Origin: an uncultured Oscillospiraceae bacterium | Lineage (GTDB): Bacteria > Bacillota > Clostridia > Oscillospirales > Oscillospiraceae | Length of the DNA: 64,000 nucleotides | Direction of reading: 5' to 3' | NCBI GenBank assembly: GCA_944387055.1 | Contig: CALXDL010000063.1 | Location: forward strand, 100,035 to 164,034 | Shown here: positions 1 through 64,000 of the stretch, piece after piece | Layout of the letters: the number at the start of each line of letters is the position of its first letter | Position numbering within the stretch: the first letter of the stretch is position 1 | The notes under the pieces: generated by a model | The model's input: the letters and a program-made list of their open reading frames with translations, nothing else | What the model was told of the DNA's origin: nothing | Databases searched by the model: none | Program-made: the position numbers and the translations under genes

Positions 1-1397
1 GCCATCGCCACCAAGGCGACGACGCCGAACGCATCGGTCACCACGTTGCCGCCGACCGCCGTACAGGCCCCCATGGCCAGCGGCAGCAGGAACGTCGATG
101 TCATGGGACCGCTGGCCACGCCGCCGGAGTCGAAAGCGATGCCCACGAACACTTGGGGCACCTTGCGGCTGAGCAGGAGCGCCAGCACATAGCCAGGGAT
201 GAGGATCCAGTAGATGTCGATCCCCGTCAATACACGTACCATGGACAGGGCGACCGCCCCGGCGACGCCGGCGGAGAGCGTCACGTTCATCATCCCGCGG
301 GAGATCATGCCGCCTGTGATATCCTCCACCTGTTCATTGAGGAGCTGGACCGCGGGCTCCGCTTTCACGATATAGTATCCGATGACGATGCCGATCGGGA
401 CCAGCGCCCAACGGAAGGCGCTCTCGCCCAGTCCTCCGCCCAAAAGGCTTCCAACCGGCGCGAAGCCTACGTTCACACCCGTGAGGAACAAGATCAGCCC
501 CAGGATCGTGTAGAGGAAGCCCATGCTCATCCGCAGGAGCTGGCGTTTGCGGTACGTCCGCGTCAACAGCTGGAACACGATCAGCACGCCGATCACCGGC
601 AGCATGCAGAGCAGGACTTCTTCCGCATACTGGGGAAGGGCCATGAGGAACTGGTGAGCCACATCATAAGTGGTCGAGACGGCAGGGACGACGGTCGCCG
701 TATAAGAGGCATCTGTGGGATGGTAGAAGATGCCCAGCAGCAGGACCATCAAGATAGGGCCGACGCTGCACAGGGCCACGAGGCCGAAGCTGTCCTCCGC
801 GCCATCCGGGTCACTGCGTGCGGCGGACAGGCCCACGCCCAGCGCCATGATGAAGGGCACGGTCATGGGCCCCGTCGTCACGCCGCCAGAGTCGAATGCG
901 ACGGCGGTGAAGCTATCCGGTGAGAAAAACGACAACAGGAACAGCAGCACATAGAAGACGATCAGCATCTTGCGCAGCTCGATCTGGAAGCGGATGCGCA
1001 GGACGGCGATGACGAGGAAGATGCCCACCCCTACGGCCACCGTCCAGATCAGCGTCTGGTTCGGGACGGCGTTCACCTGGTTCGCCAGGACCTGCAGGTC
1101 CGGCTCTGCGATCGTGATGATCGCACCCATCAAAAAACAGATCAGTATGACAGGAGCGAGATGCCTGCCTTTGCTCAGCTGCCCGCCCACGCTTTGTCCC
1201 AGCGGTGTCATGGCCATCTCGGCCCCCAGTTGGAAAAACCCCAGGCCCACGATCAGGAGGACCGCTCCCGTCAAGAACAGGGCCAGTGTCCCGACCTCCA
1301 GCGGGACCAGCGTGACGCTCAAGATCAGGACAATCACCGTGATCGGCAAGACGCTGGACAGAGACTCTTTGATCTTCTCTTTCAACTTTTCATTCAT
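1..1397 (-). CDS. DUF1538 family membrane protein (C-terminus beyond window edge)
   Basis: Partial gene; the start (ATG at 1397) is inside the window and the frame stays open to base 1. The product is a very hydrophobic multi-pass membrane protein. It carries two copies of a signature containing FDSGG followed by GPMT, one near residue 160 and one near residue 435, so it is a tandem repeat of the DUF1538 module. Family function is not established. It starts 7 bases after the stop of the MarR gene, so the two are almost certainly cotranscribed and the regulator probably controls it. Confidence 0.85.
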   Translation of the reverse strand, partial: MNEKLKEKIKESLSSVLPITVIVLILSVTLVPLEVGTLALFLTGAVLLIVGLGFFQLGAEMAMTPLGQSVGGQLSKGRHLAPVILICFLMGAIITIAEPDLQVLANQVNAVPNQTLIWTVAVGVGIFLVIAVLRIRFQIELRKMLIVFYVLLFLLSFFSPDSFTAVAFDSGGVTTGPMTVPFIMALGVGLSAARSDPDGAEDSFGLVALCSVGPILMVLLLGIFYHPTDASYTATVVPAVSTTYDVAHQFLMALPQYAEEVLLCMLPVIGVLIVFQLLTRTYRKRQLLRMSMGFLYTILGLILFLTGVNVGFAPVGSLLGGGLGESAFRWALVPIGIVIGYYIVKAEPAVQLLNEQVEDITGGMISRGMMNVTLSAGVAGAVALSMVRVLTGIDIYWILIPGYVLALLLSRKVPQVFVGIAFDSGGVASGPMTSTFLLPLAMGACTAVGGNVVTDAFGVVALVAM

Positions 1398-1404
1398 AAC
1401 AGCC

Positions 1405-1875
1405 TCAAGGTGCCTCCTTTTCATTGTTGGGATGGTCCAGGGCACCTTTATGGGCCCATCGCGAGAAATTCTGCACGATCTTTTCCCGGATACGGAGGAA
1501 CGCCTCGGCATCCTCCGGGCCCAGTTCTTCCAGCGTCCGCGCCGCCACTTCCACGATCTCCTCCCGTTTGTGCCGGATCACCTGGATCCCCCCTTCTGTC
1601 AGAGAGATGAGGACCTGCCGGTTGTCCTGCGGGTCCGGAGAGCGCCGGATCAGTCCGCGCGCTTCCAAATGGTTCAAGAGCGCGGCCACTCGCGCGGAGC
1701 TGACTGCCATCTCACGGCTCAGGTCCTTGGGATGGGCCATATTCTCATGCTGGACCAGATAGTTGAGCGCAAAGAACATGCCCCGATCTAGGGTCGACAG
1801 CTCTTGGCTGATGGGGACTTGGTGCAAGCCGGTCTGGAGATCGACCAAGCGCTCTCCAAGCTGGCGATAATCCAT
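1405..1875 (-). CDS. MarR family transcriptional regulator
   Basis: A 156-residue winged-helix regulator. The sequence shows the helix-turn-helix (residues about 58-85, with AVSSARVAALLNHLEARGLI) and a wing with the MarR signature DPQDNRQ. I chose ATG 1875 because GGAGGTGG stands directly before it; the frame is open further upstream, but that stretch is not protein-like. It is the first gene of a two-gene unit with the DUF1538 membrane protein. An imperfect inverted repeat (CTAA-N5-TTAG, 1901-1913) lies in its leader and could be its own operator; that part is inference. Confidence 0.88.
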   Translation of the reverse strand: MDYRQLGERLVDLQTGLHQVPISQELSTLDRGMFFALNYLVQHENMAHPKDLSREMAVSSARVAALLNHLEARGLIRRSPDPQDNRQVLISLTEGGIQVIRHKREEIVEVAARTLEELGPEDAEAFLRIREKIVQNFSRWAHKGALDHPNNEKEAP

Positions 1876-2142
1876 CGCGCCACCTCCTCTCGTTCGATCA
1901 CTAACATCATTAGCTATTTTACTGGATCTCTGCGGCCCAAACATGAACGAAAGGTGAACAGATCGTAAATATCCAAATATTTTCGTATCTTTCTTGATAA
2001 GATATCCATATCCCAAGTTTTTTAAGCGGATAATGAGAACATTCTGGCGCAAAATAAATCGTCGGCCAGTGCCGCGGGAGATATCCTCTCCAAGTCCTTT
2101 CCCAGATCCAGAAAGTCCATATGACAGCGTGCCTGCGCAAAT
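1876..2142. other. Intergenic stretch, promoter region of the MarR-DUF1538 unit
   Basis: AT-richer stretch of about 270 bases without a believable gene. It must carry the minus-strand promoter of the MarR gene. The only pattern I see is the small inverted repeat at 1901-1913. Confidence 0.5.
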
Positions 2143-2172
2143 GGACGCGCACGCCAGAGAGCGTGCGCGTCC
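2143..2172 (-). terminator. Hairpin after rbr, probable terminator
   Basis: Perfect 12-bp stem (GGACGCGCACGC with its complement, 6-base loop) starting 18 bases after the rubrerythrin stop. No long T-run follows, so termination efficiency is uncertain. Confidence 0.6.
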
Positions 2173-2189
2173 AAGAAAATAAGTATGGA

Positions 2190-2723
2190 TCAATAGTTCT
2201 CAGCTTTGACCTGGAAATACGCTTGGGGGTGCTTGCACACAGGGCATACGGCGGGGGCGCTCTCAGCGATCTCCACATGGCCGCAGTTGCGGCAGAACCA
2301 CATGACTTTCTCGCCCTTCTTGAATACCTCGCCCTTCTTCAGGTTATCCAGCAGCTTCAGATACCGCTCTTCATGGGTCTTTTCGATCTTGGCGACGCCT
2401 TCGAACTGGGCGGCCAGAGCCAGGAAGCCCTCTTCTTCGGCAGTACGGGCCATCTCCGCATACATCTGCGTCCATTCCTCATTCTCGCCCGCGGCGGCAG
2501 CCACCAGGTTCTCCTCCGTGCTGCCGATGCCCTGGAGCGCTTTGAACCAGAGCTTCGCGTGCTCCTTTTCGTTCAGCGCAGTCTCCTGGAAGATGGCCGC
2601 GATCTGCTCATAGCCGTCCTTCTTCGCCTGGCTGGCAAAATAGTCGTATTTGTTCCGGGCCTGGGATTCTCCAGCGAATGCTTTCCAGAGGTTCGCTTCC
2701 GTTTTCGTACCTTTGAGTTCCAT
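2190..2723 (-). CDS. rbr: Rubrerythrin
   Basis: A 177-residue rubrerythrin, the usual length. The N-terminal ferritin-like di-iron domain shows repeated Glu/His ligands ([38 protein letters not shown]). The C-terminal rubredoxin-like knuckle has two CxxC pairs (CRNCGH and CPVCKH). The protein reduces hydrogen peroxide in anaerobes. It starts 29 bases after the PerR-type regulator gene stop and is probably cotranscribed with it, which fits known PerR control of rubrerythrins in clostridia. Confidence 0.96.
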
Positions 2724-2752
2724 GATCGATATCTCCTTTCAAAATCTGTCTC

Positions 2753-3157
2753 TCATATCGCAACTGGTCCTTCTCCCTGTTCTGCCGCGCAGGCTGCACA
2801 GATACCGGTAAAGACCAAGGTATGCCGTAAGATCCGGCATCCGCTCTCCTCCGCTTTCCGGTCCAATCCATCATCATAGGGCATAGCGCCCAGATCGCAT
2901 ACACCGCCGCAGCGGATGCAGCGCAGGTGGGTATGAGGCTTCGTGACCGCGTCGAACCGCACCACAGGCCCTTCCATCTCCACCAGGCGTCCCTCCTGGG
3001 CCATCTGGTGGAGATTGCGATAGACCGTCCCCAGGCTCAGACGCGGCATGGATGGCTTGAGCCGTTGATAGACCATCTCCGCGGTGGGATGCTCTTGGCT
3101 GGCACAGACGGCCCGATAGATCTGCTCCCGTTGATAAGAGAACCGCTGTCCCTGCAT
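2753..3157 (-). CDS. perR: PerR-like Fur family peroxide-sensing repressor
   Basis: A 134-residue Fur-superfamily regulator starting at ATG 3157 behind AGAGGAGA. It has the winged helix (TVYRNLHQMAQEG), the metal-sensing motif RFDAVTKPHTH, and two CxxC pairs for structural zinc (CIRCGG, CAAC). The residues aligned with PerR D85 and D104 are both Asp (in RFDA and VCDL), with His in HPTAE and PHTH. That pattern points to PerR rather than Fur. First gene of perR-rbr, with a Fur/PerR-type box just upstream, so autoregulation is likely. Confidence 0.87.
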   Translation of the reverse strand: MQGQRFSYQREQIYRAVCASQEHPTAEMVYQRLKPSMPRLSLGTVYRNLHQMAQEGRLVEMEGPVVRFDAVTKPHTHLRCIRCGGVCDLGAMPYDDGLDRKAEESGCRILRHTLVFTGICAACAAEQGEGPVAI

Positions 3158-3175
3158 CAGGTCTCCTCTTTTCTT

Positions 3176-3194
3176 AATAATGATTACTATTATT
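3176..3194 (-). promoter_or_regulatory. Fur/PerR-type operator upstream of perR-rbr
   Basis: The 19-mer AATAATAGTAATCATTATT (minus strand) matches 15 of 19 positions of the classical Fur box and has the 7-1-7 inverted-repeat geometry of PerR boxes. It sits 19 bases upstream of the perR start codon, where binding would block transcription of perR and rbr. Confidence 0.7.
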
Positions 3195-3353
3195 TTTATA
3201 ATATATTTCAGCAAGAAATGCAAGTCTTTTTTGAAAATATTTTTCACTTCCTGCCTGCGCCGCCAGCGATCCCCATTGGTAGCGGCGGAGATCTTGGAGA
3301 CACTAGGACCTGGGTATCGCAGACCAAATGCCCGCGCAAAAGGAGGATCGACT

Positions 3354-3770
3354 GTGAAGAGGAACTTTGCGCTTTTTTGTACCGCCCTCCTGCTGGTATG
3401 CGCGTTGACCGCCTGCGGCGGTGATAAGCAGAACCAGGACACCGGGGGCGCGACGACCAACAATGGTGAGACCTCGCAGGACGGGAACAATGTTGGCAAC
3501 GCCGTCGGGGATGTCGTCGAGGGTGCGGAAAACGGCATCCAAGACGCCGTCGAGGGGACAGGAGACGCCATCCAGGACGTTGTCGACGGCAACGATCGAG
3601 ACACGGCACAGAAAGACACCGGAAATGAAGTGACGGATTCTGTCACGAAGCAGCGCGGCCAGCTGGGCGGCGTGACTTACGGGCAGATGCTGCGCAACGC
3701 CCGTGTCCACGACACCGATGGCGATCTGCGCGATCACGAGAACGCCGTCACACCCAGCCGGGCGCTCTAA
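3354..3770 (+). CDS. Small secreted lipoprotein, function unknown
   Basis: A 138-residue protein starting at GTG 3354, 7 bases after AGGAGG. It has a type II signal peptide (KR, hydrophobic core, lipobox LTAC with Cys near residue 21). The mature part is Gly/Asp/Asn-rich and low in complexity, with near-repeats of the type NAVGDVVEGAENGIQDAVEG. This looks like a flexible extracellular tail. The gene is divergent from perR. I cannot name a family. Confidence 0.75.
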   Translation: MKRNFALFCTALLLVCALTACGGDKQNQDTGGATTNNGETSQDGNNVGNAVGDVVEGAENGIQDAVEGTGDAIQDVVDGNDRDTAQKDTGNEVTDSVTKQRGQLGGVTYGQMLRNARVHDTDGDLRDHENAVTPSRAL

Positions 3771-4117
3771 ACGCGTCTGCGCGCAGCGGACGTACTCTGA
3801 GGCAGACCGTTCTGCCTGCGCAGTGCACGGACCGGCGAGACAGCCCCCATCGGGGACGGCCTCGCCGGTCCTTCCGCCTCTCGTCCTCTCCGGCACAGCG
3901 CGGCCTTGCAGGCTCCATCTACATACCGTATCAGGATAGCGACGAACGTCTCATATGGCCCAGACAGCCCCCTCGCAAGATCACCTTCGCCCAGTGGTAC
4001 GCCATGCGGCTCCAGCGCTGAGATCAGACGCTGCGCTCTGTACGGGCACTCCCGGAGGACGCCGTCTCCCTGATCGTTGCACGGAAAAAGGCGAGACAGA
4101 ACGTCTCGCCTCTGCAT
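3767..4117 (-). CDS. Possible small hypothetical protein or remnant
   Basis: Open frame of 116 codons, convergent with and overlapping the lipoprotein stop by 4 bases. Codons about 24-85 have a protein-like composition (for example GPYETFVAILIRYVDGAC), but no family is recognised. The first dozen codons read through the HAD-gene terminator and I see no ribosome binding site. It may be the remains of a gene rather than a working one. Confidence 0.25.
   Translation of the reverse strand: MQRRDVLSRLFPCNDQGDGVLRECPYRAQRLISALEPHGVPLGEGDLARGLSGPYETFVAILIRYVDGACKAALCRRGREAEGPARPSPMGAVSPVRALRRQNGLPQSTSAARRRV
3829..3871 (+). terminator. Hairpin after the lipoprotein gene
   Basis: Arms GGACCGGCGAG (3829-3839) and the exact complement at 3861-3871. 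No clean T-run follows, so it is a moderate terminator candidate. Confidence 0.5.
4085..4110 (-). terminator. Rho-independent terminator of the HAD phosphatase gene
   Basis: Perfect 8-bp stem GGCGAGAC/GTCTCGCC with a 5-base loop. It is followed on the minus strand by TTTTT and starts 12 bases past the HAD stop codon. Confidence 0.85.
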
Positions 4118-4121
4118 AAGC

Positions 4122-4784
4122 TCATCCCATGTGGTCCAAGATGACGCGTCCCAGTGCCTCCGGTGTGTCTGCCAAATAGTCCGCGCCTGCGGCCACCAGC
4201 TCTTCCCGTCCCCGGAACCCCCAAGTGACACCGCAGGCACACAGCCCCGCGTTATGCCCTGTCTGGATATCTACATTACTGTCTCCGACGAACAGCGTCT
4301 CTCCCGCCGTATCTTCCTCTAGTGCAGCCAGCATGTCCCACACACTGGCGGGATCCGGTTTCAGAGGCCGCCCTTGAAGCTGTCCTCGGACCATCTGGAA
4401 CACCCCGGGAAAGTAGTGTCCCACGATGGTGCGGCTGAAGGCATCCGCCTTGTTGGAGAGTACCGTCAGCGTCACGCCCGCTGCCCGCAGCCAATCCAGC
4501 AGCCTGGGTATCCCAGGGTATGGCGCGGTCTTGACCATATTATGGGCCGCGTAGTATGTGGAGAACTGGGCGAGCGCGTCTGTCAGCTTCTGCGGGCTGC
4601 GCTGATCCTCCGGTGTGAAGCGCTCCACCAGTTTGGGGATCCCATTGCCCACCATGTGCTTGTACTCTTCCACCGTGTGTCCCGGCCAACCGTTCTGACG
4701 ACAGACCCAGTTGCCCGCGTCAGCCAGATCGCCGATGGTATCCAAGAGCGTCCCGTCCAGGTCGAAGATCACCGTATGGTACAT
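4122..4784 (-). CDS. HAD-superfamily hydrolase, phosphoglycolate-phosphatase-like
   Basis: A 220-residue HAD hydrolase. Motif I (FDLDGTLLDT), motif II (TVLSNK), the motif III lysine (LKPDP) and motif IV (GDSNVD) are all present. The helical cap between residues about 20 and 85 is of the Gph/PGP type. I prefer ATG 4784, which is 8 bases after GGATGTGA, over the in-frame GTG at 4796. The natural substrate cannot be read from the sequence; phosphoglycolate or another small phosphate ester is likely. Confidence 0.87.
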   Translation of the reverse strand: MYHTVIFDLDGTLLDTIGDLADAGNWVCRQNGWPGHTVEEYKHMVGNGIPKLVERFTPEDQRSPQKLTDALAQFSTYYAAHNMVKTAPYPGIPRLLDWLRAAGVTLTVLSNKADAFSRTIVGHYFPGVFQMVRGQLQGRPLKPDPASVWDMLAALEEDTAGETLFVGDSNVDIQTGHNAGLCACGVTWGFRGREELVAAGADYLADTPEALGRVILDHMG

Positions 4785-4863
4785 CTCCCGTCTCACATCC
4801 CTTCTCGTTCCGTGCTTTTATTCTAGCAGGCGTGCGATCGCCGCACAAGTAGCGGGGCCGCTG

Positions 4864-4890
4864 AAAAGCACGGCATCCGCCGCGCTTTTT
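4864..4890. terminator. Bidirectional terminator between hisJ and the HAD gene
   Basis: Arms AGCACGGC and GCCGCGCT with a 4-base loop and one internal mismatch. It is flanked by A4 on one side and T5 on the other, so it can act in both directions. It closes the histidine operon. Confidence 0.7.
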
Positions 4891-4904
4891 CGGACCTCCC
4901 GCGA

Positions 4905-5732
4905 TCAGAGCGGACACTCCCGTATCCCTTGCCGGGTGAGTATCGCGCTCGTCCGGAACCCAGCCGCTTTCGCCAGCTCTGCCGCCTGGTCATAGCCGAA
5001 GAGGATGTCCCGCGTCTGGTGGGCATCAGAGGTGAAGATCACCTGCCCCCCCATGGCGCTCCACTCCTCCAGCAAGAACTGCGCCGGATAGGGCATGGTG
5101 CGGTATCCTCGCGACACGCCGCCCGTATTGATCTCCAGCAGCGTCATCAAGGGGTCTGCTGTATGGAGGGCCTCCAGCGCCGCAGCCCGGTAACGGGGCG
5201 AACTCTCATCGAAAAAGCGGCTGCCGGCGTTGAGCTTTGTGATGAGGTCGATATGTCCCAGGATGGTGGGCTTCCGGGCCGCCACCTGGCACACCTCTCG
5301 GAAATATCCCTCTGCCACTGCCAGAGCGTCCCCGCTGAAGCACTCATCTCGGCAGGCGGCAAAGTGCTCCTCGCCCCAGTCGGCGGCATAGTACTTCCCA
5401 TTGGCCCCTTTTTGATAGTGGACGCTGCCGATCCAATAATCGAAGCCCTCCGGCGAGATATCGGACTGGCTGTCCCACTCGAGTCCCAGGAGCACCTCCA
5501 TCCGCCCGGCATACTGGTCCCGCAGGGCCAGCACAGTCTCACGGTAAGCCGTCATATCTGCTGGCAGGACAGCCCCCTCATCTGCCGGGATCGGCGTGTG
5601 TGAGTGACAGGAAAGGCCAAAATATCGTACATTTCTCTGAAATGCTGCTTCAGCCATGGCGACGGCCGAGTCTTTTCCGTCACACAAGTCCGCGTGGTTG
5701 TGGACAGAACAGCATGGCGGTGTCAGTCTCAT
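4905..5732 (-). CDS. hisJ: Histidinol-phosphatase, HisJ (PHP) family
   Basis: A 275-residue PHP-domain phosphatase that makes histidinol from histidinol phosphate. Metal-binding motifs are visible: HNHADLCDG at the N-terminus, GLSCHSHTP, the Glu in [12 protein letters not shown], and SDAH near the C-terminus. It is the last gene of the his operon; its ATG overlaps the hisIE stop as ATGA. No bifunctional HisB phosphatase domain is present in this operon, so this enzyme supplies that step. Confidence 0.93.
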
Positions 5733-6364
5733 CGCATCCGCTCCTGCTTCACCTTGTGGTCGACTACATGGCGTTTCTCCAGTTCCCGGGTGATATCTTC
5801 CACTGTGATGCCCATCTGGACCATCAACACCATCACATGGTACGTCAGGTCCGCGATCTCATAGATGGTCTCGTCCCGGTCCTCTTTGCGGCCGCCGATG
5901 ATGACCTCGGTACACTCCTCCCCCACTTTCTTGAGGATCTTGTCCAGTCCTTTCTCAAAGAGATAGGTGGTATAGCTGCCCTCCTTGGGGTCGGTCTTGC
6001 GGCCTTTGATAAGCTGGTAGAGCCCTTCATAGCTGAAGGCCTTCAGCGCATCAGAGAGATAGACAGGCTGGAAAAAGCAGCTCTCCGCCCCCGTGTGGCA
6101 GGCAGGGCCGTCTTTCACCACCTCCACCACCAGCGCATCGGCATCGCAGTCGGCGGTGATGGACACCACATGCTGTACGTTGCCAGAGGTCTCCCCCTTG
6201 CGCCAGAGCTCCTGGCGGCTGCGGCTCCAAAAGCAGGTCCTGCCCTCGTCGATGGTGATGGCCAGGCTTTCCGCGTTCATATAGGCCAGCGTCAGGACCT
6301 CCTTGGTATAGTGGTCCTGGACGATGGCAGGGATCAGTCCGTTCGCGTCAAATTTCAGTTCCAT
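5729..6364 (-). CDS. hisIE: Bifunctional phosphoribosyl-AMP cyclohydrolase / phosphoribosyl-ATP pyrophosphatase
   Basis: A 211-residue fusion performing steps 2 and 3 of histidine synthesis. The N-terminal HisI part (to about residue 110) contains the metal site DCDADALV and the Zn cysteines. The C-terminal HisE part contains the pyrophosphatase helices with [17 protein letters not shown]. Start ATG 6364 follows GAGGAGAAG. The gene overlaps hisJ by 4 bases. Confidence 0.95.
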
Positions 6365-6427
6365 AGCGATCTTCTCCTCTATAACAAGGCTCCTCCCTTA
6401 TACAGGAGCGCCTGATCGACAGGTCTC

Positions 6428-6856
6428 TCAGCGCAGAGAGATGTGGAAGCTGCACGCTGCCGCTCCGCCTAGGATCGTCTGCTCCGTCTCCACGGCGGCG
6501 GCTCGGTCCGGCCAGAGGACTTCCAGCGTCCGCAGGATGCTGGCACGGGAGCAATGGCACAGGGCCGGCGTGTCCACATATCCACAGCCATGGAGCGCGC
6601 AGGTACAGGTATGGAAGATCAGCCGGTAGGTCCGCCCCGTCTCCAAGATCTCCGCACCGACCCCCTCTATCTGCCCCAGGGCCGCAAAAAATGCGTCCGG
6701 TATCCCACCGGTGTCCGCCTGCAGCCGCTTGTAAAGATCCAGTGTCCCACGGGACAGGCAGTTTTCTGCACATGCCCCGAAAAAGGGCGCCTCCTCCGGC
6801 AGAGTCTCTAGCCCCGCCTCCAGTCCCCGGAACCACCAGGAGATCTGTCCATCCAT
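6428..6856 (-). CDS. Cysteine-rich protein of unknown function inside the his operon
   Basis: A 142-residue protein behind GGGGAGGAC. The C-terminal third has a Cys cluster spread over residues about 83-105 (CTCALHGCGYVD, then LCHCSR), suggesting a metal or Fe-S site. The spacing is like the cysteine tails of some V4R or hydrolase-type domains, but I cannot assign a family. It lies between hisF and hisIE in the same direction, separated by about 60-100 base gaps that hold small hairpins. No histidine-pathway step is missing, so its role is open. Confidence 0.75.
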   Translation of the reverse strand: MDGQISWWFRGLEAGLETLPEEAPFFGACAENCLSRGTLDLYKRLQADTGGIPDAFFAALGQIEGVGAEILETGRTYRLIFHTCTCALHGCGYVDTPALCHCSRASILRTLEVLWPDRAAAVETEQTILGGAAACSFHISLR

Positions 6857-6955
6857 GTGATAAAAGTCCTCCCCTTATATTGTCCGGCAGCGCACAGGTC
6901 CGCTCTGCCGCTTTTGGCCGTCGAGCGGCGGTCCCGACCGCGCTTTTTCCGGATC

Positions 6956-7711
6956 CTATACCCGCATCTCCACACCCTGGGCGCGGAGGTACCGCTTCAG
7001 CTCCTTGATATCCACCTGACGGGTATGGAAGATGGACGCTGCCAGCCCCGCGTCGATCCCCGGGTGGGTGAAGAGCTCCGCGAAATCCTCCATCTTCCCG
7101 GCGCCGCCGCTGGCGATGATGGGCACGCTGACCCGTGCCGCCAGGGCATCCAGCATCTCCAGGTCGAAGCCCTGCTTGACACCGTCGGTGTCGATGGAGT
7201 TCAGCACGATCTCCCCGGCGCCGTCGGCCACGCCCCGGACGGCCCACTCTATGGCGTCGATGCCGGTGTCCTCCCGGCCGCCCTTGGCGAAGAGGCGGAA
7301 CTGCCCGTCCACCCGCTTCACATCCATGCTGAGCACCACGCACTGGTCGCCGTACTTTTTGGCCGCCGCGCCGATGATACTGGGGTCCGCGATGGCGCCG
7401 GAGTTGACGGACACTTTGTCAGCGCCGCATTTGAGCACCCGGTCGAAGTCGTCCAGCGTCCGGATGCCGCCCCCTACAGTCAGAGGGATAAAAATTTCGG
7501 AGGCCACCCGCCGCAGGATATCTGTGAACAGGTCCCGTCCCTCCGCAGAGGCGGTGATGTCGTAGAACACCAGCTCGTCCGCACCGGACCCATTGTAGAA
7601 CTGGGCCATCTCCACCGGATCCGCCATGTCTCGGAGGCTCTCAAACTTGGTCCCCTTCACCACCCGGCCATCCTTCACATCCAGGCAGGGGATGATGCGC
7701 TTGGCTAACAC
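6956..7711 (-). CDS. hisF: Imidazole glycerol phosphate synthase cyclase subunit
   Basis: A 251-residue TIM barrel that joins with HisH to make imidazole-glycerol phosphate and AICAR. Catalytic Asp regions are visible at IIPCLDVKDGRVVKG and NSIDTDG, with phosphate loops VGGGIRTLDD and ASGGAG. The start is GTG 7711, inside the last codons of hisA (7-base overlap) and 8 bases after GGGAGG. The frame is open further upstream but only as a shadow of hisA. Confidence 0.96.
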   Translation of the reverse strand: MLAKRIIPCLDVKDGRVVKGTKFESLRDMADPVEMAQFYNGSGADELVFYDITASAEGRDLFTDILRRVASEIFIPLTVGGGIRTLDDFDRVLKCGADKVSVNSGAIADPSIIGAAAKKYGDQCVVLSMDVKRVDGQFRLFAKGGREDTGIDAIEWAVRGVADGAGEIVLNSIDTDGVKQGFDLEMLDALAARVSVPIIASGGAGKMEDFAELFTHPGIDAGLAASIFHTRQVDIKELKRYLRAQGVEMRV

Positions 7712-8424
7712 GCGCCCACCTCCCGGATCACAGTCTCCAGGTCCAGTCGGCCGGTATACAGGGCCTTGCCCAGGATGGCGGCCTTGGTGCCGATCCGCTG
7801 GAGCTCCTTCAATTCCTCGATGCTGCTGACCCCGCCGGAGGCGGTGATGTCCAGGCCGTCGATTTTCGAGACCTCTCGGTAGAGTCCTAAGTTGGTGCCT
7901 TGTTCCGCCCCATCCCGGCTGATGTCGGTGTAGATGACAGTCTTCACGCCCGCGTCCCGCAGGCGGCGGCAGAAGTCCACGCCCCTCTCGGCGGAGAGTT
8001 CCTTCCATCCGCTGACAGCCACGTAGCCGTCCCGGGCGTCCACGCCCACTGCGATCTTATCGCCGTATTTCCGGGCCATCCGCTCTGTAAAGTCAAGGTC
8101 CCTCACAGCGATAGTGCCCAGGATGCACCGGCCCACGCCCAGGTCCAGGTAGCGGCGGATGCGGTCCTCGTCCCGGATGCCGCCCCCCACCTCGATATAG
8201 AGGCCGCCCTGCTTCGCGATGGCGGCGATGGTGTCAAAGTTGGCCAGGGTACCGTCTTTGGCGCCGTCCAGGTCCACCACGTGGAGGTACTGGGCCCCCG
8301 CGGCGAGAAAGTCCCGGGCCACGGCGCAGGGGTCCTGAGCGTAGACGGTCTCTTTGTCATAATCCCCCTGGTACAGACGGACTACCTGTCCGCCCCGCAG
8401 GTCGATGGCAGGAAAAATCTGCAT
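7705..8424 (-). CDS. hisA: ProFAR isomerase HisA
   Basis: A 239-residue TIM-barrel isomerase for step 4. The two catalytic Asp regions are PAIDLRGGQVVRL at the N-terminus and YTDISRDG in the middle. Phosphate-binding loops are EVGGGIRD and ASGGVSS. It overlaps hisF by 7 bases. A ribosome binding site (GAGGAGGTG) lies over the stop of the 27-residue upstream frame. Confidence 0.96.
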   Translation of the reverse strand: MQIFPAIDLRGGQVVRLYQGDYDKETVYAQDPCAVARDFLAAGAQYLHVVDLDGAKDGTLANFDTIAAIAKQGGLYIEVGGGIRDEDRIRRYLDLGVGRCILGTIAVRDLDFTERMARKYGDKIAVGVDARDGYVAVSGWKELSAERGVDFCRRLRDAGVKTVIYTDISRDGAEQGTNLGLYREVSKIDGLDITASGGVSSIEELKELQRIGTKAAILGKALYTGRLDLETVIREVGAC

Positions 8425-8438
8425 AGGTCACACCTCCT

Positions 8439-8522
8439 CTATCGCTCTCTCTTCTTGCTGTGCAGACGCACCAACACCAGGCCGATGGACCCGCAGAGCA
8501 GGCCCGCCCAGTTCCGCTCCAT
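8439..8522 (-). CDS. Candidate 27-residue membrane microprotein
   Basis: Frame of 27 codons starting at ATG 8522 directly behind GGGAGGAGACAAG, a strong ribosome binding site. The peptide has one hydrophobic stretch (WAGLLCGSIGLVLVRL) and a basic tail (HSKKRER), as expected for a small membrane-anchored peptide. It fits exactly between the PPOX-like gene and hisA, and its stop overlaps the hisA ribosome binding site. No homologue is recognised. Confidence 0.45.
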   Translation of the reverse strand: MERNWAGLLCGSIGLVLVRLHSKKRER

Positions 8523-8537
8523 CTTGTCTCCTCCCGA

Positions 8538-9017
8538 TCATAAATGTTCCTTGCAGGAGAGTTCCTCCACATCTAGCCGCAGGACGCATACGGCATCCAC
8601 CGCCGCGTCTGGAAAGGTCCAGTCCGCCCGGCCGGTGCTCTGGCGCATAATGGCGGCTAGGCCCAGGCGCTTCTCTGACGGGTCCTCCACCACACGGATG
8701 GGGCCCTCGCCGATGACGCTCCGGAAGGCGGCGGTATAGCCGCAGGCCTCCTCCGCCTCCTGGAGCCGGTAGCCGGTGTCCAGCTCGAACCCGGCCCAGC
8801 CGTTTTGGCGGACCAGGTCCAGCTTCCGGCCCTCCGCGGCACCGTGGAAGTACAAGACATGGCGGCCGTCCTCCACCGTGTGGCCGAAGTTCACCGGCAC
8901 CACATAGACGCCTCTGCCGTCCTGGAAGCCCAGGCGGCAGACCTCGCACCCGTCGATGACGGCCTGGATCTTCTCCGGGTCCGTGATGAGGCGGTCCTGT
9001 CTCCTCATGGGACGCAT
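8538..9017 (-). CDS. Pyridoxamine 5'-phosphate oxidase-like flavin-binding protein
   Basis: A 159-residue split-barrel FMN-binding protein of the PPOX/NimA-like group. The typical order is visible: N-terminal MRRQDRLI, VCRLGFQDGRGVYVVPVNFG, YFHGAAEGRKLDLV, then SVIGEGPIRVV. These proteins use flavin or haem cofactors; substrates vary and nitroimidazole reduction is one known activity. It starts 12 bases after hisH and is translationally packed in the his operon, though it is not a known histidine enzyme. Confidence 0.85.
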   Translation of the reverse strand: MRPMRRQDRLITDPEKIQAVIDGCEVCRLGFQDGRGVYVVPVNFGHTVEDGRHVLYFHGAAEGRKLDLVRQNGWAGFELDTGYRLQEAEEACGYTAAFRSVIGEGPIRVVEDPSEKRLGLAAIMRQSTGRADWTFPDAAVDAVCVLRLDVEELSCKEHL

Positions 9018-9029
9018 ATACGCTCCTCC

Positions 9030-9641
9030 TTACAGTTCTGCAAATGCCCGCAGCAGCCGCAGTCCCGTGTCCCCGGACTTCTCCGGGTGGAACTGGGTGC
9101 CGTAGACGTTCCCCCGGCGCACCACGCCGGTGACATCCACATTGCCGTACCGGGACGCGGCCAAGGTGCTGGACGCACAGTCCCTGGCGTAAAAGCTGTG
9201 GACGTAGTACACATACTCCCCGTCTCGGATGTGGCGGAACAGGGGATCGTCTTTTAAGATGTGCAAACTGTTCCAGCCCATATGGGGGACTTTGAGGGAG
9301 CTGTCTGTCAGGTCCTGGCGCAGGTCCACCACCTGGCCGGCCACCAGACCCAGACCGGGGTGATCCCCATATTCGAAGCTCCGGTCGAACAGCAGCTGCA
9401 TCCCCAGGCAGATGCCGAGGAGAGGTTTCTTCTCCGCTTCCTCCAGCAACACCGGTACCAAACCGGTATCCTCCAGCTTAGCACGGGCATCTCCGAAAGC
9501 TCCCACACCGGGCAGGATGACCCGGTCCGCTGCGCGGATCCGCTCCGCCTCCCCGGTGACCTCCGCCGCCGATCCCAGTGCCTTGAGACTGGATACCAAG
9601 GAGAACAGGTTCCCCACGCCGTAATCCACGATGGCGATCAT
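9030..9641 (-). CDS. hisH: Imidazole glycerol phosphate synthase glutaminase subunit
   Basis: A 203-residue class I glutamine amidotransferase that feeds ammonia to HisF. The nucleophile Cys is in GICLGMQLL and the His-Glu pair in GTQFHPEKS. Its ATG immediately follows the hisB stop (TGAATG). Confidence 0.96.
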   Translation of the reverse strand: MIAIVDYGVGNLFSLVSSLKALGSAAEVTGEAERIRAADRVILPGVGAFGDARAKLEDTGLVPVLLEEAEKKPLLGICLGMQLLFDRSFEYGDHPGLGLVAGQVVDLRQDLTDSSLKVPHMGWNSLHILKDDPLFRHIRDGEYVYYVHSFYARDCASSTLAASRYGNVDVTGVVRRGNVYGTQFHPEKSGDTGLRLLRAFAEL

Positions 9642-10229
9642 TCACAAGACTCCCTTCGTGCTGGGGACTTCGTCCCGGTGCTTCTCATCCAGGGCCACGG
9701 CCATCTTCAGCGTACGGCCCATGCCTTTGAACACGGCCTCCAGGATGTGATGGGTGTTCTCTCCCGCCAATTGGCGGATATGGAGGGAGGCAGGGCACTG
9801 ACGGACAAAGGCCAGCCAGAACTCCTTGGCCAGTTCTGTGTCGAAGTCTCCCACCTTCCGGGAAGGCAAGTCTACGGCCCAGCCCAGATAGTCCCGGCCA
9901 GAGAGGTCCACAGCGCACAGCACCAGCGTCTCGTCCATGGGCAGCAGGCTCTGTCCATAGCGGACGACCCCTCGCTTCTCTCCCAAAGCCTGGGTGAACG
10001 CCATGCCCAGGCATATCCCGATATCCTCTGCCGTGTGGTGGCCGTCCACTTGCAGGTCTCCCTCGCAGCGGACAGTCAGATCGAAGTCCCCATGGCGGGC
10101 GAACAGTGTCAGCATATGGTCCAGGAATCCCATGCCGGTGGCGATATCCCCACGGCCCATGCCGTCCAACTCCAGCGTCAGATGGATCTTGGTCTCCTGA
10201 GTGGCGCGCGCGATCGATGCAGTCCTCAT
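9642..10229 (-). CDS. hisB: Imidazoleglycerol-phosphate dehydratase
   Basis: A 195-residue monofunctional HisB for step 6. Duplicated metal-binding motifs are DGHHTAEDIGICLG and ENTHHILEAVFKG, with GMGFLDHMLTLFARHG near the N-terminus. Start ATG 10229 follows GGGAGAGCG; longer open sequence upstream belongs to hisC in another frame. It lacks the phosphatase half, which fits the presence of hisJ. Confidence 0.96.
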   Translation of the reverse strand: MRTASIARATQETKIHLTLELDGMGRGDIATGMGFLDHMLTLFARHGDFDLTVRCEGDLQVDGHHTAEDIGICLGMAFTQALGEKRGVVRYGQSLLPMDETLVLCAVDLSGRDYLGWAVDLPSRKVGDFDTELAKEFWLAFVRQCPASLHIRQLAGENTHHILEAVFKGMGRTLKMAVALDEKHRDEVPSTKGVL

Positions 10230-10242
10230 CGCTCTCCCTCCC

Positions 10243-11307
10243 TCACCATGCCTGCAAGATCTGGTCCACCTGATCCACCAGTGCCTCCATCTGCTCCATG
10301 GAGCCGATGGTGATACGCACATAGTCCCGGATGCGCTCCTGATCGAACCAGCGGACCAGGATACCGTTCTCCTTGAGGAGCCGATACAGCTCTCCACCGG
10401 GGATCTGCCCGGACTTGGCAAAAATGAAATTGGCCTGGGAGGGCAGGACCGTGAAGCCCAGGGCCTCCAGCGCCCCCACAGTCCAGGCGCGGGTCTGCCG
10501 GATGGAGGCACAGCAAGCATCGAAATACGACCGGTCCTCCATGGCGGCAGCGCCGGCCATCATAGCCAGCCGGTCCACGTCATAGGGATTGAAGCTATAC
10601 CGCACCCGCTCCATGTCCTCGATCAGGCTTGGGCTGCCCAAGGCGAACCCCAGCCGTCCCCCCGCCAGAGACCGGCTCTTGGACATCGTCTGGACCACCA
10701 GGAGGTTATCGTAGCGGAACAGGAGGGGCGCACAGCTCTCCGCGCCGAAATCCACGTACGCCTCGTCCACGATCACCAGACGGTCCGGGTCTGCGTCCAG
10801 CAGGCGCTGGATGTCCGTCCGAGGCAGGGCGATGCCTGTCGGGGCATTGGGATTGGCCAGGACGATGGTGCCTGAGAACTCCATATAGTCGCCCACATCC
10901 AGCGTCAGGTCTTCCCGCAGCGGGACGATGGCTGGCTCTAGCCCGAAGAAGGCGGCCTGGGACCGATAGAATCCATAGGTGATATCCGCGTAGGCCACGC
11001 CCTTCCCTTTTCCGCAGAAGGCACGGAACGCGAAAGCCAACACCTCGTCAGAACCGTTGCCGGCCAACACGTTCTCCGGCCGCAGCCCGTAATAGTCTGC
11101 GATGGCCCTGCGCAAGGGCCCGCAGGTGGGATCGGGATACAGATCCAGTTTCATCAGCTCCGCCCGGGAGATGGTCTTGAGGACCTTCGGCGAGGGCGGG
11201 AAAGGGCTCTCGTTGGTGTTGAGCTTGATGTACTGCTGGTCTTGGGGCTGTTCCCCTGGCGTATAGGGGGCCAGACACGCCGCCTCTTGGGAGAGGAACC
11301 GGCTCAT
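10243..11307 (-). CDS. hisC: Histidinol-phosphate aminotransferase
   Basis: A 354-residue fold-type I PLP aminotransferase for step 7. Visible features: KLNTNESPFPPSP, GNGSDEVL, NPNAPTG, the Asp in DEAYVDF, the PLP lysine in TMSKSRSLAGGRLG, and the substrate Arg in VRITIGS. The start overlaps the hisD stop as ATGA, so translation is coupled. Confidence 0.96.
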   Translation of the reverse strand: MSRFLSQEAACLAPYTPGEQPQDQQYIKLNTNESPFPPSPKVLKTISRAELMKLDLYPDPTCGPLRRAIADYYGLRPENVLAGNGSDEVLAFAFRAFCGKGKGVAYADITYGFYRSQAAFFGLEPAIVPLREDLTLDVGDYMEFSGTIVLANPNAPTGIALPRTDIQRLLDADPDRLVIVDEAYVDFGAESCAPLLFRYDNLLVVQTMSKSRSLAGGRLGFALGSPSLIEDMERVRYSFNPYDVDRLAMMAGAAAMEDRSYFDACCASIRQTRAWTVGALEALGFTVLPSQANFIFAKSGQIPGGELYRLLKENGILVRWFDQERIRDYVRITIGSMEQMEALVDQVDQILQAW

Positions 11308-12599
11308 GAGGACATCTCTCCTTTCTCTTCACAGCGGATGGTGACAGACCGGGCGTGGGCATGGAGCCCTTCCCGCTCTGCAAAATCCGCGATCCTGGGA
11401 GCCACCCTCATCAGGGCTTCCCGCGGATAGTACAAAAAGCTGGAGCGTTTGACGAAGTCGTCCACGCCCAGGGGGCTGGAGAAGCGGGCGGTGCCGCTGG
11501 TGGGCAAAGTGTGGTTGGGGCCCGCGAAATAATCCCCCAGGGCCTCTGGCGCCGTGCGGCCCAGGAACACACTGCCTGCATTGTGGATCTTGTGGAGCAG
11601 GGCGAACGGGTCTTCCACACACAGCTCCAGATGCTCCGGCGCGATACGGTCCGCAGCCTCTGCCGCCCGTTCCAAACTGTCCGTGACGATGATCTTGCCG
11701 CTGCGCTCCAACGAGGCCCGAGCGATATCCTGCCGCGGCAGCGCCTGGAGCTGGACCTCCAGTTCCCGTTGGACCGCCTCCGCCAGCGGACGGCTGTCCG
11801 TCACCAGCACGGCGCAGGCATGCACATCGTGTTCTGCCTGGCTGAGCAGGTCCGCCGCCACCCACGCGGGGTCGGACTTCCCATCTGCCAGGACCAGGAT
11901 CTCACTGGGACCGGCCACCATGTCGATGGCCACCCGGCCGAAGACCTTCCGCTTGGCCGCCGCCACATATACACCGCCCGGACCTACGATCTTGTCCACA
12001 CGGGGCACGCTCTCGGTGCCATAGGCCAAGGCGGCCACCGCCTGCGCGCCGCCCACTTTGCAGATCTTCGTCGCTCCTGCGATCTTTGCTGCCGCCAGTG
12101 CCTCTGCGCTGACGGAGCCGTCCTGCTCGGGCGGCGTCACCAACACGATCTCCCGTACGCCTGCCAATCTGGCCGGGATCACGTTCATCAAGATCGTAGA
12201 GGGGAACGCGCGAGGGCTGCGGGGCACGCAGATGCCCACCCGTTCGATGGGCGCGTATCGCTGGCCCATGACCGCGCCTCCCTCTCCTGTGCATACGTAG
12301 CCTGTCCGGATCTGCTGGGCGTGGAAGGCACGGATGTTCTCTGCCGCTTGGCGCAGCGTCTCCAGGAAGTCGGCATCCACGGCGTCCCATGCCGCATCCA
12401 GCTCCGCTTGCGATACGGTGAGCGCTGTCAGCTCCACACCGTCGAAGCGCTTGGTATAGTCCCGGAGCGCCGCGTCTCCCCGTTCCCGGACCTGTGCGAT
12501 CACCTCGTCCACTGCCGCATCCACGTCCTCCTCCGGCAGGAGCGTCCGATCCAGCAGCTCCTCCGGGGAGAGCGCGTCGAAGGTCTCGATCGAGATCAT
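11304..12599 (-). CDS. hisD: Histidinol dehydrogenase
   Basis: A 431-residue enzyme for the last two oxidations to histidine. Conserved stretches include AGPSEILVLAD, LLSQAEHD, and the zinc/active-site region PEHLELCVED with AGPNHTLPTSG. ATG 12599 overlaps the hisG stop (ATGA). One oddity is that the loop usually reading VPGG(T/S)A before YPSxxLMN reads VPRSPRAFPSTILMN here, in frame and without a length change. The rest of the protein is intact. Confidence 0.95.
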   Translation of the reverse strand: MISIETFDALSPEELLDRTLLPEEDVDAAVDEVIAQVRERGDAALRDYTKRFDGVELTALTVSQAELDAAWDAVDADFLETLRQAAENIRAFHAQQIRTGYVCTGEGGAVMGQRYAPIERVGICVPRSPRAFPSTILMNVIPARLAGVREIVLVTPPEQDGSVSAEALAAAKIAGATKICKVGGAQAVAALAYGTESVPRVDKIVGPGGVYVAAAKRKVFGRVAIDMVAGPSEILVLADGKSDPAWVAADLLSQAEHDVHACAVLVTDSRPLAEAVQRELEVQLQALPRQDIARASLERSGKIIVTDSLERAAEAADRIAPEHLELCVEDPFALLHKIHNAGSVFLGRTAPEALGDYFAGPNHTLPTSGTARFSSPLGVDDFVKRSSFLYYPREALMRVAPRIADFAEREGLHAHARSVTIRCEEKGEMSS

Positions 12600-14179
12600 G
12601 ACTGCGTCACCTCCGTGAGTCTCTCTAACAGGCGATCGATCTCCCGCCGCTTGAACTGATAGCTGGCCCGATTGGCGATGAACCGGGCAGAGATGGGCAT
12701 GAACTCTGTCAGGACTTTCAAGTCGTTCTCCCGCAGGGTCGTGCCGGTCTCCACGATGTCCACGATCACATCGGAAAGGCCCAGGATCGGCGCCAGTTCG
12801 ATGGAACCGTTGAGTTTGATGATGTCGATGTCCCGCCCCTGGGCGCCGTAATAGGCCTTGGCGATCTCCACGAACTTGGTGGCCACCCGCAGCGCCCGGC
12901 TCTGGTCCTCGACGAAGTCCTTGGGGCCCGCCACGCACATGCGGCACTTGCCAAGTCCCGTGTCCAGCAGCTCATACACGTCCGCGCCGCTCTCCGCCAG
13001 GATGTCCTTGCCCACGATGCCGATATCCGCCGCCCCGTGTTCCACATAGATGGCCACATCGCTGGGCTTGACCAGGAAGTAGCGGATCCCGGCGGCGGGA
13101 TTCTCCACCACCAGCTTCCGGGTATCGGTCCGCTCCTCCGGGCAGCCGTATCCCACGCCCGCCAGTAGATCATACACCTTGTCTCCCAGGCGCCCCTTGG
13201 GCAGCGCCACGTTCAGCATTGCCGTGCGGCCCTCTGCCTGCGCCGCCGGAACGGCGTCCAGCCGGTCCAGTTCGTCTAGATACAGTGCGAAGCCCACGGC
13301 CCGGGTCCCTGGGCGGAACTGCTCCGCCAGAGGATCATACCGTCCGCCCTTGAGGACCGCGCGGGGCAGTCCCTCCAGATATCCCTGGAGCACCAAGCCA
13401 TTATAATACTCCATGTCATTGACCAGAGACAGGTCCAATCGCACCTTCCCTGCCTGCCCCTGCGCCTCCAAAGCAGCGCACAAGGTCCGCAGCTCTGTCA
13501 GGGCCATGCCCATGGCGGCGTTGAGCGCCAAGGGCTCTGCCTTGTCCAAGACCGTCTCCCAGGCGCCCGTGAGCATGCCCAGCCGGCACAGGGCATCGGT
13601 CCCCTGCCGGGAGAGCCCTGCCCCCCTGGCCAAGCTCTGGAGCTCGTGGGCGTTCTTGTCCCGGATGCACGTGAGGAGTTTCGGCCGGATCGCCTCAGGT
13701 GCGCCCACCGCGTCGAAGAGACCGGTGACGAATCCCATATGGCTCAGGTCCAGTGCGAAAGGCCGGCCCGTCGTCTCCAAGCTCTGTATGGCCAGGGACA
13801 CCACCTGCGCTGTCACCGTGTCATCCACAGCGCCGATGCACTCCAGCCCCATCTGGCTGATCTCTCGGAAGGTGTGGCTCTCCTGACTGGGACGGTAGAC
13901 GTTCTCCGTATAGTAGTAGCGCCCACAGCTGCCCGGCTCCACCCGGGCATTTTTCGCGACAGAAAGGGTCACGTCCGGTTTCAGGGCCAACAGGCGGCCG
14001 TCAAGGTCCGTAAAGGTGATGACCTGTTCGCTGGAGAGGAAGCGGCGGTTCTCCTGATAGAGTCCGTATTCCTCGAAGCGGCTCATATGATATTTGCGGA
14101 ACCCCGCCCGCTCATACAGCAGACGGAGCTGCAACGACACCCGTTCCTGCGGCCGCAGGAAATCAATATCTGCTCCCAT
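12596..14179 (-). CDS. hisZG: HisZ-HisG fusion: ATP phosphoribosyltransferase regulatory and catalytic parts
   Basis: One uninterrupted 527-codon frame. Residues 1 to about 310 are HisZ, a class II tRNA-synthetase-like regulatory chain (LKPDVTLSVAKNARVE, YYNGLVLQGYLEGL, GGRYDPL). Residues from about 321 are short-form HisG (LNVALPKGRLGDKVYDLL, VKPSDVAIYVEHGAADIG, VDIVETGTTL). In most bacteria with short HisG the two are separate genes. The linker is only about 15 residues. An internal ATG at 13219, weakly preceded by AGAGGG, could still give free HisG of 207 residues. It is the first gene of the operon. Confidence 0.9.
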   Translation of the reverse strand: MGADIDFLRPQERVSLQLRLLYERAGFRKYHMSRFEEYGLYQENRRFLSSEQVITFTDLDGRLLALKPDVTLSVAKNARVEPGSCGRYYYTENVYRPSQESHTFREISQMGLECIGAVDDTVTAQVVSLAIQSLETTGRPFALDLSHMGFVTGLFDAVGAPEAIRPKLLTCIRDKNAHELQSLARGAGLSRQGTDALCRLGMLTGAWETVLDKAEPLALNAAMGMALTELRTLCAALEAQGQAGKVRLDLSLVNDMEYYNGLVLQGYLEGLPRAVLKGGRYDPLAEQFRPGTRAVGFALYLDELDRLDAVPAAQAEGRTAMLNVALPKGRLGDKVYDLLAGVGYGCPEERTDTRKLVVENPAAGIRYFLVKPSDVAIYVEHGAADIGIVGKDILAESGADVYELLDTGLGKCRMCVAGPKDFVEDQSRALRVATKFVEIAKAYYGAQGRDIDIIKLNGSIELAPILGLSDVIVDIVETGTTLRENDLKVLTEFMPISARFIANRASYQFKRREIDRLLERLTEVTQS

Positions 14180-14218
14180 CTTCCATGCTCCTCCTCGTAT
14201 CCAGTCTCCATGGCCCTT

Positions 14219-14255
14219 ATATTACTTCATTCTATTACCAAAGTAAAGTGGTAAT
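14219..14255 (-). promoter_or_regulatory. his operon promoter with overlapping palindromic operator
   Basis: On the minus strand, -35 TTTACT (14242-14247), a 17-base spacer and -10 TAATAT (14219-14224) place the transcript start about 33 bases before hisZG. A 22-base inverted repeat (arms ATTACCA at 14234-14240 and TGGTAAT at 14249-14255) covers the -35 box. The short leader leaves no room for a T-box or attenuator, so repressor control is the likely mode. The repressor is not identified. Confidence 0.65.
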
Positions 14256-14377
14256 TCGGTGATTTCGTAAATTCCACCATTTGCACAGATCTTCGTCTGT
14301 GCTTCGGACCGGATATCGATATCTTACACCTGGCCCCCTCTGTTTGCAATCGTCCATTGGAACTGGCGAGCCTCCGC

Positions 14378-14410
14378 AAAAAAAGCGGGCCTCCTTCCGG
14401 AGGCCCGCCG
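14378..14410 (-). terminator. Rho-independent terminator of the C39-like gene
   Basis: Stem GGGCCTCC / GGAGGCCC extended by further GC pairs, 4-base loop, then T7 on the minus strand. It stands 66 bases after the stop of the C39-like lipoprotein and also insulates the his promoter. Confidence 0.85.
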
Positions 14411-14475
14411 CAGGAGCGCAGTGTCGCTAAAGGGACCCTTTGTGCCTGAACGGTCGTTCGTCCGTTCGCCGTACG

Positions 14476-15333
14476 TTACGCCGCAGGTTCGACTGCGAGG
14501 AACAAGTAGTCGTTCAGTTCGCCATTCTGGAAGAACGTGTAAGTAGAGAAATTCGCAAAGAACCGCTGTGCCGGATATACGCCGTAACCATCTTGGTTGT
14601 GATCGGTCGTATCATAAGGATCCGCCACGATCAGCACATCATCGGCCGTATCTTCGGTGCCCATGGTGTCATAGCCCACGATGACCTGCCAATGTCCGCC
14701 CCAATCGTTCCAGCATATCATGACGGGGATCCCGGCCTTGAGATAATCCTGGACAGTCTGTTCATTGAAATAGCTGTAGTAGTCGCCATTCGCGCGGGCA
14801 TCCTCCGGGATATCATAGGTGCTGTGCAGCTCGAAGCCGCCGATCTTCTCGAACACGCCTATCAGCTGGCTCAAGTTGGTGCCGGTCCCGTCGATGGTAC
14901 CGCCGCGCAGCTCGCACAGGCTCTCCTCCGTATAGTCGCCCTTGAGGCCGAACCAGTTGAGGACCATCAGCGCAGACACCAGACCGCAGGAATACTCATT
15001 GGTCTGCTGATACGTCTGGAAATTCGTCAAGATCGTCAAAGAGTCGGTGGACTCCATGTTATAGAAATCCAGCTGGGAGTAATAGGGAGAATCCACATGG
15101 TCCGCCTGACGCTCATAGGCGTCTGCTCCCGCTTCCGGATCCAGATCCACCTCTTTCTCCATCTTCATCTCATCCGTGTAGTTCCCATGCGTCGTCTCAG
15201 TCTCTTGGACCTCATCCGTTGCATCCGGCTCTTCCTCAGCCGTGGCAGGCGCAGAGCCGCAGCCTGCGAGAGTGGTCACAAGAAGTGCAGCCGCCGTGAT
15301 CAGTCCCAGGAGTCTCGATCTTCTTTTCATCAT
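14476..15333 (-). CDS. Secreted lipoprotein with C39-like cysteine peptidase domain
   Basis: A 285-residue protein with a lipoprotein signal (KRR, hydrophobic core, LAGC with Cys near residue 25), an acidic linker, then a papain-like C39 domain. The likely catalytic Cys is in TNEYSCGLVSALMVLNWFG, the His in GGHWQVIVGYD and the Asp in VADPYD. Domains like this cut peptides at the cell surface; there is no ABC exporter nearby, so it is not a bacteriocin processing transporter. ATG 15333 follows AAAGGAG. Confidence 0.85.
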   Translation of the reverse strand: MMKRRSRLLGLITAAALLVTTLAGCGSAPATAEEEPDATDEVQETETTHGNYTDEMKMEKEVDLDPEAGADAYERQADHVDSPYYSQLDFYNMESTDSLTILTNFQTYQQTNEYSCGLVSALMVLNWFGLKGDYTEESLCELRGGTIDGTGTNLSQLIGVFEKIGGFELHSTYDIPEDARANGDYYSYFNEQTVQDYLKAGIPVMICWNDWGGHWQVIVGYDTMGTEDTADDVLIVADPYDTTDHNQDGYGVYPAQRFFANFSTYTFFQNGELNDYLFLAVEPAA

Positions 15334-15458
15334 AAAAGCTCCTTTCTCAAGCCTTCCATCGATCGGCACGACCAGGTCCCTTGGATGGTATGATACACCC
15401 GATCTCCTGCTTTGTCAAAAAACTTTTGTACACCCTGCACAGTACACGGCAGGTCCCA

Positions 15459-16553
15459 TCAGGCGCCCCTGTTTTCCGTGAGCAGCAAACGGCGCAGCGG
15501 GTCCAGCGCCTCATCACCGGCTGGGTGGAAATGCGCAGCGCCCAGCGTCTCCATCAGGTCCGGCCGCTCCTGCGCAAGGCATTCCAGCACGCCATCCAAT
15601 GCCTCTGGAAAGGCGCTCTCCTCTCCAGAGAGGTCCTCCCGCCCAGCCGCCACAGCTGCCGCGGTATCATATAGCCGCTCCGTCACCCCGATGACCTGTA
15701 TCTCGTCCCACACCGCCTGGTCTCGCCCAAAGCCGCGCATCCCGCTCGGGGCCGTCTGGTCCGACAGCAGTGTCCACGCCTCCGCCACATCCATGCGGGC
15801 ATCCGCCCGGATGGGGAACGCGTCGATCTCGCCTCGGGCGGCGGCCCGCAGCAGCTCCTCATAGTTCCCGTACACGCTAACATCCGTGAGGTCTCCCAGC
15901 TCGTTCCCCTCATACTGGTCCGCCAGCCACAGCTCCAGGCACCGGCGGCCGCCCAGGGCCCCCTCGCCCAGCACGCCCCAGCGGGCATGATCCAGCTCTT
16001 CCCAGGTCAGAGCCTCCCCTGTGCCGGTCCGGACCCGGGCAGCCAACTGGGTGCCGTATGTGGTGGGAGCAGCGCAGATAAGGGCGAACGTCCCTCCGGA
16101 CCAGGGCACTGTCTCATGATAGGCAGTCGCGCCGCCGTTCCATGCCTCCGGCTCCGTGCCGCTGCGGTCCAGGGCAGGCTGGGGCGCATCGAGTGCCAGC
16201 ACGGCTGCCTCCCTGCCATAGAGGGCCAGGGCCTCTGCAGGCAGGAACGCCAGATCCACCGTCCCTTCCGCCAGGGCCTGCGCTGTGGCCGCCGGGGACG
16301 TCCCGATGGTGACCGTGACCTCTCGGATCTCCACGCCGGTCCCACTCTGCGCAAATCGATCCCGCAGCAGATCCGGCAGCTCCTGGACGGCGGAGAGCAG
16401 CTGTTCCGTCGGCAGTCCGTTGCGGCTGACCTCCACAGAAAGCGTGTCCAGGCGCAGGGGCGGCGTCTCCGGGCTCTCGGCCGGCGGCTCTTCCCGGCAA
16501 GCTGTCAGGGACAGCGACAGCGCCACACAAAGCAGCAGAGCGATCTTTTTCAT
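15459..16553 (-). CDS. PhnD/TransF-type substrate-binding lipoprotein
   Basis: A 364-residue protein starting at ATG 16553 behind AAAAGGAG. It has a lipobox (SLTAC) followed by a periplasmic-binding-protein type II fold like the phosphonate/phosphite binder PhnD (GTVDLAFLPAEALALYG, GNYEELLRAAARGEIDAF). No ATPase or permease gene is adjacent, so it is an orphan receptor. The ligand is unknown. Confidence 0.8.
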   Translation of the reverse strand: MKKIALLLCVALSLSLTACREEPPAESPETPPLRLDTLSVEVSRNGLPTEQLLSAVQELPDLLRDRFAQSGTGVEIREVTVTIGTSPAATAQALAEGTVDLAFLPAEALALYGREAAVLALDAPQPALDRSGTEPEAWNGGATAYHETVPWSGGTFALICAAPTTYGTQLAARVRTGTGEALTWEELDHARWGVLGEGALGGRRCLELWLADQYEGNELGDLTDVSVYGNYEELLRAAARGEIDAFPIRADARMDVAEAWTLLSDQTAPSGMRGFGRDQAVWDEIQVIGVTERLYDTAAAVAAGREDLSGEESAFPEALDGVLECLAQERPDLMETLGAAHFHPAGDEALDPLRRLLLTENRGA

Positions 16554-16691
16554 GTCGTCTCCTTTTCCCAATGGCCTCTGGACATCCCGCCAGAGGCCTG
16601 TTACAATGAGATGGTCATCTGTGATTCTATCATCCGGGACGGCCCCGTGCAAGGGGCGGGCGCTGTCCCCGTCCAGGAAGGAGCTGCGTCT

Positions 16692-17036
16692 ATGTTCACT
16701 CTATCTGAAAACTGCTCCCGCCATGACACCTGTGTCCACGGCGGACAGGGCCTCGTCCACATCAAGGATCTGGCGGACCAGGCGGCTCTCTATGACCACA
16801 GCCGCCTCTTTGCCCACATCACCTTGGATCCCGGCTGCTCCATCGGCCCCCATGTCCACGAGCACGAGACCGAATTTTTCTACATCCTCCGAGGCGAGGG
16901 CGTGTTCGATGACGATGGGACCGAAGTGGTGGTCCGCCCCGGCGATGTGTGCGCCACTGGCGGTGGGCACCGCCACGGGATGGTGAACCGCGGCACAGAG
17001 CCGGTGGAGTTCATCGCGCTGATCGCCATGGAGTGA
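16692..17036 (+). CDS. Cupin domain protein
   Basis: A 114-residue single-domain cupin. Both cupin motifs are visible: GPHVHEHETEFFYILRGEG (metal His-His-Glu) and PGDVCATGGGHRHGMVN (second His). ATG 16692 follows AGGAAGGAG. Such proteins bind a divalent metal; the reaction is unknown. It stands alone between the PhnD-like gene and the sigma factor, with its own terminator. Confidence 0.9.
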   Translation: MFTLSENCSRHDTCVHGGQGLVHIKDLADQAALYDHSRLFAHITLDPGCSIGPHVHEHETEFFYILRGEGVFDDDGTEVVVRPGDVCATGGGHRHGMVNRGTEPVEFIALIAME

Positions 17037-17048
17037 GCGCTCTTCTCT

Positions 17049-17080
17049 GCGGCCGCCTGGAAGGCGGCCGTATTTTTTTG
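17049..17080 (+). terminator. Rho-independent terminator after the cupin gene
   Basis: Stem CGGCCGCC / GGCGGCCG with a 4-base loop, followed by TATTTTTTT, 13 bases after the cupin stop. Confidence 0.88.
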
Positions 17081-17149
17081 TGTACAGCGAAAGTTTTCCG
17101 CCCACAGCATCGTATCCCTTACGAGAGCGCTCCAAAGGAGTTGAGACAC

Positions 17150-17638
17150 ATGGACGATATGGAACAGGCGGAGCGGCTGGCCAGGACCTACGCCGACGCG
17201 ATCCTCCACCTCAGCTACACCTATTTGAAGAATACCCACGACGCCCAGGATATCTGCCAGACGGTCTTCGTGAAGCTGCTGACAGAGCCCAGAGCGTTCG
17301 AGAGTCCGGAGCACGAGCGGGCCTATATCCTGCGGATGGCCGCCAATGCCTGCAAGGACCTTTTGAAAAGCCCATGGCGGCAGCGGTCGGAGTCTCTGGA
17401 CACCGGGCTGGAGGTCCCCGCCCCCCAGGAGAACGACGGATCCGTACTGGAGGCGGTGGGTCAGCTGCCGCCCCACTACCGGGTCGTCATCTACCTTTTT
17501 TATTATGAGGGCTACCAGGCAGCGGAGATTGGCCAGATCTTGGGGGTCCCCACGGCCACCGTCCACACCCGGCTGGCCCGTGGCCGGACGAAGCTGAAAG
17601 AACTTTTGGGAGGATATGGCTATGAACAGTCCGTTTGA
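17150..17638 (+). CDS. ECF (sigma-70 family) RNA polymerase sigma factor
   Basis: A 162-residue ECF sigma factor. The region 2 helix contains LSYTYLKNTHDAQDICQTVFVKLL (promoter -10 binding). Region 4 is a helix-turn-helix with YQAAEIGQILGVPTATVHTRLARGRTKLKELL. ATG 17150 follows AAAGGAG. It overlaps the next gene by 17 bases, and that gene is the likely anti-sigma partner. Confidence 0.94.
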   Translation: MDDMEQAERLARTYADAILHLSYTYLKNTHDAQDICQTVFVKLLTEPRAFESPEHERAYILRMAANACKDLLKSPWRQRSESLDTGLEVPAPQENDGSVLEAVGQLPPHYRVVIYLFYYEGYQAAEIGQILGVPTATVHTRLARGRTKLKELLGGYGYEQSV

Positions 17639-18686
17639 ATATCAGAGAGCCCTGGACGGCCTGCACTTCACAGAGGCTCAGAAGGCCGTCATCGCCAAGC
17701 GCGCTGCGGAAGCGGCACAGGAGCAGGCCCGTGAGGCCCGCCGGAGCCGCCGCCCCGTCCGCCGGATGGCCCTCATCGCCGCGGCGGCGGTGCTGGTACT
17801 GGCAGTGGGCACCGCGGGGGCCACCGGCGTGCTGCGGTCCGCAGCAGAGGTCTTCTCGCCCCTCTTCGGCGGCAGCCCCGCCCAGACGGAAATCATCGAC
17901 AAGATCGGCTATCCCATCGGTGCCAGCGATACGGACAACGGCGTCACCGTCACCGCCGACGCTGTGATGGGCGACGCGTACAACGCCGTAGTGGTCTACA
18001 CCATCAGCCGGGACGACGGCACGGCCCTTCTGCCGGAGGGCACCACCGGCGACATGCTGCTGATCCGCGGCAGCGGCACGGACTTGAACATCCTGGGCGG
18101 CAGCCACGGCGGCGGCCGCTTCGTGGTGGAGGACCCGGCGGCCAGCTCCATCCAGATGGTGGAGACCATCAGCGCCGACGTGCCCATCAACGACTGCACC
18201 GCCACCGGCACCTTCGAGGACATCTGCATGTGGGACGAGGAAACCGGCGAGGCCGTGCCCGTCATCGAGGGCAAGTGGAAGGTCAAATTTGAGATGGCCT
18301 ATGAGGACAGCTCCATCACCCTGGGGAACGGCGAGGCCTTTGTCCAGAACGGCATGACCTTCACCATCGACGCCGTCACCCTCTCCCCCGTGGCCTACAA
18401 GGTGGACTACACCGTGGACAGCGAGGTGATCTGGAGCGACAGCGGCAGCGGCCGGCAGAGCGAGGAGGACGCCCGTCAGATGGAGCGGTACTTCGAGAAC
18501 GTGGAGACCCTGCTGACCCTCACCGACGGTACGGTGCTGGATCTCAGCAACGCTGGCGGCAGCATCGAGCCGAAGGACGGCATCACCATCTGCTCCAAGG
18601 GCGAGATGTTCAGCCAGGTGATCCCCATGGAGGAGATGGCCTCCATCTCCGTGGGCGGCGTGGTGTTCCCCATCAGCGCTGTATGA
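17622..18686 (+). CDS. DUF4179-like membrane protein, probable anti-sigma factor
   Basis: A 354-residue single-pass membrane protein. A short cytoplasmic N-terminus (about 45 residues) is followed by a transmembrane segment (MALIAAAAVLVLAVGTAGA) and a large extracytoplasmic domain of DUF4179 type. I chose ATG 17622 because GGGAGG is 8 bases upstream; the ATG at 17616 is only 2 bases from it. Overlap with the ECF sigma gene indicates translational coupling and the role of its antagonist or sensor; the stimulus is unknown. Confidence 0.85.
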   Translation: MNSPFEYQRALDGLHFTEAQKAVIAKRAAEAAQEQAREARRSRRPVRRMALIAAAAVLVLAVGTAGATGVLRSAAEVFSPLFGGSPAQTEIIDKIGYPIGASDTDNGVTVTADAVMGDAYNAVVVYTISRDDGTALLPEGTTGDMLLIRGSGTDLNILGGSHGGGRFVVEDPAASSIQMVETISADVPINDCTATGTFEDICMWDEETGEAVPVIEGKWKVKFEMAYEDSSITLGNGEAFVQNGMTFTIDAVTLSPVAYKVDYTVDSEVIWSDSGSGRQSEEDARQMERYFENVETLLTLTDGTVLDLSNAGGSIEPKDGITICSKGEMFSQVIPMEEMASISVGGVVFPISAV

Positions 18687-18704
18687 CGCGCAGGGATACG
18701 AAGA

Positions 18705-18743
18705 GGACCCGCCGGGGCATGTGCCCCGGCGGGTCCTCCTTTT
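18705..18743. terminator. Strong hairpin terminator between convergent genes
   Basis: Arms GGACCCGCCGGGGCA and its exact complement with a 2-base loop, followed by TCCTTTT on the plus strand. It can serve both the anti-sigma gene and the minus-strand gene ending at 18754. Confidence 0.85.
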
Positions 18744-18753
18744 CTCTGTCCCA

Positions 18754-19047
18754 TCACCGTGGGACCACATGCTCCGGCTTCATCAGGTCCGCCAGCAGCT
18801 GCTGAGCCCGCGCCACATCCTCCGGCCGGACGGAGATGTAGTAGGTCAGCCGGTCGATCCTCCCGTTGGGACCGAAATCTCGGTGGTCCAATTTGGCGCC
18901 GCAGCCGCACAGAGGCGGCTCCGTCTCGTAATAGCCGGTCTCCATGATCTTGACACCGGCGTCCTTCAGACGCTGGCGGGCACTCTTCCACCGTGCCTTG
19001 TCCCCCCAAACCTCGAACGCCTTCTCCCGCTTTCCGAACAGCGGCAT
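18754..19047 (-). CDS. Hypothetical protein downstream of deoD
   Basis: A 97-residue protein starting 3 bases after the deoD stop, behind GGAGGG. The middle contains PPLCGCGAKLDHRDFGPNG; the end looks helical. I do not recognise a family. Tight spacing with deoD suggests cotranscription. Confidence 0.7.
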   Translation of the reverse strand: MPLFGKREKAFEVWGDKARWKSARQRLKDAGVKIMETGYYETEPPLCGCGAKLDHRDFGPNGRIDRLTYYISVRPEDVARAQQLLADLMKPEHVVPR

Positions 19048-19050
19048 GGT

Positions 19051-19785
19051 TCAGCCCTCCAGAGACTTCCAAGCCGTCTCCAGGGCGATCTCCATCATCT
19101 CACGGAACGACTCCTGCCGCTCCTGGGCGGAGAGCGCTTCGCCCGTGAAGATATGGTCGGAGATGGTGAGGATGGACAGCGCCCGTTTCCCCAGCCGCTG
19201 GGCGGTCCAGTAGAGCCCTGCCGTCTCCATCTCCAGGGCCAGGATGCCGAACTTGCGGTACATCGCGCCCGCCTCGGCGTTGTCGTTATAGAATTGGTCC
19301 GCGGTGAACACCTGCCCCACGTCCGCCCGGACGCCCAGCCGCTCCGCCGCGTCCGCCGCATCCCGCAGCAAGCCGTAATCAGCGGTGGCGCACAGCTGGC
19401 CGGGGAAGCGGTACTGGTCGGCAAAATGGGAATTGGTGGACGCCCCAAGCGCGATCACCACGTCCCGGACCTTCACATCCTCCCCGATGCCGCCGGCAGA
19501 GCCGATGCGGATGATGGTATCCACCCCGAAGAACTGATAGAGCTCATAGCTGTAGATGCCCATAGAGGGCACGCCCATCCCATGGCCCATGACAGATATC
19601 TTCTTGCCCTTGTAAGTGCCCGTATAGCCCAGCATATTGCGGACGGTGTTGAAGCAGACGGGGTCTTCCAGATAGTGCTCGGCGACATACTTTGCCCGCA
19701 GGGGATCGCCGGGCATGAGGACTGCTTTGGCGATCTGCGCCTCCTCTGCGGCGATGCTGGTGGATGGAGTCTCTTTATATGCCAT
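19051..19785 (-). CDS. deoD: Purine-nucleoside phosphorylase, DeoD type
   Basis: A 244-residue hexameric-type PNP that splits purine (deoxy)ribonucleosides with phosphate. Seen: VLMPGDPLRAKYVAEHYL, VMGHGMGVPS (phosphate/substrate site), RIGSAGGIG, LALEMETAGLY and the catalytic Asp in TISDHIF. ATG 19785 follows AAGGAGGG. The upstream gene on the same strand is mtnA, 360 bases away. Confidence 0.96.
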   Translation of the reverse strand: MAYKETPSTSIAAEEAQIAKAVLMPGDPLRAKYVAEHYLEDPVCFNTVRNMLGYTGTYKGKKISVMGHGMGVPSMGIYSYELYQFFGVDTIIRIGSAGGIGEDVKVRDVVIALGASTNSHFADQYRFPGQLCATADYGLLRDAADAAERLGVRADVGQVFTADQFYNDNAEAGAMYRKFGILALEMETAGLYWTAQRLGKRALSILTISDHIFTGEALSAQERQESFREMMEIALETAWKSLEG

Positions 19786-20145
19786 AGGGGTCCCTCCTTC
19801 GATCAAGCGTGGCAGACGGCCCGACCCAAGCTCCTCTATAGCACCGCTCTGCCGCCGCGTCTTCCGGCCGCCCGGCATACACGGCCGCTGGGCCGCCCAT
19901 ATCCTAAAGCTGATTATAGCGGAAAACGGCCGGGCGCGCAACTGGCTTTCCTCTGTCCCGATATCTTTCTGCCGCGCGGCAGATGTCGGCCTGTATCCCG
20001 CCCCCTCTCCCGAAGTGGAGTCTGCGCCTCATAGAGGCATCTTCCTATCTGCCTCCGCTCCATGTGCTCTCAATGGCGGCAGGGAGATCCCATTCCATCT
20101 TCATTTGGCAGACATGATCCCCCTATCTAAGCGGCCTGGCACGCC
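19786..20145. other. Gap between mtnA and deoD, no gene seen
   Basis: 360 bases without a believable gene on either strand. It should contain the deoD promoter and the end of the mtnA transcript, but I see no convincing hairpin or promoter match. Confidence 0.4.
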
Positions 20146-21225
20146 TCAAGCCTCCTCCCGGAACAGTGCCGCCAGGCTTTCCGTATAGGGCGGGCGGCAG
20201 ATGCCTTTCTCCGTGACGATGGCATCGATCAGACCATGATCTGTCACATCGAAGGCGGGATCGTAGCATCTCACTCCAGCCGGAGCCATGGGCTTTTCAT
20301 ACCAGAGGCTCTTGATCTCCTCTCCGTCCCGCTCCTCGATGGGGATGTGGTCTCCGTCTGGACAGGCCATGTCGATGGTACTGGTGGGGCCGAGCACATA
20401 GAAGGGGATGCCGTAGTGTCTGGCCAGGATGGCCACGCCGGAGGTACCGATCTTGTTGGCCGTATCACCGTTGGCAGCCACCCGGTCACAGCCCACGAAG
20501 CAGGCCTGTACCCAGCCATTTTTCATGACGATGGATGCCATGTTGTCGCAGATCAGCGTCACGTCTACGCCCGCCCGCTGGAGCTCATAGCTGGTCAGAC
20601 GGGCCCCCTGCAGCAGGGGCCGGGTCTCGTCTGCGAACACACGGAACTTCATCCCCCGCTCCGTTCCCAGGAGGATCGGTCCCAAAGCTGTCCCGTATCG
20701 GGAGGTGGCAAGGGGCCCCGCATTACAGTGCGTCAGGATCCCGTCCCCATCTTTCACCAGCTCCAGGCCGTACTGGGATATCTGGAAACACTTTTGGATA
20801 TCATCTGCCTGGATGGCCTGTGCCTTGCGGAGCAGGACCTGCTCCAATACCTCACGGCCGCTGTCCGCGTTGGCGCGGGCTGTCTTCATCATCTCCTCGA
20901 TGGCCCAATGCAGGTTCACCGCCGTGGGCCGTGCGCTGTCCAGATACGCTCCCTGGGCTGCCAGCGCCGTCAAGAACGCCTCTTTATCCGCAGCGGGGAG
21001 CTTTCGAGCCAGCGCATACATGCAGTAAGCAGCGAATATCCCGATGGCAGGGGCGCCGCGGACCCGCAGGCTCCGGATCGCCTCGTACATCTCCTCTGCC
21101 GTCTGCAGTCGGATCTCCCGCTCCTCACCAGGCAGCAGCGTCTGGTCGAGGATGACCAGCCCATCCTCCGCCTGGTCCCAGCGGATATTCTGCACCTGTT
21201 CCATAGACTGCGTTCCTCCGTTCAT
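20146..21225 (-). CDS. mtnA: S-methyl-5-thioribose-1-phosphate isomerase
   Basis: A 359-residue eIF2B-like isomerase of the methionine salvage route or MTA/dAdo shunts. The catalytic Cys is in [16 protein letters not shown] and the catalytic Asp in [26 protein letters not shown] is the N-terminal signature. ATG 21225 lies 8 bases from AAGGAGG; an ATG further upstream is less well placed. No mtnK, mtnB or aldolase gene is in view, so any pathway would need genes elsewhere. Confidence 0.94.
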
Positions 21226-21298
21226 CCGCCTTTCCTCCTTCATAGCCTTTTCTATGAGATCCATCTTACCGCAAACGCACCGCCGGTGCAAGCACGCA

Positions 21299-21332
21299 GA
21301 GAGCCCCGGCCGCTTTCGCGGCCGGGGCTCTC
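21299..21332. terminator. Hairpin between mtnA and the SLH gene
   Basis: Perfect 14-bp stem (GAGAGCCCCGGCCG with its complement, 6-base loop). It begins right after the minus-strand stop at 21335 and has only a short pyrimidine run, so termination is likely but not certain. Confidence 0.65.
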
Positions 21333-21334
21333 TT

Positions 21335-22768
21335 TCACCAACTGTGATAGTTCCAGGACTGTTCAGGCGTCATGGCGAAATAGTCATAGCTGATGGTCCT
21401 GCCGCTGTCGCCCCAGGTGGTGTCGATGTGGTACTGGGTACCGTCCAGCTCCGCCACCGTCCAGATGTGGCCGGTATTGGACAATGCCGTACAGGGGATG
21501 CCCTCCAGCTTCAGCAAGAGGTTGTATGCGCCCGTGTATCCATCGCATACAGCAGTCCCGTTCTGGAAGAGGTTATAGGCGATATGGCTCAAAGACACAT
21601 CGTCCGCGCCATAGTCATAGACTGTGTTCTCGCAGATCCAAGTGTAATAGATCCGGGCCTTCTCCATGTCGGACATGTCCGGCGTGATGATCCCATCCTC
21701 CCACATCTGATCGTGGACGGCCACGGCCGCAGCGGCTGTGGCTGTGCGGTACTCCTGCAGCCTGCCTTCTGCGCTGGCGGCGGAGAAGGTCAGCGTCACG
21801 GTCCCATCGTTGGTATAGGTGCAGGAGACGGTGTTGTAACACTGCTCCACATAGCTCTTGACGATGGTCAGGGCCTGCTCCATCACGCGCCTTGCCGCAG
21901 ACGCCGTCATAGAGGGATATTGGAGGACCAGCGTATCGCTGCCCTGGGCGAGCATGTAGCGCACGCTCTCTTCCAGCTCCTCTTCATTGGCCGGCGCGGC
22001 GATATAGGTCCCCAGCTCCACCAAGTCCTCCAGGCTGGTCCCCTCCGCGCTCCAAAGGTCTCCCAAGTCCCAGTCCAGTGTCACCCGCAGGGATGGATCC
22101 ACCATCCGGGTCAGCATGGCGGCAGCCGCACCCCGGGTGATGGGCTGGTCTGGCAGGAAGTTCCCTGCCGCGTCACTGCCTGCACAGATGCCGGCGCGGT
22201 ATAAAAAGAGGATGTCCTGATAATACGGCGTGTACTCCGTCACATCCGTGATGAAGCGGCGGCTGGCATAGGCCTGTGTCACTAGGTCGGCGTTGATCGT
22301 CGGCAAGACCTGCTGTGGCAGAGCGCTCGCCAGGATGTGTGCCATCTGTGCCCGGGTAGCAGGCGTGCCATATGTCCCGTCCAATTCCGTTCCAAGGACG
22401 CCCTCTGCCTGTAAGTACCGCAGATACGGGAGATAGACTGCGCCGCCGTCTCCTCCGTAGGCGGCAGGGCCGGCTTCCGCGTCGCCGGTACGGTACAGAC
22501 TGCGGATCCGCCCGGCGAAGATCACCGCCTGCCCCACGCTCAGCGTGTCCTGCAGGCCAAACGTGCCATCTTCCTTGCCGACGGAGAGCCCGTATGCATA
22601 CAGCGCCGCCACATTGTCATAGAACGGCGAGTCCGCAGGCAGATCAGAGAACTGTCCGGCATAGGTCTTGCTCTTGACGAAATTCTCCATGCTATCTGGC
22701 GCGGCCAGGACCGACGTGGTCAGCAGCAGGGCCAGCGCCAATAGGAGCGCAGGGATCCGTTTCTTCAT
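21335..22768 (-). CDS. Secreted S-layer-homology protein with transglutaminase-like domain
   Basis: A 477-residue exported protein. Signal peptide ([21 protein letters not shown]), then three SLH modules to about residue 230 ([20 protein letters not shown], later [16 protein letters not shown]), which anchor proteins to the cell wall. The C-terminal half is a transglutaminase/protease-like domain with the triad Cys in [13 protein letters not shown], His in [10 protein letters not shown] and Asp in YHIDTTWGD. It probably acts on peptides or wall components outside the cell. ATG 22768 follows AAGGAGGTG. Confidence 0.9.
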
Positions 22769-22811
22769 CCAAACACCTCCTTGGTGCATCTGTGCGGAGC
22801 GGAGCACGAGG

Positions 22812-23807
22812 TCATTCCGGCAGAGCCAGGTCCTCGATCACTCGGTCCTCCACATAGGGGTTCAGGTATTGGTTCACCAGTGTCAGCGTCTCATCGGGGT
22901 CCAGATAGATATAGGGGGACCGCCAAGTCCCCGGCAGAGTGGAGAATGAGATGTTCTCCGCCCCCATGCTCACGGCCTTCTCCCCCAGCCAAGCCAGATT
23001 CCCCAGAGACAGGTCCGTCTCCACATACTGCTGGAACAGCTTCACAAGATCGCCCACCTTGCTCAGGTTGGAGAGCGTCAGGGTCTGCTGGGCCACAGCT
23101 TTCAAGAACGCCTGCTGGGTCTGCATCCGGCCGATGTCTTCGCTGCCATAGCCGGAGCCATCGTTGTTGTGGCGGAAGCGCACCACTTTCAGCGCCTCTT
23201 CTCCGTCCAGATGCTGCATCCCGGCCTTGAAATGGATGGACAGGTCTTGATAAGGATCATCGTAATCCATGTCGATGGGGATCTCGAAGTCCACGCCGCC
23301 GATGGCGTCCACCAAGGCCTCGAACCCCTGCAGATCCACCAGTATCGTGTAGTCCACCGGGATGCCCAGCTGCTCTGAGACCACACTGGCCAGCAGCTCC
23401 ATACCGCCTAGGTTATAGGCGGCATTGATCTTGCGGGCTTTCCCATCGATCAATGCCTTCGTGTCTCGAGGGATACTGACGCCGTGGATATAGCCGTTGG
23501 CGGCGTCTACAGCCACCAGGATGTTCGTATCGCTGCCGCCGTTGCCATCATCCACGCCGGAGACCAAGATGGTGTAAAACTCCTCCTTGCGGGCGGTATG
23601 TGCCGCCAATGCCTCTGCCTCGGCACTGGCCTGTCCATCCTCTCCACTGTCCGCGCCTGACACCGGGACCGGCTCCTGCTGTTTCTGCTCCGGTGCCCGG
23701 AACACGCACTGTACACCGGCATACAACGCGGCTACCACGAAAACGGCCAACAGCAGCGTCCGGCTCCAGCTGCGCCGCCGACGGCGGCGTGTCCTTTTTT
23801 TCTCCAT
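22812..23807 (-). CDS. LytR-CpsA-Psr (LCP) family cell-wall ligase
   Basis: A 331-residue membrane-anchored LCP protein. A basic start (KKRTRRRRRR) and one transmembrane helix (LLLAVFVVAALYAGV) lead into the LCP domain with GVDDGNGGSDTNILVAV, the phosphate-binding SIPRDTKALI, NAAYNLGG and RFRHNNDGS. Known members attach teichoic-acid-like polymers to peptidoglycan. It is upstream of the SLH gene on the same strand with a 43-base gap. Confidence 0.94.
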   Translation of the reverse strand: MEKKRTRRRRRRSWSRTLLLAVFVVAALYAGVQCVFRAPEQKQQEPVPVSGADSGEDGQASAEAEALAAHTARKEEFYTILVSGVDDGNGGSDTNILVAVDAANGYIHGVSIPRDTKALIDGKARKINAAYNLGGMELLASVVSEQLGIPVDYTILVDLQGFEALVDAIGGVDFEIPIDMDYDDPYQDLSIHFKAGMQHLDGEEALKVVRFRHNNDGSGYGSEDIGRMQTQQAFLKAVAQQTLTLSNLSKVGDLVKLFQQYVETDLSLGNLAWLGEKAVSMGAENISFSTLPGTWRSPYIYLDPDETLTLVNQYLNPYVEDRVIEDLALPE

Positions 23808-23947
23808 GGGAAGAGTCTCCTTTTATGCTGCGCAGCAGCGCCGCGCTGGTGTTTTCTGTTCGATTTACATAACGTTTCTTCCCATTATACTTGTCCACTG
23901 TGGAAAACACAAGAGGAAATTGCGCGCCGGAGACCGGCGCGCACCCT

Positions 23948-24208
23948 TCACCGCTCCATCCCGTTCCGCTCCCGCTCCACCAGTTCCTGGAGCAATGTCT
24001 TGATCTCTGCCAGGAGCTGGTTTTGATAGGACAGTGCGCAGCGTATGTAATAGAGCGCGCTGTCCGTCTCTCGGGCGGCTTCCACTCCCTCCACTGGGTG
24101 CGGCCAACGCCGGACGGGCGGTTCCGGAGTGGTGGGCACGGCCGCAGCCGCCGGCTGGGCCGGCGTCGTCCGGACCGTGCGGCAGCGGCAGCGACGATCG
24201 TTCGCCAT
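23948..24208 (-). CDS. Small hypothetical protein downstream of spoIIID
   Basis: An 86-residue protein with a good ribosome binding site (GGAGGG, 6 bases before ATG 24208). The basic Cys-containing start (NDRRCRCRT) and a Pro/Ala-rich linker are followed by a C-terminal helix (ALYYIRCALSYQNQLLAEIKTLLQELVE) that could form a coiled coil. Family unknown. Being next to spoIIID makes a sporulation role possible but unproven. Confidence 0.65.
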   Translation of the reverse strand: MANDRRCRCRTVRTTPAQPAAAAVPTTPEPPVRRWPHPVEGVEAARETDSALYYIRCALSYQNQLLAEIKTLLQELVERERNGMER

Positions 24209-24265
24209 ATGGATCCCTCCGATCTCGATGGTCTTTTTCCAAGTCTATGCGCGGCCTGTACCGGT

Positions 24266-24514
24266 TCATGTCCCGCGGTACTTCTTTCGGGTGGCGATAC
24301 CGCCCCGGATGTGCCGCTGCGCCTTGTTCACATCCAGTACCTCCTTCACCTGGAGATACAGCGTGCGGTTGAACTGCGGCAGCCGTTCGGAGATGTCTTT
24401 GTGGACCGTGGATTTGCTGATGCCGAATTTTTGTGCGGCGGCACGGACTGTGGTCCGGTTTTCTATGATGTACTGAGCCAGGCGCTCGGCCCGCTCCTCC
24501 ATATTTCCCTTCAA
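24266..24514 (-). CDS. spoIIID: Sporulation transcriptional regulator SpoIIID
   Basis: An 82-residue helix-turn-helix protein. It matches SpoIIID through its length and RTTVRAAAQKFGISKSTVHKDISERL, followed by the basic C-terminal helix that also contacts DNA. SpoIIID switches gene expression in the mother cell during sporulation, so the organism is a spore former or a recent descendant of one. Confidence 0.93.
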   Translation of the reverse strand: MKGNMEERAERLAQYIIENRTTVRAAAQKFGISKSTVHKDISERLPQFNRTLYLQVKEVLDVNKAQRHIRGGIATRKKYRGT

Positions 24515-24615
24515 AACACAACACTCCCCGCCTCTTGTTGCTCCATCCTATGCGCTCTGCCGCCGTGATATGCCGTCGCCTGGTGCCGTCCCAGCGTGCA
24601 TACGGATCTTGGCAA

Positions 24616-24643
24616 TTGCGATCTTGGCATACGATGGTATAAT
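24616..24643 (+). promoter_or_regulatory. Probable promoter with long leader before the nitroreductase gene
   Basis: TTGCGA (24616-24621), 16 bases, TATAAT (24638-24643). This puts transcription start near 24650, about 230 bases before the gene. The leader is GC-rich and hairpin-forming (for example CCTGG-CTG-CCGCCAGG near 24750), but I recognise no RNA family. Confidence 0.5.
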
Positions 24644-24879
24644 GAGAGATATCACAATAGAGCGTGTGTCCACGCACAAGATCCTTGTGACCGGTCCAAC
24701 CCCGCGTCCCCCCTCCTTCTCCAGGACCCTGGTCACGGACGGCTCGCCTGGCTGCCGCCAGGCCCATCCGGAGGCTGCAGGGCGCGCTGCATGTCCATGG
24801 CGCCGTCATGGCAAAAGGGGATGGGCGGTCAAGACGAGCACAGAACAAGGAATGAGATCGAAGAAAGGACGTGTACAGT

Positions 24880-25401
24880 ATGAACGAGACCCTGAAAGTC
24901 CTGCGGGAGCGCCGGAGCATCCGCAAATATGAAGCGCGGCAGATCGATCCCGCCGCGTTGGACGCCATCTTGGAGGCGGGCACCTGGGCACCCTCCGGCA
25001 TGGGGCGCCAGCCTGTCGTGATGGTGGCGATCCAAGACCCGGATACCCTCGCCGTACTCTCTCGTGTGAACGCGGAGATCATGGGCGCCCCGGGCACAGA
25101 CCCCTTCTATGGTGCTCCCACCGCAGTGGCCGTGCTGGCGGACGGCGGCGCGGCCACCTGGCTCCAGGACGGCTCTTTGACGATGGGCTATCTGATGACG
25201 GCAGCTGCGTCCCTGGACATCGGCTCCTGTTGGATCAACCGGGCAATGGAGACGTTCGAACGTCCTGAGGGCAAAGCCCTGCTGCAGCGCTGGGGACTGC
25301 CCGACACATTGCGGGGCGTTGGCTTCTGCCTGCTGGGCTACGCCGATGGCGAGCCCCCGCAGCCCAAGCCCCGGAAGGCTGGCGCCATCGTCCGCCCCTG
25401 A
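24880..25401 (+). CDS. Nitroreductase family protein
   Basis: A 173-residue FMN-dependent nitroreductase-like protein. The N-terminal RRSIRKY motif binds FMN phosphate; GTWAPSGMGRQP, SLTMGYLMTAAASLDIGSCWIN and GFCLLGYADGEPPQPKPRK match the family. I chose ATG 24880, 10 bases after AAAGGA, rather than GTG 24871. Substrate unknown. Confidence 0.92.
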   Translation: MNETLKVLRERRSIRKYEARQIDPAALDAILEAGTWAPSGMGRQPVVMVAIQDPDTLAVLSRVNAEIMGAPGTDPFYGAPTAVAVLADGGAATWLQDGSLTMGYLMTAAASLDIGSCWINRAMETFERPEGKALLQRWGLPDTLRGVGFCLLGYADGEPPQPKPRKAGAIVRP

Positions 25402-25431
25402 GCATCTCGGTCCGTATCCGTCCCCCAGCAG

Positions 25432-25472
25432 ACGATCGCCCCGCGCGGCCATGAGCCGCGCGGGGCGATCGT
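25432..25472. terminator. Long GC-rich hairpin between convergent genes
   Basis: An 18-bp inverted repeat beginning ACGATCGCCCCGCGCGGC with a 5-base loop. It lies between the nitroreductase stop and the NifU-like stop and probably serves both directions. Confidence 0.75.
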
Positions 25473-25498
25473 TTGCTGATAGGTGTATATTGCGTGCT

Positions 25499-25792
25499 TC
25501 AAAGATGGTGGTCCCGCAGCAGCCGCTTGGCCTGCTCCCACAATTCGTCGCTGACGGTCTGGACCACCACCACCTTCCGGATCAGCTCCGGTGCGGCCTT
25601 TACCAGCTCTGCCTCCACCAGCGTCTCATTGGTCAGGTCGGCCGACGGGCATCCAGCGCACTGGCCCAGCAGCTTCACATACAGTACGCCGTCCTCCAAG
25701 TGGTCCACCTGGATCTCTCCTCCATGGGCCCGTAGCGCCGGGCGGACCTTCTCATCCAGGATCCTTTCGATGCGTGTACGCGCTTCACTCAT
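25499..25792 (-). CDS. NifU C-terminal-like Fe-S scaffold protein
   Basis: A 97-residue NifU-domain protein. The signature is LGQCAGCPSADLTNETLVE with the CxxC that holds an Fe-S cluster. The usual start, RIERILDEKVRPALRAHGGEI, is present. It overlaps the MoxR-like gene by 8 bases, so it is translationally coupled to an ATPase/VWA pair, which is an unusual partner for a scaffold. Confidence 0.92.
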   Translation of the reverse strand: MSEARTRIERILDEKVRPALRAHGGEIQVDHLEDGVLYVKLLGQCAGCPSADLTNETLVEAELVKAAPELIRKVVVVQTVSDELWEQAKRLLRDHHL

Positions 25793-27314
25793 GTCCTGTC
25801 TCCTCCTGCGTGCCGCGCTTGGCGGCAGCGATCTCCTCGTGGATGCGGCGGCGCGTGTCGTCGAAGAGCAGCTCCCGGTTATGCCGGAAATACGCCTCGC
25901 ATCCGAATTGCTCCACATACCAGCTGGTATCCGGCCCTGCGGTGATCTCCGTCACGAAGATCACCAGCTCCTGGCCCGTGCCGAACGTCTCTTCCAGGAA
26001 ACGGAACGCGTTCTCCAGTTCCCGGCCCGTCTGTTCTGCCAGCGCTGTCCGCCGCTCTACCTCCTTGCCGAACCATCCGCGCACCGCGTCCATCGACGCC
26101 GCGCCGCTGATCCCCTCGCGGACCAGGGCCTGCCGGTATCCCTCCAGCGCGTTCACCTCCCGCTGGCCCAAGTCCCGGTGCTCCTTTTCCAGCCGTCCAG
26201 CCTCTTTGGCCTGCTTGAGCGCCTCCTGCCGCACCCGCACCAGCTCCGACAGGATATCACCGGCAGGCTCGGCCGCCACGCGGGCCTTGAACTCCGTCAG
26301 CGCCTCGTGCAGCGCCTGTGTCAAGGCATCCTGCCTGCGGGTCTCGCGAGCCGCCTCGCTCAGTCGGGAGAGCAGCAGGCCCATCACGGAGAGCTTCTCA
26401 TCGAAGGGCGCCGCCCGCAGCTCCAGCACCGTCACCCTCTGCCAGGTGCCGGAGAGCACCTCGTCCACATGATAGGTCTGCTGGTATTTGTAGTATAGCG
26501 CCAGATATCCGGCGAAGTCCCGGGCGATCCGGGGCATCTGGATATACTGCCCCACCACGCCCTGGTCCACCCGCAGGCCCAGCCGCTCATAGGCGAAGAG
26601 CAGCTCGCTCAGATCCTCCCATCCCCGAGCAGTGGCGAATTGGATCCCATCCACCGTGGTCTCGATCCGGTAGAAGTTCTCCTTCCGGATGTCCAGATAC
26701 GAGATCACCGCCCCGTGCAATCCTTTTCGATAGGCGTACTCCTTCCATACGCCGAAATCCTCTTCCACGTCGATCCGCTTCACCCGGTCCAACGTCACCA
26801 CGTCGAACTCCCGCACGGACTTGTTGTATTCCGGCGGGTTGCCCGCCGCCACGATCAGCCATCCCTCCGGCAGGCGCTGGTTGCCGAAGGTCTTGCACTG
26901 CAGGAACTGCAGCATCATGGGCGCCAGGGTCTCCGACACGCAGTTGATCTCATCCAGGAACAAGATCCCCTCCCGCAGGCCTGTGCGCTCCATCAGCTGA
27001 TATACGGACGAGAGGATCTCGCTCATCGTATACTCTGTCACCGCGCGCTCCTCACCGCCGTACATCCGCTTTTCGATGAAGGGCAGGCCGATGGCGCTTT
27101 GGCGGGTATGGTGGGTGATCGTGTACGCCACCAGGCCCACGCCCGCCTCTGCTGCGATCTGTTCCATGATCTGCGTCTTGCCGATGCCCGGAGGCCCCAT
27201 CAGCAGCACCGGCCGCTGCCGGACTGCCGGGATCAGATAGTTCCCCAGCTCGTCCCGGGTCAGATAGGCCTTGAGCGTGTTCGCGATCTCCTGTTTCGCC
27301 TGTTTGATATTCAT
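25785..27314 (-). CDS. MoxR-like AAA+ ATPase
   Basis: A 509-residue protein with an AAA+ domain in the first 280 residues: Walker A GPPGIGKT, Walker B GILFLDEINC, sensor-like VAAGNPPEYN. A long, largely helical C-terminal region follows. ATG 27314 sits 7 bases after ACAGGAGA. It follows the VWA-protein gene by 23 bases. MoxR ATPases work with VWA proteins to insert metals or remodel complexes, so a pair is expected. Target unknown. Confidence 0.9.
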   Translation of the reverse strand: MNIKQAKQEIANTLKAYLTRDELGNYLIPAVRQRPVLLMGPPGIGKTQIMEQIAAEAGVGLVAYTITHHTRQSAIGLPFIEKRMYGGEERAVTEYTMSEILSSVYQLMERTGLREGILFLDEINCVSETLAPMMLQFLQCKTFGNQRLPEGWLIVAAGNPPEYNKSVREFDVVTLDRVKRIDVEEDFGVWKEYAYRKGLHGAVISYLDIRKENFYRIETTVDGIQFATARGWEDLSELLFAYERLGLRVDQGVVGQYIQMPRIARDFAGYLALYYKYQQTYHVDEVLSGTWQRVTVLELRAAPFDEKLSVMGLLLSRLSEAARETRRQDALTQALHEALTEFKARVAAEPAGDILSELVRVRQEALKQAKEAGRLEKEHRDLGQREVNALEGYRQALVREGISGAASMDAVRGWFGKEVERRTALAEQTGRELENAFRFLEETFGTGQELVIFVTEITAGPDTSWYVEQFGCEAYFRHNRELLFDDTRRRIHEEIAAAKRGTQEETGHE

Positions 27315-27337
27315 CTCCGTCTCTCCTGTCCTCATCG

Positions 27338-28705
27338 TCATAGCTGGGGCAGCTCGTCCCAGATCGGCTCATCCGGGGCCTCCGCCCGCGCCGCCTGGAG
27401 CGCTTCCTCCAACTCCGGCACGCTCAGCACCAGCCGGATCGCCCACGGCGGCATCTCCGCCGGCACCACCGGCTCTTCCAGCAGGACGAACGCCGTCTCA
27501 TAGGGCGGCCGTTTCTTCGGATAGATGCCCATGCCGTCCGTGAAATACACCAGGCCCCGCAGGCTTGTGAACGCGCCCTCCTCCTGCAGCCGGGCCACAT
27601 GCTCGAACACCGGCCGGAAATCTGTGGCGCTCCCGCCTACCAGTTCGAAGTGCTCCATATACGCCCGCAGCTCTTCCAGGTCTCGGATCTCCGTGTCGCT
27701 GCGCACCTGGTCGTCACACTGGAGGATGCGGATATGCACCTTCCGTGTGAACGTCTCCGTGCTGCGCAAGATGGCGTAGGTACACGCCAGGAACTCTTTC
27801 ACCAATGGTCCCGATGTGGACATGGAGGTGTCCACCGCGATCACAAGGTCCTCGATCCGCTTCTCTTCTCTGGTCTCCGGCGGCTCTACCAAGGGCATGT
27901 TCCCATACAGCTGCAGCCCATAGGTGTAGAAGATGTAGTCGAAGGCGTCTCCATCCACCTCCATCACCTCGCGGGGGACTGCGAAGCGCCGCAGGAAGGC
28001 TCTGTAGTCCACGCTCTCCCGGTTCGCCACCTGCAGCTGCTGGCGCACGGTCTCCCCACCGGCCCCAAGGCCCGTCATCATGGTCTCCAGCCCCGTTTGC
28101 GTCTGCTGGCTCCTCTGGGACCATGTCTCGTCCTGCCGGCGGCTCTGTTCCTGCCCCTCCTGACTGGGAGGGTCCCACAGGCCATGGTCATCTTCCAGGA
28201 ACGCCCGCTGCAGCCGGGCCAGCTCGTATCCCGGTAAGCTCTGGCGCAGCAAATACCGGTAGATGCCCTCCGCCGTCAGCACAGGCATCTCCGCCCGACA
28301 CTGGCCGTAGAACTTCTGCTTCGCAGGTACGGGCCCTACCGTCAGGCATGGATAGTGCAGGTCGTCCAGGATGCTCTCCACCGCCACGTCACATGCCAGG
28401 TCCCACAGCTCCGGCACCTTTCCCGCCTTCTTGGCCAGATGGCGCAGGATACAGTGCAAGATCACATGCAGGTATGCCCGGTCCACCAGCACGTCCGAGC
28501 GCAGATACCGCTCGGCGAGATAGCTGCCGTCGTAATAGAGCGTCTCGCCGTCCGTGGCGAGAGACAGTGTGATGCCTTCTCCCGGCTGGAACGTCAAGGC
28601 GCACAGGGCCACGTCCAGATACGGCAGGCTCAGATACAGCTGTCCGCGTGCCGCCGCCAAGATCTCTGCCCCGATGGCCGGGAGATCCTTCCCGCTTCCC
28701 GCCAA
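27338..28705 (-). CDS. VWA-like protein with DUF2201-type N-terminal domain
   Basis: A 455-residue protein. The N-terminal part resembles the putative metallopeptidase DUF2201; the C-terminal part is a VWA domain with the MIDAS motif DTSMS. I chose the TTG at 28705 because AAGGAGGGGG lies just upstream; the longer frame upstream is a shadow of the LRR gene. The site that would be HExxH reads HVILHCILRH, so the catalytic Glu is missing. It is probably the adaptor partner of the MoxR ATPase. Confidence 0.85.
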   Translation of the reverse strand: MAGSGKDLPAIGAEILAAARGQLYLSLPYLDVALCALTFQPGEGITLSLATDGETLYYDGSYLAERYLRSDVLVDRAYLHVILHCILRHLAKKAGKVPELWDLACDVAVESILDDLHYPCLTVGPVPAKQKFYGQCRAEMPVLTAEGIYRYLLRQSLPGYELARLQRAFLEDDHGLWDPPSQEGQEQSRRQDETWSQRSQQTQTGLETMMTGLGAGGETVRQQLQVANRESVDYRAFLRRFAVPREVMEVDGDAFDYIFYTYGLQLYGNMPLVEPPETREEKRIEDLVIAVDTSMSTSGPLVKEFLACTYAILRSTETFTRKVHIRILQCDDQVRSDTEIRDLEELRAYMEHFELVGGSATDFRPVFEHVARLQEEGAFTSLRGLVYFTDGMGIYPKKRPPYETAFVLLEEPVVPAEMPPWAIRLVLSVPELEEALQAARAEAPDEPIWDELPQL

Positions 28706-28719
28706 AGTCTCCCCCTCCT

Positions 28720-29694
28720 TCAAAGCTCGAACGTCTTCGCCCGCCCGGCGGGCACGAGACGGCGCTGGGCCTCCAGCAGCAGCGCCAGACACTCTGTCGC
28801 GCCCGAGGACCGCGCCAGGGCGCAGGCCGCCGCCAGCGGCTCCGTCCCCGGCATGATCTGGCGCAGCAGGAACGCCAGGCCCTCTGCGTCCCGCTCCCCC
28901 ACCAGCCAGGCCAAGGCCGCCTCCGCATGGGTCTGGAGATGGTCTCGATAGGCGGCCGCCGCCGGCGGCGCCAGGCCTCTGGGCGTCCGCAGCCGCCAGT
29001 AGGCCAGCTTCATGGCGCACGCCTCGTCATGCTCCATGCCCAGCATCGGCTTCCACAGGCTGTCATACACCTGATAGTTCAGCTTTTTCTGATAGAAGCA
29101 GTGATGGTAGGGATAGCCCGCGCCATGGATGTTATAATCGAAATGATGGGCGGGGCAGTTCTCCTCATAGACTTCCACATACTCCGGGAAGATCAGCCGT
29201 ACTATCCCGCTGCTGTCTGTCAGCGTCACGTCCAGTTCCCGGCTCAGCTCTCCGGCGAGGTATGCCAGCAGTTCGCCCTCCAGCCCCGTGCAGGCCACAT
29301 GGAACGAGCGCAGGCAGCGGCAGTTCATCAGTGCGCCGCCGCCCCACCAGCTCACCGTGTCCCGCAGGCGCAGCGTCTCCAGCCGGTGGCAGTTGAAAAG
29401 GGCGTAATCTCCCACCCGCTCCAGACCGTCTGGCAGGCGCAGGTCTTCTAGACCGCTGTTGTCCCAATCCGCCCAGCCCTCAGCGGGACCGCAGGTGATC
29501 AGCACTCCCTCGCCCTCCACCGCCGCCCGGCCGGGCGCCAGACACCGATCCCCCAGGGCCGTCACCGGCAGGCCGAAGAGCGTCTCCGGCAGCGCCGCAC
29601 GGCGGTCACAGGTGGCGGCCCGTAAGATCGTGACGCCCGTCGGCTCCCGCCGGACCGTCAATCTCCAATTGTTGGTGCCGCTGATCGTCTCCAC
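28720..29694 (-). CDS. Leucine-rich-repeat protein at the head of the MoxR-VWA cluster
   Basis: A 324-residue cytoplasmic-looking protein without a signal peptide. Residues about 25-150 contain BspA-type LRR units (LPETLFGLPVTALGDRCL, LEDLRLPDGLERVGDYALFN, LETLRLRDTV). The C-terminal part is alpha-helical and reminiscent of ankyrin-like helical repeats. It stops 14 bases before the VWA gene. It may recognise the client of the ATPase; that is inference. Confidence 0.8.
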   Translation of the reverse strand: METISGTNNWRLTVRREPTGVTILRAATCDRRAALPETLFGLPVTALGDRCLAPGRAAVEGEGVLITCGPAEGWADWDNSGLEDLRLPDGLERVGDYALFNCHRLETLRLRDTVSWWGGGALMNCRCLRSFHVACTGLEGELLAYLAGELSRELDVTLTDSSGIVRLIFPEYVEVYEENCPAHHFDYNIHGAGYPYHHCFYQKKLNYQVYDSLWKPMLGMEHDEACAMKLAYWRLRTPRGLAPPAAAAYRDHLQTHAEAALAWLVGERDAEGLAFLLRQIMPGTEPLAAACALARSSGATECLALLLEAQRRLVPAGRAKTFEL

Positions 29695-29806
29695 GTAGCC
29701 GCCTCCTGATCGTTCTTCTCGATGCTGCAGTATACCACAGATCGCGGCTTTTTCCTAGGCATAATGCCTACAAAAGTCCCCGAGGAAAATTTTTTGGATC
29801 TTCCCC

Positions 29807-29848
29807 TTGACTTTCTGTTTATACTGTGTATACTGTACATGTACAGTA
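29807..29848 (+). promoter_or_regulatory. Promoter and operator of the ytrA-type operon
   Basis: TTGACT (29807-29812), 16 bases, TATACT (29829-29834). A perfect 18-base palindrome TACTGTACATGTACAGTA (29831-29848) covers the -10 box and transcript start. This is an ideal position for autorepression by the GntR-family protein encoded just downstream. Confidence 0.82.
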
Positions 29849-29865
29849 CAAACGGAGGGATCCAC

Positions 29866-30249
29866 GTGGAACTCATCATCCGCAATTCGGCCGACCGGCC
29901 GATCTACGACCAGATCTACACCCAGATCAAGGCCCTGATCATCGCTGGGAAGCTTCGTCCCGGGGAGGCGCTGCCCTCCATCCGGGCCCTGGCCAAGGAC
30001 CTGCGCATCTCTGTCATCACCACCAAGCGGGCCTACGACGAGTTGGAGGCCGACGGCTTCCTCTACACTGTGGCCGGCAAGGGCTGCTTCGTGGCGGAGA
30101 TGGACCTGGGACTGGTACGGGAACAGCATCTCAAAGAGTTGGAGGAGCATCTGTCCGCTGCGGCAGAGCTGGCCCATTCGATCGGCATCTCGCCCCAGGA
30201 GCTCCAAGAGATGCTGCGCATCCTGCTAGAGGAGGGACCATCGCAATGA
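29866..30249 (+). CDS. GntR family regulator, YtrA subfamily
   Basis: A 127-residue protein, the short YtrA type: a winged helix (PIYDQIYTQIKALIIAGKLRPGEALPSIRALAKDL) plus a short helical dimerisation tail. The start is GTG 29866, behind ACGGAGGG. The stop overlaps the ABC ATPase start (ATGA). YtrA regulators repress their own ABC operon and respond to cell-wall or antibiotic stress in characterised cases. Confidence 0.93.
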   Translation: MELIIRNSADRPIYDQIYTQIKALIIAGKLRPGEALPSIRALAKDLRISVITTKRAYDELEADGFLYTVAGKGCFVAEMDLGLVREQHLKELEEHLSAAAELAHSIGISPQELQEMLRILLEEGPSQ

Positions 30250-31109
30250 ATGCCATCGAACTATCTCATGTGGACCGGGTCCTCGGGGATTTCACCATCC
30301 AGGACTTGGATCTGCGGGTGCCCAGCGGCACCATCTGCGGCCTTGTGGGCGAGAACGGCGCCGGGAAGACCACCACCATCCGCTTGATGATGGATGCCCT
30401 GCGGCCCGACCGGGGCTCCATCCGCGTGCTGGGGACGGACGTGTCCTCCCCGGAGTTCCGGGCCGTGAAGGAGGACATCGGTGTGGTACTGGACGAGGCC
30501 TACTTCCCCGAGAACCTCAACGCCTGCCAGGTGGGCAAGGTCCTCGCCAAGACCTACCGCCGCTGGGACAGCAAAGCTTACGGGCAGTATCTCGACCGTT
30601 TCAGCCTGCCCCGGAAGAAGCAGTTCCAGGATTTCTCCCGCGGCATGAAGATGAAGCTGGCCATCGCCGCCGCTTTGAGCCACGATCCCAAACTGCTGAT
30701 CCTGGACGAGGCCACCTCCGGTCTGGATCCGATCGTACGGGACGAGATCTTGGAGCTGTTCAGTGAGTTCACGCTGGAGGAGGACCACTCCATCCTGATC
30801 TCCTCCCACATCCTCAGCGACTTGGAAAAGCTGTGCGATCATATCGCGTTCCTCCACCAGGGGCGGCTGCTCTTCTGCGAGGAGAAGGACCGCCTGTTGG
30901 AGATGTACGGGATCTTCGTAGGCACCGCCCAGCAGGCGGAAGTGCTCCGTCCCGAGGCAGTGGCCGGCCGGATGGAGAGCAACTACGGCGGCGTGCGCTG
31001 CCTGGTGCGGCGGGCCGAGGTGCCTCCTGCCCTGGAACTGGAACGGCCAACGGTGGAGGACATCATCCTCTTTTTGGTGAAAGGAGCGAAGCAGTCATGC
31101 GCGCGCTGA
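30246..31109 (+). CDS. ABC transporter ATP-binding protein
   Basis: A 287-residue ABC ATPase of the drug/lipid-export class. Walker A GENGAGKTT, a degenerate signature segment (DFSRGMKMKLAIAAAL) and Walker B LLILDEATSGLDP are present. It overlaps both neighbours in a regulator-ATPase-permease operon. Confidence 0.94.
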   Translation: MNAIELSHVDRVLGDFTIQDLDLRVPSGTICGLVGENGAGKTTTIRLMMDALRPDRGSIRVLGTDVSSPEFRAVKEDIGVVLDEAYFPENLNACQVGKVLAKTYRRWDSKAYGQYLDRFSLPRKKQFQDFSRGMKMKLAIAAALSHDPKLLILDEATSGLDPIVRDEILELFSEFTLEEDHSILISSHILSDLEKLCDHIAFLHQGRLLFCEEKDRLLEMYGIFVGTAQQAEVLRPEAVAGRMESNYGGVRCLVRRAEVPPALELERPTVEDIILFLVKGAKQSCAR

Positions 31110-31708
31110 TCTTGAAGGATCTCTATGTCCTATGGAAGCAGACCCGGTTCCTCCTGCTCTTCGTCCTGGTCTTCTCCGCCATCCCTGGCGCTACCTACAC
31201 CGCTTTCGGTGTGATCTATGCCGCGATCTTGCCCTATACGGCCCTAGCCTATGATGAGCGCAGCAAATGGCCCCAGCTGGCGGCCATGCTGCCTTATTCC
31301 GACCGAGACATGGTGCTCAGCAAGTTCGCAGTGGGCTGGCTGGCCATCGGCGGCGCCACCGTCATCTCTCTGGCGATCCACGGCGTATTCTCGCTGTTCG
31401 TAGAAGACGCCGCCTCCGATCTGCCAGTCGTCCTCATGGGGGCCTGTACAGGTCTTTGCATCTTAGCCATCACGCTGCCGCTGATGTTCCGCTTCGGCGT
31501 GGAGAAAGGGCGGCTGATGATGTTCCTCATCATTTTCCTGGTGTGCGCCAGTGCCGGCGCCCTGGGCTCGGTGTCAGTCCAACTGGCTCCAGATGGGGGA
31601 TACTACCTCCCCATGGAGCTGACGCTGGCTCTGCCCATCATCGCCCTCGTCCTGACTGCGCTATCGCTCCCCCTTTCTATCCGGCTGTACCGGCACAGAT
31701 GGAGGTGA
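31097..31708 (+). CDS. ABC-2 type permease
   Basis: A 203-residue protein with about six hydrophobic segments and the conserved start LILKDLYVLWKQ, typical of small ABC-2 permeases paired with YtrA regulators. The start ATG 31097 overlaps the ATPase gene by 13 bases. Substrate unknown. Confidence 0.9.
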   Translation: MRALILKDLYVLWKQTRFLLLFVLVFSAIPGATYTAFGVIYAAILPYTALAYDERSKWPQLAAMLPYSDRDMVLSKFAVGWLAIGGATVISLAIHGVFSLFVEDAASDLPVVLMGACTGLCILAITLPLMFRFGVEKGRLMMFLIIFLVCASAGALGSVSVQLAPDGGYYLPMELTLALPIIALVLTALSLPLSIRLYRHRWR

Positions 31709-31712
31709 GCGC

Positions 31713-31799
31713 ATGGACAGCCCCGCCGCTTCCCCAGAGCTGACGCCAGACGATATCGCCGCGCTGCTGACATTGCTGGGGGATGCCCTGCTGCGCTGA
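31713..31799 (+). CDS. Candidate 28-residue microprotein at the end of the ABC operon
   Basis: A 28-codon frame that begins 4 bases after the permease stop behind GGAGGTGA, the strongest ribosome binding site in the neighbourhood. The peptide starts with MDSPAASPELTPDDIAALL and ends in an amphipathic helix (LTLLGDALLR). Codon choice matches neighbours, and a terminator hairpin follows 40 bases later. It could be a small modulator of the transporter; no homologue is recognised. Confidence 0.55.
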   Translation: MDSPAASPELTPDDIAALLTLLGDALLR

Positions 31800-31838
31800 C
31801 CGTCTCCCACGCAGGGATCTGGTATCACGATAAACGGC

Positions 31839-31870
31839 AAGGCCGGGACCGCTTTTGCGGTCCCGGCCTT
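31839..31870. terminator. Hairpin between the ABC operon and the pyrophosphatase gene
   Basis: Perfect 14-bp stem AAGGCCGGGACCGC with a TTTT loop, located between convergent genes. No clear T-run follows. Confidence 0.7.
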
Positions 31871-31903
31871 GGTATGTTTGGGAACGTCTGTCTCCTCCCT
31901 GTC

Positions 31904-33517
31904 TCAGCCCCACAGGGCGGAGAGCATGGGGATGACCTGCTTCTTCCTCGACATGATGTGGGGCAGGAACGCGCAGTTGTCCTCGCTCTTGATGTCGAAG
32001 GCCTGCCGGATGGCTTCCTCATCCCCTACGAAGAGGAGCTGGCTGCCCTCCAGCAGCACGTCAGTGATGATGAGGATCACCGTGTTGAAGCCCTTTTCCC
32101 GCCGGATATCTGCCATGGTCTTCAGGAATTCCTCTTTCCGCTCCAGAAGGCGCTCGGAATCCATGCAGGTGATCTGGCTCACCGCCAGATCGTGCCCGGC
32201 GATGTGGAACTCCTTATAGTCGACATCCAGCATCTCCTTGGCACTGCGCTCCTCGCCGCAAGTGGCGGAGAAGATCGTCTTCCCCAGGTCCTCCAGAGAG
32301 ACGTTCGCGATGCGGGCCATACGGGTGGCGATGTCGATATCCCGCTGGGTGCAGGTGGGGGACTTGAACATGACCGTGTCAGAGACGATGGCGGCGGCCA
32401 TGAGGCCCGCCATCTTGGCGGTGGGCATAAGTCCCTTCTCCTGATACATGTCCGCCACGATGGTGGTGGTGCTGCCCACAGGCTCATTGCGCACATAGAT
32501 GGGGTTCTTGGTCTCGATGTCCGCCAGGCGGTGGTGATCCACGATCTCCAATATCTCCGCCTGTTCCAGACCACGGACGGACTGGGCCCGTTCATTGTGG
32601 TCCATCAAGATCACCCGTTTCCTGCGGGGGCGCAGCAGATGATACCGCGAGAGCGTCCCCACCACCCGCTCCTCCTCATCCAGGATGGGATAAGCGCGGA
32701 AGCGGCTCTCCAGCACGGTGTTCTGCACGTCGTCTACATAATCGTCCAGGTGGAAACTGACCAGATCGCTGTTCTTGCAGACGCTGGAGATCGGCAGGGA
32801 GTGGCAGATCAGCCGTACTGCTTTATAAGCGTCGTAAGGAGTGGAGATGACGCAGGTGTGTCCGCTGTGCTTGAGCAGCTCCGGGTCCACCTCCGCCTGG
32901 CAGACGATCACGCACTCCACGTCCAGCTCCAGGGCCCGACGGATCATATCCGGCTGGTCGCCGCAGATGACGATGCTGTCCTGCCCGGAGAAGAGCAGGT
33001 TCTCCCGGCTGGCGGGCAGAGCGATGGTCACCTCGCCGGAGATCACGTCCTTGAGTTCTCCGCTCTCGTTGAGGATCTTCCCCTCCAGCACCGACAGCAG
33101 GTTGTAGACCGGCGTCTGTCCCACGCGGGGGTTCCGGACGGAGGACATATCGTAGGAAGCGATGTCTCCTGCGGAGAGCATGCCATAGAGGGTGCCGTCC
33201 TCATTGGCCACAGGGATCGCGGATATCTTGTTGGCCTGCATCGTCTGCCAAGCGCGGCTGATGGTGGCCGCAGCAGACAGCGTGGGCGGCGTGTCGTAGT
33301 CCAGGTCCCGGACCTGCGTCCGCAGGTCGCTGATGAGCTGCGGGGGCTGGAGACCGAACCGCTTGAGCACCGTCTGGGTCTCGTCGCTGATCTGGCCCAG
33401 GCGTGCAGCTTTGTACTGCCGATCTCCCAAGGCGTTCTTCAGCGCGGCGTAGGACATCGCGGAAACGATGGAATCCGTGTCTGGGTTCCGGTGTCCGGTG
33501 ATGTAGATGGTATCCAT
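31904..33517 (-). CDS. ppaC: Manganese-dependent inorganic pyrophosphatase with CBS-DRTGG insert
   Basis: A 537-residue family II pyrophosphatase. DHH-type motifs are GHRNPDTDS at the start, DHNERAQS and DHHRLADIE; the C-terminal DHHA2 part ends in RKKQVIP. Between residues about 65 and 300 lies the regulatory insert of two CBS domains and a DRTGG domain, which in characterised clostridial enzymes binds adenine nucleotides and tunes activity. ATG 33517 follows GAGAGGAG. Confidence 0.94.
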   Translation of the reverse strand: MDTIYITGHRNPDTDSIVSAMSYAALKNALGDRQYKAARLGQISDETQTVLKRFGLQPPQLISDLRTQVRDLDYDTPPTLSAAATISRAWQTMQANKISAIPVANEDGTLYGMLSAGDIASYDMSSVRNPRVGQTPVYNLLSVLEGKILNESGELKDVISGEVTIALPASRENLLFSGQDSIVICGDQPDMIRRALELDVECVIVCQAEVDPELLKHSGHTCVISTPYDAYKAVRLICHSLPISSVCKNSDLVSFHLDDYVDDVQNTVLESRFRAYPILDEEERVVGTLSRYHLLRPRRKRVILMDHNERAQSVRGLEQAEILEIVDHHRLADIETKNPIYVRNEPVGSTTTIVADMYQEKGLMPTAKMAGLMAAAIVSDTVMFKSPTCTQRDIDIATRMARIANVSLEDLGKTIFSATCGEERSAKEMLDVDYKEFHIAGHDLAVSQITCMDSERLLERKEEFLKTMADIRREKGFNTVILIITDVLLEGSQLLFVGDEEAIRQAFDIKSEDNCAFLPHIMSRKKQVIPMLSALWG

Positions 33518-33641
33518 GTGAACTCCTCTCCTAAGGATGCGGGGCATCCGCTCATTTCTTCACCTATGATTATGCTTCCCGGCGGGGCTGTTGTCAACCG
33601 CGGATCTGCCAAGGCTCCACGCCGTCCTGATCTCCAGCCGC

Positions 33642-34727
33642 TCACAGGACGATCAGGTCCTTCGGTGCCCGCGTCAGATCCCTGCAGCCCGTCTCTGTCA
33701 GCAGCAGGACGTCCTCGATACGCACGCCCAGTCTCCCAGGGAGATAGATGCCCGGCTCAGCGGAGATGACTGCCCCCGCAGGCAGCGGCACGTCGTTGGA
33801 GGGCGAGGCGTTGGGCGATTCGTGGATCTCCACGCCCACGCCATGGCCGAAGCTGTGGCCAAAATAAGCGCCGTATCCGGCCGCTTCGATCACGGCCCGG
33901 GCAGCGCCGTCCACCTCACGGCCGGTGACACCGGCCCGGGCAGCAGCGATGCCCGCCTCCTGCGCGGCCAGCACCGTCTGATAGATCGTCCGCATCTCCT
34001 CCGTGGCAGTGCCCACCGCCACCGTGCGGGTCATATCGGAACAGTAGCCGTGGTAGATGCACCCAAAGTCCATGGTGACGAATTCTCCGCTGCAGATGGC
34101 CTTTTCCGATGGCACGCCGTGGGGAAGGCTCCCGTTGGCCCCGGATACCACGATGGGGTCGAAGGACATGTCTTCCGCGCCGAAGTGGAGCATCAGGTAT
34201 TGGAGGCGGGCAGCGATCTCCTTCTCCGTCACGCCGGGCCGGATCTCCTGCAAGATCACCTCCAGGGCCTTCTCGGCGATGCGCTGGGCCGACTCCATGG
34301 CCGACAGCTCCGCCTGGTCCTTCACCTCCCGCAGGCGCCAGAGCAGCTTCGTGGCAGGCAGGAGCTCGCAAGTCAGACCTTTGCGGTACATCTCATAGTC
34401 CCGGACCGTCATATAGGCCTCCTCGAAGCCCAGGCAGTGCAGCTGTTCATCCTGCACCACCTCTTCCACCAATGCGGCGTAGCCCCGGCCACGGCCGGTC
34501 TCCCGGATCTCCGCTCCCCGGATATGGCGCCCAGCCGCCTCCGTATAGCGGGCGTCGGTGAAATAGTATGCCTTCTTCCGGGTCACCAGCGCCACACCGT
34601 CCGTGCCGGCGGAGTGGAAGCCAGAGGCATAGAAGCGATCCGCCTCGCCGGTCAGGAGCATGGCATCCAGACCATATGCCTCCAGCTGTGCGGTGATCTC
34701 ATGAAAATGATCCATATCTGCTCGCAT
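33642..34727 (-). CDS. pepP: Xaa-Pro peptidase (M24 family)
   Basis: A 361-residue aminopeptidase-P-like enzyme. The five metal ligands are visible: two Asp in MDFGCIYHGYCSDMTRT, His in GHSFGHGVGVEIHE, Glu in SAEPGIYLP and Glu in VRIEDVLLL. The N-terminal creatinase-like domain is short. Two starts are possible: ATG 34727 (after GGTGAG) or ATG 34715. It releases N-terminal residues before proline. The pyrG gene lies 27 bases upstream on the same strand. Confidence 0.93.
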   Translation of the reverse strand: MRADMDHFHEITAQLEAYGLDAMLLTGEADRFYASGFHSAGTDGVALVTRKKAYYFTDARYTEAAGRHIRGAEIRETGRGRGYAALVEEVVQDEQLHCLGFEEAYMTVRDYEMYRKGLTCELLPATKLLWRLREVKDQAELSAMESAQRIAEKALEVILQEIRPGVTEKEIAARLQYLMLHFGAEDMSFDPIVVSGANGSLPHGVPSEKAICSGEFVTMDFGCIYHGYCSDMTRTVAVGTATEEMRTIYQTVLAAQEAGIAAARAGVTGREVDGAARAVIEAAGYGAYFGHSFGHGVGVEIHESPNASPSNDVPLPAGAVISAEPGIYLPGRLGVRIEDVLLLTETGCRDLTRAPKDLIVL

Positions 34728-34754
34728 CCTTTCTCACCTATCAGATGGTGCCGC

Positions 34755-36368
34755 TCACGGCCGGGCCGCTCCCGCTCTCTCCAGCGCCGCCGCCACGAAC
34801 CCCCGGAACAGCGGATGGGCGCGGTCGGGCCGGCTCTTGAACTCCGGATGGAACTGTACGCCCACGAACCAGGGATGGTCTGGCAGCTCCACGATCTCCA
34901 CCAGGCGGCCGTTGGGGGACAGGCCCGAGAGCATCATGCCCGCGTCCTGGATGGGCTGGCGGTAGTCATTGTTGAACTCATAGCGGTGGCGGTGGCGTTC
35001 GGATATCTCCGGTGTGCCGTACAGTGCCCGGCTGCGGGTCCCCTCCAGCAGCACGCAGGGATATTTCCCAAGACGCATCGTGCCGCCCTTGTCCGTCACG
35101 TCCAGCTGGTCCGGCATGAGGGCGATGACCGGGTGAGACGTGTTCTCAGAGAACTCTGCAGAGTTGGCGTCCGCCCACCCCAGCACATGGCGGGCAAACT
35201 CGATGACCGCCATCTGCATGCCCAGGCAGATGCCGAAGTACGGCACGTCCTGCTCCCTTGCATAGCGGCAGGCTGCGATCATACCTTCGATGCCCCGGTC
35301 GCCAAAGCCGCCGGGCACCAAGATCCCCGTACAGCCGGAGAGCGCCTGGGCCGCGTCCTGCTCCGTCAGGGATTCCGAGTCCACCCATCGGATGTCCACC
35401 ACCGCGTCGTTGGCCGTGGCCGCATGGCGCAGGGATTCCACCACGGAGAGATACGCATCGTGGAGCTGGGTGTACTTGCCCACCAGCGCGATGCGCACTT
35501 CCCTGCGGGCGTTCTTCTCCCGCTTGACCATGGCGCTCCACTCCCGCAGGTCCGGCTGGTGGGTGATGAGGCCCAGCTTCCGGCACACCACCTCGTCCAG
35601 CCCCTCCTTTGCCATCAGCAGCGGCACCTCGTACAGAGTCTCCGCCGTGACGTTCTGGATCACGCAGTCCGGCTGGACATTGCAGAACAGGGCGATCTTC
35701 TTGCGCACGTCGTCGGTGATGGGCGCGTCGCACCGGCACACCAGGATGTCCGGCTGGATGCCCAGCGAGAGCAGCTCTTTCACAGAGTGCTGGGTCGGCT
35801 TGGACTTGAGCTCTCCGCTGCCGGGGATCTGGACGACGAGCGGCACATGGATGAACAGTACGTCCCCTTGAGGCCTCTCTGCCGCCACCTGGCGGATGGC
35901 TTCCAGGAAGGGCTGTGACTCGATGTCGCCCACCGTGCCGCCGATCTCGCTGATCACCACGTCCACGTCCTCTTCCGCCATGGCGTAGATCCGGCGCTTG
36001 ATCTCATTGGTGATGTGGGGGATGATCTGCACCGTGGCCCCCAGATAATCGCCCCGGCGTTCCCGGTTGAGTACGGACCAATAGATCTTCCCGGAAGAGA
36101 TCGAGCTGTTGCCGGAGAGGTCTTCATCCACGAACCGTTCATAATGTCCGAGATCCAGATCTGTCTCGGCGCCGTCGTCCGTGACGAACACCTCTCCATG
36201 CTGATAGGGGCTCATCGTACCCGGGTCCACATTGATGTAGGGGTCGAATTTCTGATTGCGCACCCGCAGTCCCCGCTGCTTGAGCAGCCGGCCCAGGGAT
36301 GCGGCGCAGATGCCCTTCCCAAGGCCTGAGACCACGCCGCCTGTGACAAAGATGAATTTCGTCGACAT
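34755..36368 (-). CDS. pyrG: CTP synthase
   Basis: A 537-residue enzyme converting UTP to CTP with glutamine. The N-terminal synthase domain begins [16 protein letters not shown]; the C-terminal glutamine amidotransferase shows the Cys in [11 protein letters not shown] and the His-Glu pair in [11 protein letters not shown] chose ATG 36368 after GGGTGAGG rather than the GTG three codons upstream. It has its own consensus promoter about 250 bases away and a long leader. Confidence 0.97.
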
Positions 36369-36645
36369 CGTCCTCACCCTTCCTTTCTATCCGCCGAGCG
36401 TATCGTTTCCTGTCCGTCCGCCGTCTATCCCTGCCGGGCCGCAGGCGGAGCGGCGTCCTCCAAAAAAAGAAGCACCGCCGGACCATTTTGCGGCTGGAAG
36501 CCCCTCGCTTTCGGGGACGTTCAGCCTGCGGTCCGCGGTGTGCACCGTCTGTTCATTTGTCGTTTTGCGGCTCGAGCCGCAAACCGCCGCGCAAAGCGTT
36601 TCCAAAATACTTTCTCACTATAACATCCCCTTTTTCAAATGTCAA
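36369..36645 (-). promoter_or_regulatory. pyrG promoter and 240-base leader
   Basis: On the minus strand TTGACA (36640-36645), 17 bases, TATAGT (36617-36622) form a near-consensus promoter. The transcript would start near 36610. The leader contains a perfect 20-base palindrome TTTGCGGCTCGAGCCGCAAA (36564-36583) and a T7 run at 36464-36470 behind a GC-rich segment, which may be an attenuator. No gene is seen inside. Confidence 0.65.
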
Positions 36646-36703
36646 CGGCAGCTGACAGTGGGTTTTTCCCTTGTTTTTTCGCCGATCTTGTAAGAAATGA
36701 CAA

Positions 36704-36732
36704 TTGACTTTATCGCTTTAAAGCTATATGCT
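36704..36732 (+). promoter_or_regulatory. Promoter of the first TrpXYZ-type operon
   Basis: TTGACT (36704-36709), 17 bases, TATGCT (36727-36732). Transcription would start near 36739, about 260 bases before the substrate-binding-protein gene. Confidence 0.7.
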
Positions 36733-36738
36733 ACAAAA

Positions 36739-36963
36739 GTAACCGAAGCGATGGTATGACTGATACGACTGGTCTGGCGGAAAGGAGCCCGTCCGATGCG
36801 TAAGACTTTCGATGCGTGCTATTTTTACTTTAGCAAGGTCCGCTACGCGGGCCGCTCTCGTTATGCGCATCCCGTCATCCAGTCCGGCAGCAGATGAAAG
36901 ACGCTTCGATCCCGCAGCGGCGGAGGGCGGTTCTGTTCTCGGACAGAGCCGCCCTTTCCTCTT
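36739..36963 (+). promoter_or_regulatory. Unclassified structured leader RNA with terminator
   Basis: A long-range stem (36795-36803 with 36861-36871) encloses two hairpins: TGCTA/TAGCA (36817-36835) and GGTCCGC/GCGGGCC (36837-36853). After it comes a terminator-like hairpin with arms 36925-36936 and 36943-36954, followed by TTT and a pyrimidine run. This is the layout of a riboswitch or attenuator. T-box hallmarks are absent and I recognise no known aptamer. Confidence 0.45.
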
Positions 36964-37000
36964 CTCTGCGGACGTCCATATTCTAGAAAAGGAGGACCAC

Positions 37001-37999
37001 ATGATGAAAATGAAGAAGACCCTTGCCCTGACTTTGGCCGCGCTCGCGACCCTGAGCCTCTCCGCCTGCGGCAGCACCGCCGAGACGGGCGGCACTGACA
37101 CCGCCGGTGATGGGGAGGCCCAAGCCTACACCATCGGCATCATCCAACAGCAGCAGCATCCCGCGCTGGACAGCGCCACCGAGGGGTTCCAGGCGGCCCT
37201 GCAGGCACTGCTGGGCGACCAGGTGTCCTTCCAGTATCAAAATGCCTCCGGCGAGACCTCCAACTGTCCCACCATCGTCAGCGGCTTTGTGGCGGCGGAC
37301 GTGGACCTCATCATGGCCAACGGCACCACCGCTCTCCAGGCCGCTGCCGCAGCCACAGACACCATCCCTATCCTGGGCACCTCCATCACGGAGTACGGCG
37401 TGGCCCTCGGCATCGACGGTTTCCAAGGCACCACCGGCAGGAACATTTCCGGCACCTCCGATCTGGCGCCTCTGGACGAGCAGGCCGCCATGCTCCAGGC
37501 CTGGTTCCCCGATGCCGTGACCGTCGGCCTGCTCTCCTGCTCCGCTGAACCCAACAGCGCCTATCAGGTCGAGGCGGTGCAGAGCAGTTTGGAGGATCTG
37601 GGCTATACCTGCACTTCCTATACGTTCTCGGACTCCAACGATCTCTCTGCCGTAGCAACCACCGCGTGCAATGAGAACGATGTGGTCTACATCCCCACGG
37701 ACAACACCGCGGCCAACAACGCCGAGCTGATCGGCAACATCGCCCAGTCCACCGCTACGCCCATCATCGCCGGTGAAGAGGGCATCTGCAAAGGCTGCGG
37801 CGTAGCCACGCTGACCATCGATTACTATGACATCGGGTATCGGACCGGCGAGATGGCCTATGAGATCCTGGTGGAGGGCGCCGATCCCGCCACGATGGAG
37901 ATCCAATACGCTCCTGAGGCCACGCCCAAATACAACCCCGACATGTGCGACGCCCTGGGCCTTACTCCTCTGGAGGGCTATGAGCCCATCGCGGACTGA
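37001..37999 (+). CDS. TrpX-type ABC transporter substrate-binding lipoprotein (system 1)
   Basis: A 332-residue lipoprotein of the ABC_sub_bind (TrpX-like) family. Signal peptide with lipobox LSAC; mature part starts YTIGIIQQQQHPALDSATEGF, typical of the family, with PILGTSITEYG and the hinge AEPNSAYQVEAV. ATG 37001 follows AAAAGGAGG. First gene of a receptor-permease-ATPase operon. Known relatives import aromatic amino acids; the ligand here is inferred. Confidence 0.9.
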   Translation: MMKMKKTLALTLAALATLSLSACGSTAETGGTDTAGDGEAQAYTIGIIQQQQHPALDSATEGFQAALQALLGDQVSFQYQNASGETSNCPTIVSGFVAADVDLIMANGTTALQAAAAATDTIPILGTSITEYGVALGIDGFQGTTGRNISGTSDLAPLDEQAAMLQAWFPDAVTVGLLSCSAEPNSAYQVEAVQSSLEDLGYTCTSYTFSDSNDLSAVATTACNENDVVYIPTDNTAANNAELIGNIAQSTATPIIAGEEGICKGCGVATLTIDYYDIGYRTGEMAYEILVEGADPATMEIQYAPEATPKYNPDMCDALGLTPLEGYEPIAD

Positions 38000-38008
38000 C
38001 CTGCCAGA

Positions 38009-38061
38009 TGCCGGCGGGCGGCGGAGAGAGGATGCCTCTCCCGCCGCCCTTCCTGCCGGCA
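38009..38061 (+). other. Intercistronic hairpin between receptor and permease genes
   Basis: Nested stem: outer TGCCGGC/GCCGGCA and inner GGGCGGCGG with TCTCCCGCCGCCC. No T-run follows. Such hairpins commonly protect receptor mRNA or partially stop transcription so that the receptor is made in excess. Confidence 0.6.
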
Positions 38062-38109
38062 TAGCCTAGATACCGCCCGGGTGGCCTCGGGCGAACAGGA
38101 GGGATCCTT

Positions 38110-39033
38110 TTGAACATCATGCACCTGGTCAACGCCTTGCCCAGCGTGGCCGCACAGGGACTCATCTGGGCGATCATGGCCATCGGCGTCTACATCACCT
38201 ACCGCATCCTGGATGTGGCCGACCTGACCGTGGACGGCACCATGGCCACAGGCGGCGCTGTGTTCGCGGTCCTGACCGTGGCGGGCGCGCCCATCCCGCT
38301 GGCCTTGTTGGGCGCGTTCTTCTCCGGCATGGCCGCCGGGCTGGTCACCGGCCTGTTCCACACAGCCTGCGGCATCCCCGCCATCCTGGCGGGCATCCTG
38401 ACGCAGCTGGCGCTCTACTCTGTGAACCTGCGCGTCATGGGCAGCGCCAACATGGCCGTCAATGGGATGCAGTACGACCTGCTGATCTCCTCCCAGGAGG
38501 TCACCTCTTTGAGTATCCGGAACCCCATCTTCCTCGTAGGGGTATCGGTCCTGGTCATCATCGGGGCGCTCTACTGGTTCTTCGGCACGGAGCTGGGGGC
38601 GTCTCTGCGGGCCACCGGCTCCAACGCCAACATGTCCCGCGCCCAGGGCATCGACACCAACTTCACCAAGGTGCTGGGGCTCATGCTCTCCAATGGCCTT
38701 GTGGCGCTCTCCTCCGCTCTGCTGGCCCAATATCAGGGGTTTGCAGACGTGAACATGGGCCGCGGCGCCATCGTCATCGGCCTGGCCGCCGTCATCATCG
38801 GCGAGGTGCTCTTGAGCCGGGTGTTCCACAACTTCGCTTTGAAACTGTGCGCTGTGGCCATCGGCTCCATCCTCTACTATCTGGTCTATCAGGTGGTCAT
38901 CTGGTTGGGACTGAACACCAACGACATGAAGCTGGTCACCGCCCTCATCGTGGCCGTGTTCCTGGCCATCCCACACTGGAAGGGACACTACCTCACACGC
39001 GCCACCAAGAAAGGAGGCGGCACCGATGCTTGA
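38110..39033 (+). CDS. TrpY-type ABC transporter permease (system 1)
   Basis: A 307-residue permease with about eight to nine hydrophobic segments, of the LivH/RbsC-like TrpY group (VYITYRILDVADLTVDGTMATGG, RAQGIDTNFTKVLGLMLSNGLVALSSALLAQYQG). The start is TTG 38110, 6 bases after AGGAGGG; ATG 38119 is the alternative. It overlaps the ATPase gene by 8 bases. Confidence 0.92.
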   Translation: MNIMHLVNALPSVAAQGLIWAIMAIGVYITYRILDVADLTVDGTMATGGAVFAVLTVAGAPIPLALLGAFFSGMAAGLVTGLFHTACGIPAILAGILTQLALYSVNLRVMGSANMAVNGMQYDLLISSQEVTSLSIRNPIFLVGVSVLVIIGALYWFFGTELGASLRATGSNANMSRAQGIDTNFTKVLGLMLSNGLVALSSALLAQYQGFADVNMGRGAIVIGLAAVIIGEVLLSRVFHNFALKLCAVAIGSILYYLVYQVVIWLGLNTNDMKLVTALIVAVFLAIPHWKGHYLTRATKKGGGTDA

Positions 39034-39820
39034 GCTGAAACGACTCTGCAAGACTTTCAACCGGGGCACTGTCAATGAGAAACAGGCCCTGTGCGGCCTG
39101 GATCTGACGCTCAAGGACGGAGATTTCGTCACCGTCATCGGCGGGAACGGCGCCGGGAAGTCCACCATGCTCAATGCCGTCGCCGGCACCTGGATGGTGG
39201 ACAGCGGCTCCATCCTCATCGACGGTGTGGACGTGACGCATCTGCCGGAGCACAAGCGGGCCAAATTCATCGGGCGAGTGTTCCAGGACCCCATGATGGG
39301 CACTGCTCCCACCATGCAGATCGAAGAGAACTTGGCTCTGGCGGCCCGCCGTGGCCAACGGCGCAGCCTGCGCTGGGGCATCACCAAGACTGAGCGGGCG
39401 GATTATCGCGAGCTGCTGCGGGGCCTGGGCTTAGGGCTGGAGGACCGGCTCACCAGCAAGGCCGGCCTCCTCTCCGGCGGCCAGCGCCAAGCGCTGACGC
39501 TGCTGATGGCTGCCTTGAAGCGTCCCAAACTGCTGCTCCTGGACGAGCACACAGCGGCGCTGGATCCCAAAACTGCCGCCAAGGTCCTGGCTCTCTCCGA
39601 TCAGATCGTAGAGGAGAACGGTCTCACCACGCTGATGGTCACCCACAACATGCGCGATGCCATCGCGCACGGCAACCGGCTCATCATGATGTATGACGGC
39701 CGCGTAGCCGTCGACGTATCCGGGGAGGACAAGAAGAGACTGACCGTCCCGGACCTGCTGGACCTGTTCAGCAAGGTCAGCGGCTCTGACGAAGCGGACG
39801 ACAAGATGCTCCTCTCTTGA
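39026..39820 (+). CDS. ABC transporter ATP-binding protein (system 1)
   Basis: A 264-residue ATPase with Walker A GGNGAGKST, signature LLSGGQRQALTLLMA and Walker B LLLLDEHTAALDPKTA, the form typical of TrpZ-type importers. It closes the first transporter operon. Confidence 0.95.
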   Translation: MLELKRLCKTFNRGTVNEKQALCGLDLTLKDGDFVTVIGGNGAGKSTMLNAVAGTWMVDSGSILIDGVDVTHLPEHKRAKFIGRVFQDPMMGTAPTMQIEENLALAARRGQRRSLRWGITKTERADYRELLRGLGLGLEDRLTSKAGLLSGGQRQALTLLMAALKRPKLLLLDEHTAALDPKTAAKVLALSDQIVEENGLTTLMVTHNMRDAIAHGNRLIMMYDGRVAVDVSGEDKKRLTVPDLLDLFSKVSGSDEADDKMLLS

Positions 39821-39887
39821 TCACCAAGGACGGGCAGCCGGTGATATTCCGGTCTGTCCGTCCCTTTCGATCTGTATAAATTGCCAC

Positions 39888-39917
39888 TTGACGATCCGCG
39901 TCCCGTTTCCGTATAAT
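39888..39917 (+). promoter_or_regulatory. Promoter of the T-box-controlled operon
   Basis: TTGACG (39888-39893), 18 bases, TATAAT (39912-39917). It lies directly ahead of the T-box RNA. Confidence 0.8.
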
Positions 39918-39923
39918 GCGATA

Positions 39924-40200
39924 TATCCGAATAGAGAAACCGTTGAGCAAGAGGAGTAGCCGGAAGGGCGACCTTTCAGAGAGTCGTGGGTGGTGGGATC
40001 ACGGCAGAGTACTTCCCGGTGAATGGACTTGCGAGGGCAGAGCGAACGGGCCAGCGGCCTCAGTAGCCTTTGACGGGGACCGCACCCGTTATCAGGGCGG
40101 CACGGATAGATGTCCGTGAGGCGAGCGGGCGCTTTGCGTCAACTTGGGTGGTACCGCAGGATCGAGAGTCTTGTCCCAAATATGGGGCGAGGCTTTTTTT
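39924..40200 (+). promoter_or_regulatory. Trp-specific T-box leader
   Basis: The leader has the antiterminator bulge sequence GGGTGGTACCGC (40146-40157), followed by a terminator with arms 40168-40177 and 40184-40193 and a T7 run. In stem I the specifier-loop context GTGAATGGACTT places TGG (40024-40026) directly after the conserved GAA, so the codon read is UGG for tRNA-Trp. Uncharged tRNA-Trp would allow read-through into the transporter operon. This ties the downstream importer to tryptophan or a related compound. Confidence 0.93.
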
Positions 40201-40328
40201 ATTGCCGGAGAAAGGAGCGGGAAGCAGATGAAGCTTTTGACGAGACGATGGCGTGTCTGGCGTCTTGGAGGACTGACACGATCCCCGATCCAAAATTCCA
40301 TATCCATCATAATATCAGGAGGTCTATC

Positions 40329-41315
40329 ATGAAACACTTTTCCAGATATCTCTGCGCCGCTTTGGCGCTTGTCCTTCCCCTTGCGCTGACGGCCTGCGGC
40401 GCCAGCGCCACCGATGACCAGGATGGAGCCATGTATCTCATCGGCATCAGTCAATACGGTCAGCACGGCTCCCTGGACAACTGCCGGGAGGGGTTCCTCC
40501 AGGGTCTGGAGGAGGCCGGACTGGTGGAGGGCGTGGACTTCACCGTGGACTATGAGAATGCGGACTTCGACGACAACGTGGCCACCCAGATCGGCCAGAA
40601 GTTCTCCGCCGAGGACGTGGACCTGATGGTCGGCATCGCCACCAATTCTGCCGTGGCCTGCTATAACGCCGCTGAGGAGAAGGATATCCCGGTGATCTTC
40701 ACTGCTATCACAGATCCAGTGGGCGCCCATCTGGACAGCGGCAATGTCACCGGCACCTCCGATGCCCTGCCGGTGGAGGGCCAGCTCCAACTGATCCGTG
40801 CCCTGCAGCCCCAAGCTGAGACCATCGGCATCATCTATACCACCAGCGAGCCCAACTCCGTCTATTCCATCGGTATCTATGAGGATCTGGCGGCGGAGTA
40901 TGGCTTCACCATCCAGAAGGTCGGCGTCACCGCGCAGTCTGAAGTCACCCAGGCTGTGGATACGCTCCTGGCCGACGGTGTGGACTGCATCTCCAATCTC
41001 ACCGACAACAATGTGGTCGGCGTGCTGGGCGCCATCCTGGACAAGACCAATGAGGCAGGCGTCCCCGTCTATGGTTCCGAAGTGGAGCAGGTCAAGATGG
41101 GGTGTGTGGCCGGTGCCGGACTCGATTATGTGCAGCTGGGTATCCAGACCGGCAAGATGGCAGCTCAGGTCCTCACTGGTGAGGCCGTTTGCGAAGATCT
41201 GCCCTATGAGACCATCGAGAACTACGGACTCTACATCAACTCGGACGCCCTGTCCGCCTTGGGCATCTCTGTGCCCAGCGACATCGCCGAGAGTGCGGAG
41301 GAATGCGCGCAATGA
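40329..41315 (+). CDS. trpX: TrpX-type substrate-binding lipoprotein (system 2, T-box controlled)
   Basis: A 328-residue lipoprotein with lipobox LTAC and the family pattern YLIGISQYGQHGSLDNCREGF, PVIFTAITDPVGAHLD and TSEPNSVYSIGIYEDLA. ATG 40329 follows AGGAGG. It is the first gene behind the Trp T-box and is related to, but clearly different from, the receptor of system 1. Confidence 0.93.
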   Translation: MKHFSRYLCAALALVLPLALTACGASATDDQDGAMYLIGISQYGQHGSLDNCREGFLQGLEEAGLVEGVDFTVDYENADFDDNVATQIGQKFSAEDVDLMVGIATNSAVACYNAAEEKDIPVIFTAITDPVGAHLDSGNVTGTSDALPVEGQLQLIRALQPQAETIGIIYTTSEPNSVYSIGIYEDLAAEYGFTIQKVGVTAQSEVTQAVDTLLADGVDCISNLTDNNVVGVLGAILDKTNEAGVPVYGSEVEQVKMGCVAGAGLDYVQLGIQTGKMAAQVLTGEAVCEDLPYETIENYGLYINSDALSALGISVPSDIAESAEECAQ

Positions 41316-41373
41316 CGCGCTCCTCTGCCTCTTCGTACCATATCACGATCGATCGTAAAGGAGCTCCTGTTTT

Positions 41374-42240
41374 ATGAGACTGATCACCTACCGCTTCCAG
41401 GACACTGAGCATGTGGGCGCGCTGACTGCAGACGGTACCGCCGTCCAGCCCCTTCCCTTCCCCGACATGAACGCTCTCATCGAAAGCACGTCCCTTCCCG
41501 CCCTGCGTGCCGTTGTGGAGGCGGCCGGGCAGCAGGATACGCCCATCCCCCTGGCGGACGTAGCGCTGCTCTCTCCCATCCCCCGTCCCCGGCAGGACGT
41601 CCTGTGTCTGGGCATGAACTATACCGATCACGCCAAAGAGGCCGCCCAGTATGATGCCGGGGCCTTCACGAAAGAAAAGCCCGTGGCGGTCTATTTCTCC
41701 AAGCGGGTCTCCTGCGCCGTCCCGCCCGACGGCTGTATCGAACGCCATGAGGACCTGGTGGACCGGCTGGACTATGAGGTGGAGCTGGCAGTCATCCTGG
41801 GCCGGGCCGCCCGTGATGTCCGGCCGGAGGAGGCAGCCGACTACATCTTCGGCTATATGATCCTCAACGACGTCTCCGCCCGGGATCTCCAGACCGGCCA
41901 CAAGCAGTGGTATTTCGGCAAGAGCCTGGATGGCTTCACCCCCATGGGGCCCTGCATCGTCACCGCTGACGAGATCGCCTATCCCCCCGCGCTGGATATC
42001 TCCGCCCGGGTGAACGGCGAGCTGCGCCAGAGCTCCAATACCCGTTTCTTCATCACCACCATCACCGACGCGTTGGTGGAGCTCACAGCCGGCATGACGC
42101 TGCTGCCGGGCACGATCATCGCCACCGGTACCCCCGCTGGGGTAGGTATGGGCTTCGATCCGCCCAAGTTCCTCCAGACCGGCGATGTGGTGGAATGTTC
42201 TATCCAGGAGATCGGCACCCTGCGCAACACGGTCCGTTGA
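41374..42240 (+). CDS. Fumarylacetoacetate hydrolase (FAH) family protein
   Basis: A 288-residue FAH-superfamily protein. The C-terminal catalytic domain begins VLCLGMNYTDHAKEA and has the metal-binding acidic residues in RLDYEVELAVILG and the Asp in NDVSARDLQ; GTIIATGTPAGVGMGF is the usual end motif. Members hydrolyse C-C bonds in diketo acids or decarboxylate oxaloacetate. It lies between receptor and permease of the Trp T-box operon, which is not a standard place, and suggests the imported compound or a product is processed. Confidence 0.92.
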   Translation: MRLITYRFQDTEHVGALTADGTAVQPLPFPDMNALIESTSLPALRAVVEAAGQQDTPIPLADVALLSPIPRPRQDVLCLGMNYTDHAKEAAQYDAGAFTKEKPVAVYFSKRVSCAVPPDGCIERHEDLVDRLDYEVELAVILGRAARDVRPEEAADYIFGYMILNDVSARDLQTGHKQWYFGKSLDGFTPMGPCIVTADEIAYPPALDISARVNGELRQSSNTRFFITTITDALVELTAGMTLLPGTIIATGTPAGVGMGFDPPKFLQTGDVVECSIQEIGTLRNTVR

Positions 42241-42262
42241 ACGGTAAAAGGAGTTGTCTGTT

Positions 42263-43204
42263 ATGGCTGACCTGCTCGTCAGCACCCTGATCCAGGGCTT
42301 GATCTATGCTCTGGTGTCTTTCGGTGTCTATATCACATATTCGATCTTGGACTTCCCCGACCTTGGTGTGGATGGCACGTTCCCTCTGGGCGCCGCCGTG
42401 ACCGCAGTGCTGCTGGTCGCCGGCGTGGACCCATGGCTGACCCTGCCCATCTCCATGCTGGTGGGCGCACTGGCCGGTCTCTTCACCGGTCTCGTGCATG
42501 TGGGGCTGAAGGTCCGGGACCTGCTGGCCGGTATCATCACCATGACGGCGCTCTTCTCTGTGAACCTCCTCATCGTGGGCGGCTCCAATCTGACGGTGGA
42601 CCGGTCGGTGGATACCATCTTCACCTCTCCCGCCGTCATGGCGCTGCTGGGCGGCCTATCCCTCTCGGCCCGGAAGCTGGTGGTCTCCCTGGTGCTGGCA
42701 GCAGCGGTGAAGCTCCTGCTGGATTTCTATTTCAAGACGAAGTCAGGTCTGCTGCTGCGGGCCGTGGGGGATAATCCCTCTCTAGTGACTTCTCTGGCCC
42801 GGGACCGGGGCCGCATGAAGCTCCTGGGGCTGGAGATTGCCAATGCGCTGGTGGCCCTGGGCGGCTGTCTGGTGTGCCACGACACCCGCAGCTTCTCCGC
42901 TACCATGGGGACGGGACAGTTGGTGTTCGGACTGGCAGCGGTCATCATCGGGGTGTCACTGTTCCGCTCTTATGAGCACACGGGTCTGGCCAGGCGCCTG
43001 CGGGGCATCCGCGGGCTGCGCTTCCTGGGTTCTCCCAAGGGGACCACAGCAGTCATCGTGGGCAGTTTCCTCTATAAGGCCTGCATCCAGGCGGCCATGA
43101 GTATGGGACTTCCCGCCAACATGATGAAGCTCATCACCGCCATGCTGTTCCTGGTGGTCCTGGTGGCCTCCGGCCGGAAAGGAGAGGAGATCATCCATGC
43201 TTGA
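42263..43204 (+). CDS. trpY: TrpY-type ABC permease (system 2)
   Basis: A 313-residue multi-pass permease (VYITYSILDFPDLGVDGTFPLG, LLIVGGSNLTVDRSVDTIF), paralogous to the one at 38110. ATG 42263 lies 9 bases after AAAAGGAG. It overlaps the ATPase gene by 8 bases, the same arrangement as in system 1. Confidence 0.93.
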   Translation: MADLLVSTLIQGLIYALVSFGVYITYSILDFPDLGVDGTFPLGAAVTAVLLVAGVDPWLTLPISMLVGALAGLFTGLVHVGLKVRDLLAGIITMTALFSVNLLIVGGSNLTVDRSVDTIFTSPAVMALLGGLSLSARKLVVSLVLAAAVKLLLDFYFKTKSGLLLRAVGDNPSLVTSLARDRGRMKLLGLEIANALVALGGCLVCHDTRSFSATMGTGQLVFGLAAVIIGVSLFRSYEHTGLARRLRGIRGLRFLGSPKGTTAVIVGSFLYKACIQAAMSMGLPANMMKLITAMLFLVVLVASGRKGEEIIHA

Positions 43205-43964
43205 GCTGCAGGACATCACAAAGGTCTACAACGCCGGTACAGTCACGGAGCAATGTCTGTTCCATCACTTCTCCCTGTCAGTGGAGGACGGGCAGTTCGT
43301 GACCATCGTTGGCGGCAACGGCAGCGGCAAGACCTCCCTGCTCAATATCATCTGCGGATCCATCCCCATCGAGAGCGGCGACGTGCTGGTGGGCGGACGA
43401 AGCATCTCCCGGATGAAGGACTATCAGCGCTATGCCTCGATGGGGCGGGTCTATCAGGCCCCCTCAGCCGGTACCGCTCCGAACCTCACCATGCTGGAGA
43501 ACCTGGCTCTGGCAGATAACAAGGGCCGCCCATTCGGTCTGCGCCGGGGCGTGGACCGCTCACGCGTCGACTTTTATCGGGCTCAGCTCCAGTCTCTAGG
43601 CCTGGGCCTGGAGGATAAATTGAATGTGAAGATGGGCGCGCTCTCCGGCGGCCAGCGCCAAGCCGTCGCCCTGTTGATGGCCACCATGACCCCCCTCCAA
43701 TTCTTGATCTTAGATGAGCACACGGCGGCACTGGATCCCAAGACCGCTGAGATCATCATGGCCCTGACCGACAAGGTGGTGCGTGAGAAGCATCTGACCG
43801 CCATGATGGTCACCCACAACCTCCGTCACGCCGCCGTCTATGGCGACCGCATCCTGATGATGCGCCAGGGGCAGGTAGTCTTGGACCGGGCGGGCGCAGA
43901 GAAGGCCGCTCTGTCCATGGAGGATCTGCTGGCCATGTTCAACCAGCTCTCTCTGGCGGATTGA
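43197..43964 (+). CDS. trpZ: ABC transporter ATP-binding protein (system 2)
   Basis: A 255-residue ATPase: Walker A GGNGSGKTS, signature LSGGQRQAVALLMA, Walker B LILDEHTAALDPKTA. Last gene of the T-box operon; a strong terminator follows 27 bases after its stop. Confidence 0.95.
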   Translation: MLELQDITKVYNAGTVTEQCLFHHFSLSVEDGQFVTIVGGNGSGKTSLLNIICGSIPIESGDVLVGGRSISRMKDYQRYASMGRVYQAPSAGTAPNLTMLENLALADNKGRPFGLRRGVDRSRVDFYRAQLQSLGLGLEDKLNVKMGALSGGQRQAVALLMATMTPLQFLILDEHTAALDPKTAEIIMALTDKVVREKHLTAMMVTHNLRHAAVYGDRILMMRQGQVVLDRAGAEKAALSMEDLLAMFNQLSLAD

Positions 43965-43990
43965 TGGTCCGACAGGGATGGGAACTATAA

Positions 43991-44033
43991 AAAGACGCTG
44001 TGCGGATGATCAGCTCGTCCGCACAGCGTCTTT
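43991..44033. terminator. Bidirectional terminator
   Basis: Arms AAGACGCTGTGCGGA and exact complement with an 11-base loop, flanked by A and T runs. It ends the trp transporter operon and overlaps the last codons of the convergent hxlR gene. Confidence 0.85.
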
Positions 44034-44378
44034 CTCTTCTGCCTGCTGCGATCGGTCTCGTTCTCCCCACTCGCACATCGCATCCAAGATGGGGATCAGA
44101 GATCTCCCCCGCTCTGTCAGACTATACTCCACCTTGGGTGGGATCTGTGGATATTCCTCGCGATGGACGAGTCCGTCCGCCTCCAGTTCCTTCAGCGCAG
44201 AGCTCAATGTCTTATAGGAGATCGTCCCGATGTACTTCTTCAGCTCATTGAAACGTATGACTCCGGCCTCCATCAATGCATAAAGGATGGACATCTTGTA
44301 TTTTCCTTGGATCAAGGACATCGTATAGCTGAAGCCTGTCTCCTCCAGTTTAACGCCTTTGATGCATCCGATATCCAT
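44010..44378 (-). CDS. HxlR family transcriptional regulator
   Basis: A 122-residue winged-helix protein with the HxlR pattern CxxGVKLEETGFSYTMSLIQGKYK, FNELKKYIGTISYKTLSSALKELEADGLVHREEY and YSLTERGRSL. A Cys near the N-terminus (DIGCIKG) could be redox active, as in HypR/YodB relatives. ATG 44378 follows AGGAG. Divergent from a flavin reductase gene, its probable target. Confidence 0.92.
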   Translation of the reverse strand: MDIGCIKGVKLEETGFSYTMSLIQGKYKMSILYALMEAGVIRFNELKKYIGTISYKTLSSALKELEADGLVHREEYPQIPPKVEYSLTERGRSLIPILDAMCEWGERDRSQQAEEKDAVRTS

Positions 44379-44416
44379 ATTGCGCTCTCCTTCTGGTTCG
44401 TATATCACTTGTGTGT

Positions 44417-44469
44417 AAGTATCGCACTTCGATGTGCGTACTTGTTTTTTCTGCATTCCTTGCTATGAT
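44417..44469 (+). promoter_or_regulatory. Promoter and inverted-repeat operator between hxlR and the flavin reductase
   Basis: An inverted repeat (arms AAGTATCGCAC and GTGCGTACTT, one bulged base; 44417-44443) abuts the -35 box TTGTTT (44442-44447). After 16 bases comes TATGAT (44464-44469). The repeat is the likely HxlR operator. Confidence 0.7.
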
Positions 44470-44538
44470 CATATTAACACAATCGTCCTGGCATATCCAG
44501 AGCGATCGATCCTACAGACGGAGAAAGGAGCTTCGATC

Positions 44539-45111
44539 ATGGCGAAAGATCTTGGGGCAAGACCCTATCTGTTCCCGATGCCGACCTATATGATCGCCAC
44601 TTATAATGAAGACGATACTGTCGATGTGATGATGATGGCATGGGGCGGGATCTGTGCGGCGGATATGGTCGCGCTGAATCTAGAAGCGGAGCATAAGACC
44701 GTGGCCAATCTTGAGAAGCGGAATGCCTTCACGCTTGCTGTCCCGGGGACGGACACGTTAGAGGTGTCTGATTTCTTTGGGATCGCCACCGCCAACAAGA
44801 TGGCAGACAAATTCGAACGCAGCGGCCTCCATGCCGTCAAGAGCGAACGGGTAGATGCGCCTATCATCACAGAGTATCCGATCACGTTGGAGTGTGAAGT
44901 GGTGGAGATGCAGGCCCAGCCCTATGGACTGCGTGTCCTCGGCAAGATCATCAACGTGATCGCAGATGAGTCTATCCTGGACGATGCCGGGAAGATCGAT
45001 GCTGGAAAGGTCCATGCCTTCGCTTTCGACCAGATGCAGAACGGATATTATGCGATCGGCGAGAAGGTCGGCCAAGCGTGGCACAGCGGCGCCGGATGGA
45101 TGCACAAGTGA
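44539..45111 (+). CDS. Flavin reductase-like FMN-binding protein
   Basis: A 190-residue split-barrel flavoprotein of the flavin_reduct family (MPTYMIATYNEDDTVDVMMMAWGG, then KTVANLEKRNAFTLAVPG). ATG 44539 follows AAAGGAG. It has the usual size and no frameshift. Probable role is FMN-dependent reduction induced by electrophile or redox stress through the adjacent HxlR regulator; substrate unknown. Confidence 0.92.
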   Translation: MAKDLGARPYLFPMPTYMIATYNEDDTVDVMMMAWGGICAADMVALNLEAEHKTVANLEKRNAFTLAVPGTDTLEVSDFFGIATANKMADKFERSGLHAVKSERVDAPIITEYPITLECEVVEMQAQPYGLRVLGKIINVIADESILDDAGKIDAGKVHAFAFDQMQNGYYAIGEKVGQAWHSGAGWMHK

Positions 45112-45195
45112 GCGCGCAGCGGCAGCGGGAGCCGCGCTGAAGGACGGATGGAACGCAGTTTCATCATCCCCCCTGTCGGACAGCTCCCGCAAGGA

Positions 45196-45233
45196 AGGGA
45201 GGCGTCCCGCCATTCCTGGCGGGACGCCTCCCT
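45196..45233. terminator. Bidirectional terminator between convergent genes
   Basis: Perfect 16-bp stem AGGGAGGCGTCCCGCC with a 6-base loop, followed by CTTTCTC on the plus strand. Confidence 0.82.
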
Positions 45234-45256
45234 CTTTCTCAGTCGCAAGGCCGACC

Positions 45257-46465
45257 TTATTGGGCAGCAGCGGTCTCTTTTTTGTTTCCGGTGATGGCAT
45301 CCATCAGCACAGCGATGGCACCGTCGCCAGTGACGTTGCAGGCAGTGCCGAAGCTGTCCTGTGCGATGTAGAGGGCAATCATCAGGCTGCACATGACATC
45401 GTTGAATCCCAGCATGGTCTGCAGGATACCCAGAGCTGCCATGACAGCGCCGCCCGGCACGCCGGGAGCGGCCACCATGGTGACGCCCAGCATCATGATG
45501 AAGGGGATCATCAGGCCCAGAGTGATGTCCCAGCCGTTGAGCATCATGATGGCGATGGAGCAGCTGGTGAGGGTGATGGTGGAGCCGGAGAGGTGGATGG
45601 TGGCGCACAGCGGGATGACGAACTCAGCGATGCGCTTGCTGACGCCGTTCTTCTTAGTGCACTCCACGTTGACGGGGATCGTAGCGGCGGAGGACTGCGT
45701 GCCCAGAGCCGTCACATAGGCGGGGATCTCATTCTTGATGAGGGCAAAGGGGTTCCGCTTGGCCACCGCACCGGCCACCACATACTGGAAGATGATGATG
45801 ATCACATGCATGGCGATGATGATGCCGAACACCTTGATGAACACGCTCATGATCTCCACGACCGTACCGGCGAAGGTCATGTTGGCGAAGATGCCGTACA
45901 CGTGGAAGGGCAGCAGGGGGATCAGGATGCCGGCCACCAGCTTCTCGATGATCTGCTGGACATCATTGAACACGTCCTTGAGGACCTTGCTGTGTGCCAG
46001 CGAGATGCCAAGGCCCAGGATGAAGGATATCAGCAAGGCAGTCATGACTTCCATCAGCGGGGGCATGTCGATGGTGAAGTATCCCGCCAGCATCGTCTCC
46101 TCAGCGTTGGCCGCGTTGTCCATGACGATGGAGCCCACATCCAGGAAGGAGGGGAACAACGTCATATCTACCGCATAGGCGAACGTACCGGAGATGAGGG
46201 TGGACAAATAAGCGATCCCGGCGGTGAGGGCCAGGGTCTTCCCGGCGCCATCGCCCAGGTCGGCGATACCGGGCACCACGAAGCCCACGATGATTAGCGG
46301 GATAGAGAAGTTCAAGAACTCGCCGAAGATATCATTGAACGTGGCGCCGATGCGGATGATGACGGGGAGATCCAGTTTCTGGGCAATAGTCCCCACGATC
46401 ACGCCCAGCACGATGGCGATGATCAGCTTGGGGAGCAGCCCCAATTTTTTCTTTTTCTGTTCCAT
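45257..46465 (-). CDS. Dicarboxylate/amino acid:cation symporter (DAACS family)
   Basis: A 402-residue symporter with the family landmarks: the serine-rich re-entrant loop TALGTQSSAATIPV, CATIHLSGSTITLT, and the C-terminal ligand region GVPGGAVMAALG and QDSFGTACNVTGDGA. It stands 93 bases behind a threonine ammonia-lyase gene on the same strand, so threonine or serine is the most likely substrate, taken up with sodium. ATG 46465 has only a weak ribosome binding site. Confidence 0.92.
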   Translation of the reverse strand: MEQKKKKLGLLPKLIIAIVLGVIVGTIAQKLDLPVIIRIGATFNDIFGEFLNFSIPLIIVGFVVPGIADLGDGAGKTLALTAGIAYLSTLISGTFAYAVDMTLFPSFLDVGSIVMDNAANAEETMLAGYFTIDMPPLMEVMTALLISFILGLGISLAHSKVLKDVFNDVQQIIEKLVAGILIPLLPFHVYGIFANMTFAGTVVEIMSVFIKVFGIIIAMHVIIIIFQYVVAGAVAKRNPFALIKNEIPAYVTALGTQSSAATIPVNVECTKKNGVSKRIAEFVIPLCATIHLSGSTITLTSCSIAIMMLNGWDITLGLMIPFIMMLGVTMVAAPGVPGGAVMAALGILQTMLGFNDVMCSLMIALYIAQDSFGTACNVTGDGAIAVLMDAITGNKKETAAAQ

Positions 46466-46558
46466 TTCTCTTCTTGCTCCGGCTCCTGCCGGAGTCCCCT
46501 CCTTATCCATGATTTGGTCTGCAGGGAACACATCCCCTGCAGGATCCATACAAGGTCT

Positions 46559-47752
46559 TCAGTGTTCCAGCAGCTCGTAGCCCTTGGCGCGCAGTGCCTC
46601 TTCGATCGCGTGGATGTGGTCGGCGTTGCGCGTCTCCATCACCATGTTGACGATGCAGGCGTTGACCTCAGAGTGCTCGTCCTCACGGGCATGGTCGATG
46701 CTGAGGATGTTGGCGCCGCTCTCGGCCACCACCTGCAGCAGCCCCAGCAGTCCGCCGGGACGGTCCGCCACTTTGGCGGAGATCTCAGCCACACGGCCGG
46801 CCTTGGTCAGGCCTCTGGTCACGATGCGGGAAAGGGTGGTGACGTCTACGTTGCCGCCGGAGACCACACACACAGTCTTGCGGGCGCTGGTATCCACTTT
46901 CCCGAACAGGCAGGCGGCCACAGACGTCGCACCGGCGCCCTCGGCCACGGTCTTCTGGCCCTCGATCAGTGCCAGGATGGCGGAAGCGATCTCATCCTCG
47001 CTGACGGTCACGATCTCGTCCACATACTTCTGGCACAGGTCGAACGTCAGGTCGCCGGGGGTGAGCACATGGATGCCGTCGGCGATGGTGTCGCCGTCCG
47101 CCACGGTGGTGATCTTCCCCTCCTTGCGGGACTCGTACATCGATGCCACGCTGGCCGCCTGGACACCGATGACTTTGCAGGAGGGCTTCAGGCTCTTGAT
47201 GGCGAAAGCGATACCGCTGATGAGGCCGCCGCCGCCGATGGGGCACACCACCTGCTCCACGTCCGGGAGCTGCTCGAGGATCTCCAGACCGATGGTGCCC
47301 TGGCCGGCGATGACATAGGGATCGTTGAAGGGATGAGCGAAGGTGTAGCCGTGCTCCTTGGTCAGGCGTTCAGCCTCCCGTGCCGCATCATCATACACAC
47401 CAGGGACCAGTACCACTTCCGCACCGTAGCCCTTGGTGGCCTCCACCTTGCTGATGGGCGCGCCGGCGGGCATGCAGATGATGGACTTGATCCCCAGCTT
47501 CGTAGCAGAGAGCGCGATGCCCTGCGCGTGGTTGCCAGCAGAGCAGGCGATGACGCCCTTGGAAGCCTCTTCCGGCGTCAGGGACCGGATCTTGTTGTAC
47601 GCGCCCCGGAGCTTGAACGCGCCGGTGAGCTGCAGGTTCTCCGCCTTGATGTAGATGTTCTCCCCGAGCTTCGGCGCCCGGTCCAGCGGCGTCCGGCGGG
47701 CGATGCCCTTGAGCGCCGACTGTGCGTCTTGGATCATTTCCAGTGTCAGCAT
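46559..47752 (-). CDS. ilvA: Threonine ammonia-lyase
   Basis: A 397-residue PLP enzyme deaminating threonine (and serine) to 2-oxobutyrate. PLP lysine in TGAFKLRGAYN, SAGNHAQG, the glycine loop IGGGGLISG, and a C-terminal ACT-type domain from about residue 325 (ISAKVADRPGGLLGLLQVV). The single ACT domain and length match the catabolic/TdcB-like type. Pairing with a symporter points to threonine fermentation rather than isoleucine synthesis. Confidence 0.95.
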   Translation of the reverse strand: MLTLEMIQDAQSALKGIARRTPLDRAPKLGENIYIKAENLQLTGAFKLRGAYNKIRSLTPEEASKGVIACSAGNHAQGIALSATKLGIKSIICMPAGAPISKVEATKGYGAEVVLVPGVYDDAAREAERLTKEHGYTFAHPFNDPYVIAGQGTIGLEILEQLPDVEQVVCPIGGGGLISGIAFAIKSLKPSCKVIGVQAASVASMYESRKEGKITTVADGDTIADGIHVLTPGDLTFDLCQKYVDEIVTVSEDEIASAILALIEGQKTVAEGAGATSVAACLFGKVDTSARKTVCVVSGGNVDVTTLSRIVTRGLTKAGRVAEISAKVADRPGGLLGLLQVVAESGANILSIDHAREDEHSEVNACIVNMVMETRNADHIHAIEEALRAKGYELLEH

Positions 47753-47811
47753 GATACGACCTCCCAGTTCGATTGGCGGACCTGGTATCGCTTGGCGTGT
47801 CCGTCTATTGA

Positions 47812-47878
47812 GGACAAATATATTTTATTTTGTCCTTCTTCTCGAGGTGATTATATGCTAACTTCTCCTTGAAAACAA
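47812..47878 (-). promoter_or_regulatory. Promoter and operator-like repeat upstream of ilvA
   Basis: Minus strand: TTGTTT (47873-47878), 17 bases, TATAAT (47850-47855). Just downstream of the expected start lies a 24-base inverted repeat with arms GGACAAA and TTTGTCC (47812-47835), well placed for a repressor. The rest of the gap to 48050 shows no gene. Confidence 0.7.
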
Positions 47879-48050
47879 TGCATGATCCTTCCAAATGTCT
47901 GCGCCTGCCATGTGTCTTTTTGACGAAAACTGTTCCTTCATCGTGTACACTCATCCATACCTTATCGTCATCTAAAAAAGTGATAACCAGTCAACAGGAT
48001 ATTCGAACATCACTTGTGCCCATAGATGCGGCTGGTCCCTTTCGCGCAGC

Positions 48051-48082
48051 GCGGGACACCGGCTATCTGACCGGTGTCCCGC
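48051..48082 (-). terminator. Hairpin after the tandem gdh genes
   Basis: Perfect 12-bp stem GCGGGACACCGG with an 8-base loop, 17 bases past the gdh stop; no T-run. Confidence 0.65.
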
Positions 48083-48099
48083 TTCGTCCAGATCGTCCC

Positions 48100-49449
48100 T
48101 CACAGTCCCTGAGCGATCATCGCCGCGGCGATCTTCTTGAACGCGGCGATATCGCTGCCTGCGATCAGATCGTATCCCAGGTCATATTCCTCCGCGGCAG
48201 CTGCGGAGATGTCGTAGATATAGCTCATGGTCGCCCGCAAACGGCTGTCCACCTCTTTGCGGGACCAGCTGTAGCGGATGCTGTTCTGCACCATCTCCAG
48301 AGCGGAGACCACGACGCCGCCGGAGCCAGAGGCCTTGGAGCCAGCTGTCAGGACCCGAGGGCTCAGACGCAGCAGCCGCAGCGCCTCTGCTGTGGCGGGC
48401 ATGTTGGCTGCCTCCACATAATAGCGCACGTCATTGGCCACGATCGCCACCGCGTCCTCCACGTCGATCTCGTTCTCCGTGGCACAGGGGACCGCCACAT
48501 CCACTGCCACTTCCCAGGGCTTCTTCCCAGGGAAGAACTGCACGCCGAAGCGCTCTGCATAAGGCTCTATCCGGTCCTGTCCGCTGGTACGCAGGGCCAG
48601 CATGAAGTCGAACTTCTCCTGTGTGGTCACGCCATCCGGATCGTAGACATAGCCGTCCGGGCCTGATAAGGTCACGACCCGGCCGCCCAATTCCGCGCTC
48701 TTTCGGCACACGCCCCAAGACATGTTCCCGAATCCAGAGACCGCCAAGCGCTTCCCCTCCAGGGTCTCACCCTGGCGCTCCAGCATCCGGGCCAGGAAGT
48801 ACACGGTGCCGAAGCCCGCGGCCTCCTGACGGATCTTGCTTCCGCCATAGGTGAGGCCCTTGCCAGTGAGGGCGCTGCTCTCCGTCCGGCCGGACAGGCG
48901 CTTATACTGGCCGAAGAGGTAACCGATCTCCCGGGCGCCTACGCCGATATCGCCCGCAGGGATATCCGTGTCAGACCCGATGTGGCGGTAGAGGGCCGTC
49001 ATGAAGCTCTGGCAAAAGCGCATGATCTCCCGGTCGCTCTTGCCTCTGGGGTCGAAGTCCGCGCCGCCGGAGGCACCGCCGATGGGCAGGCCCGTCAGCG
49101 CGTTCTTATAGGTCTGCTCGAAGCCCAGGAACTTCACCACAGAGCGGTCGACGGAGGGATGGAACCGCAGCCCGCCCTTGTAAGGACCGATCGCACTGTT
49201 GAACTGCACCCGGTAGCCATGTCCCGTGTGGGCGATGCCCTGGTCGTCCATCCACGGGACCGTGAAGCTGAGCATCCGCTCCGGCTCCACCATGCGGGTC
49301 AGGAGGTCCAGCCGCTCATAGAGCGGCGCGTCCGCCTCCAGAGCGGGCCCGATCATCTCCAGCCAGGACTGGACGGCCTGGAGATATTCCGGTTCATCGG
49401 CATAGCGCTGCCGCAAAGCGGCGGATACGCGGGCAACATACTCGTTCAT
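48100..49449 (-). CDS. Glutamate dehydrogenase paralogue lacking the catalytic lysine
   Basis: A 449-residue protein of full length, closely resembling hexameric clostridial glutamate dehydrogenase ([40 protein letters not shown]). The catalytic-lysine motif normally reading GG(A/G)KGG is GGASGG here; the codon is TCC. The NAGG motif is replaced by SGSGG, and VAGANIAGF by IAGSDIAAF. Other substrate-pocket lysines remain. The frame is clean, so the gene is maintained. It may be a non-catalytic partner of the intact enzyme encoded 12 bases upstream, or have a new function. Ribosome binding site GAGGAGGCGG. Confidence 0.9.
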   Translation of the reverse strand: MNEYVARVSAALRQRYADEPEYLQAVQSWLEMIGPALEADAPLYERLDLLTRMVEPERMLSFTVPWMDDQGIAHTGHGYRVQFNSAIGPYKGGLRFHPSVDRSVVKFLGFEQTYKNALTGLPIGGASGGADFDPRGKSDREIMRFCQSFMTALYRHIGSDTDIPAGDIGVGAREIGYLFGQYKRLSGRTESSALTGKGLTYGGSKIRQEAAGFGTVYFLARMLERQGETLEGKRLAVSGFGNMSWGVCRKSAELGGRVVTLSGPDGYVYDPDGVTTQEKFDFMLALRTSGQDRIEPYAERFGVQFFPGKKPWEVAVDVAVPCATENEIDVEDAVAIVANDVRYYVEAANMPATAEALRLLRLSPRVLTAGSKASGSGGVVVSALEMVQNSIRYSWSRKEVDSRLRATMSYIYDISAAAAEEYDLGYDLIAGSDIAAFKKIAAAMIAQGL

Positions 49450-49461
49450 GCCGCCGCCTCC

Positions 49462-51084
<1,623 letters not shown>

Positions 51085-51140
51085 TAGACAGCATCGCCTG
51101 CAAAGACTATACTGCTTAAATATAGACGGAGCCGTCTATA
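51085..51140 (+). promoter_or_regulatory. Promoter and operator of the tetR-ftsH operon
   Basis: TAGACA (51085-51090), 17 bases, TATACT (51108-51113). A near-perfect palindrome TATAGACGGAGCCGTCTATA (51121-51140) lies from about +1 to +20, where the TetR protein encoded downstream would block transcription. Confidence 0.8.
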
Positions 51141-51267
51141 AAATATCGAGGAAACGGAGCCGATACAGATATACGGGCCCGCCGATCACGGCACCAGGTC
51201 CTGAGCGATGCTCCGTGGGGCCGTCCCAAGCCAAGGCGGACGGGACAGGAGAAGGAGGTGGGGAGAA

Positions 51268-51906
51268 GTGGAGCAAGAAGAGCGGAAAGCCCGCAGCCGG
51301 AACACGATCTTCCAAGCAGCGCTGGAAGAATTTGGGTGCCGCAGCTACGACGAAGTGACCATGGAGGGCATCTGCGGGAGGCACGGCATCTCCAAGGGGA
51401 TGATGTACCATTATTATTCCAATAAAGATGACCTGTTCCTCCTGTGCGTGCAGGACACCTTCCAAGTGCTGGCGGCCTATATCGAGCAGAGCGCGGCGGA
51501 GCTGACCGGGCAAAGTGTCCTGGAGAACATCAAGGAGTTCTTCATGATCCGGGAGTACTTTTTCCAGCTCCATCCCAAGCGCAAGACGATCTTTGAAAAC
51601 GCCATGCTGCGTCCGCCCAAACATCTGGCCGGGCAGATATGGGCGCTGCGTACTCCGATCCGGGAACTGGATCTGCGGTTTTTCGAACAGCTGGTGGCTC
51701 ACATGCCTCTGCGCCTCGGATTGTCTCAGGAGCAGGTCTCCCGCTATCTGGCATGTGTAGAGAGCAATTTCCGTGCCGAGGCGATCCAGTACCGGCCCCA
51801 AGGCGTACATGACCTGCATGACCTGATGGAAGTCGCGGAGGAGCTGCTGGACATGACCCTGTTCGGCGTCCTCCAGGGGCCAGAATCGACCGCATATAAG
51901 GAGTAA
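51268..51906 (+). CDS. TetR family transcriptional regulator
   Basis: A 212-residue TetR regulator. The DNA-binding head reads NTIFQAALEEFGCRSYDEVTMEGICGRHGISKGMMYHYYSNKDDLF; the rest is a helical ligand domain. GTG 51268 lies 7 bases after AGGAGGTG. It is followed within 2 bases by a small membrane-protein frame and then ftsH, and probably represses them all through the palindrome at its promoter. Ligand unknown. Confidence 0.93.
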   Translation: MEQEERKARSRNTIFQAALEEFGCRSYDEVTMEGICGRHGISKGMMYHYYSNKDDLFLLCVQDTFQVLAAYIEQSAAELTGQSVLENIKEFFMIREYFFQLHPKRKTIFENAMLRPPKHLAGQIWALRTPIRELDLRFFEQLVAHMPLRLGLSQEQVSRYLACVESNFRAEAIQYRPQGVHDLHDLMEVAEELLDMTLFGVLQGPESTAYKE

Positions 51907-51908
51907 TC

Positions 51909-52100
51909 ATGATGCATCCAAACGATCCCCACAAACGTCGGGGCCGCCTGCTGTGGTTGGCTGCGGCCGCGTTCCTGCTGGCCATCATCCGCCGCAATGA
52001 GCGCCGCAAGGAGGCGTCTCCCGCGGACGATCCCGCAGGTCGACATCCAGGAAATGATACACAACGAAGAGGAGTTCCATATGAAAGAGATCAAGGATAG
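51909..52100 (+). CDS. Small membrane protein between tetR and ftsH
   Basis: A 63-residue frame starting at ATG 51909, 5 bases after AAGGAG. It has a basic N-terminus, one transmembrane segment (LLWLAAAAFLLAII) and a charged tail. It overlaps the ftsH start by 20 bases in another frame. Position, ribosome binding site and hydrophobic helix argue that it is real; it could be a small FtsH modulator, which is inference. Confidence 0.5.
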   Translation: MMHPNDPHKRRGRLLWLAAAAFLLAIIRRNERRKEASPADDPAGRHPGNDTQRRGVPYERDQG

Positions 52101-53955
52101 TGACCGCAAACCATCCAAAAAGCCGCTCATCTATTATTACATGGTGGCTCTGCTGGTGCTGATGCTGCTCAATGCGCTGTTCTTCCCCTCCGTCCTGTCC
52201 CGCCAGGTCATCGAGGTGCCTTATAGCCAGTTCCTCACCATGATCGATGATGGCCAAGTCTCCCAGGTGGCTTTGGAGGAGAGTTCCGGACAGCTGGTGT
52301 TCATCGCCGGCGAAGACGAGGCGCACCAGCAGGTCTATAAGACCGGCATCTGGCCGGATGACGGCCAGCGCCTGCTGGAGCAGCTCCGCTCTGACCCCAG
52401 CATCCAATTCCAGGCGGAGATCCCCACGCAGGCCAATCCGCTGCTCAGCTTCGTCCTGACCTGGATCCTCCCGATCTTCTTTTTCATCCTGATCGGTGAG
52501 CTGATCTCCCGTTGGATGATGAAGCGGATGGGGAATGGTCTGCCCGGCGGCATGGGCAATGCCATGACCTTCGGCAAATCCAACGCCAAAGTATATGTGG
52601 AAGCCTCTCAGATCGGCGTCACGTTCGCCGATGTGGCGGGGCAGGAAGAGGCCAAAGCGTCCCTGATGGAAGTGGTGGACTTCCTCCACGAACCGGAAAA
52701 ATACGCGGACATCGGCGCGCAGCTGCCCAAGGGCGTGCTGCTGGTTGGCCCTCCTGGCACCGGCAAGACCCTGCTGGCCAAGGCCGTGGCCGGCGAGGCC
52801 CATGTGCCCTTCTTCTCCATCTCTGGTTCGGAATTCGTGGAGATGTTCGTGGGCATGGGTGCCGCCAAGGTGCGCGACCTGTTCAAGCAGGCCAATGAAA
52901 AAGCCCCCTGTATCGTCTTCATCGACGAGATCGATGCCATCGGCAAGAAGCGGGACACGGGCGGTTACGGCGGCAATGACGAGCGTGAACAGACCCTCAA
53001 CCAGCTCTTGGCGGAGATGGACGGCTTTGACGGCCGCAAGGGCGTGGTCCTGCTGGCCGCCACCAACCGGCCGGAGAGCCTGGACCCCGCGCTCATGCGG
53101 CCCGGCCGGTTCGACCGGCGGGTCCCGGTGGAGCCGCCGGATCTGCCGGGGCGGAAAGCCATCCTCCAGGTCCACGCCAAGAAGGTCCATATCGCCGATG
53201 ACGTGGACTGGGATCTGATCGCCCGCACCACCGCCGGGAGCTCTGGTGCGGAGCTGGCCAATATCGTCAATGAGGCAGCTTTGCGGGCCGTGCGCCAGCA
53301 CCGCAAGGTCGTCAAGCAGGAGGATCTGGAGGAGAGCGTGGAGACCGTGCTGGCAGGCGCCCAGCGGAAGAACGCTGTGATCTCGGATCAGGAGAAGAAG
53401 ATCGTCTCCTATCACGAGATCGGTCATGCCCTGGTGGCGGCTCTCCAGACCCACTCCGCCCCGGTGACCAAGATCACCATCATCCCGCGCACCTCCGGCG
53501 CCCTGGGCTATACCATGCAGGTGGACACCGGGGAGAAAGCTCTGATGAGCCGGACCGAGCTCTACAACAAGATCGCCACGCTCACCGGCGGCCGTGCCGC
53601 CGAGGAGCTGATCTTCGGTAAGGAGAACATGACGACCGGCGCATCCAACGACATCGAGCAGGCCACCAAGTTGGCCCGCGCCATGATCACCCGCTACGGG
53701 ATGACGGACGAGTTCGACATGATGGCCCTGGAGACCATCCAGAACCAATATCTGGGCGGGGATACCTCCCTCACCTGCGCGCCGGAGACCGCCGCCAAGA
53801 TCGACGCGATGGCCGCCCAGATCATCAAAGAGGCCCATGAGAAGGCCCTTGGCATCCTGAAAGCACATGAAGGCAAGCTCCACGAGCTGGCGGAATATCT
53901 GCTGGAAAAGGAGACCATCACCGGTGAGGCCTTCATGTCTATCCTGAACGCTTGA
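52081..53955 (+). CDS. ftsH: ATP-dependent zinc metalloprotease FtsH
   Basis: A 624-residue FtsH: two transmembrane helices (near residues 17-38 and 122-142) around an extracytoplasmic domain, then the AAA+ domain with Walker A GPPGTGKT, Walker [12 protein letters not shown] and second region of homology [18 protein letters not shown]. The protease domain has the zinc motif HEIGH and the third ligand region near [16 protein letters not shown] 52081 follows GAGGAG. It degrades membrane and regulatory proteins. Control by a dedicated TetR protein suggests this is an accessory FtsH copy. Confidence 0.95.
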
Positions 53956-54016
53956 TCGCTGACGCCGGCGATCCTACTAAAACGATCGCCCGGCAGGAGC
54001 AGATATGCAGCATCGT

Positions 54017-54053
54017 GCCCCCTGATGTAGGACATGCGACTACATCAGGGGGC
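54017..54053 (+). terminator. Terminator hairpin after ftsH
   Basis: Perfect 14-bp stem GCCCCCTGATGTAG with a 9-base loop, 61 bases after the ftsH stop; only ATT follows. Confidence 0.7.
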
Positions 54054-54480
54054 ATTCCTGTCCTCGCGGATCTCTCCGCGGGTGGGGCCCGGCAGGGCGC
54101 CCTCTCCTTCACGGGGCGCCCGGTCCTGACACCGGCACAGGCCTCTGGGACCTGTCAGCTGGAAGGGGCATCGGCTTGCCAGCGGATGTCCTGGTCCGTC
54201 GGCCACGCATCCCGGCCTCCGAAAGGGAGGAGTCCCCTCCTCTCCTTTCTCCGTGCCGTGGCAGCACGGGACCGATCGCGCCGCGGTCGCCCAACGGTGC
54301 CCGTGGCGGTGCCAGTCGTTCGTTAAGGATGGTAGTCCTCCCGTTTCGTTTTCCTTCGGCATGGCCGGGTCCGCGCGCTTTCTGCCCGCCCCGCCTCTGT
54401 ACTTTTTTGTATCTTTTTGTCACGTTTTCACAAAAAGTAAAAAAATGTTATATCTTAGATCTACCGGTGGGAAGGAGGCG
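54054..54480. other. GC-rich gap with no recognised gene
   Basis: About 430 bases. Open frames exist on both strands but none has a ribosome binding site or recognisable sequence. The right end turns AT-rich (runs of A and T near 54405-54450), consistent with the promoter of the Spo0A_C-like gene. Confidence 0.4.
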
Positions 54481-54527
54481 AAAGAGAGGAGGTCAACGAA
54501 ACGTTCGAACAGAAGGAGAACCGATCT

Positions 54528-54854
54528 ATGAAAGATATCGCCCAAACCATCACTCGCATCAGCGGCCATCGCGGCCATTACTGCTACCGGTCCTTGATCT
54601 GCGTGATCTGGCTCGTGACGGGATACCTGCCGGAGGAGCGCCATATGAAGGACATCTGTGCGGAGGCCGGTGCCATCTGCGGGAAGTCTCCGGGAGCCAC
54701 GAAACAGGATATGTCCCGCGCGGTGCGGGACATCTGGGAGCACGGTGACCGGAAGGCGTTGGTGCAGCTGCTGGGCCGCGACCCTCTGGTGATGCCCACG
54801 CCGAAAGATTTCGTGCTCGAAGTCGCGCAGATATTCTGGTGCCGGACCGCATAA
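54528..54854 (+). CDS. Stand-alone Spo0A C-terminal-like DNA-binding protein
   Basis: A 108-residue protein that resembles only the effector domain of the sporulation regulator Spo0A: helices with HMKDICAEAGAICGKSPGATKQDMSRAVRDIWEHG and the ending MPTPKDFVLEVAQIF correspond to the Spo0A recognition region and its KPTNxEFI motif. There is no receiver domain. ATG 54528 follows AAGGAG. It may compete for Spo0A sites or serve as a small regulator of its own. Confidence 0.7.
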   Translation: MKDIAQTITRISGHRGHYCYRSLICVIWLVTGYLPEERHMKDICAEAGAICGKSPGATKQDMSRAVRDIWEHGDRKALVQLLGRDPLVMPTPKDFVLEVAQIFWCRTA

Positions 54855-54927
54855 GCGGCTGGAGGGCCGGTCCGCCCGGCCCACACAGGGAGGCGGCATA
54901 GCGCCCCTGTACCCTCGTCCCCCTGGA

Positions 54928-55012
54928 AGGACATTTGATCTCCCCACCGAGAGAAACCCGTGATCGCACATCAGGGGGCGAACGCTCAGGAACGGCCGGG
55001 CAGAGAGAGTGC
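54928..55012 (+). promoter_or_regulatory. Glycine-riboswitch-like sequence without a downstream gene
   Basis: Contains CACCGA (54945-54950), then GGGGGCGAACGCTCAGG with CTCAGG at 54985-54990, and GGGCAGAGAG, in the order and spacing of a glycine aptamer core. Stem P1 is weak by eye. A terminator hairpin follows directly. No gene follows on the plus strand before the tRNA remnant, so if real it is orphaned. Confidence 0.25.
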
Positions 55013-55057
55013 GAAGCGAAAGCCCCAGAGTCATGCGGGCTCTGGGACTTTCGCTTC
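55013..55057 (+). terminator. Long hairpin, probable terminator
   Basis: Outer arms GAAGCGAAAG/CTTTCGCTTC and inner arms CCAGAG/CTCTGG with a 9-base loop. The 3' arm runs into TTCTC. Confidence 0.6.
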
Positions 55058-55518
55058 TCGCCAGTGGACGATATGGGGCAGGGCCTGAGAGGCTCTTATG
55101 CGCAGATCAGAGCGCTGCTGCGGATATGGGATGTCCGTCGTGCTCCCGCTCCCTTCTTCGTTCAGTTTTTCAAGAAAGTCAACTTCTCTCCTGGTGGTCC
55201 ACAAGTCCGGCTTCCTTTCCTGTTCCATATCGAGTTTACCAGGTCGGCACTGCAAAAATCGGCGGACAGAGCGGCGATCCCGTAAAAATGGAACGCCCCC
55301 CGACCGACCAAACACGATCATTGGGAAAAGTCTTGGACCTCTAAGGTCCCAGGGCTTTTCTCAGGTCTCCTTTGGCGGCCAGGGCAAAAAAGGACTGTCA
55401 GGACCATTATTTTCTCAATAACAGAAAATGCCGCCCAGCGGGCGGCACACCAACTGCGGGCCCAGCGCAGCGGGTCCGGTCTGGAAAGGAGGAGCAGCGG
55501 CGTGAGTGCGCTCCGACT
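55058..55518. other. Gap with no gene seen
   Basis: About 460 bases without a supported gene. One imperfect hairpin lies near 55322-55361 (GGGAAAAGTC pairing with GGCTTTTC around a shorter inner stem). Composition is host-like up to the tRNA remnant. Confidence 0.4.
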
Positions 55519-55560
55519 TAAAAAATAAGTCGGAGCAAGCGATACATAGCTTGCTCCGAC
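55519..55560 (-). terminator. Terminator of the former tRNA-Val gene
   Basis: Perfect 12-bp stem GTCGGAGCAAGC (arms 55549-55560 and 55529-55540) followed on the minus strand by TTATTTTTT. It sits one base beyond the CCA end of the tRNA fragment. Confidence 0.85.
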
Positions 55561-55561
55561 G

Positions 55562-55606
55562 TGGTGGACGATACAGGACTCGAACCTGTGACCCCCTGCA
55601 CGTCAA
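55562..55606 (-). pseudogene. 3' half of tRNA-Val(GAC), probable attachment-site remnant
   Basis: The minus strand reads from the anticodon loop (TTGACGTGCAGG) through the variable loop, a perfect T-arm (ACAGGTTCGAGTCCTGT) and the 3' acceptor ATCGTCC plus encoded ACCA. This fits tRNA-Val(GAC). The 5' half (acceptor 5' strand, D-arm, 5' anticodon stem) is missing: upstream of the loop the sequence becomes unrelated AT-rich DNA. Integrases that target tRNA genes leave such 3' copies at one end of the element. Confidence 0.85.
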
Positions 55607-55915
55607 CGTAAAAGTGAACTTTTTTATAATTATTTTTAGACGTTTCTGGTGTTTTTTCTTCGCTTTTGGCTTACAATCCGTACTTTCCAGAAGTGCAAAA
55701 TCCGTATATTCCACCGTCGTCTGTGGCAAGTTGTGTGGTCAAACCGTTGGGGGAGTATGCTTTCACGTTTTGATGGTTTGCACAAATGTGGTCAAATCGT
55801 GGGTTTCTTGACCTTGGCGAGAAGCGGAATGCCTGTCTCTCTGAGGGCCTCTGCGGCAGCATTTTTGCGATGGTGTTGACAATGATACAGAGGCAATAGG
55901 AGAACCAGTGCTATG
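55607..55915. other. AT-rich junction DNA right of the tRNA remnant
   Basis: About 300 bases of clearly lower GC than the left flank. Two near-repeats (TGTGGTCAAACCGT near 55734 and TGTGGTCAAATCGT near 55788) could be recombination arm sites. No integrase or complete gene is visible. Confidence 0.45.
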
Positions 55916-57391
55916 TCACTTCTTAGACGCAGTCACATATTTCTGCCGCGGGCTTTTGGGCTTCTCCGGGACCGTCATGCAAATCATACCGCTCTCGACC
56001 AGTGGGTCAAGGTATCGGCGAAGTGCATACTGCGCGGAAGAGATCGCCAAGTATTCGATGATTTCTTTTCGGGTTCTCGGCTGCCTGCAGAATTCCAAGA
56101 GATTTTTGGGGTCAGGGATAGATCCATTCTGAACTGCCGGAGACTCCGTTTCGTGAGTTTCCATCGCTGCGGCCTGGTTATATAATGTGACGGTAAAGGT
56201 CCCTCGACGGTCAGAAAAAATAGGTTCCGGCAAAGAGAGCTCCTGCATAGCGTGCCGGATCCTGGGAATTCCGGAGTACCGATTTTCTGTCTGCTCCAGA
56301 ACTTCCATTGCTGTGACCAAAACAGGATTTCTTGTATCCGGCTGCGCGTGCCCGAGCTGATCGATGGTCAGCCGGCCATAGAGCCCGCCGGGGTTAGAGA
56401 TTTCTAGCCTGTCTGTATACATGACCAGTTGGATCGGCATCCCCTCTGTATGAATGCTGTAATCCCGGTGAACGAGCGCATTTAAAATCGCCTCCCGGAC
56501 AGCATCCATCGGGTATTGGGGGATATCCCGCCGCTGCCCGGTTTTTTGATCGATCACGGTAGCCGTGCGCATATTGTTTCGGACGAACGCAAGGCTTCCG
56601 TCCAGCATTTCCGGTAAGGTCCCTTCGATCCGTTTACTGTCTGTAAACCGACGGCCTGTTTTGTCCAGGACACCCATCTCCGTACTGGGCACACAGGTGG
56701 CAATGATGCCGAGCTGTGGGAAATACGCCTGTGGATAGGGGCTGAACAACATAACAGCTGCCATGGTGACGCTCCCGTTGTGCAAGATCCCAGTCAGCTC
56801 ATAGAGTTGTTCTGGCGGCACAGTTTCCAGGTGCGGACGGTTTTTCTTCCTCCGCAGGAGATAATCCTCGATTTTGACCTGATCTAGAGAGGCCAGAGAA
56901 GCCTCTGCCACATCCCGAATATCATCCCGGTATTTCTTGCGGAAAGCCTCGTAACTGTATACCTCATACTCGGTCATTGGCTTATCCGCATCTCCGACGC
57001 GGATATAGGACCCTTGCAATCGTCCCTTGGCCGTCTTAAAGCATGGCCGTTCTGTAAGGTCCACCGGTGGGATCTCCGCAGAGACAAAAACTTTATCTGC
57101 CTCCACATAAACAGTAAAGACAGGACGAACCACGGGAGTCATCTGCTCTCCGTACTCCATGACCTTCTTTTGCAGATCCTGGGCATCATACACGCCGACC
57201 TTTTTGAAATTTTGCCCCTCATCCAATCCGAAAACCAGAGTTCCTCCGCTGTCTTGGTTGGAAAAAGCAGACAGTGTATCATATAACTTTTCGGGACAGC
57301 CGTAATGTGCCGCCTTCACTTCCACGATTTGCTCTTCACATTTGCGGATCTGTATTCTCTCAAGCAGTGCCTTCAGCTCTGTTTCGACCAT
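55916..57391 (-). CDS. AlbA-type ATP-binding regulator (Schlafen/RecG-C-like)
   Basis: A 491-residue protein. The N-terminal AlbA_2 domain (VEVKAAHYGCPEKLYDTLSAFSN with GGTLVFGLDE) is followed by the ATP-binding part with REAILNALVHRDYS and LEISNPGGLYG, and a C-terminal winged-helix segment (TRKEIIEYLAISSAQYALRRYLDPLVESGMI). Such proteins are common on mobile elements and are thought to be transcription regulators. Base composition is lower in GC than genes to the left. It is the first gene inside the presumed integrated element. Confidence 0.88.
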   Translation of the reverse strand: MVETELKALLERIQIRKCEEQIVEVKAAHYGCPEKLYDTLSAFSNQDSGGTLVFGLDEGQNFKKVGVYDAQDLQKKVMEYGEQMTPVVRPVFTVYVEADKVFVSAEIPPVDLTERPCFKTAKGRLQGSYIRVGDADKPMTEYEVYSYEAFRKKYRDDIRDVAEASLASLDQVKIEDYLLRRKKNRPHLETVPPEQLYELTGILHNGSVTMAAVMLFSPYPQAYFPQLGIIATCVPSTEMGVLDKTGRRFTDSKRIEGTLPEMLDGSLAFVRNNMRTATVIDQKTGQRRDIPQYPMDAVREAILNALVHRDYSIHTEGMPIQLVMYTDRLEISNPGGLYGRLTIDQLGHAQPDTRNPVLVTAMEVLEQTENRYSGIPRIRHAMQELSLPEPIFSDRRGTFTVTLYNQAAAMETHETESPAVQNGSIPDPKNLLEFCRQPRTRKEIIEYLAISSAQYALRRYLDPLVESGMICMTVPEKPKSPRQKYVTASKK

Positions 57392-57949
57392 GGATAATCA
57401 CCCCTTCGATAGCATTTTAATTGACTTTCTCTGGAATGTCAATTTCTGTTTTGGAATATTAAGAAAAATGCTGACGATTTCTTCATATTTTTTGCGAAAG
57501 TAAAGTATCCGCTCTATGGACAGTTTAGCATCTATGATTTGAGAAGAATGTCAAATCGACCAGAAAACAAATCAGAGGCGTGGGCTTATCTGATCCTACT
57601 CGAGCTGACTATGATTACATAACCGGAGCAGGAGATGGAATATCCATCTCCTGCTCTGGTCCGTGCTTTTATTTCATGTACTGGATCTCGTGGACAAATT
57701 ACAGTTAAGCATAGCAGTGAGTAGGGATAGAAACAACTTATCCCTGAAGAAATACATCCACGGTACCACCAAAAAATTCATTGCAAATAGATTATAAAGA
57801 ACAACTTACATGAAGGGACATTTACACTCATGATGCCTCAGTGATGTTTACCACTGAAAATTTTCGCCTTAACCGGTTGGCGCAGAAGGGGTTCCAGATA
57901 TTTGCCACTGTGTACTGTGATAATCGCCAAACTATGGCCTCAAATTCCC
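57392..57949. other. Intergenic region with a hairpin
   Basis: About 560 AT-rich bases without a supported gene. A perfect 14-bp hairpin GAGCAGGAGATGGA with a 3-base loop (57626-57656) looks like a terminator on either strand. Confidence 0.5.
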
Positions 57950-57978
57950 TTTTCAATTGGGCGTTTCGTAAGTATAAT
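57950..57978 (+). promoter_or_regulatory. Promoter of the gate-domain/M20 operon
   Basis: TTTTCA (57950-57955), 17 bases, TATAAT (57973-57978), 52 bases before the first start codon. Confidence 0.6.
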
Positions 57979-58030
57979 GGGTGCAAGGAGTCTCCTTAAG
58001 CAACAAATCTGACTACATATGGAGGTGCGT

Positions 58031-58681
58031 ATGGTTACTGAGGAAAAAAGAGAGAAAGTAGGCATTGCCGGATATATATGGTTTATCTTTGCGGTCCTGT
58101 TTTTTTCCGGCGCCTTCCGAGACGCGCCTGGTGCGTTAAAGCTTCTGGATCTCAATACATATCTTGGCACATTCGGCACGATTGTCGAAGGAGCGAAGCC
58201 CGGCTTTGTGGGACAGGGCGGGTCTGGCCTGAACGATTTGTTCGCTGTGGTGCTGACCATCGTCCCCGGTATTATGTTCTGCATGGGAGTCATCGAAGTG
58301 GTGGATCACTATGGCGGGTTGAGAGCTGCGGGACGGCTGCTCACCCCGATTTTGAAGCCCTTGATGGGTGTGCCAGGCGAGTCGGCCTTGGTTCTGATTG
58401 CCAATCTGCAAAGTTCTGACGGCAGTGCAGCGCTGATCAAGGCCTTACGAGATAGCGGAAGCATCAATCAGAAGCAGCAAAACATTCTGTTGGCCTATGC
58501 AATGCCAGGACCTGCACTTCTGGGAATGATGGTCAGTTATGGAGTTATGTTCTATGACTATCTGCCATGCAGCACCGGAATCATTATCATTGTAGTTTTG
58601 GCTATGAAGGTCGTTGTAGCAGAACTCATGCGATTTGTAATTTCCCACGGCTTAAAAGAAAAAAAGAAGGAGGGCGTCTAA
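58031..58681 (+). CDS. Gate-domain (nucleoside recognition) membrane protein, YjiH-like
   Basis: A 216-residue membrane protein with about five to six helices and the gate-domain pattern GIMFCMGVIEVVDHYGGLRAAGRLLTPILKPLMGVPGESALVLIANLQSSDGSA. ATG 58031 follows GGAGGT. Gate-domain proteins usually come in pairs; the partner is the next gene. In Escherichia coli the yjiH-yjiG pair neighbours an isoaspartyl dipeptidase gene, which resembles the layout here. Confidence 0.83.
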   Translation: MVTEEKREKVGIAGYIWFIFAVLFFSGAFRDAPGALKLLDLNTYLGTFGTIVEGAKPGFVGQGGSGLNDLFAVVLTIVPGIMFCMGVIEVVDHYGGLRAAGRLLTPILKPLMGVPGESALVLIANLQSSDGSAALIKALRDSGSINQKQQNILLAYAMPGPALLGMMVSYGVMFYDYLPCSTGIIIIVVLAMKVVVAELMRFVISHGLKEKKKEGV

Positions 58682-58683
58682 CT

Positions 58684-59178
58684 ATGCCGAAGCCTGAGCA
58701 AGCCGGAGCCCCCAATGCTCCCGTTAAAAAGAATGTGCTGGACGTTTTTCTCAGCGGCAGCAAAAAGGGCGTTAACCTCTGGTTCAACAATATGATTCCC
58801 AGCGTGGCAATCGCTGGCCTTTTGGTCACATTGATTGATGTGACAGGGCTCCAGGATCTCCTGGGAACAATTTTTAGTCCCCTCATGAGTATCGTCGGGC
58901 TCCCTGGTGAGGCAGCTGTCCTTTGGGTAGCGAGTTTTATGACCATGTCCGTCGGAATCATTGGGGCCCTTCCTCTTTTGGCCGAGGGAGTGCTTACTGC
59001 CCAGCACGCGGCAATCCTTTTGGCGATGATCATGGCTACCACGGCTCCTGCAAAGATTATCCGGATGGCTAGCGCTGCCGATGTGGATAACAAAACCATG
59101 TACATCTGCTATGGGCTGACCTTTGTCTGCTCATTCCTCTGTGGCATCGTTATGCGGTTCGTGATCATGCTTGTGTAA
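58684..59178 (+). CDS. Gate-domain membrane protein, YjiG-like
   Basis: A 164-residue membrane protein, the second half of the pair (VFLSGSKKGVNLWFNNMIPSVAIAGLLVTLIDVTGLQDLLGTIFSPLMSIVGLPGEAAVLW). ATG 58684 is 2 bases after the previous stop and 9 bases after AAGGAGGG, so it is translationally coupled. The two gate proteins probably form one channel or transporter. Confidence 0.83.
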   Translation: MPKPEQAGAPNAPVKKNVLDVFLSGSKKGVNLWFNNMIPSVAIAGLLVTLIDVTGLQDLLGTIFSPLMSIVGLPGEAAVLWVASFMTMSVGIIGALPLLAEGVLTAQHAAILLAMIMATTAPAKIIRMASAADVDNKTMYICYGLTFVCSFLCGIVMRFVIMLV

Positions 59179-59243
59179 ACTCTACCTTTATTCAGTAAGC
59201 CGCTTCATTGGATTGCAGATGCTCTATTAAAGGATGTTTTATT

Positions 59244-59951
59244 ATGACTGCTCACCAGCAAACACTTCAATTAGCGAATGGCCCCGCTATGTGGCTCTTC
59301 TGTATCCTCACAATCGGCTTAGTCTTTTTCCAGGCATGGATCTTCCTTCGGACTGGACGCCAGTATGCTTCAGTCTGCAATGTTACCCGGCTGGACGTGA
59401 AGAGATCTCTTCGGGCGGGAACGATCTCCACTCTGGGTCCAGCGCTCTCCATCTTTGTCGTGGGCCTGGGGCTCATTGCAAATCTGGGTTCTCCTCTTAC
59501 GCTTGCCCGGTTGAGCGTGGTAGGAAACGCAGCCTATGAGGCTTCCGCCGCAGAGATGGGGGCACTGGCCACCGGCACCAGTATCAACTCCGCAGATTAC
59601 ACCATGGTCGCATTTACCGCCTCTGTCTGGGTCATGAACCTCGGCGGAATCTGTATGCTCCTCTCCACGCTCTTTTTCCTAAAGCCGCTTGACCGGCTGA
59701 CAAAGGCTATCTCACATAAAACCCACAAGGGTCTGCTCATTGGACTGAGCGCGTCTCTGGCTTCATTCGGTTATTTTGTGGTGGATTACGCTGACCGGGA
59801 CATCAGAAACTTGGTTGCGGCAGTTATTGGCTTTCTTGGCGTGCGGATTTTCTATCACCTTTCCGCAAGGACAAAGGCCAAATGGCTCAAGGAATGGGCA
59901 CTTGCCCTTTCAATTTTGGCAGCGGTCATCGTTGTCATGCTCATTCCTTAA
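59244..59951 (+). CDS. DUF5058-like membrane protein
   Basis: A 235-residue protein with about six hydrophobic segments. It fits DUF5058 (AFFQAWIFLRTGR-like start, LGPALSIFVVGLGLIANLGSPLTLARLSVVGNAAYEA). ATG 59244 follows AAAGGATG. Function unknown; third gene of the operon, 65 bases after the gate pair. Confidence 0.72.
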   Translation: MTAHQQTLQLANGPAMWLFCILTIGLVFFQAWIFLRTGRQYASVCNVTRLDVKRSLRAGTISTLGPALSIFVVGLGLIANLGSPLTLARLSVVGNAAYEASAAEMGALATGTSINSADYTMVAFTASVWVMNLGGICMLLSTLFFLKPLDRLTKAISHKTHKGLLIGLSASLASFGYFVVDYADRDIRNLVAAVIGFLGVRIFYHLSARTKAKWLKEWALALSILAAVIVVMLIP

Positions 59952-59968
59952 AAAGGAGGACGGTAATC

Positions 59969-60652
59969 GTGGAGGAACAGGAGCGTTACTATCAGCGGAT
60001 CCATTTTTGGGGTAGGATCACCCTAAGTATGGCAATTCTCTTCTTTTTGGGGATCTGTCTTTACTTAAGCTTTGTGCTGCAACTCCATCCGGGCTGGGAA
60101 GTTATTCTCACTGCTTTTCTGGGAATCGCTGCAACTGTGGGTCATACTTGGGTCAACCTCAGCGACCAGGTCACCTATCTGCTGCTCATGGGCCCGGCTG
60201 CTACTTATATGTCAACGCTTACTGGAAACGTCAAAAACATGCGTCTTCCCAGCGCCTTGGCATCTTGCGCAATGGTAGAAGAGCACGAGGGACGGATGAA
60301 GCGGGACATCCTTGCTGCCTATGGCGTCGCCACATCCATATTTGTGAATACATTCTTTTTGATTATTTTGGCTGTTGCAGGACAGTTTATTCTTGAGATA
60401 CTGCCCCCAGCGTTGCTGCGAGGACTAGATTATATTGTCCCGGCCCTGTTTGGCGCGATTTTTGCCCAGTTCTCTTTCAAGAACGCCAGAGTAGCGGTCG
60501 TCTCCCTGGGCATCGTCCTGCTGGTCTATCACCTGTCGTTTATTCCGTCATTCCTCCGGGTATTCACTGCCATTGTGGCAGCTATCATCGCCAATATCGT
60601 CATACAGCAGTCTGCTGCCCGAAAGAAAGACAACTCAGAAGACTGCCATTAG
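59969..60652 (+). CDS. Unknown multi-pass membrane protein
   Basis: A 227-residue protein with about six helices. The start is GTG 59969, 9 bases after AAAAGGAGG. Loops contain LMGPAATYMSTLTGNVKNMRLPSALASCAMV, which looks like a conserved pore or ligand segment. I do not recognise a family. Always-same-strand tight packing with DUF5058 and the M20 enzyme suggests a shared transport complex. Confidence 0.75.
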   Translation: MEEQERYYQRIHFWGRITLSMAILFFLGICLYLSFVLQLHPGWEVILTAFLGIAATVGHTWVNLSDQVTYLLLMGPAATYMSTLTGNVKNMRLPSALASCAMVEEHEGRMKRDILAAYGVATSIFVNTFFLIILAVAGQFILEILPPALLRGLDYIVPALFGAIFAQFSFKNARVAVVSLGIVLLVYHLSFIPSFLRVFTAIVAAIIANIVIQQSAARKKDNSEDCH

Positions 60653-60695
60653 AAATTCCCTATTTCAATGATATCACGGAAGTGAGGAGTTGCTT

Positions 60696-62126
60696 ATGAA
60701 CAATCAGGCAATTATGGAGAAAGCCCTGACCAACGTCAAGGCTTGGTTTGAGGAAAACGAACAACGGATCGTGGAAGTGAGCGACCAGATTTGGAATTTA
60801 GCAGAAACCAAATTTCAGGAGTTTGAATCTTCCGAAGTCCTCAAAGGCGTCTTCCGGGAGTTTGGCTTTGAAGTGAAGGATAACCTGGTGGATGGTATGC
60901 CTACCGCTTTTACTGCGGAATGGTCCAATGGCGAAGGCCCTACCATCGCCATGCTGGGCGAGTATGATGCGCTCCCAGGATTGGGAAACGATTTGGTGCC
61001 CCGGAAATCGCCAAACGGCAAAAACGGCCATGGTTGCGGCCACAATCTTCTGGGTGTTGGAAGTATGTCCGCAGCCATTTCGGCAGCCCATGCGATGGAA
61101 GAACTCGGCATCAAGGGCCGGATCAAATACTTTGGCTGCCCTGCTGAAGAGGGCGGGAGCGGTAAGGTCTTCATGGTACGTGAAGGCATCTTCAAAGGAA
61201 TCGATGCGATCGTCAGGTGGCATCCGATCAACATCACCTATGTAGACATGAGCTCTTCATTGGCTATCGTCTCAGTAAAATACGAATTTCACGGAAAATC
61301 TGCCCATGCAGGGACTGCGCCTCATCTGGGCCGCAGTGCGCTGGACGGTGTCATCCTCACAGACATCGGCGCCAACTATCTGCGTGAGCATATACCCACT
61401 ACGGTCCGGCTGCACTCGGTCATCACCAATGGTGGAAAAGCACCGAACATCGTCCCGGATCTGGCAGAAATTTGGTATTACATTCGTGCGCCTAAAATAG
61501 CGGATGTAAACGATATTCTGAAGAGACTGGACAAAATTGCTCAGGGTGCCGCTATGGCCACAGAAACGACTGTGACGCAAAAAGTAGTCAGTGCCAGTTC
61601 AGAAACCCTGCCAAATAAAGTTCTATGTGAGCGGATGATGGTAAATATGAAGCGGGTCGGGCCTCCGGCTTTCACGGAGGAGGACTATGCGTTTGCAAAG
61701 CAAATCAACGAGCAGCTCACAGAAGCCGAGAAAGCAGGCTCCCTGCGTATGTTCGGTATCAATGATCCCGCATGGGGAAAGAAAGATTTATATGATGTGA
61801 TTTATGAAAACATGAATGAGGGGAAGATTACCCCATATTCCACAGACTCCGGTGATGTCAGCTGGCAGGCCCCTATGTGCCAGTGCTTTGTGGCGTCTCA
61901 GACGATTGGATCCAAAAACCACTCTTGGGAGCAGGTCGTCTGCTCCGGTATGGGGATTGGACACAAAGGAATGTTGTGTGCCGGCAAAATTATCGCCATG
62001 ACAGCGTTGGATATTCTTACGGACCCCGACTTGCTTGCCGCCGCAAAAGCGGAATATGACAAGGTCCTCGAGACCAATGAATATGTCTGCCCCATGCCGG
62101 CCGACATGATTCCGGGAGCTCAGTAA
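60696..62126 (+). CDS. M20 family amidohydrolase, AbgB-like
   Basis: A 476-residue metal-dependent amidohydrolase of the aminobenzoyl-glutamate utilisation B type. Metal ligands appear in GEYDALPGLG, GHGCGHNLLG, GCPAEEGGSGK and VRWHPI, with a final His in SKNHSWEQ; the lid domain starts SVKYEFHGKSAHAG. No signal peptide, so it is cytoplasmic. ATG 60696 follows GTGAGGAG. It likely cleaves an N-acyl amino acid or p-aminobenzoyl-glutamate-like compound brought in by the four membrane proteins upstream. Confidence 0.92.
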   Translation: MNNQAIMEKALTNVKAWFEENEQRIVEVSDQIWNLAETKFQEFESSEVLKGVFREFGFEVKDNLVDGMPTAFTAEWSNGEGPTIAMLGEYDALPGLGNDLVPRKSPNGKNGHGCGHNLLGVGSMSAAISAAHAMEELGIKGRIKYFGCPAEEGGSGKVFMVREGIFKGIDAIVRWHPINITYVDMSSSLAIVSVKYEFHGKSAHAGTAPHLGRSALDGVILTDIGANYLREHIPTTVRLHSVITNGGKAPNIVPDLAEIWYYIRAPKIADVNDILKRLDKIAQGAAMATETTVTQKVVSASSETLPNKVLCERMMVNMKRVGPPAFTEEDYAFAKQINEQLTEAEKAGSLRMFGINDPAWGKKDLYDVIYENMNEGKITPYSTDSGDVSWQAPMCQCFVASQTIGSKNHSWEQVVCSGMGIGHKGMLCAGKIIAMTALDILTDPDLLAAAKAEYDKVLETNEYVCPMPADMIPGAQ

Positions 62127-62143
62127 TATCCACAGAACAATAT

Positions 62144-62175
62144 GGGAGGGCCTGACCGGCTGGCAGGTCCTCCCT
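62144..62175 (+). terminator. Terminator after the M20 operon
   Basis: Arms GGGAGGGCCTG and CAGGTCCTCCC, 9-base loop, then TGTGTTT; 17 bases after the M20 stop. Confidence 0.75.
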
Positions 62176-62179
62176 GTGT

Positions 62180-63517
62180 TTATGATAATGTAGGCGGCTT
62201 GAAAAAACCAAGCTGCTCGAAGAGGTACTGATGACGTTCTGTAAGCTGAGAATGGCAAACTCTGGAATTGATCCCGTCATTCAGCTCTGCGGCCACTAGA
62301 TCCTCAAAGTCAAAAAGCACATCCTGGGCAGTCAGACCTGCCGCCGACACTCTGCGTTCAATCATATCCAAAAAGAAAAAGCGCAGAAAACAGCAGTTCA
62401 TCACTGCGTGAACCAATGTTTGTGTTGAGAGCTTGCGGCATATCGAGAGTAGGTCTTCTGGAACAAAAATGTCATAGAAAAAATTCTGATAACGTTCCAG
62501 ACTTTGATATGTCCGCAAGATTTCTTCAGGAGGCAGAGACGTATTTGTTACAAACATATCGCAGGGACCCCCGGCAGACGGTTCCCCCGATGCCGTATTT
62601 GGCCAGAACAGCAACAGGGTGTGTGCATCCACGTTTTTCATAAGACACCGCATTTCCCCCAAAAGAAGCGGCTCATCTCCATCGTCTAGTAGCAGAGTGG
62701 CATCTTTGCTGCCATTCAAAAGTGCATCCATCTCTTGATTGTCAATCTTGCAGATATATTGAATCAAGTTCCCACTATGTGAAGCCAAGGTGTGCAGCAG
62801 GGGGGCCTCATCGCAAACAAAAATATGCCCATCTTGCGACTGTAGGAATTGGCGTATTTCATCCCGAGATTCCACTCGAAACTCCTTGGGGATCCGCTGT
62901 TTGTCCGCCTGTATGAATACCACTGGAAATTCGTCCTGCTCTTTCAGGGGAACGTTAGTATTGCTGCAGCGATACAGATAGACAAATCCTGGTCCGGCTT
63001 CGTGCTTGTGAATGCTGAGCATTCCCTCTCTCAGTTCTGGAGTCTCTGCTAAGATTGAAAAACACTCTTTTATAGAACGGTAATCAATTTCTGCACCATG
63101 CGGCAGATAGGTATGATTCAACCATGCAAAAAAAGGCTGTTTACCATCTGTGTGGGACAGATAATAAGCAATCAGCGCAAATAAAGTATAATAACAGCTG
63201 GAAGAGCCTGATTCTCTTAGTATCACATCCTGTAAAAATGGCTTGATTTGGTACTGGTTAAACAAACGCTCAAGCAAATACGCTACGCCATAGTCTTTAG
63301 CAGGGAGAAGTGCCATTTCCTCCGGCGGAAGCATATGCACACCTCTCCCAAGGCGCTCCAGCAAATGATTTACCACAGCCATATTGACCTTATCGGCCCG
63401 TCCTAGATTTGACAGGACGGTCTGCTTGCTCTTCCCATCAACCATGCGACTTTCCATCAATTGCAGATAGACGTAATCATTCCGCATGGTCTTCACTTTT
63501 GTTTTTTTCAGCCACAT
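62180..63517 (-). CDS. Degenerate IS1634-like transposase protein
   Basis: A 445-residue frame. The first 100 residues match IS1634-type transposases (KKTKVKTMRNDYVYLQLMESR, KQTVLSNLGRADKVN, DYGVAYLLERLFNQYQI). In the catalytic part the position of the first DDE Asp (usually YYDxT) reads YLYRCSN, and the usual CTDAG is VCDEAP. The frame is nevertheless open and the start ATG 63517 has GGAGG. It is either an inactivated transposase that has not yet frameshifted or a domesticated derivative. No clear terminal inverted repeats were seen. Confidence 0.65.
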   Translation of the reverse strand: MWLKKTKVKTMRNDYVYLQLMESRMVDGKSKQTVLSNLGRADKVNMAVVNHLLERLGRGVHMLPPEEMALLPAKDYGVAYLLERLFNQYQIKPFLQDVILRESGSSSCYYTLFALIAYYLSHTDGKQPFFAWLNHTYLPHGAEIDYRSIKECFSILAETPELREGMLSIHKHEAGPGFVYLYRCSNTNVPLKEQDEFPVVFIQADKQRIPKEFRVESRDEIRQFLQSQDGHIFVCDEAPLLHTLASHSGNLIQYICKIDNQEMDALLNGSKDATLLLDDGDEPLLLGEMRCLMKNVDAHTLLLFWPNTASGEPSAGGPCDMFVTNTSLPPEEILRTYQSLERYQNFFYDIFVPEDLLSICRKLSTQTLVHAVMNCCFLRFFFLDMIERRVSAAGLTAQDVLFDFEDLVAAELNDGINSRVCHSQLTERHQYLFEQLGFFKPPTLS

Positions 63518-63569
63518 TGCGCATCCTCCGTTTTGCCCTTCACACACCGTCAGTGCCTTTTATTCTACC

Positions 63570-63599
63570 CCAAAACCATGTGTGTGGCAATGGTTTTGG
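63570..63599. repeat. Inverted repeat upstream of the transposase-like gene
   Basis: Arms CCAAAACCAT and ATGGTTTTGG with a 10-base spacer, 53 bases before the transposase-like start. Could be an operator or a remnant end sequence. Confidence 0.55.
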
Positions 63600-63681
63600 C
63601 GGGCTCTGATTATGGGATTAGGATGGGCCAGAGATGGCGAGTCTGGCGGGCAGTCAGTTTCCCATCAAAGGTTTAGAAAAG

Positions 63682-63710
63682 CCATGCCCTTACCAATGGC
63701 AAGGGCATGG
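63682..63710 (-). terminator. Probable terminator of the right-edge gdh gene
   Basis: Arms CCATGCCCTT and AAGGGCATGG with a 9-base loop, followed on the minus strand by CTTTTC. It lies 160 bases past the stop of the glutamate dehydrogenase gene. Confidence 0.6.
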
Positions 63711-63870
63711 TATTCCCATATTAAATCATTTCCTGTATGATTTAAACGGTCCGATATTCCGCAGGCAAGATTTTTTGCCCTGGTGTCGATAGGTAATGAG
63801 GCATATGTGGCCAAGATGGATATCAACTTTGAAAATCTACGTGTATGACAAAGTTGAATGGTTCGGAGTC

Positions 63871-64000
63871 TCAGAATACGCCCTGCTCCATCATGGCCTC
63901 GGCCACCCGCTTGAAGCCGGCGATGTTGGCGCCTGCCACCAGGTTGTAGCCCAAGCCGTACTCCTCCGCGGCCTCCACGCTCATCTGGTAGATGGTGTTC
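63871..64000 (-). CDS. Glutamate dehydrogenase, C-terminal end only
   Basis: The last 43 codons of a third glutamate dehydrogenase; the gene continues beyond the right edge. The visible end, [21 protein letters not shown], carries the standard family C-terminus (VAGANIAGF), unlike the altered paralogue at 48100. GC-rich codon use is like that of the main chromosome. Confidence 0.88.
   Translation of the reverse strand, partial: NTIYQMSVEAAEEYGLGYNLVAGANIAGFKRVAEAMMEQGVF

Follow-up and report, generated by a model that had tools for sequence, protein, structure and literature searches.

Glutamate dehydrogenase (GDH) connects carbon and nitrogen metabolism. In the genome of an uncultured Oscillospiraceae bacterium, a full-length GDH gene which has lost the codon of the catalytic lysine is placed directly behind the gene of another GDH, and this locus raises the question whether such a gene is dying, codes for an enzyme of changed chemistry or serves a purpose beside its neighbour. 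Here we surveyed this gene, called pseudo-GDH, in the window (the whole stretch of 64,000 nucleotides that was analysed) and in related genomes. Judged by its sequence, pseudo-GDH is very likely both non-catalytic and functional, and we lean to the view that it is a fixed non-catalytic GDH subunit which works with the GdhA encoded upstream.

Gene structure and position

The locus has the following features, given with their coordinates in the window and the basis of each call.

48051..48082, minus strand: perfect 12-bp hairpin, 17 nt past the pseudo-GDH stop, without a T-run (sequence)
48100..49449, minus strand: pseudo-GDH gene, 449 aa, full-length GDH fold (ORF, Pfam, Foldseek)
49450..49461, minus strand: spacer of 12 nt, GGAGGCGGCGGC, with the ribosome-binding site directly after the gdhA stop (sequence)
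49462..50808, minus strand: intact NADP-type gdhA, 448 aa from the likely ATG, catalytic positions present (ORF, alignment)

The ORF reading of the window gave 449 open codons and a stop for pseudo-GDH, which agrees with the clean frame claimed in the original prediction. The 12-base gap with a ribosome-binding site was also claimed there and was found, with GGAGG standing in the spacer immediately 3′ of the gdhA stop. A longer GTG frame of gdhA reaches 50874. Scanning of the gene strand upstream of gdhA found no promoter-like site, so a single mRNA for the two genes would be deduced from their spacing. The terminator scan returned none with the T-run that its rule demands, and the hairpin at 48051-48082 is a possible transcript end of the pseudo-GDH gene.

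Both ELFV domains (Pfam PF02812 and PF00208) were found over the full length of pseudo-GDH. The best Foldseek match of its predicted model (mean pLDDT 79.8) is 1k89 with a TM of 0.95, and the nearest solved structure by sequence is the GDH of Clostridium symbiosum (618 bits; 58% identity). The neighbouring GdhA is nearest in the PDB to the enzymes of Corynebacterium glutamicum (626 bits) and then E. coli (548 bits). The neighbour had been introduced as an intact copy of the same gene, a description which has to be given up since GdhA comes from a different GDH subfamily and is about 50% identical (51%, 49.7%). Low pLDDT at residues 164-174 and 188-206 was considered as disorder specific to pseudo-GDH; a gdhA control modelled at matching alignment depth dips there too, and this reading was rejected. 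Of the alignments used for folding, one comprised 22 clean pseudo-GDHs (of 23) with 7 active GDHs, and the other 14 full-length paired gdhA (of 19) with 15 others.

With the NCBIfam model NF006929 (NADP-specific GDH) pseudo-GDH scores 599.7 bits against a cut-off of 536, so the model names the pseudoenzyme NADP-specific glutamate dehydrogenase, and name-based metabolic models may therefore count it as an activity. The lysine in GG[AG]KGG, which belongs to a catalytic GDH of this type, is Ala or Ser in 23/23 clean members.

Distribution of pseudo-GDH

The copies of pseudo-GDH were tracked in the genus and in samples of the family and the order, the latter two with an E-value cut-off of 1e-187, at which remote members would escape. 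In the genus 9 of 86 genomes carry pseudo-GDH, the window's own included. The family sample gave 14 carriers among 400 genomes, spread over 6 of 106 genera, of which two had been counted with the nine of the genus, and the order sample gave 2 among 394, both counted before. The remaining matches, 7 in the family and 2 in the order search with one shared, have the lysine and are ordinary GDHs. A scan of genome_contigs showed 3 pseudo-GDH loci among the 80 matches listed (two titled Oscillospiraceae, one Clostridia). The carriers come to at least 24 in total, and 23 of them have a clean full-length gene, namely the window gene and 22 others which are 76-87% identical; all 23 proteins differ.

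The 24th copy, in genome G023, is in two pieces. The first 180 codons follow gdhA at the end of contig C119; the second half is joined to active-GDH sequence on contig C57. The fused row (L149, C57:4813-6156) is the only one bearing a lysine and was considered as a pseudo-GDH copy that keeps it; this was rejected, since the row is a chimera whose N-half resembles active GDH and whose C-half resembles pseudo-GDH. The gdhA-side flank of C119 and the right flank of C57 correspond to opposite sides of a single locus in genome G076, which makes mis-assembly likely. From these sequences the chimera is probably a mis-assembly at similar sequences, with a real recombination still conceivable.

Residues lost and kept

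Residue numbers are those of C. symbiosum GDH unless the window gene's own numbering is given (e.g. Ser127 = K125). The 23 clean pseudo-GDH rows were compared with 138 other GDH rows, which include three cut gdhA rows of carriers (L037, L039, L120) and exclude 20 solitary gdhA taken up later. The residue counts omit the window copies (L001, L003, L007), ORFs below 300 aa, L013 and the chimeric row of G023, and the long ORF L122 was trimmed to its last 470 residues. The following residues of the window gene were placed by alignment.

49177..49179, minus strand: K91, retained (K89)
49105..49116, minus strand: Q112 and K115, retained (Q110, K113)
49069..49071, minus strand: Ser127 (TCC) at the catalytic lysine site (K125)
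48949..48951, minus strand: Asp167, catalytic, retained (D165)
48883..48885, minus strand: Thr189, replacing F187
48817..48819, minus strand: Ala211, replacing T209 (nicotinamide contact)
48721..48723, minus strand: Met243, replacing V241 (coenzyme loop GFGNV)
48325..48327, minus strand: Gly375, replacing N373 (nicotinamide site)
48304..48306, minus strand: Ser382, retained (S380)

The replacement of the catalytic lysine by serine had been read correctly from the window, and its TCC codon is present, at 49069-49071 rather than at about 49065-49070. The changes of NAGG to SGSGG (N373 is Gly and A374 is Ser, with a Ser before) and of VAGANIxGF to IAGSDIAAF were equally found as described. Position 125 is Ala in 19 and Ser in 4 of the clean pseudo-GDH rows and Lys in 136/136 of the other rows having a residue there, so the loss of the lysine is neither chance nor sequencing error.

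Among the 138 other rows, invariance of at least 97% holds at 131 positions. The pseudo-GDH rows (n = 23) keep 103 of these wholly and 13 partly; the other 15, replaced in over 90% of the rows, include K125, T209, V241, P368, N373, A374, A430, N431 and G434. In 23/23 rows T209 is changed to Ala, V241 to Met, P368 to Gly and N373 to Gly; A374 is Ser in 22 and Thr in 1. The new residues A209, M241, G368, G373 and D431 are themselves invariant across the clade. K89, Q110, K113, D165, N240, N347 and S380 are kept in all 23 rows, and so are F238, P262 and D263 of the coenzyme domain. Mutants of GDH at K125 are reportedly nearly inactive, and K89, Q110, K113 and S380 presumably bind the substrate by holding the carboxylates of glutamate or 2-oxoglutarate.

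Position 187 is aromatic in 137 of the 138 other rows (His in one) and Ala, Ser or Thr in all 23 pseudo-GDH rows. We take F187 to be a subunit-interface residue, and the change F187D is said to disrupt the hexamers of clostridial GDH; a report of F187 as an interface residue was not found by the literature search. The 20 further solitary gdhA have His in two cases and Ser in one at position 187, and Ala in two at position 434, which makes both positions more permissive than the catalytic ones.

In a study of Arabidopsis GDH1 (PMC7326016), Lys102 primes the water attacking the imine, Asp142 acts as the base, and the nicotinamide site is built from Asn312, Asn337, Thr185 and Asn216. From the offset between the sequences Lys102 was taken as K125, Asp142 as D165, Asn312 as N347, Asn337 as N373, Thr185 as T209 and Asn216 as N240. 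With this mapping the water-priming lysine and half of the nicotinamide seat are lost (T209 and N373 lost, N240 and N347 kept, in 23/23), and the residues presumed to hold the carboxylates stay. Sequence and published mechanism together suggest that catalytic activity has been lost. Special retention of the substrate site was considered and rejected as not significant (4/4 kept, p 0.38; 7/7 kept, p 0.18); being no better than that of other invariant positions, the retention by itself is no proof of selection for ligand binding.

Pseudo-GDH could also be an enzyme with changed chemistry or substrate for which the lysine is not needed. The retention of D165, of the Rossmann motif and of the 103/131 wholly kept positions would suit such an enzyme, as would the invariance of A209, M241, G368, G373 and D431 in the clade. 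We regard it as improbable, as two nicotinamide-site residues are lost along with the lysine and the replacement of at least 3 of 6 chemistry or nicotinamide positions has p 0.02 under random replacement, the six having been chosen after the changes were seen.

Origin and selection

The 24 pseudo-GDH rows cluster as a single clade (SH-aLRT 100, quick method), whose stem measures 0.45 changes per column. At a fork with support 98 this clade meets 33 clostridial-type GDHs (32 from the same family, one from another family of the order) and not the neighbouring GdhA, and pseudo-GDH as a direct duplicate of the neighbouring gdhA was rejected on this grouping. The 19 full-length paired gdhA form one clade as well (100/88), with four solitary genes outside. 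From these trees pseudo-GDH appears to have a single origin from a clostridial-type GDH and to have then joined one NADP-type gdhA lineage, and the tree of paired and solitary gdhA fits one gain with no later loss within the sample.

The dN/dS was calculated in 19 genomes with both genes full-length (171 genome pairs), a check which had been proposed together with the search for decay. The pairwise median is 0.20 for pseudo-GDH (range 0.07-0.44), a sign of purifying selection, and 0.17 for the paired gdhA (range 0.06-0.39); pseudo-GDH dN is 1.26 times gdhA dN. For all 23 pseudo-GDH rows (253 pairs) the median is 0.19. The distances of the two genes correlate (Mantel r 0.86 in 19 genomes; none of 5000 permutations gave so high a value), as the joint inheritance of adjacent genes would lead one to expect.

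A pseudogene or a sequencing artefact might be suspected from the loss of the catalytic residue and from the one apparently chimeric row on C57. Pseudogene decay was rejected, and we hold either explanation to be extremely improbable, as none of the 23 clean full-length members has a frameshift or an internal stop and the median dN/dS is low. Thus a selectively maintained pseudoenzyme is well supported. From the originally predicted pseudoenzyme with a function, this selective maintenance stands, through the absence of frameshifts, the dN/dS and the constant upstream gene; the mixed hexamers or sensing that went with it are conjectural.

Pairing with gdhA

A search for homologues with the same lysine change, and for a GDH gene beside them, was another check proposed. 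In 23/23 clean members, all with Ala or Ser at the lysine site, the upstream gene is gdhA, read from the same strand; 19 of these gdhA are full-length and 4 are truncated by the contig end. The split copy of G023 likewise begins behind gdhA. The gap from gdhA to pseudo-GDH is 11-13 nt in 15 of the 19 members measured (4 of the 23 are without measurement), and in the other four it is 24, 53, 170 and 302 nt, which is not tight.

Flanks were compared in 14 pair-bearing regions and on both G023 contigs, using our own gene calls and for genes within four of the pair. They mostly differ across the regions, and the pair of gdhA and pseudo-GDH stays. Flank families are shared by G038 and G046, by G076 and G023, and in one broad cluster by G165 and G405; the window and G076 share a flanking ABC-transporter ATPase, whose cluster also holds a longer ATPase of G405. 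Downstream of pseudo-GDH in the window, 45257-47752 on the minus strand codes for an ACT-domain PLP enzyme resembling threonine ammonia-lyase and for an SDF dicarboxylate symporter, neither of which was seen beside the pair in the other regions compared.

The gdhA of the paired type, at least 81% identical to the window's, was found in 10 genomes of the genus and another gdhA, 64-70% identical, in 54; no genus genome has both lineages at that cut-off. A comparison of paired gdhA with 20 gdhA from same-genus genomes lacking pseudo-GDH was set aside as uninformative, the two being separate lineages about 66% identical. The paired lineage was seen in 23 genomes, 19 with pseudo-GDH behind and 4 without (G079, G161, G183, G250), so that enzyme can do without this partner; G079 is only 52% complete, and its contig is without a second GDH behind gdhA. 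Between the paired genes and the four solitary relatives, one sharp difference was found in the numbered columns, at position 65, which gives little sign of co-adaptation between GdhA and pseudo-GDH. Position 65 is Glu in 18 of the 19 paired genes and Val or Met in the four solitary ones, and it is close to position 61, where pseudo-GDH has lost an Arg.

Pseudo-GDH may instead be a homomeric sensor of glutamate/2-oxoglutarate or of a nucleotide, or a moonlighting protein, and act on something besides GdhA, its adjacency reflecting co-regulation only. The complete GDH fold of the predicted model and the retention of the presumed substrate residues and of F238, P262 and D263 in 23/23 speak for it. 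We consider it unlikely, though worth keeping in mind, since all 24 carriers are linked to one gdhA lineage though their flanks mostly differ. The change of F187 to Ala, Ser or Thr in 23/23 also hints at altered self-packing, a weak point as 1 of the 20 solitary gdhA likewise has Ser.

The partner could alternatively be a clostridial-type GDH encoded elsewhere, the parent type of pseudo-GDH, to whose full-length same-genus copies it is nearer (56-59%) than to GdhA (about 50%). The window genome has further clostridial-type GDH genes with the lysine present, and 12 of 14 further carriers, at a lower threshold, show an additional GDH match, some as fragments only; the carriers of another comparison likewise have one. 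In G473 (96% complete) and G405 (86%), however, the adjacent gdhA is the sole other GDH match, an absence that is uncertain in draft genomes, and we give this partner little credence. If a partner is needed, GdhA is the candidate common to all carriers, as it is present in every one.

Proposed role

Pseudo-GDH is likely a regulator of GdhA rather than a dying gene, and our best guess, by analogy, is a regulation inside mixed hexamers through the kept dicarboxylate pocket. The two genes would be expressed from one mRNA, as their spacing suggests. GdhA and pseudo-GDH would then co-assemble into mixed hexamers, or pseudo-GDH would otherwise bind GdhA; substrate bound in the dead subunit may alter the activity or the domain closure of the live subunits, and glutamate synthesis would thereby answer to the levels of glutamate or 2-oxoglutarate. 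The mixed-hexamer model is taken from Thermus, where an inactive subunit type regulates the other.

Thermus gdhA and gdhB are tandem genes, and pseudo-GDH is like Thermus GdhA in being encoded beside an active GDH, at the split copy also. The Thermus pair belongs to another GDH subfamily, as the 3AOE chains score 148 and 190 bits against pseudo-GDH (P0001) and C. symbiosum GDH scores 618; the tree, which has no Thermus row, likewise places pseudo-GDH by the clostridial type. Within the accessible literature the GdhA/GdhB of Thermus thermophilus (PDB 3AOE), an inactive GDH-fold subunit with an active GDH, is the nearest known system, and PMC9570180 gives the inactive GdhA subunit of this heterohexameric GDH as regulatory. 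The gut pair differs in that its dead and live partners are of two GDH types about 50% identical. The Thermus pair forms a heterohexamer, whereas hetero-hexamers and a leucine-type effector regulation would extend to the gut pair by analogy only. It would be a case independent of Thermus in another GDH subfamily.

With the NAD-GDH of C. symbiosum (1BGV/1HRD) pseudo-GDH shares the fold, the type and the substrate residues, but K125, T209, V241, N373, F187 and others are replaced in 23/23. A more distant likeness is offered by the AdoMetDC prozyme of trypanosomes, a catalytically dead paralogue acting by heterodimerisation (PMC6221367); there too a dead paralogue pairs with a live partner, in an unrelated enzyme and organism, and an activation within the GDH pair would be conjecture.

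We tentatively put forward, as a possibility that falls short of likely, a second class of heteromeric GDH that evolved independently and is found in anaerobic gut bacteria, in which a dead clostridial-type subunit senses glutamate/2-oxoglutarate through its retained dicarboxylate pocket and gates the NADP-type GdhA that shares its hexamer. If true, a simple NADP-GDH would have become an allosteric switch of ammonia assimilation. The idea that an enzyme became regulated by taking in a catalytically dead relative of a different subfamily can be put to the test. The clade may also be used as a natural experiment in pseudoenzyme evolution, with apparently one origin, a known parent type and neighbour and at least 24 carriers. 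No published description of pseudo-GDH was found in a literature search outside of which most subscription journals lie, which is weak evidence of novelty.

A fragment of another clostridial-type GDH, its last 39 codons, was seen near the end of contig C63 at 63877-63993 on the minus strand of the window. Residues 1-412 of a GDH of this type stand at the end of contig C18, so the two pieces are probably one gene split by the contig break.
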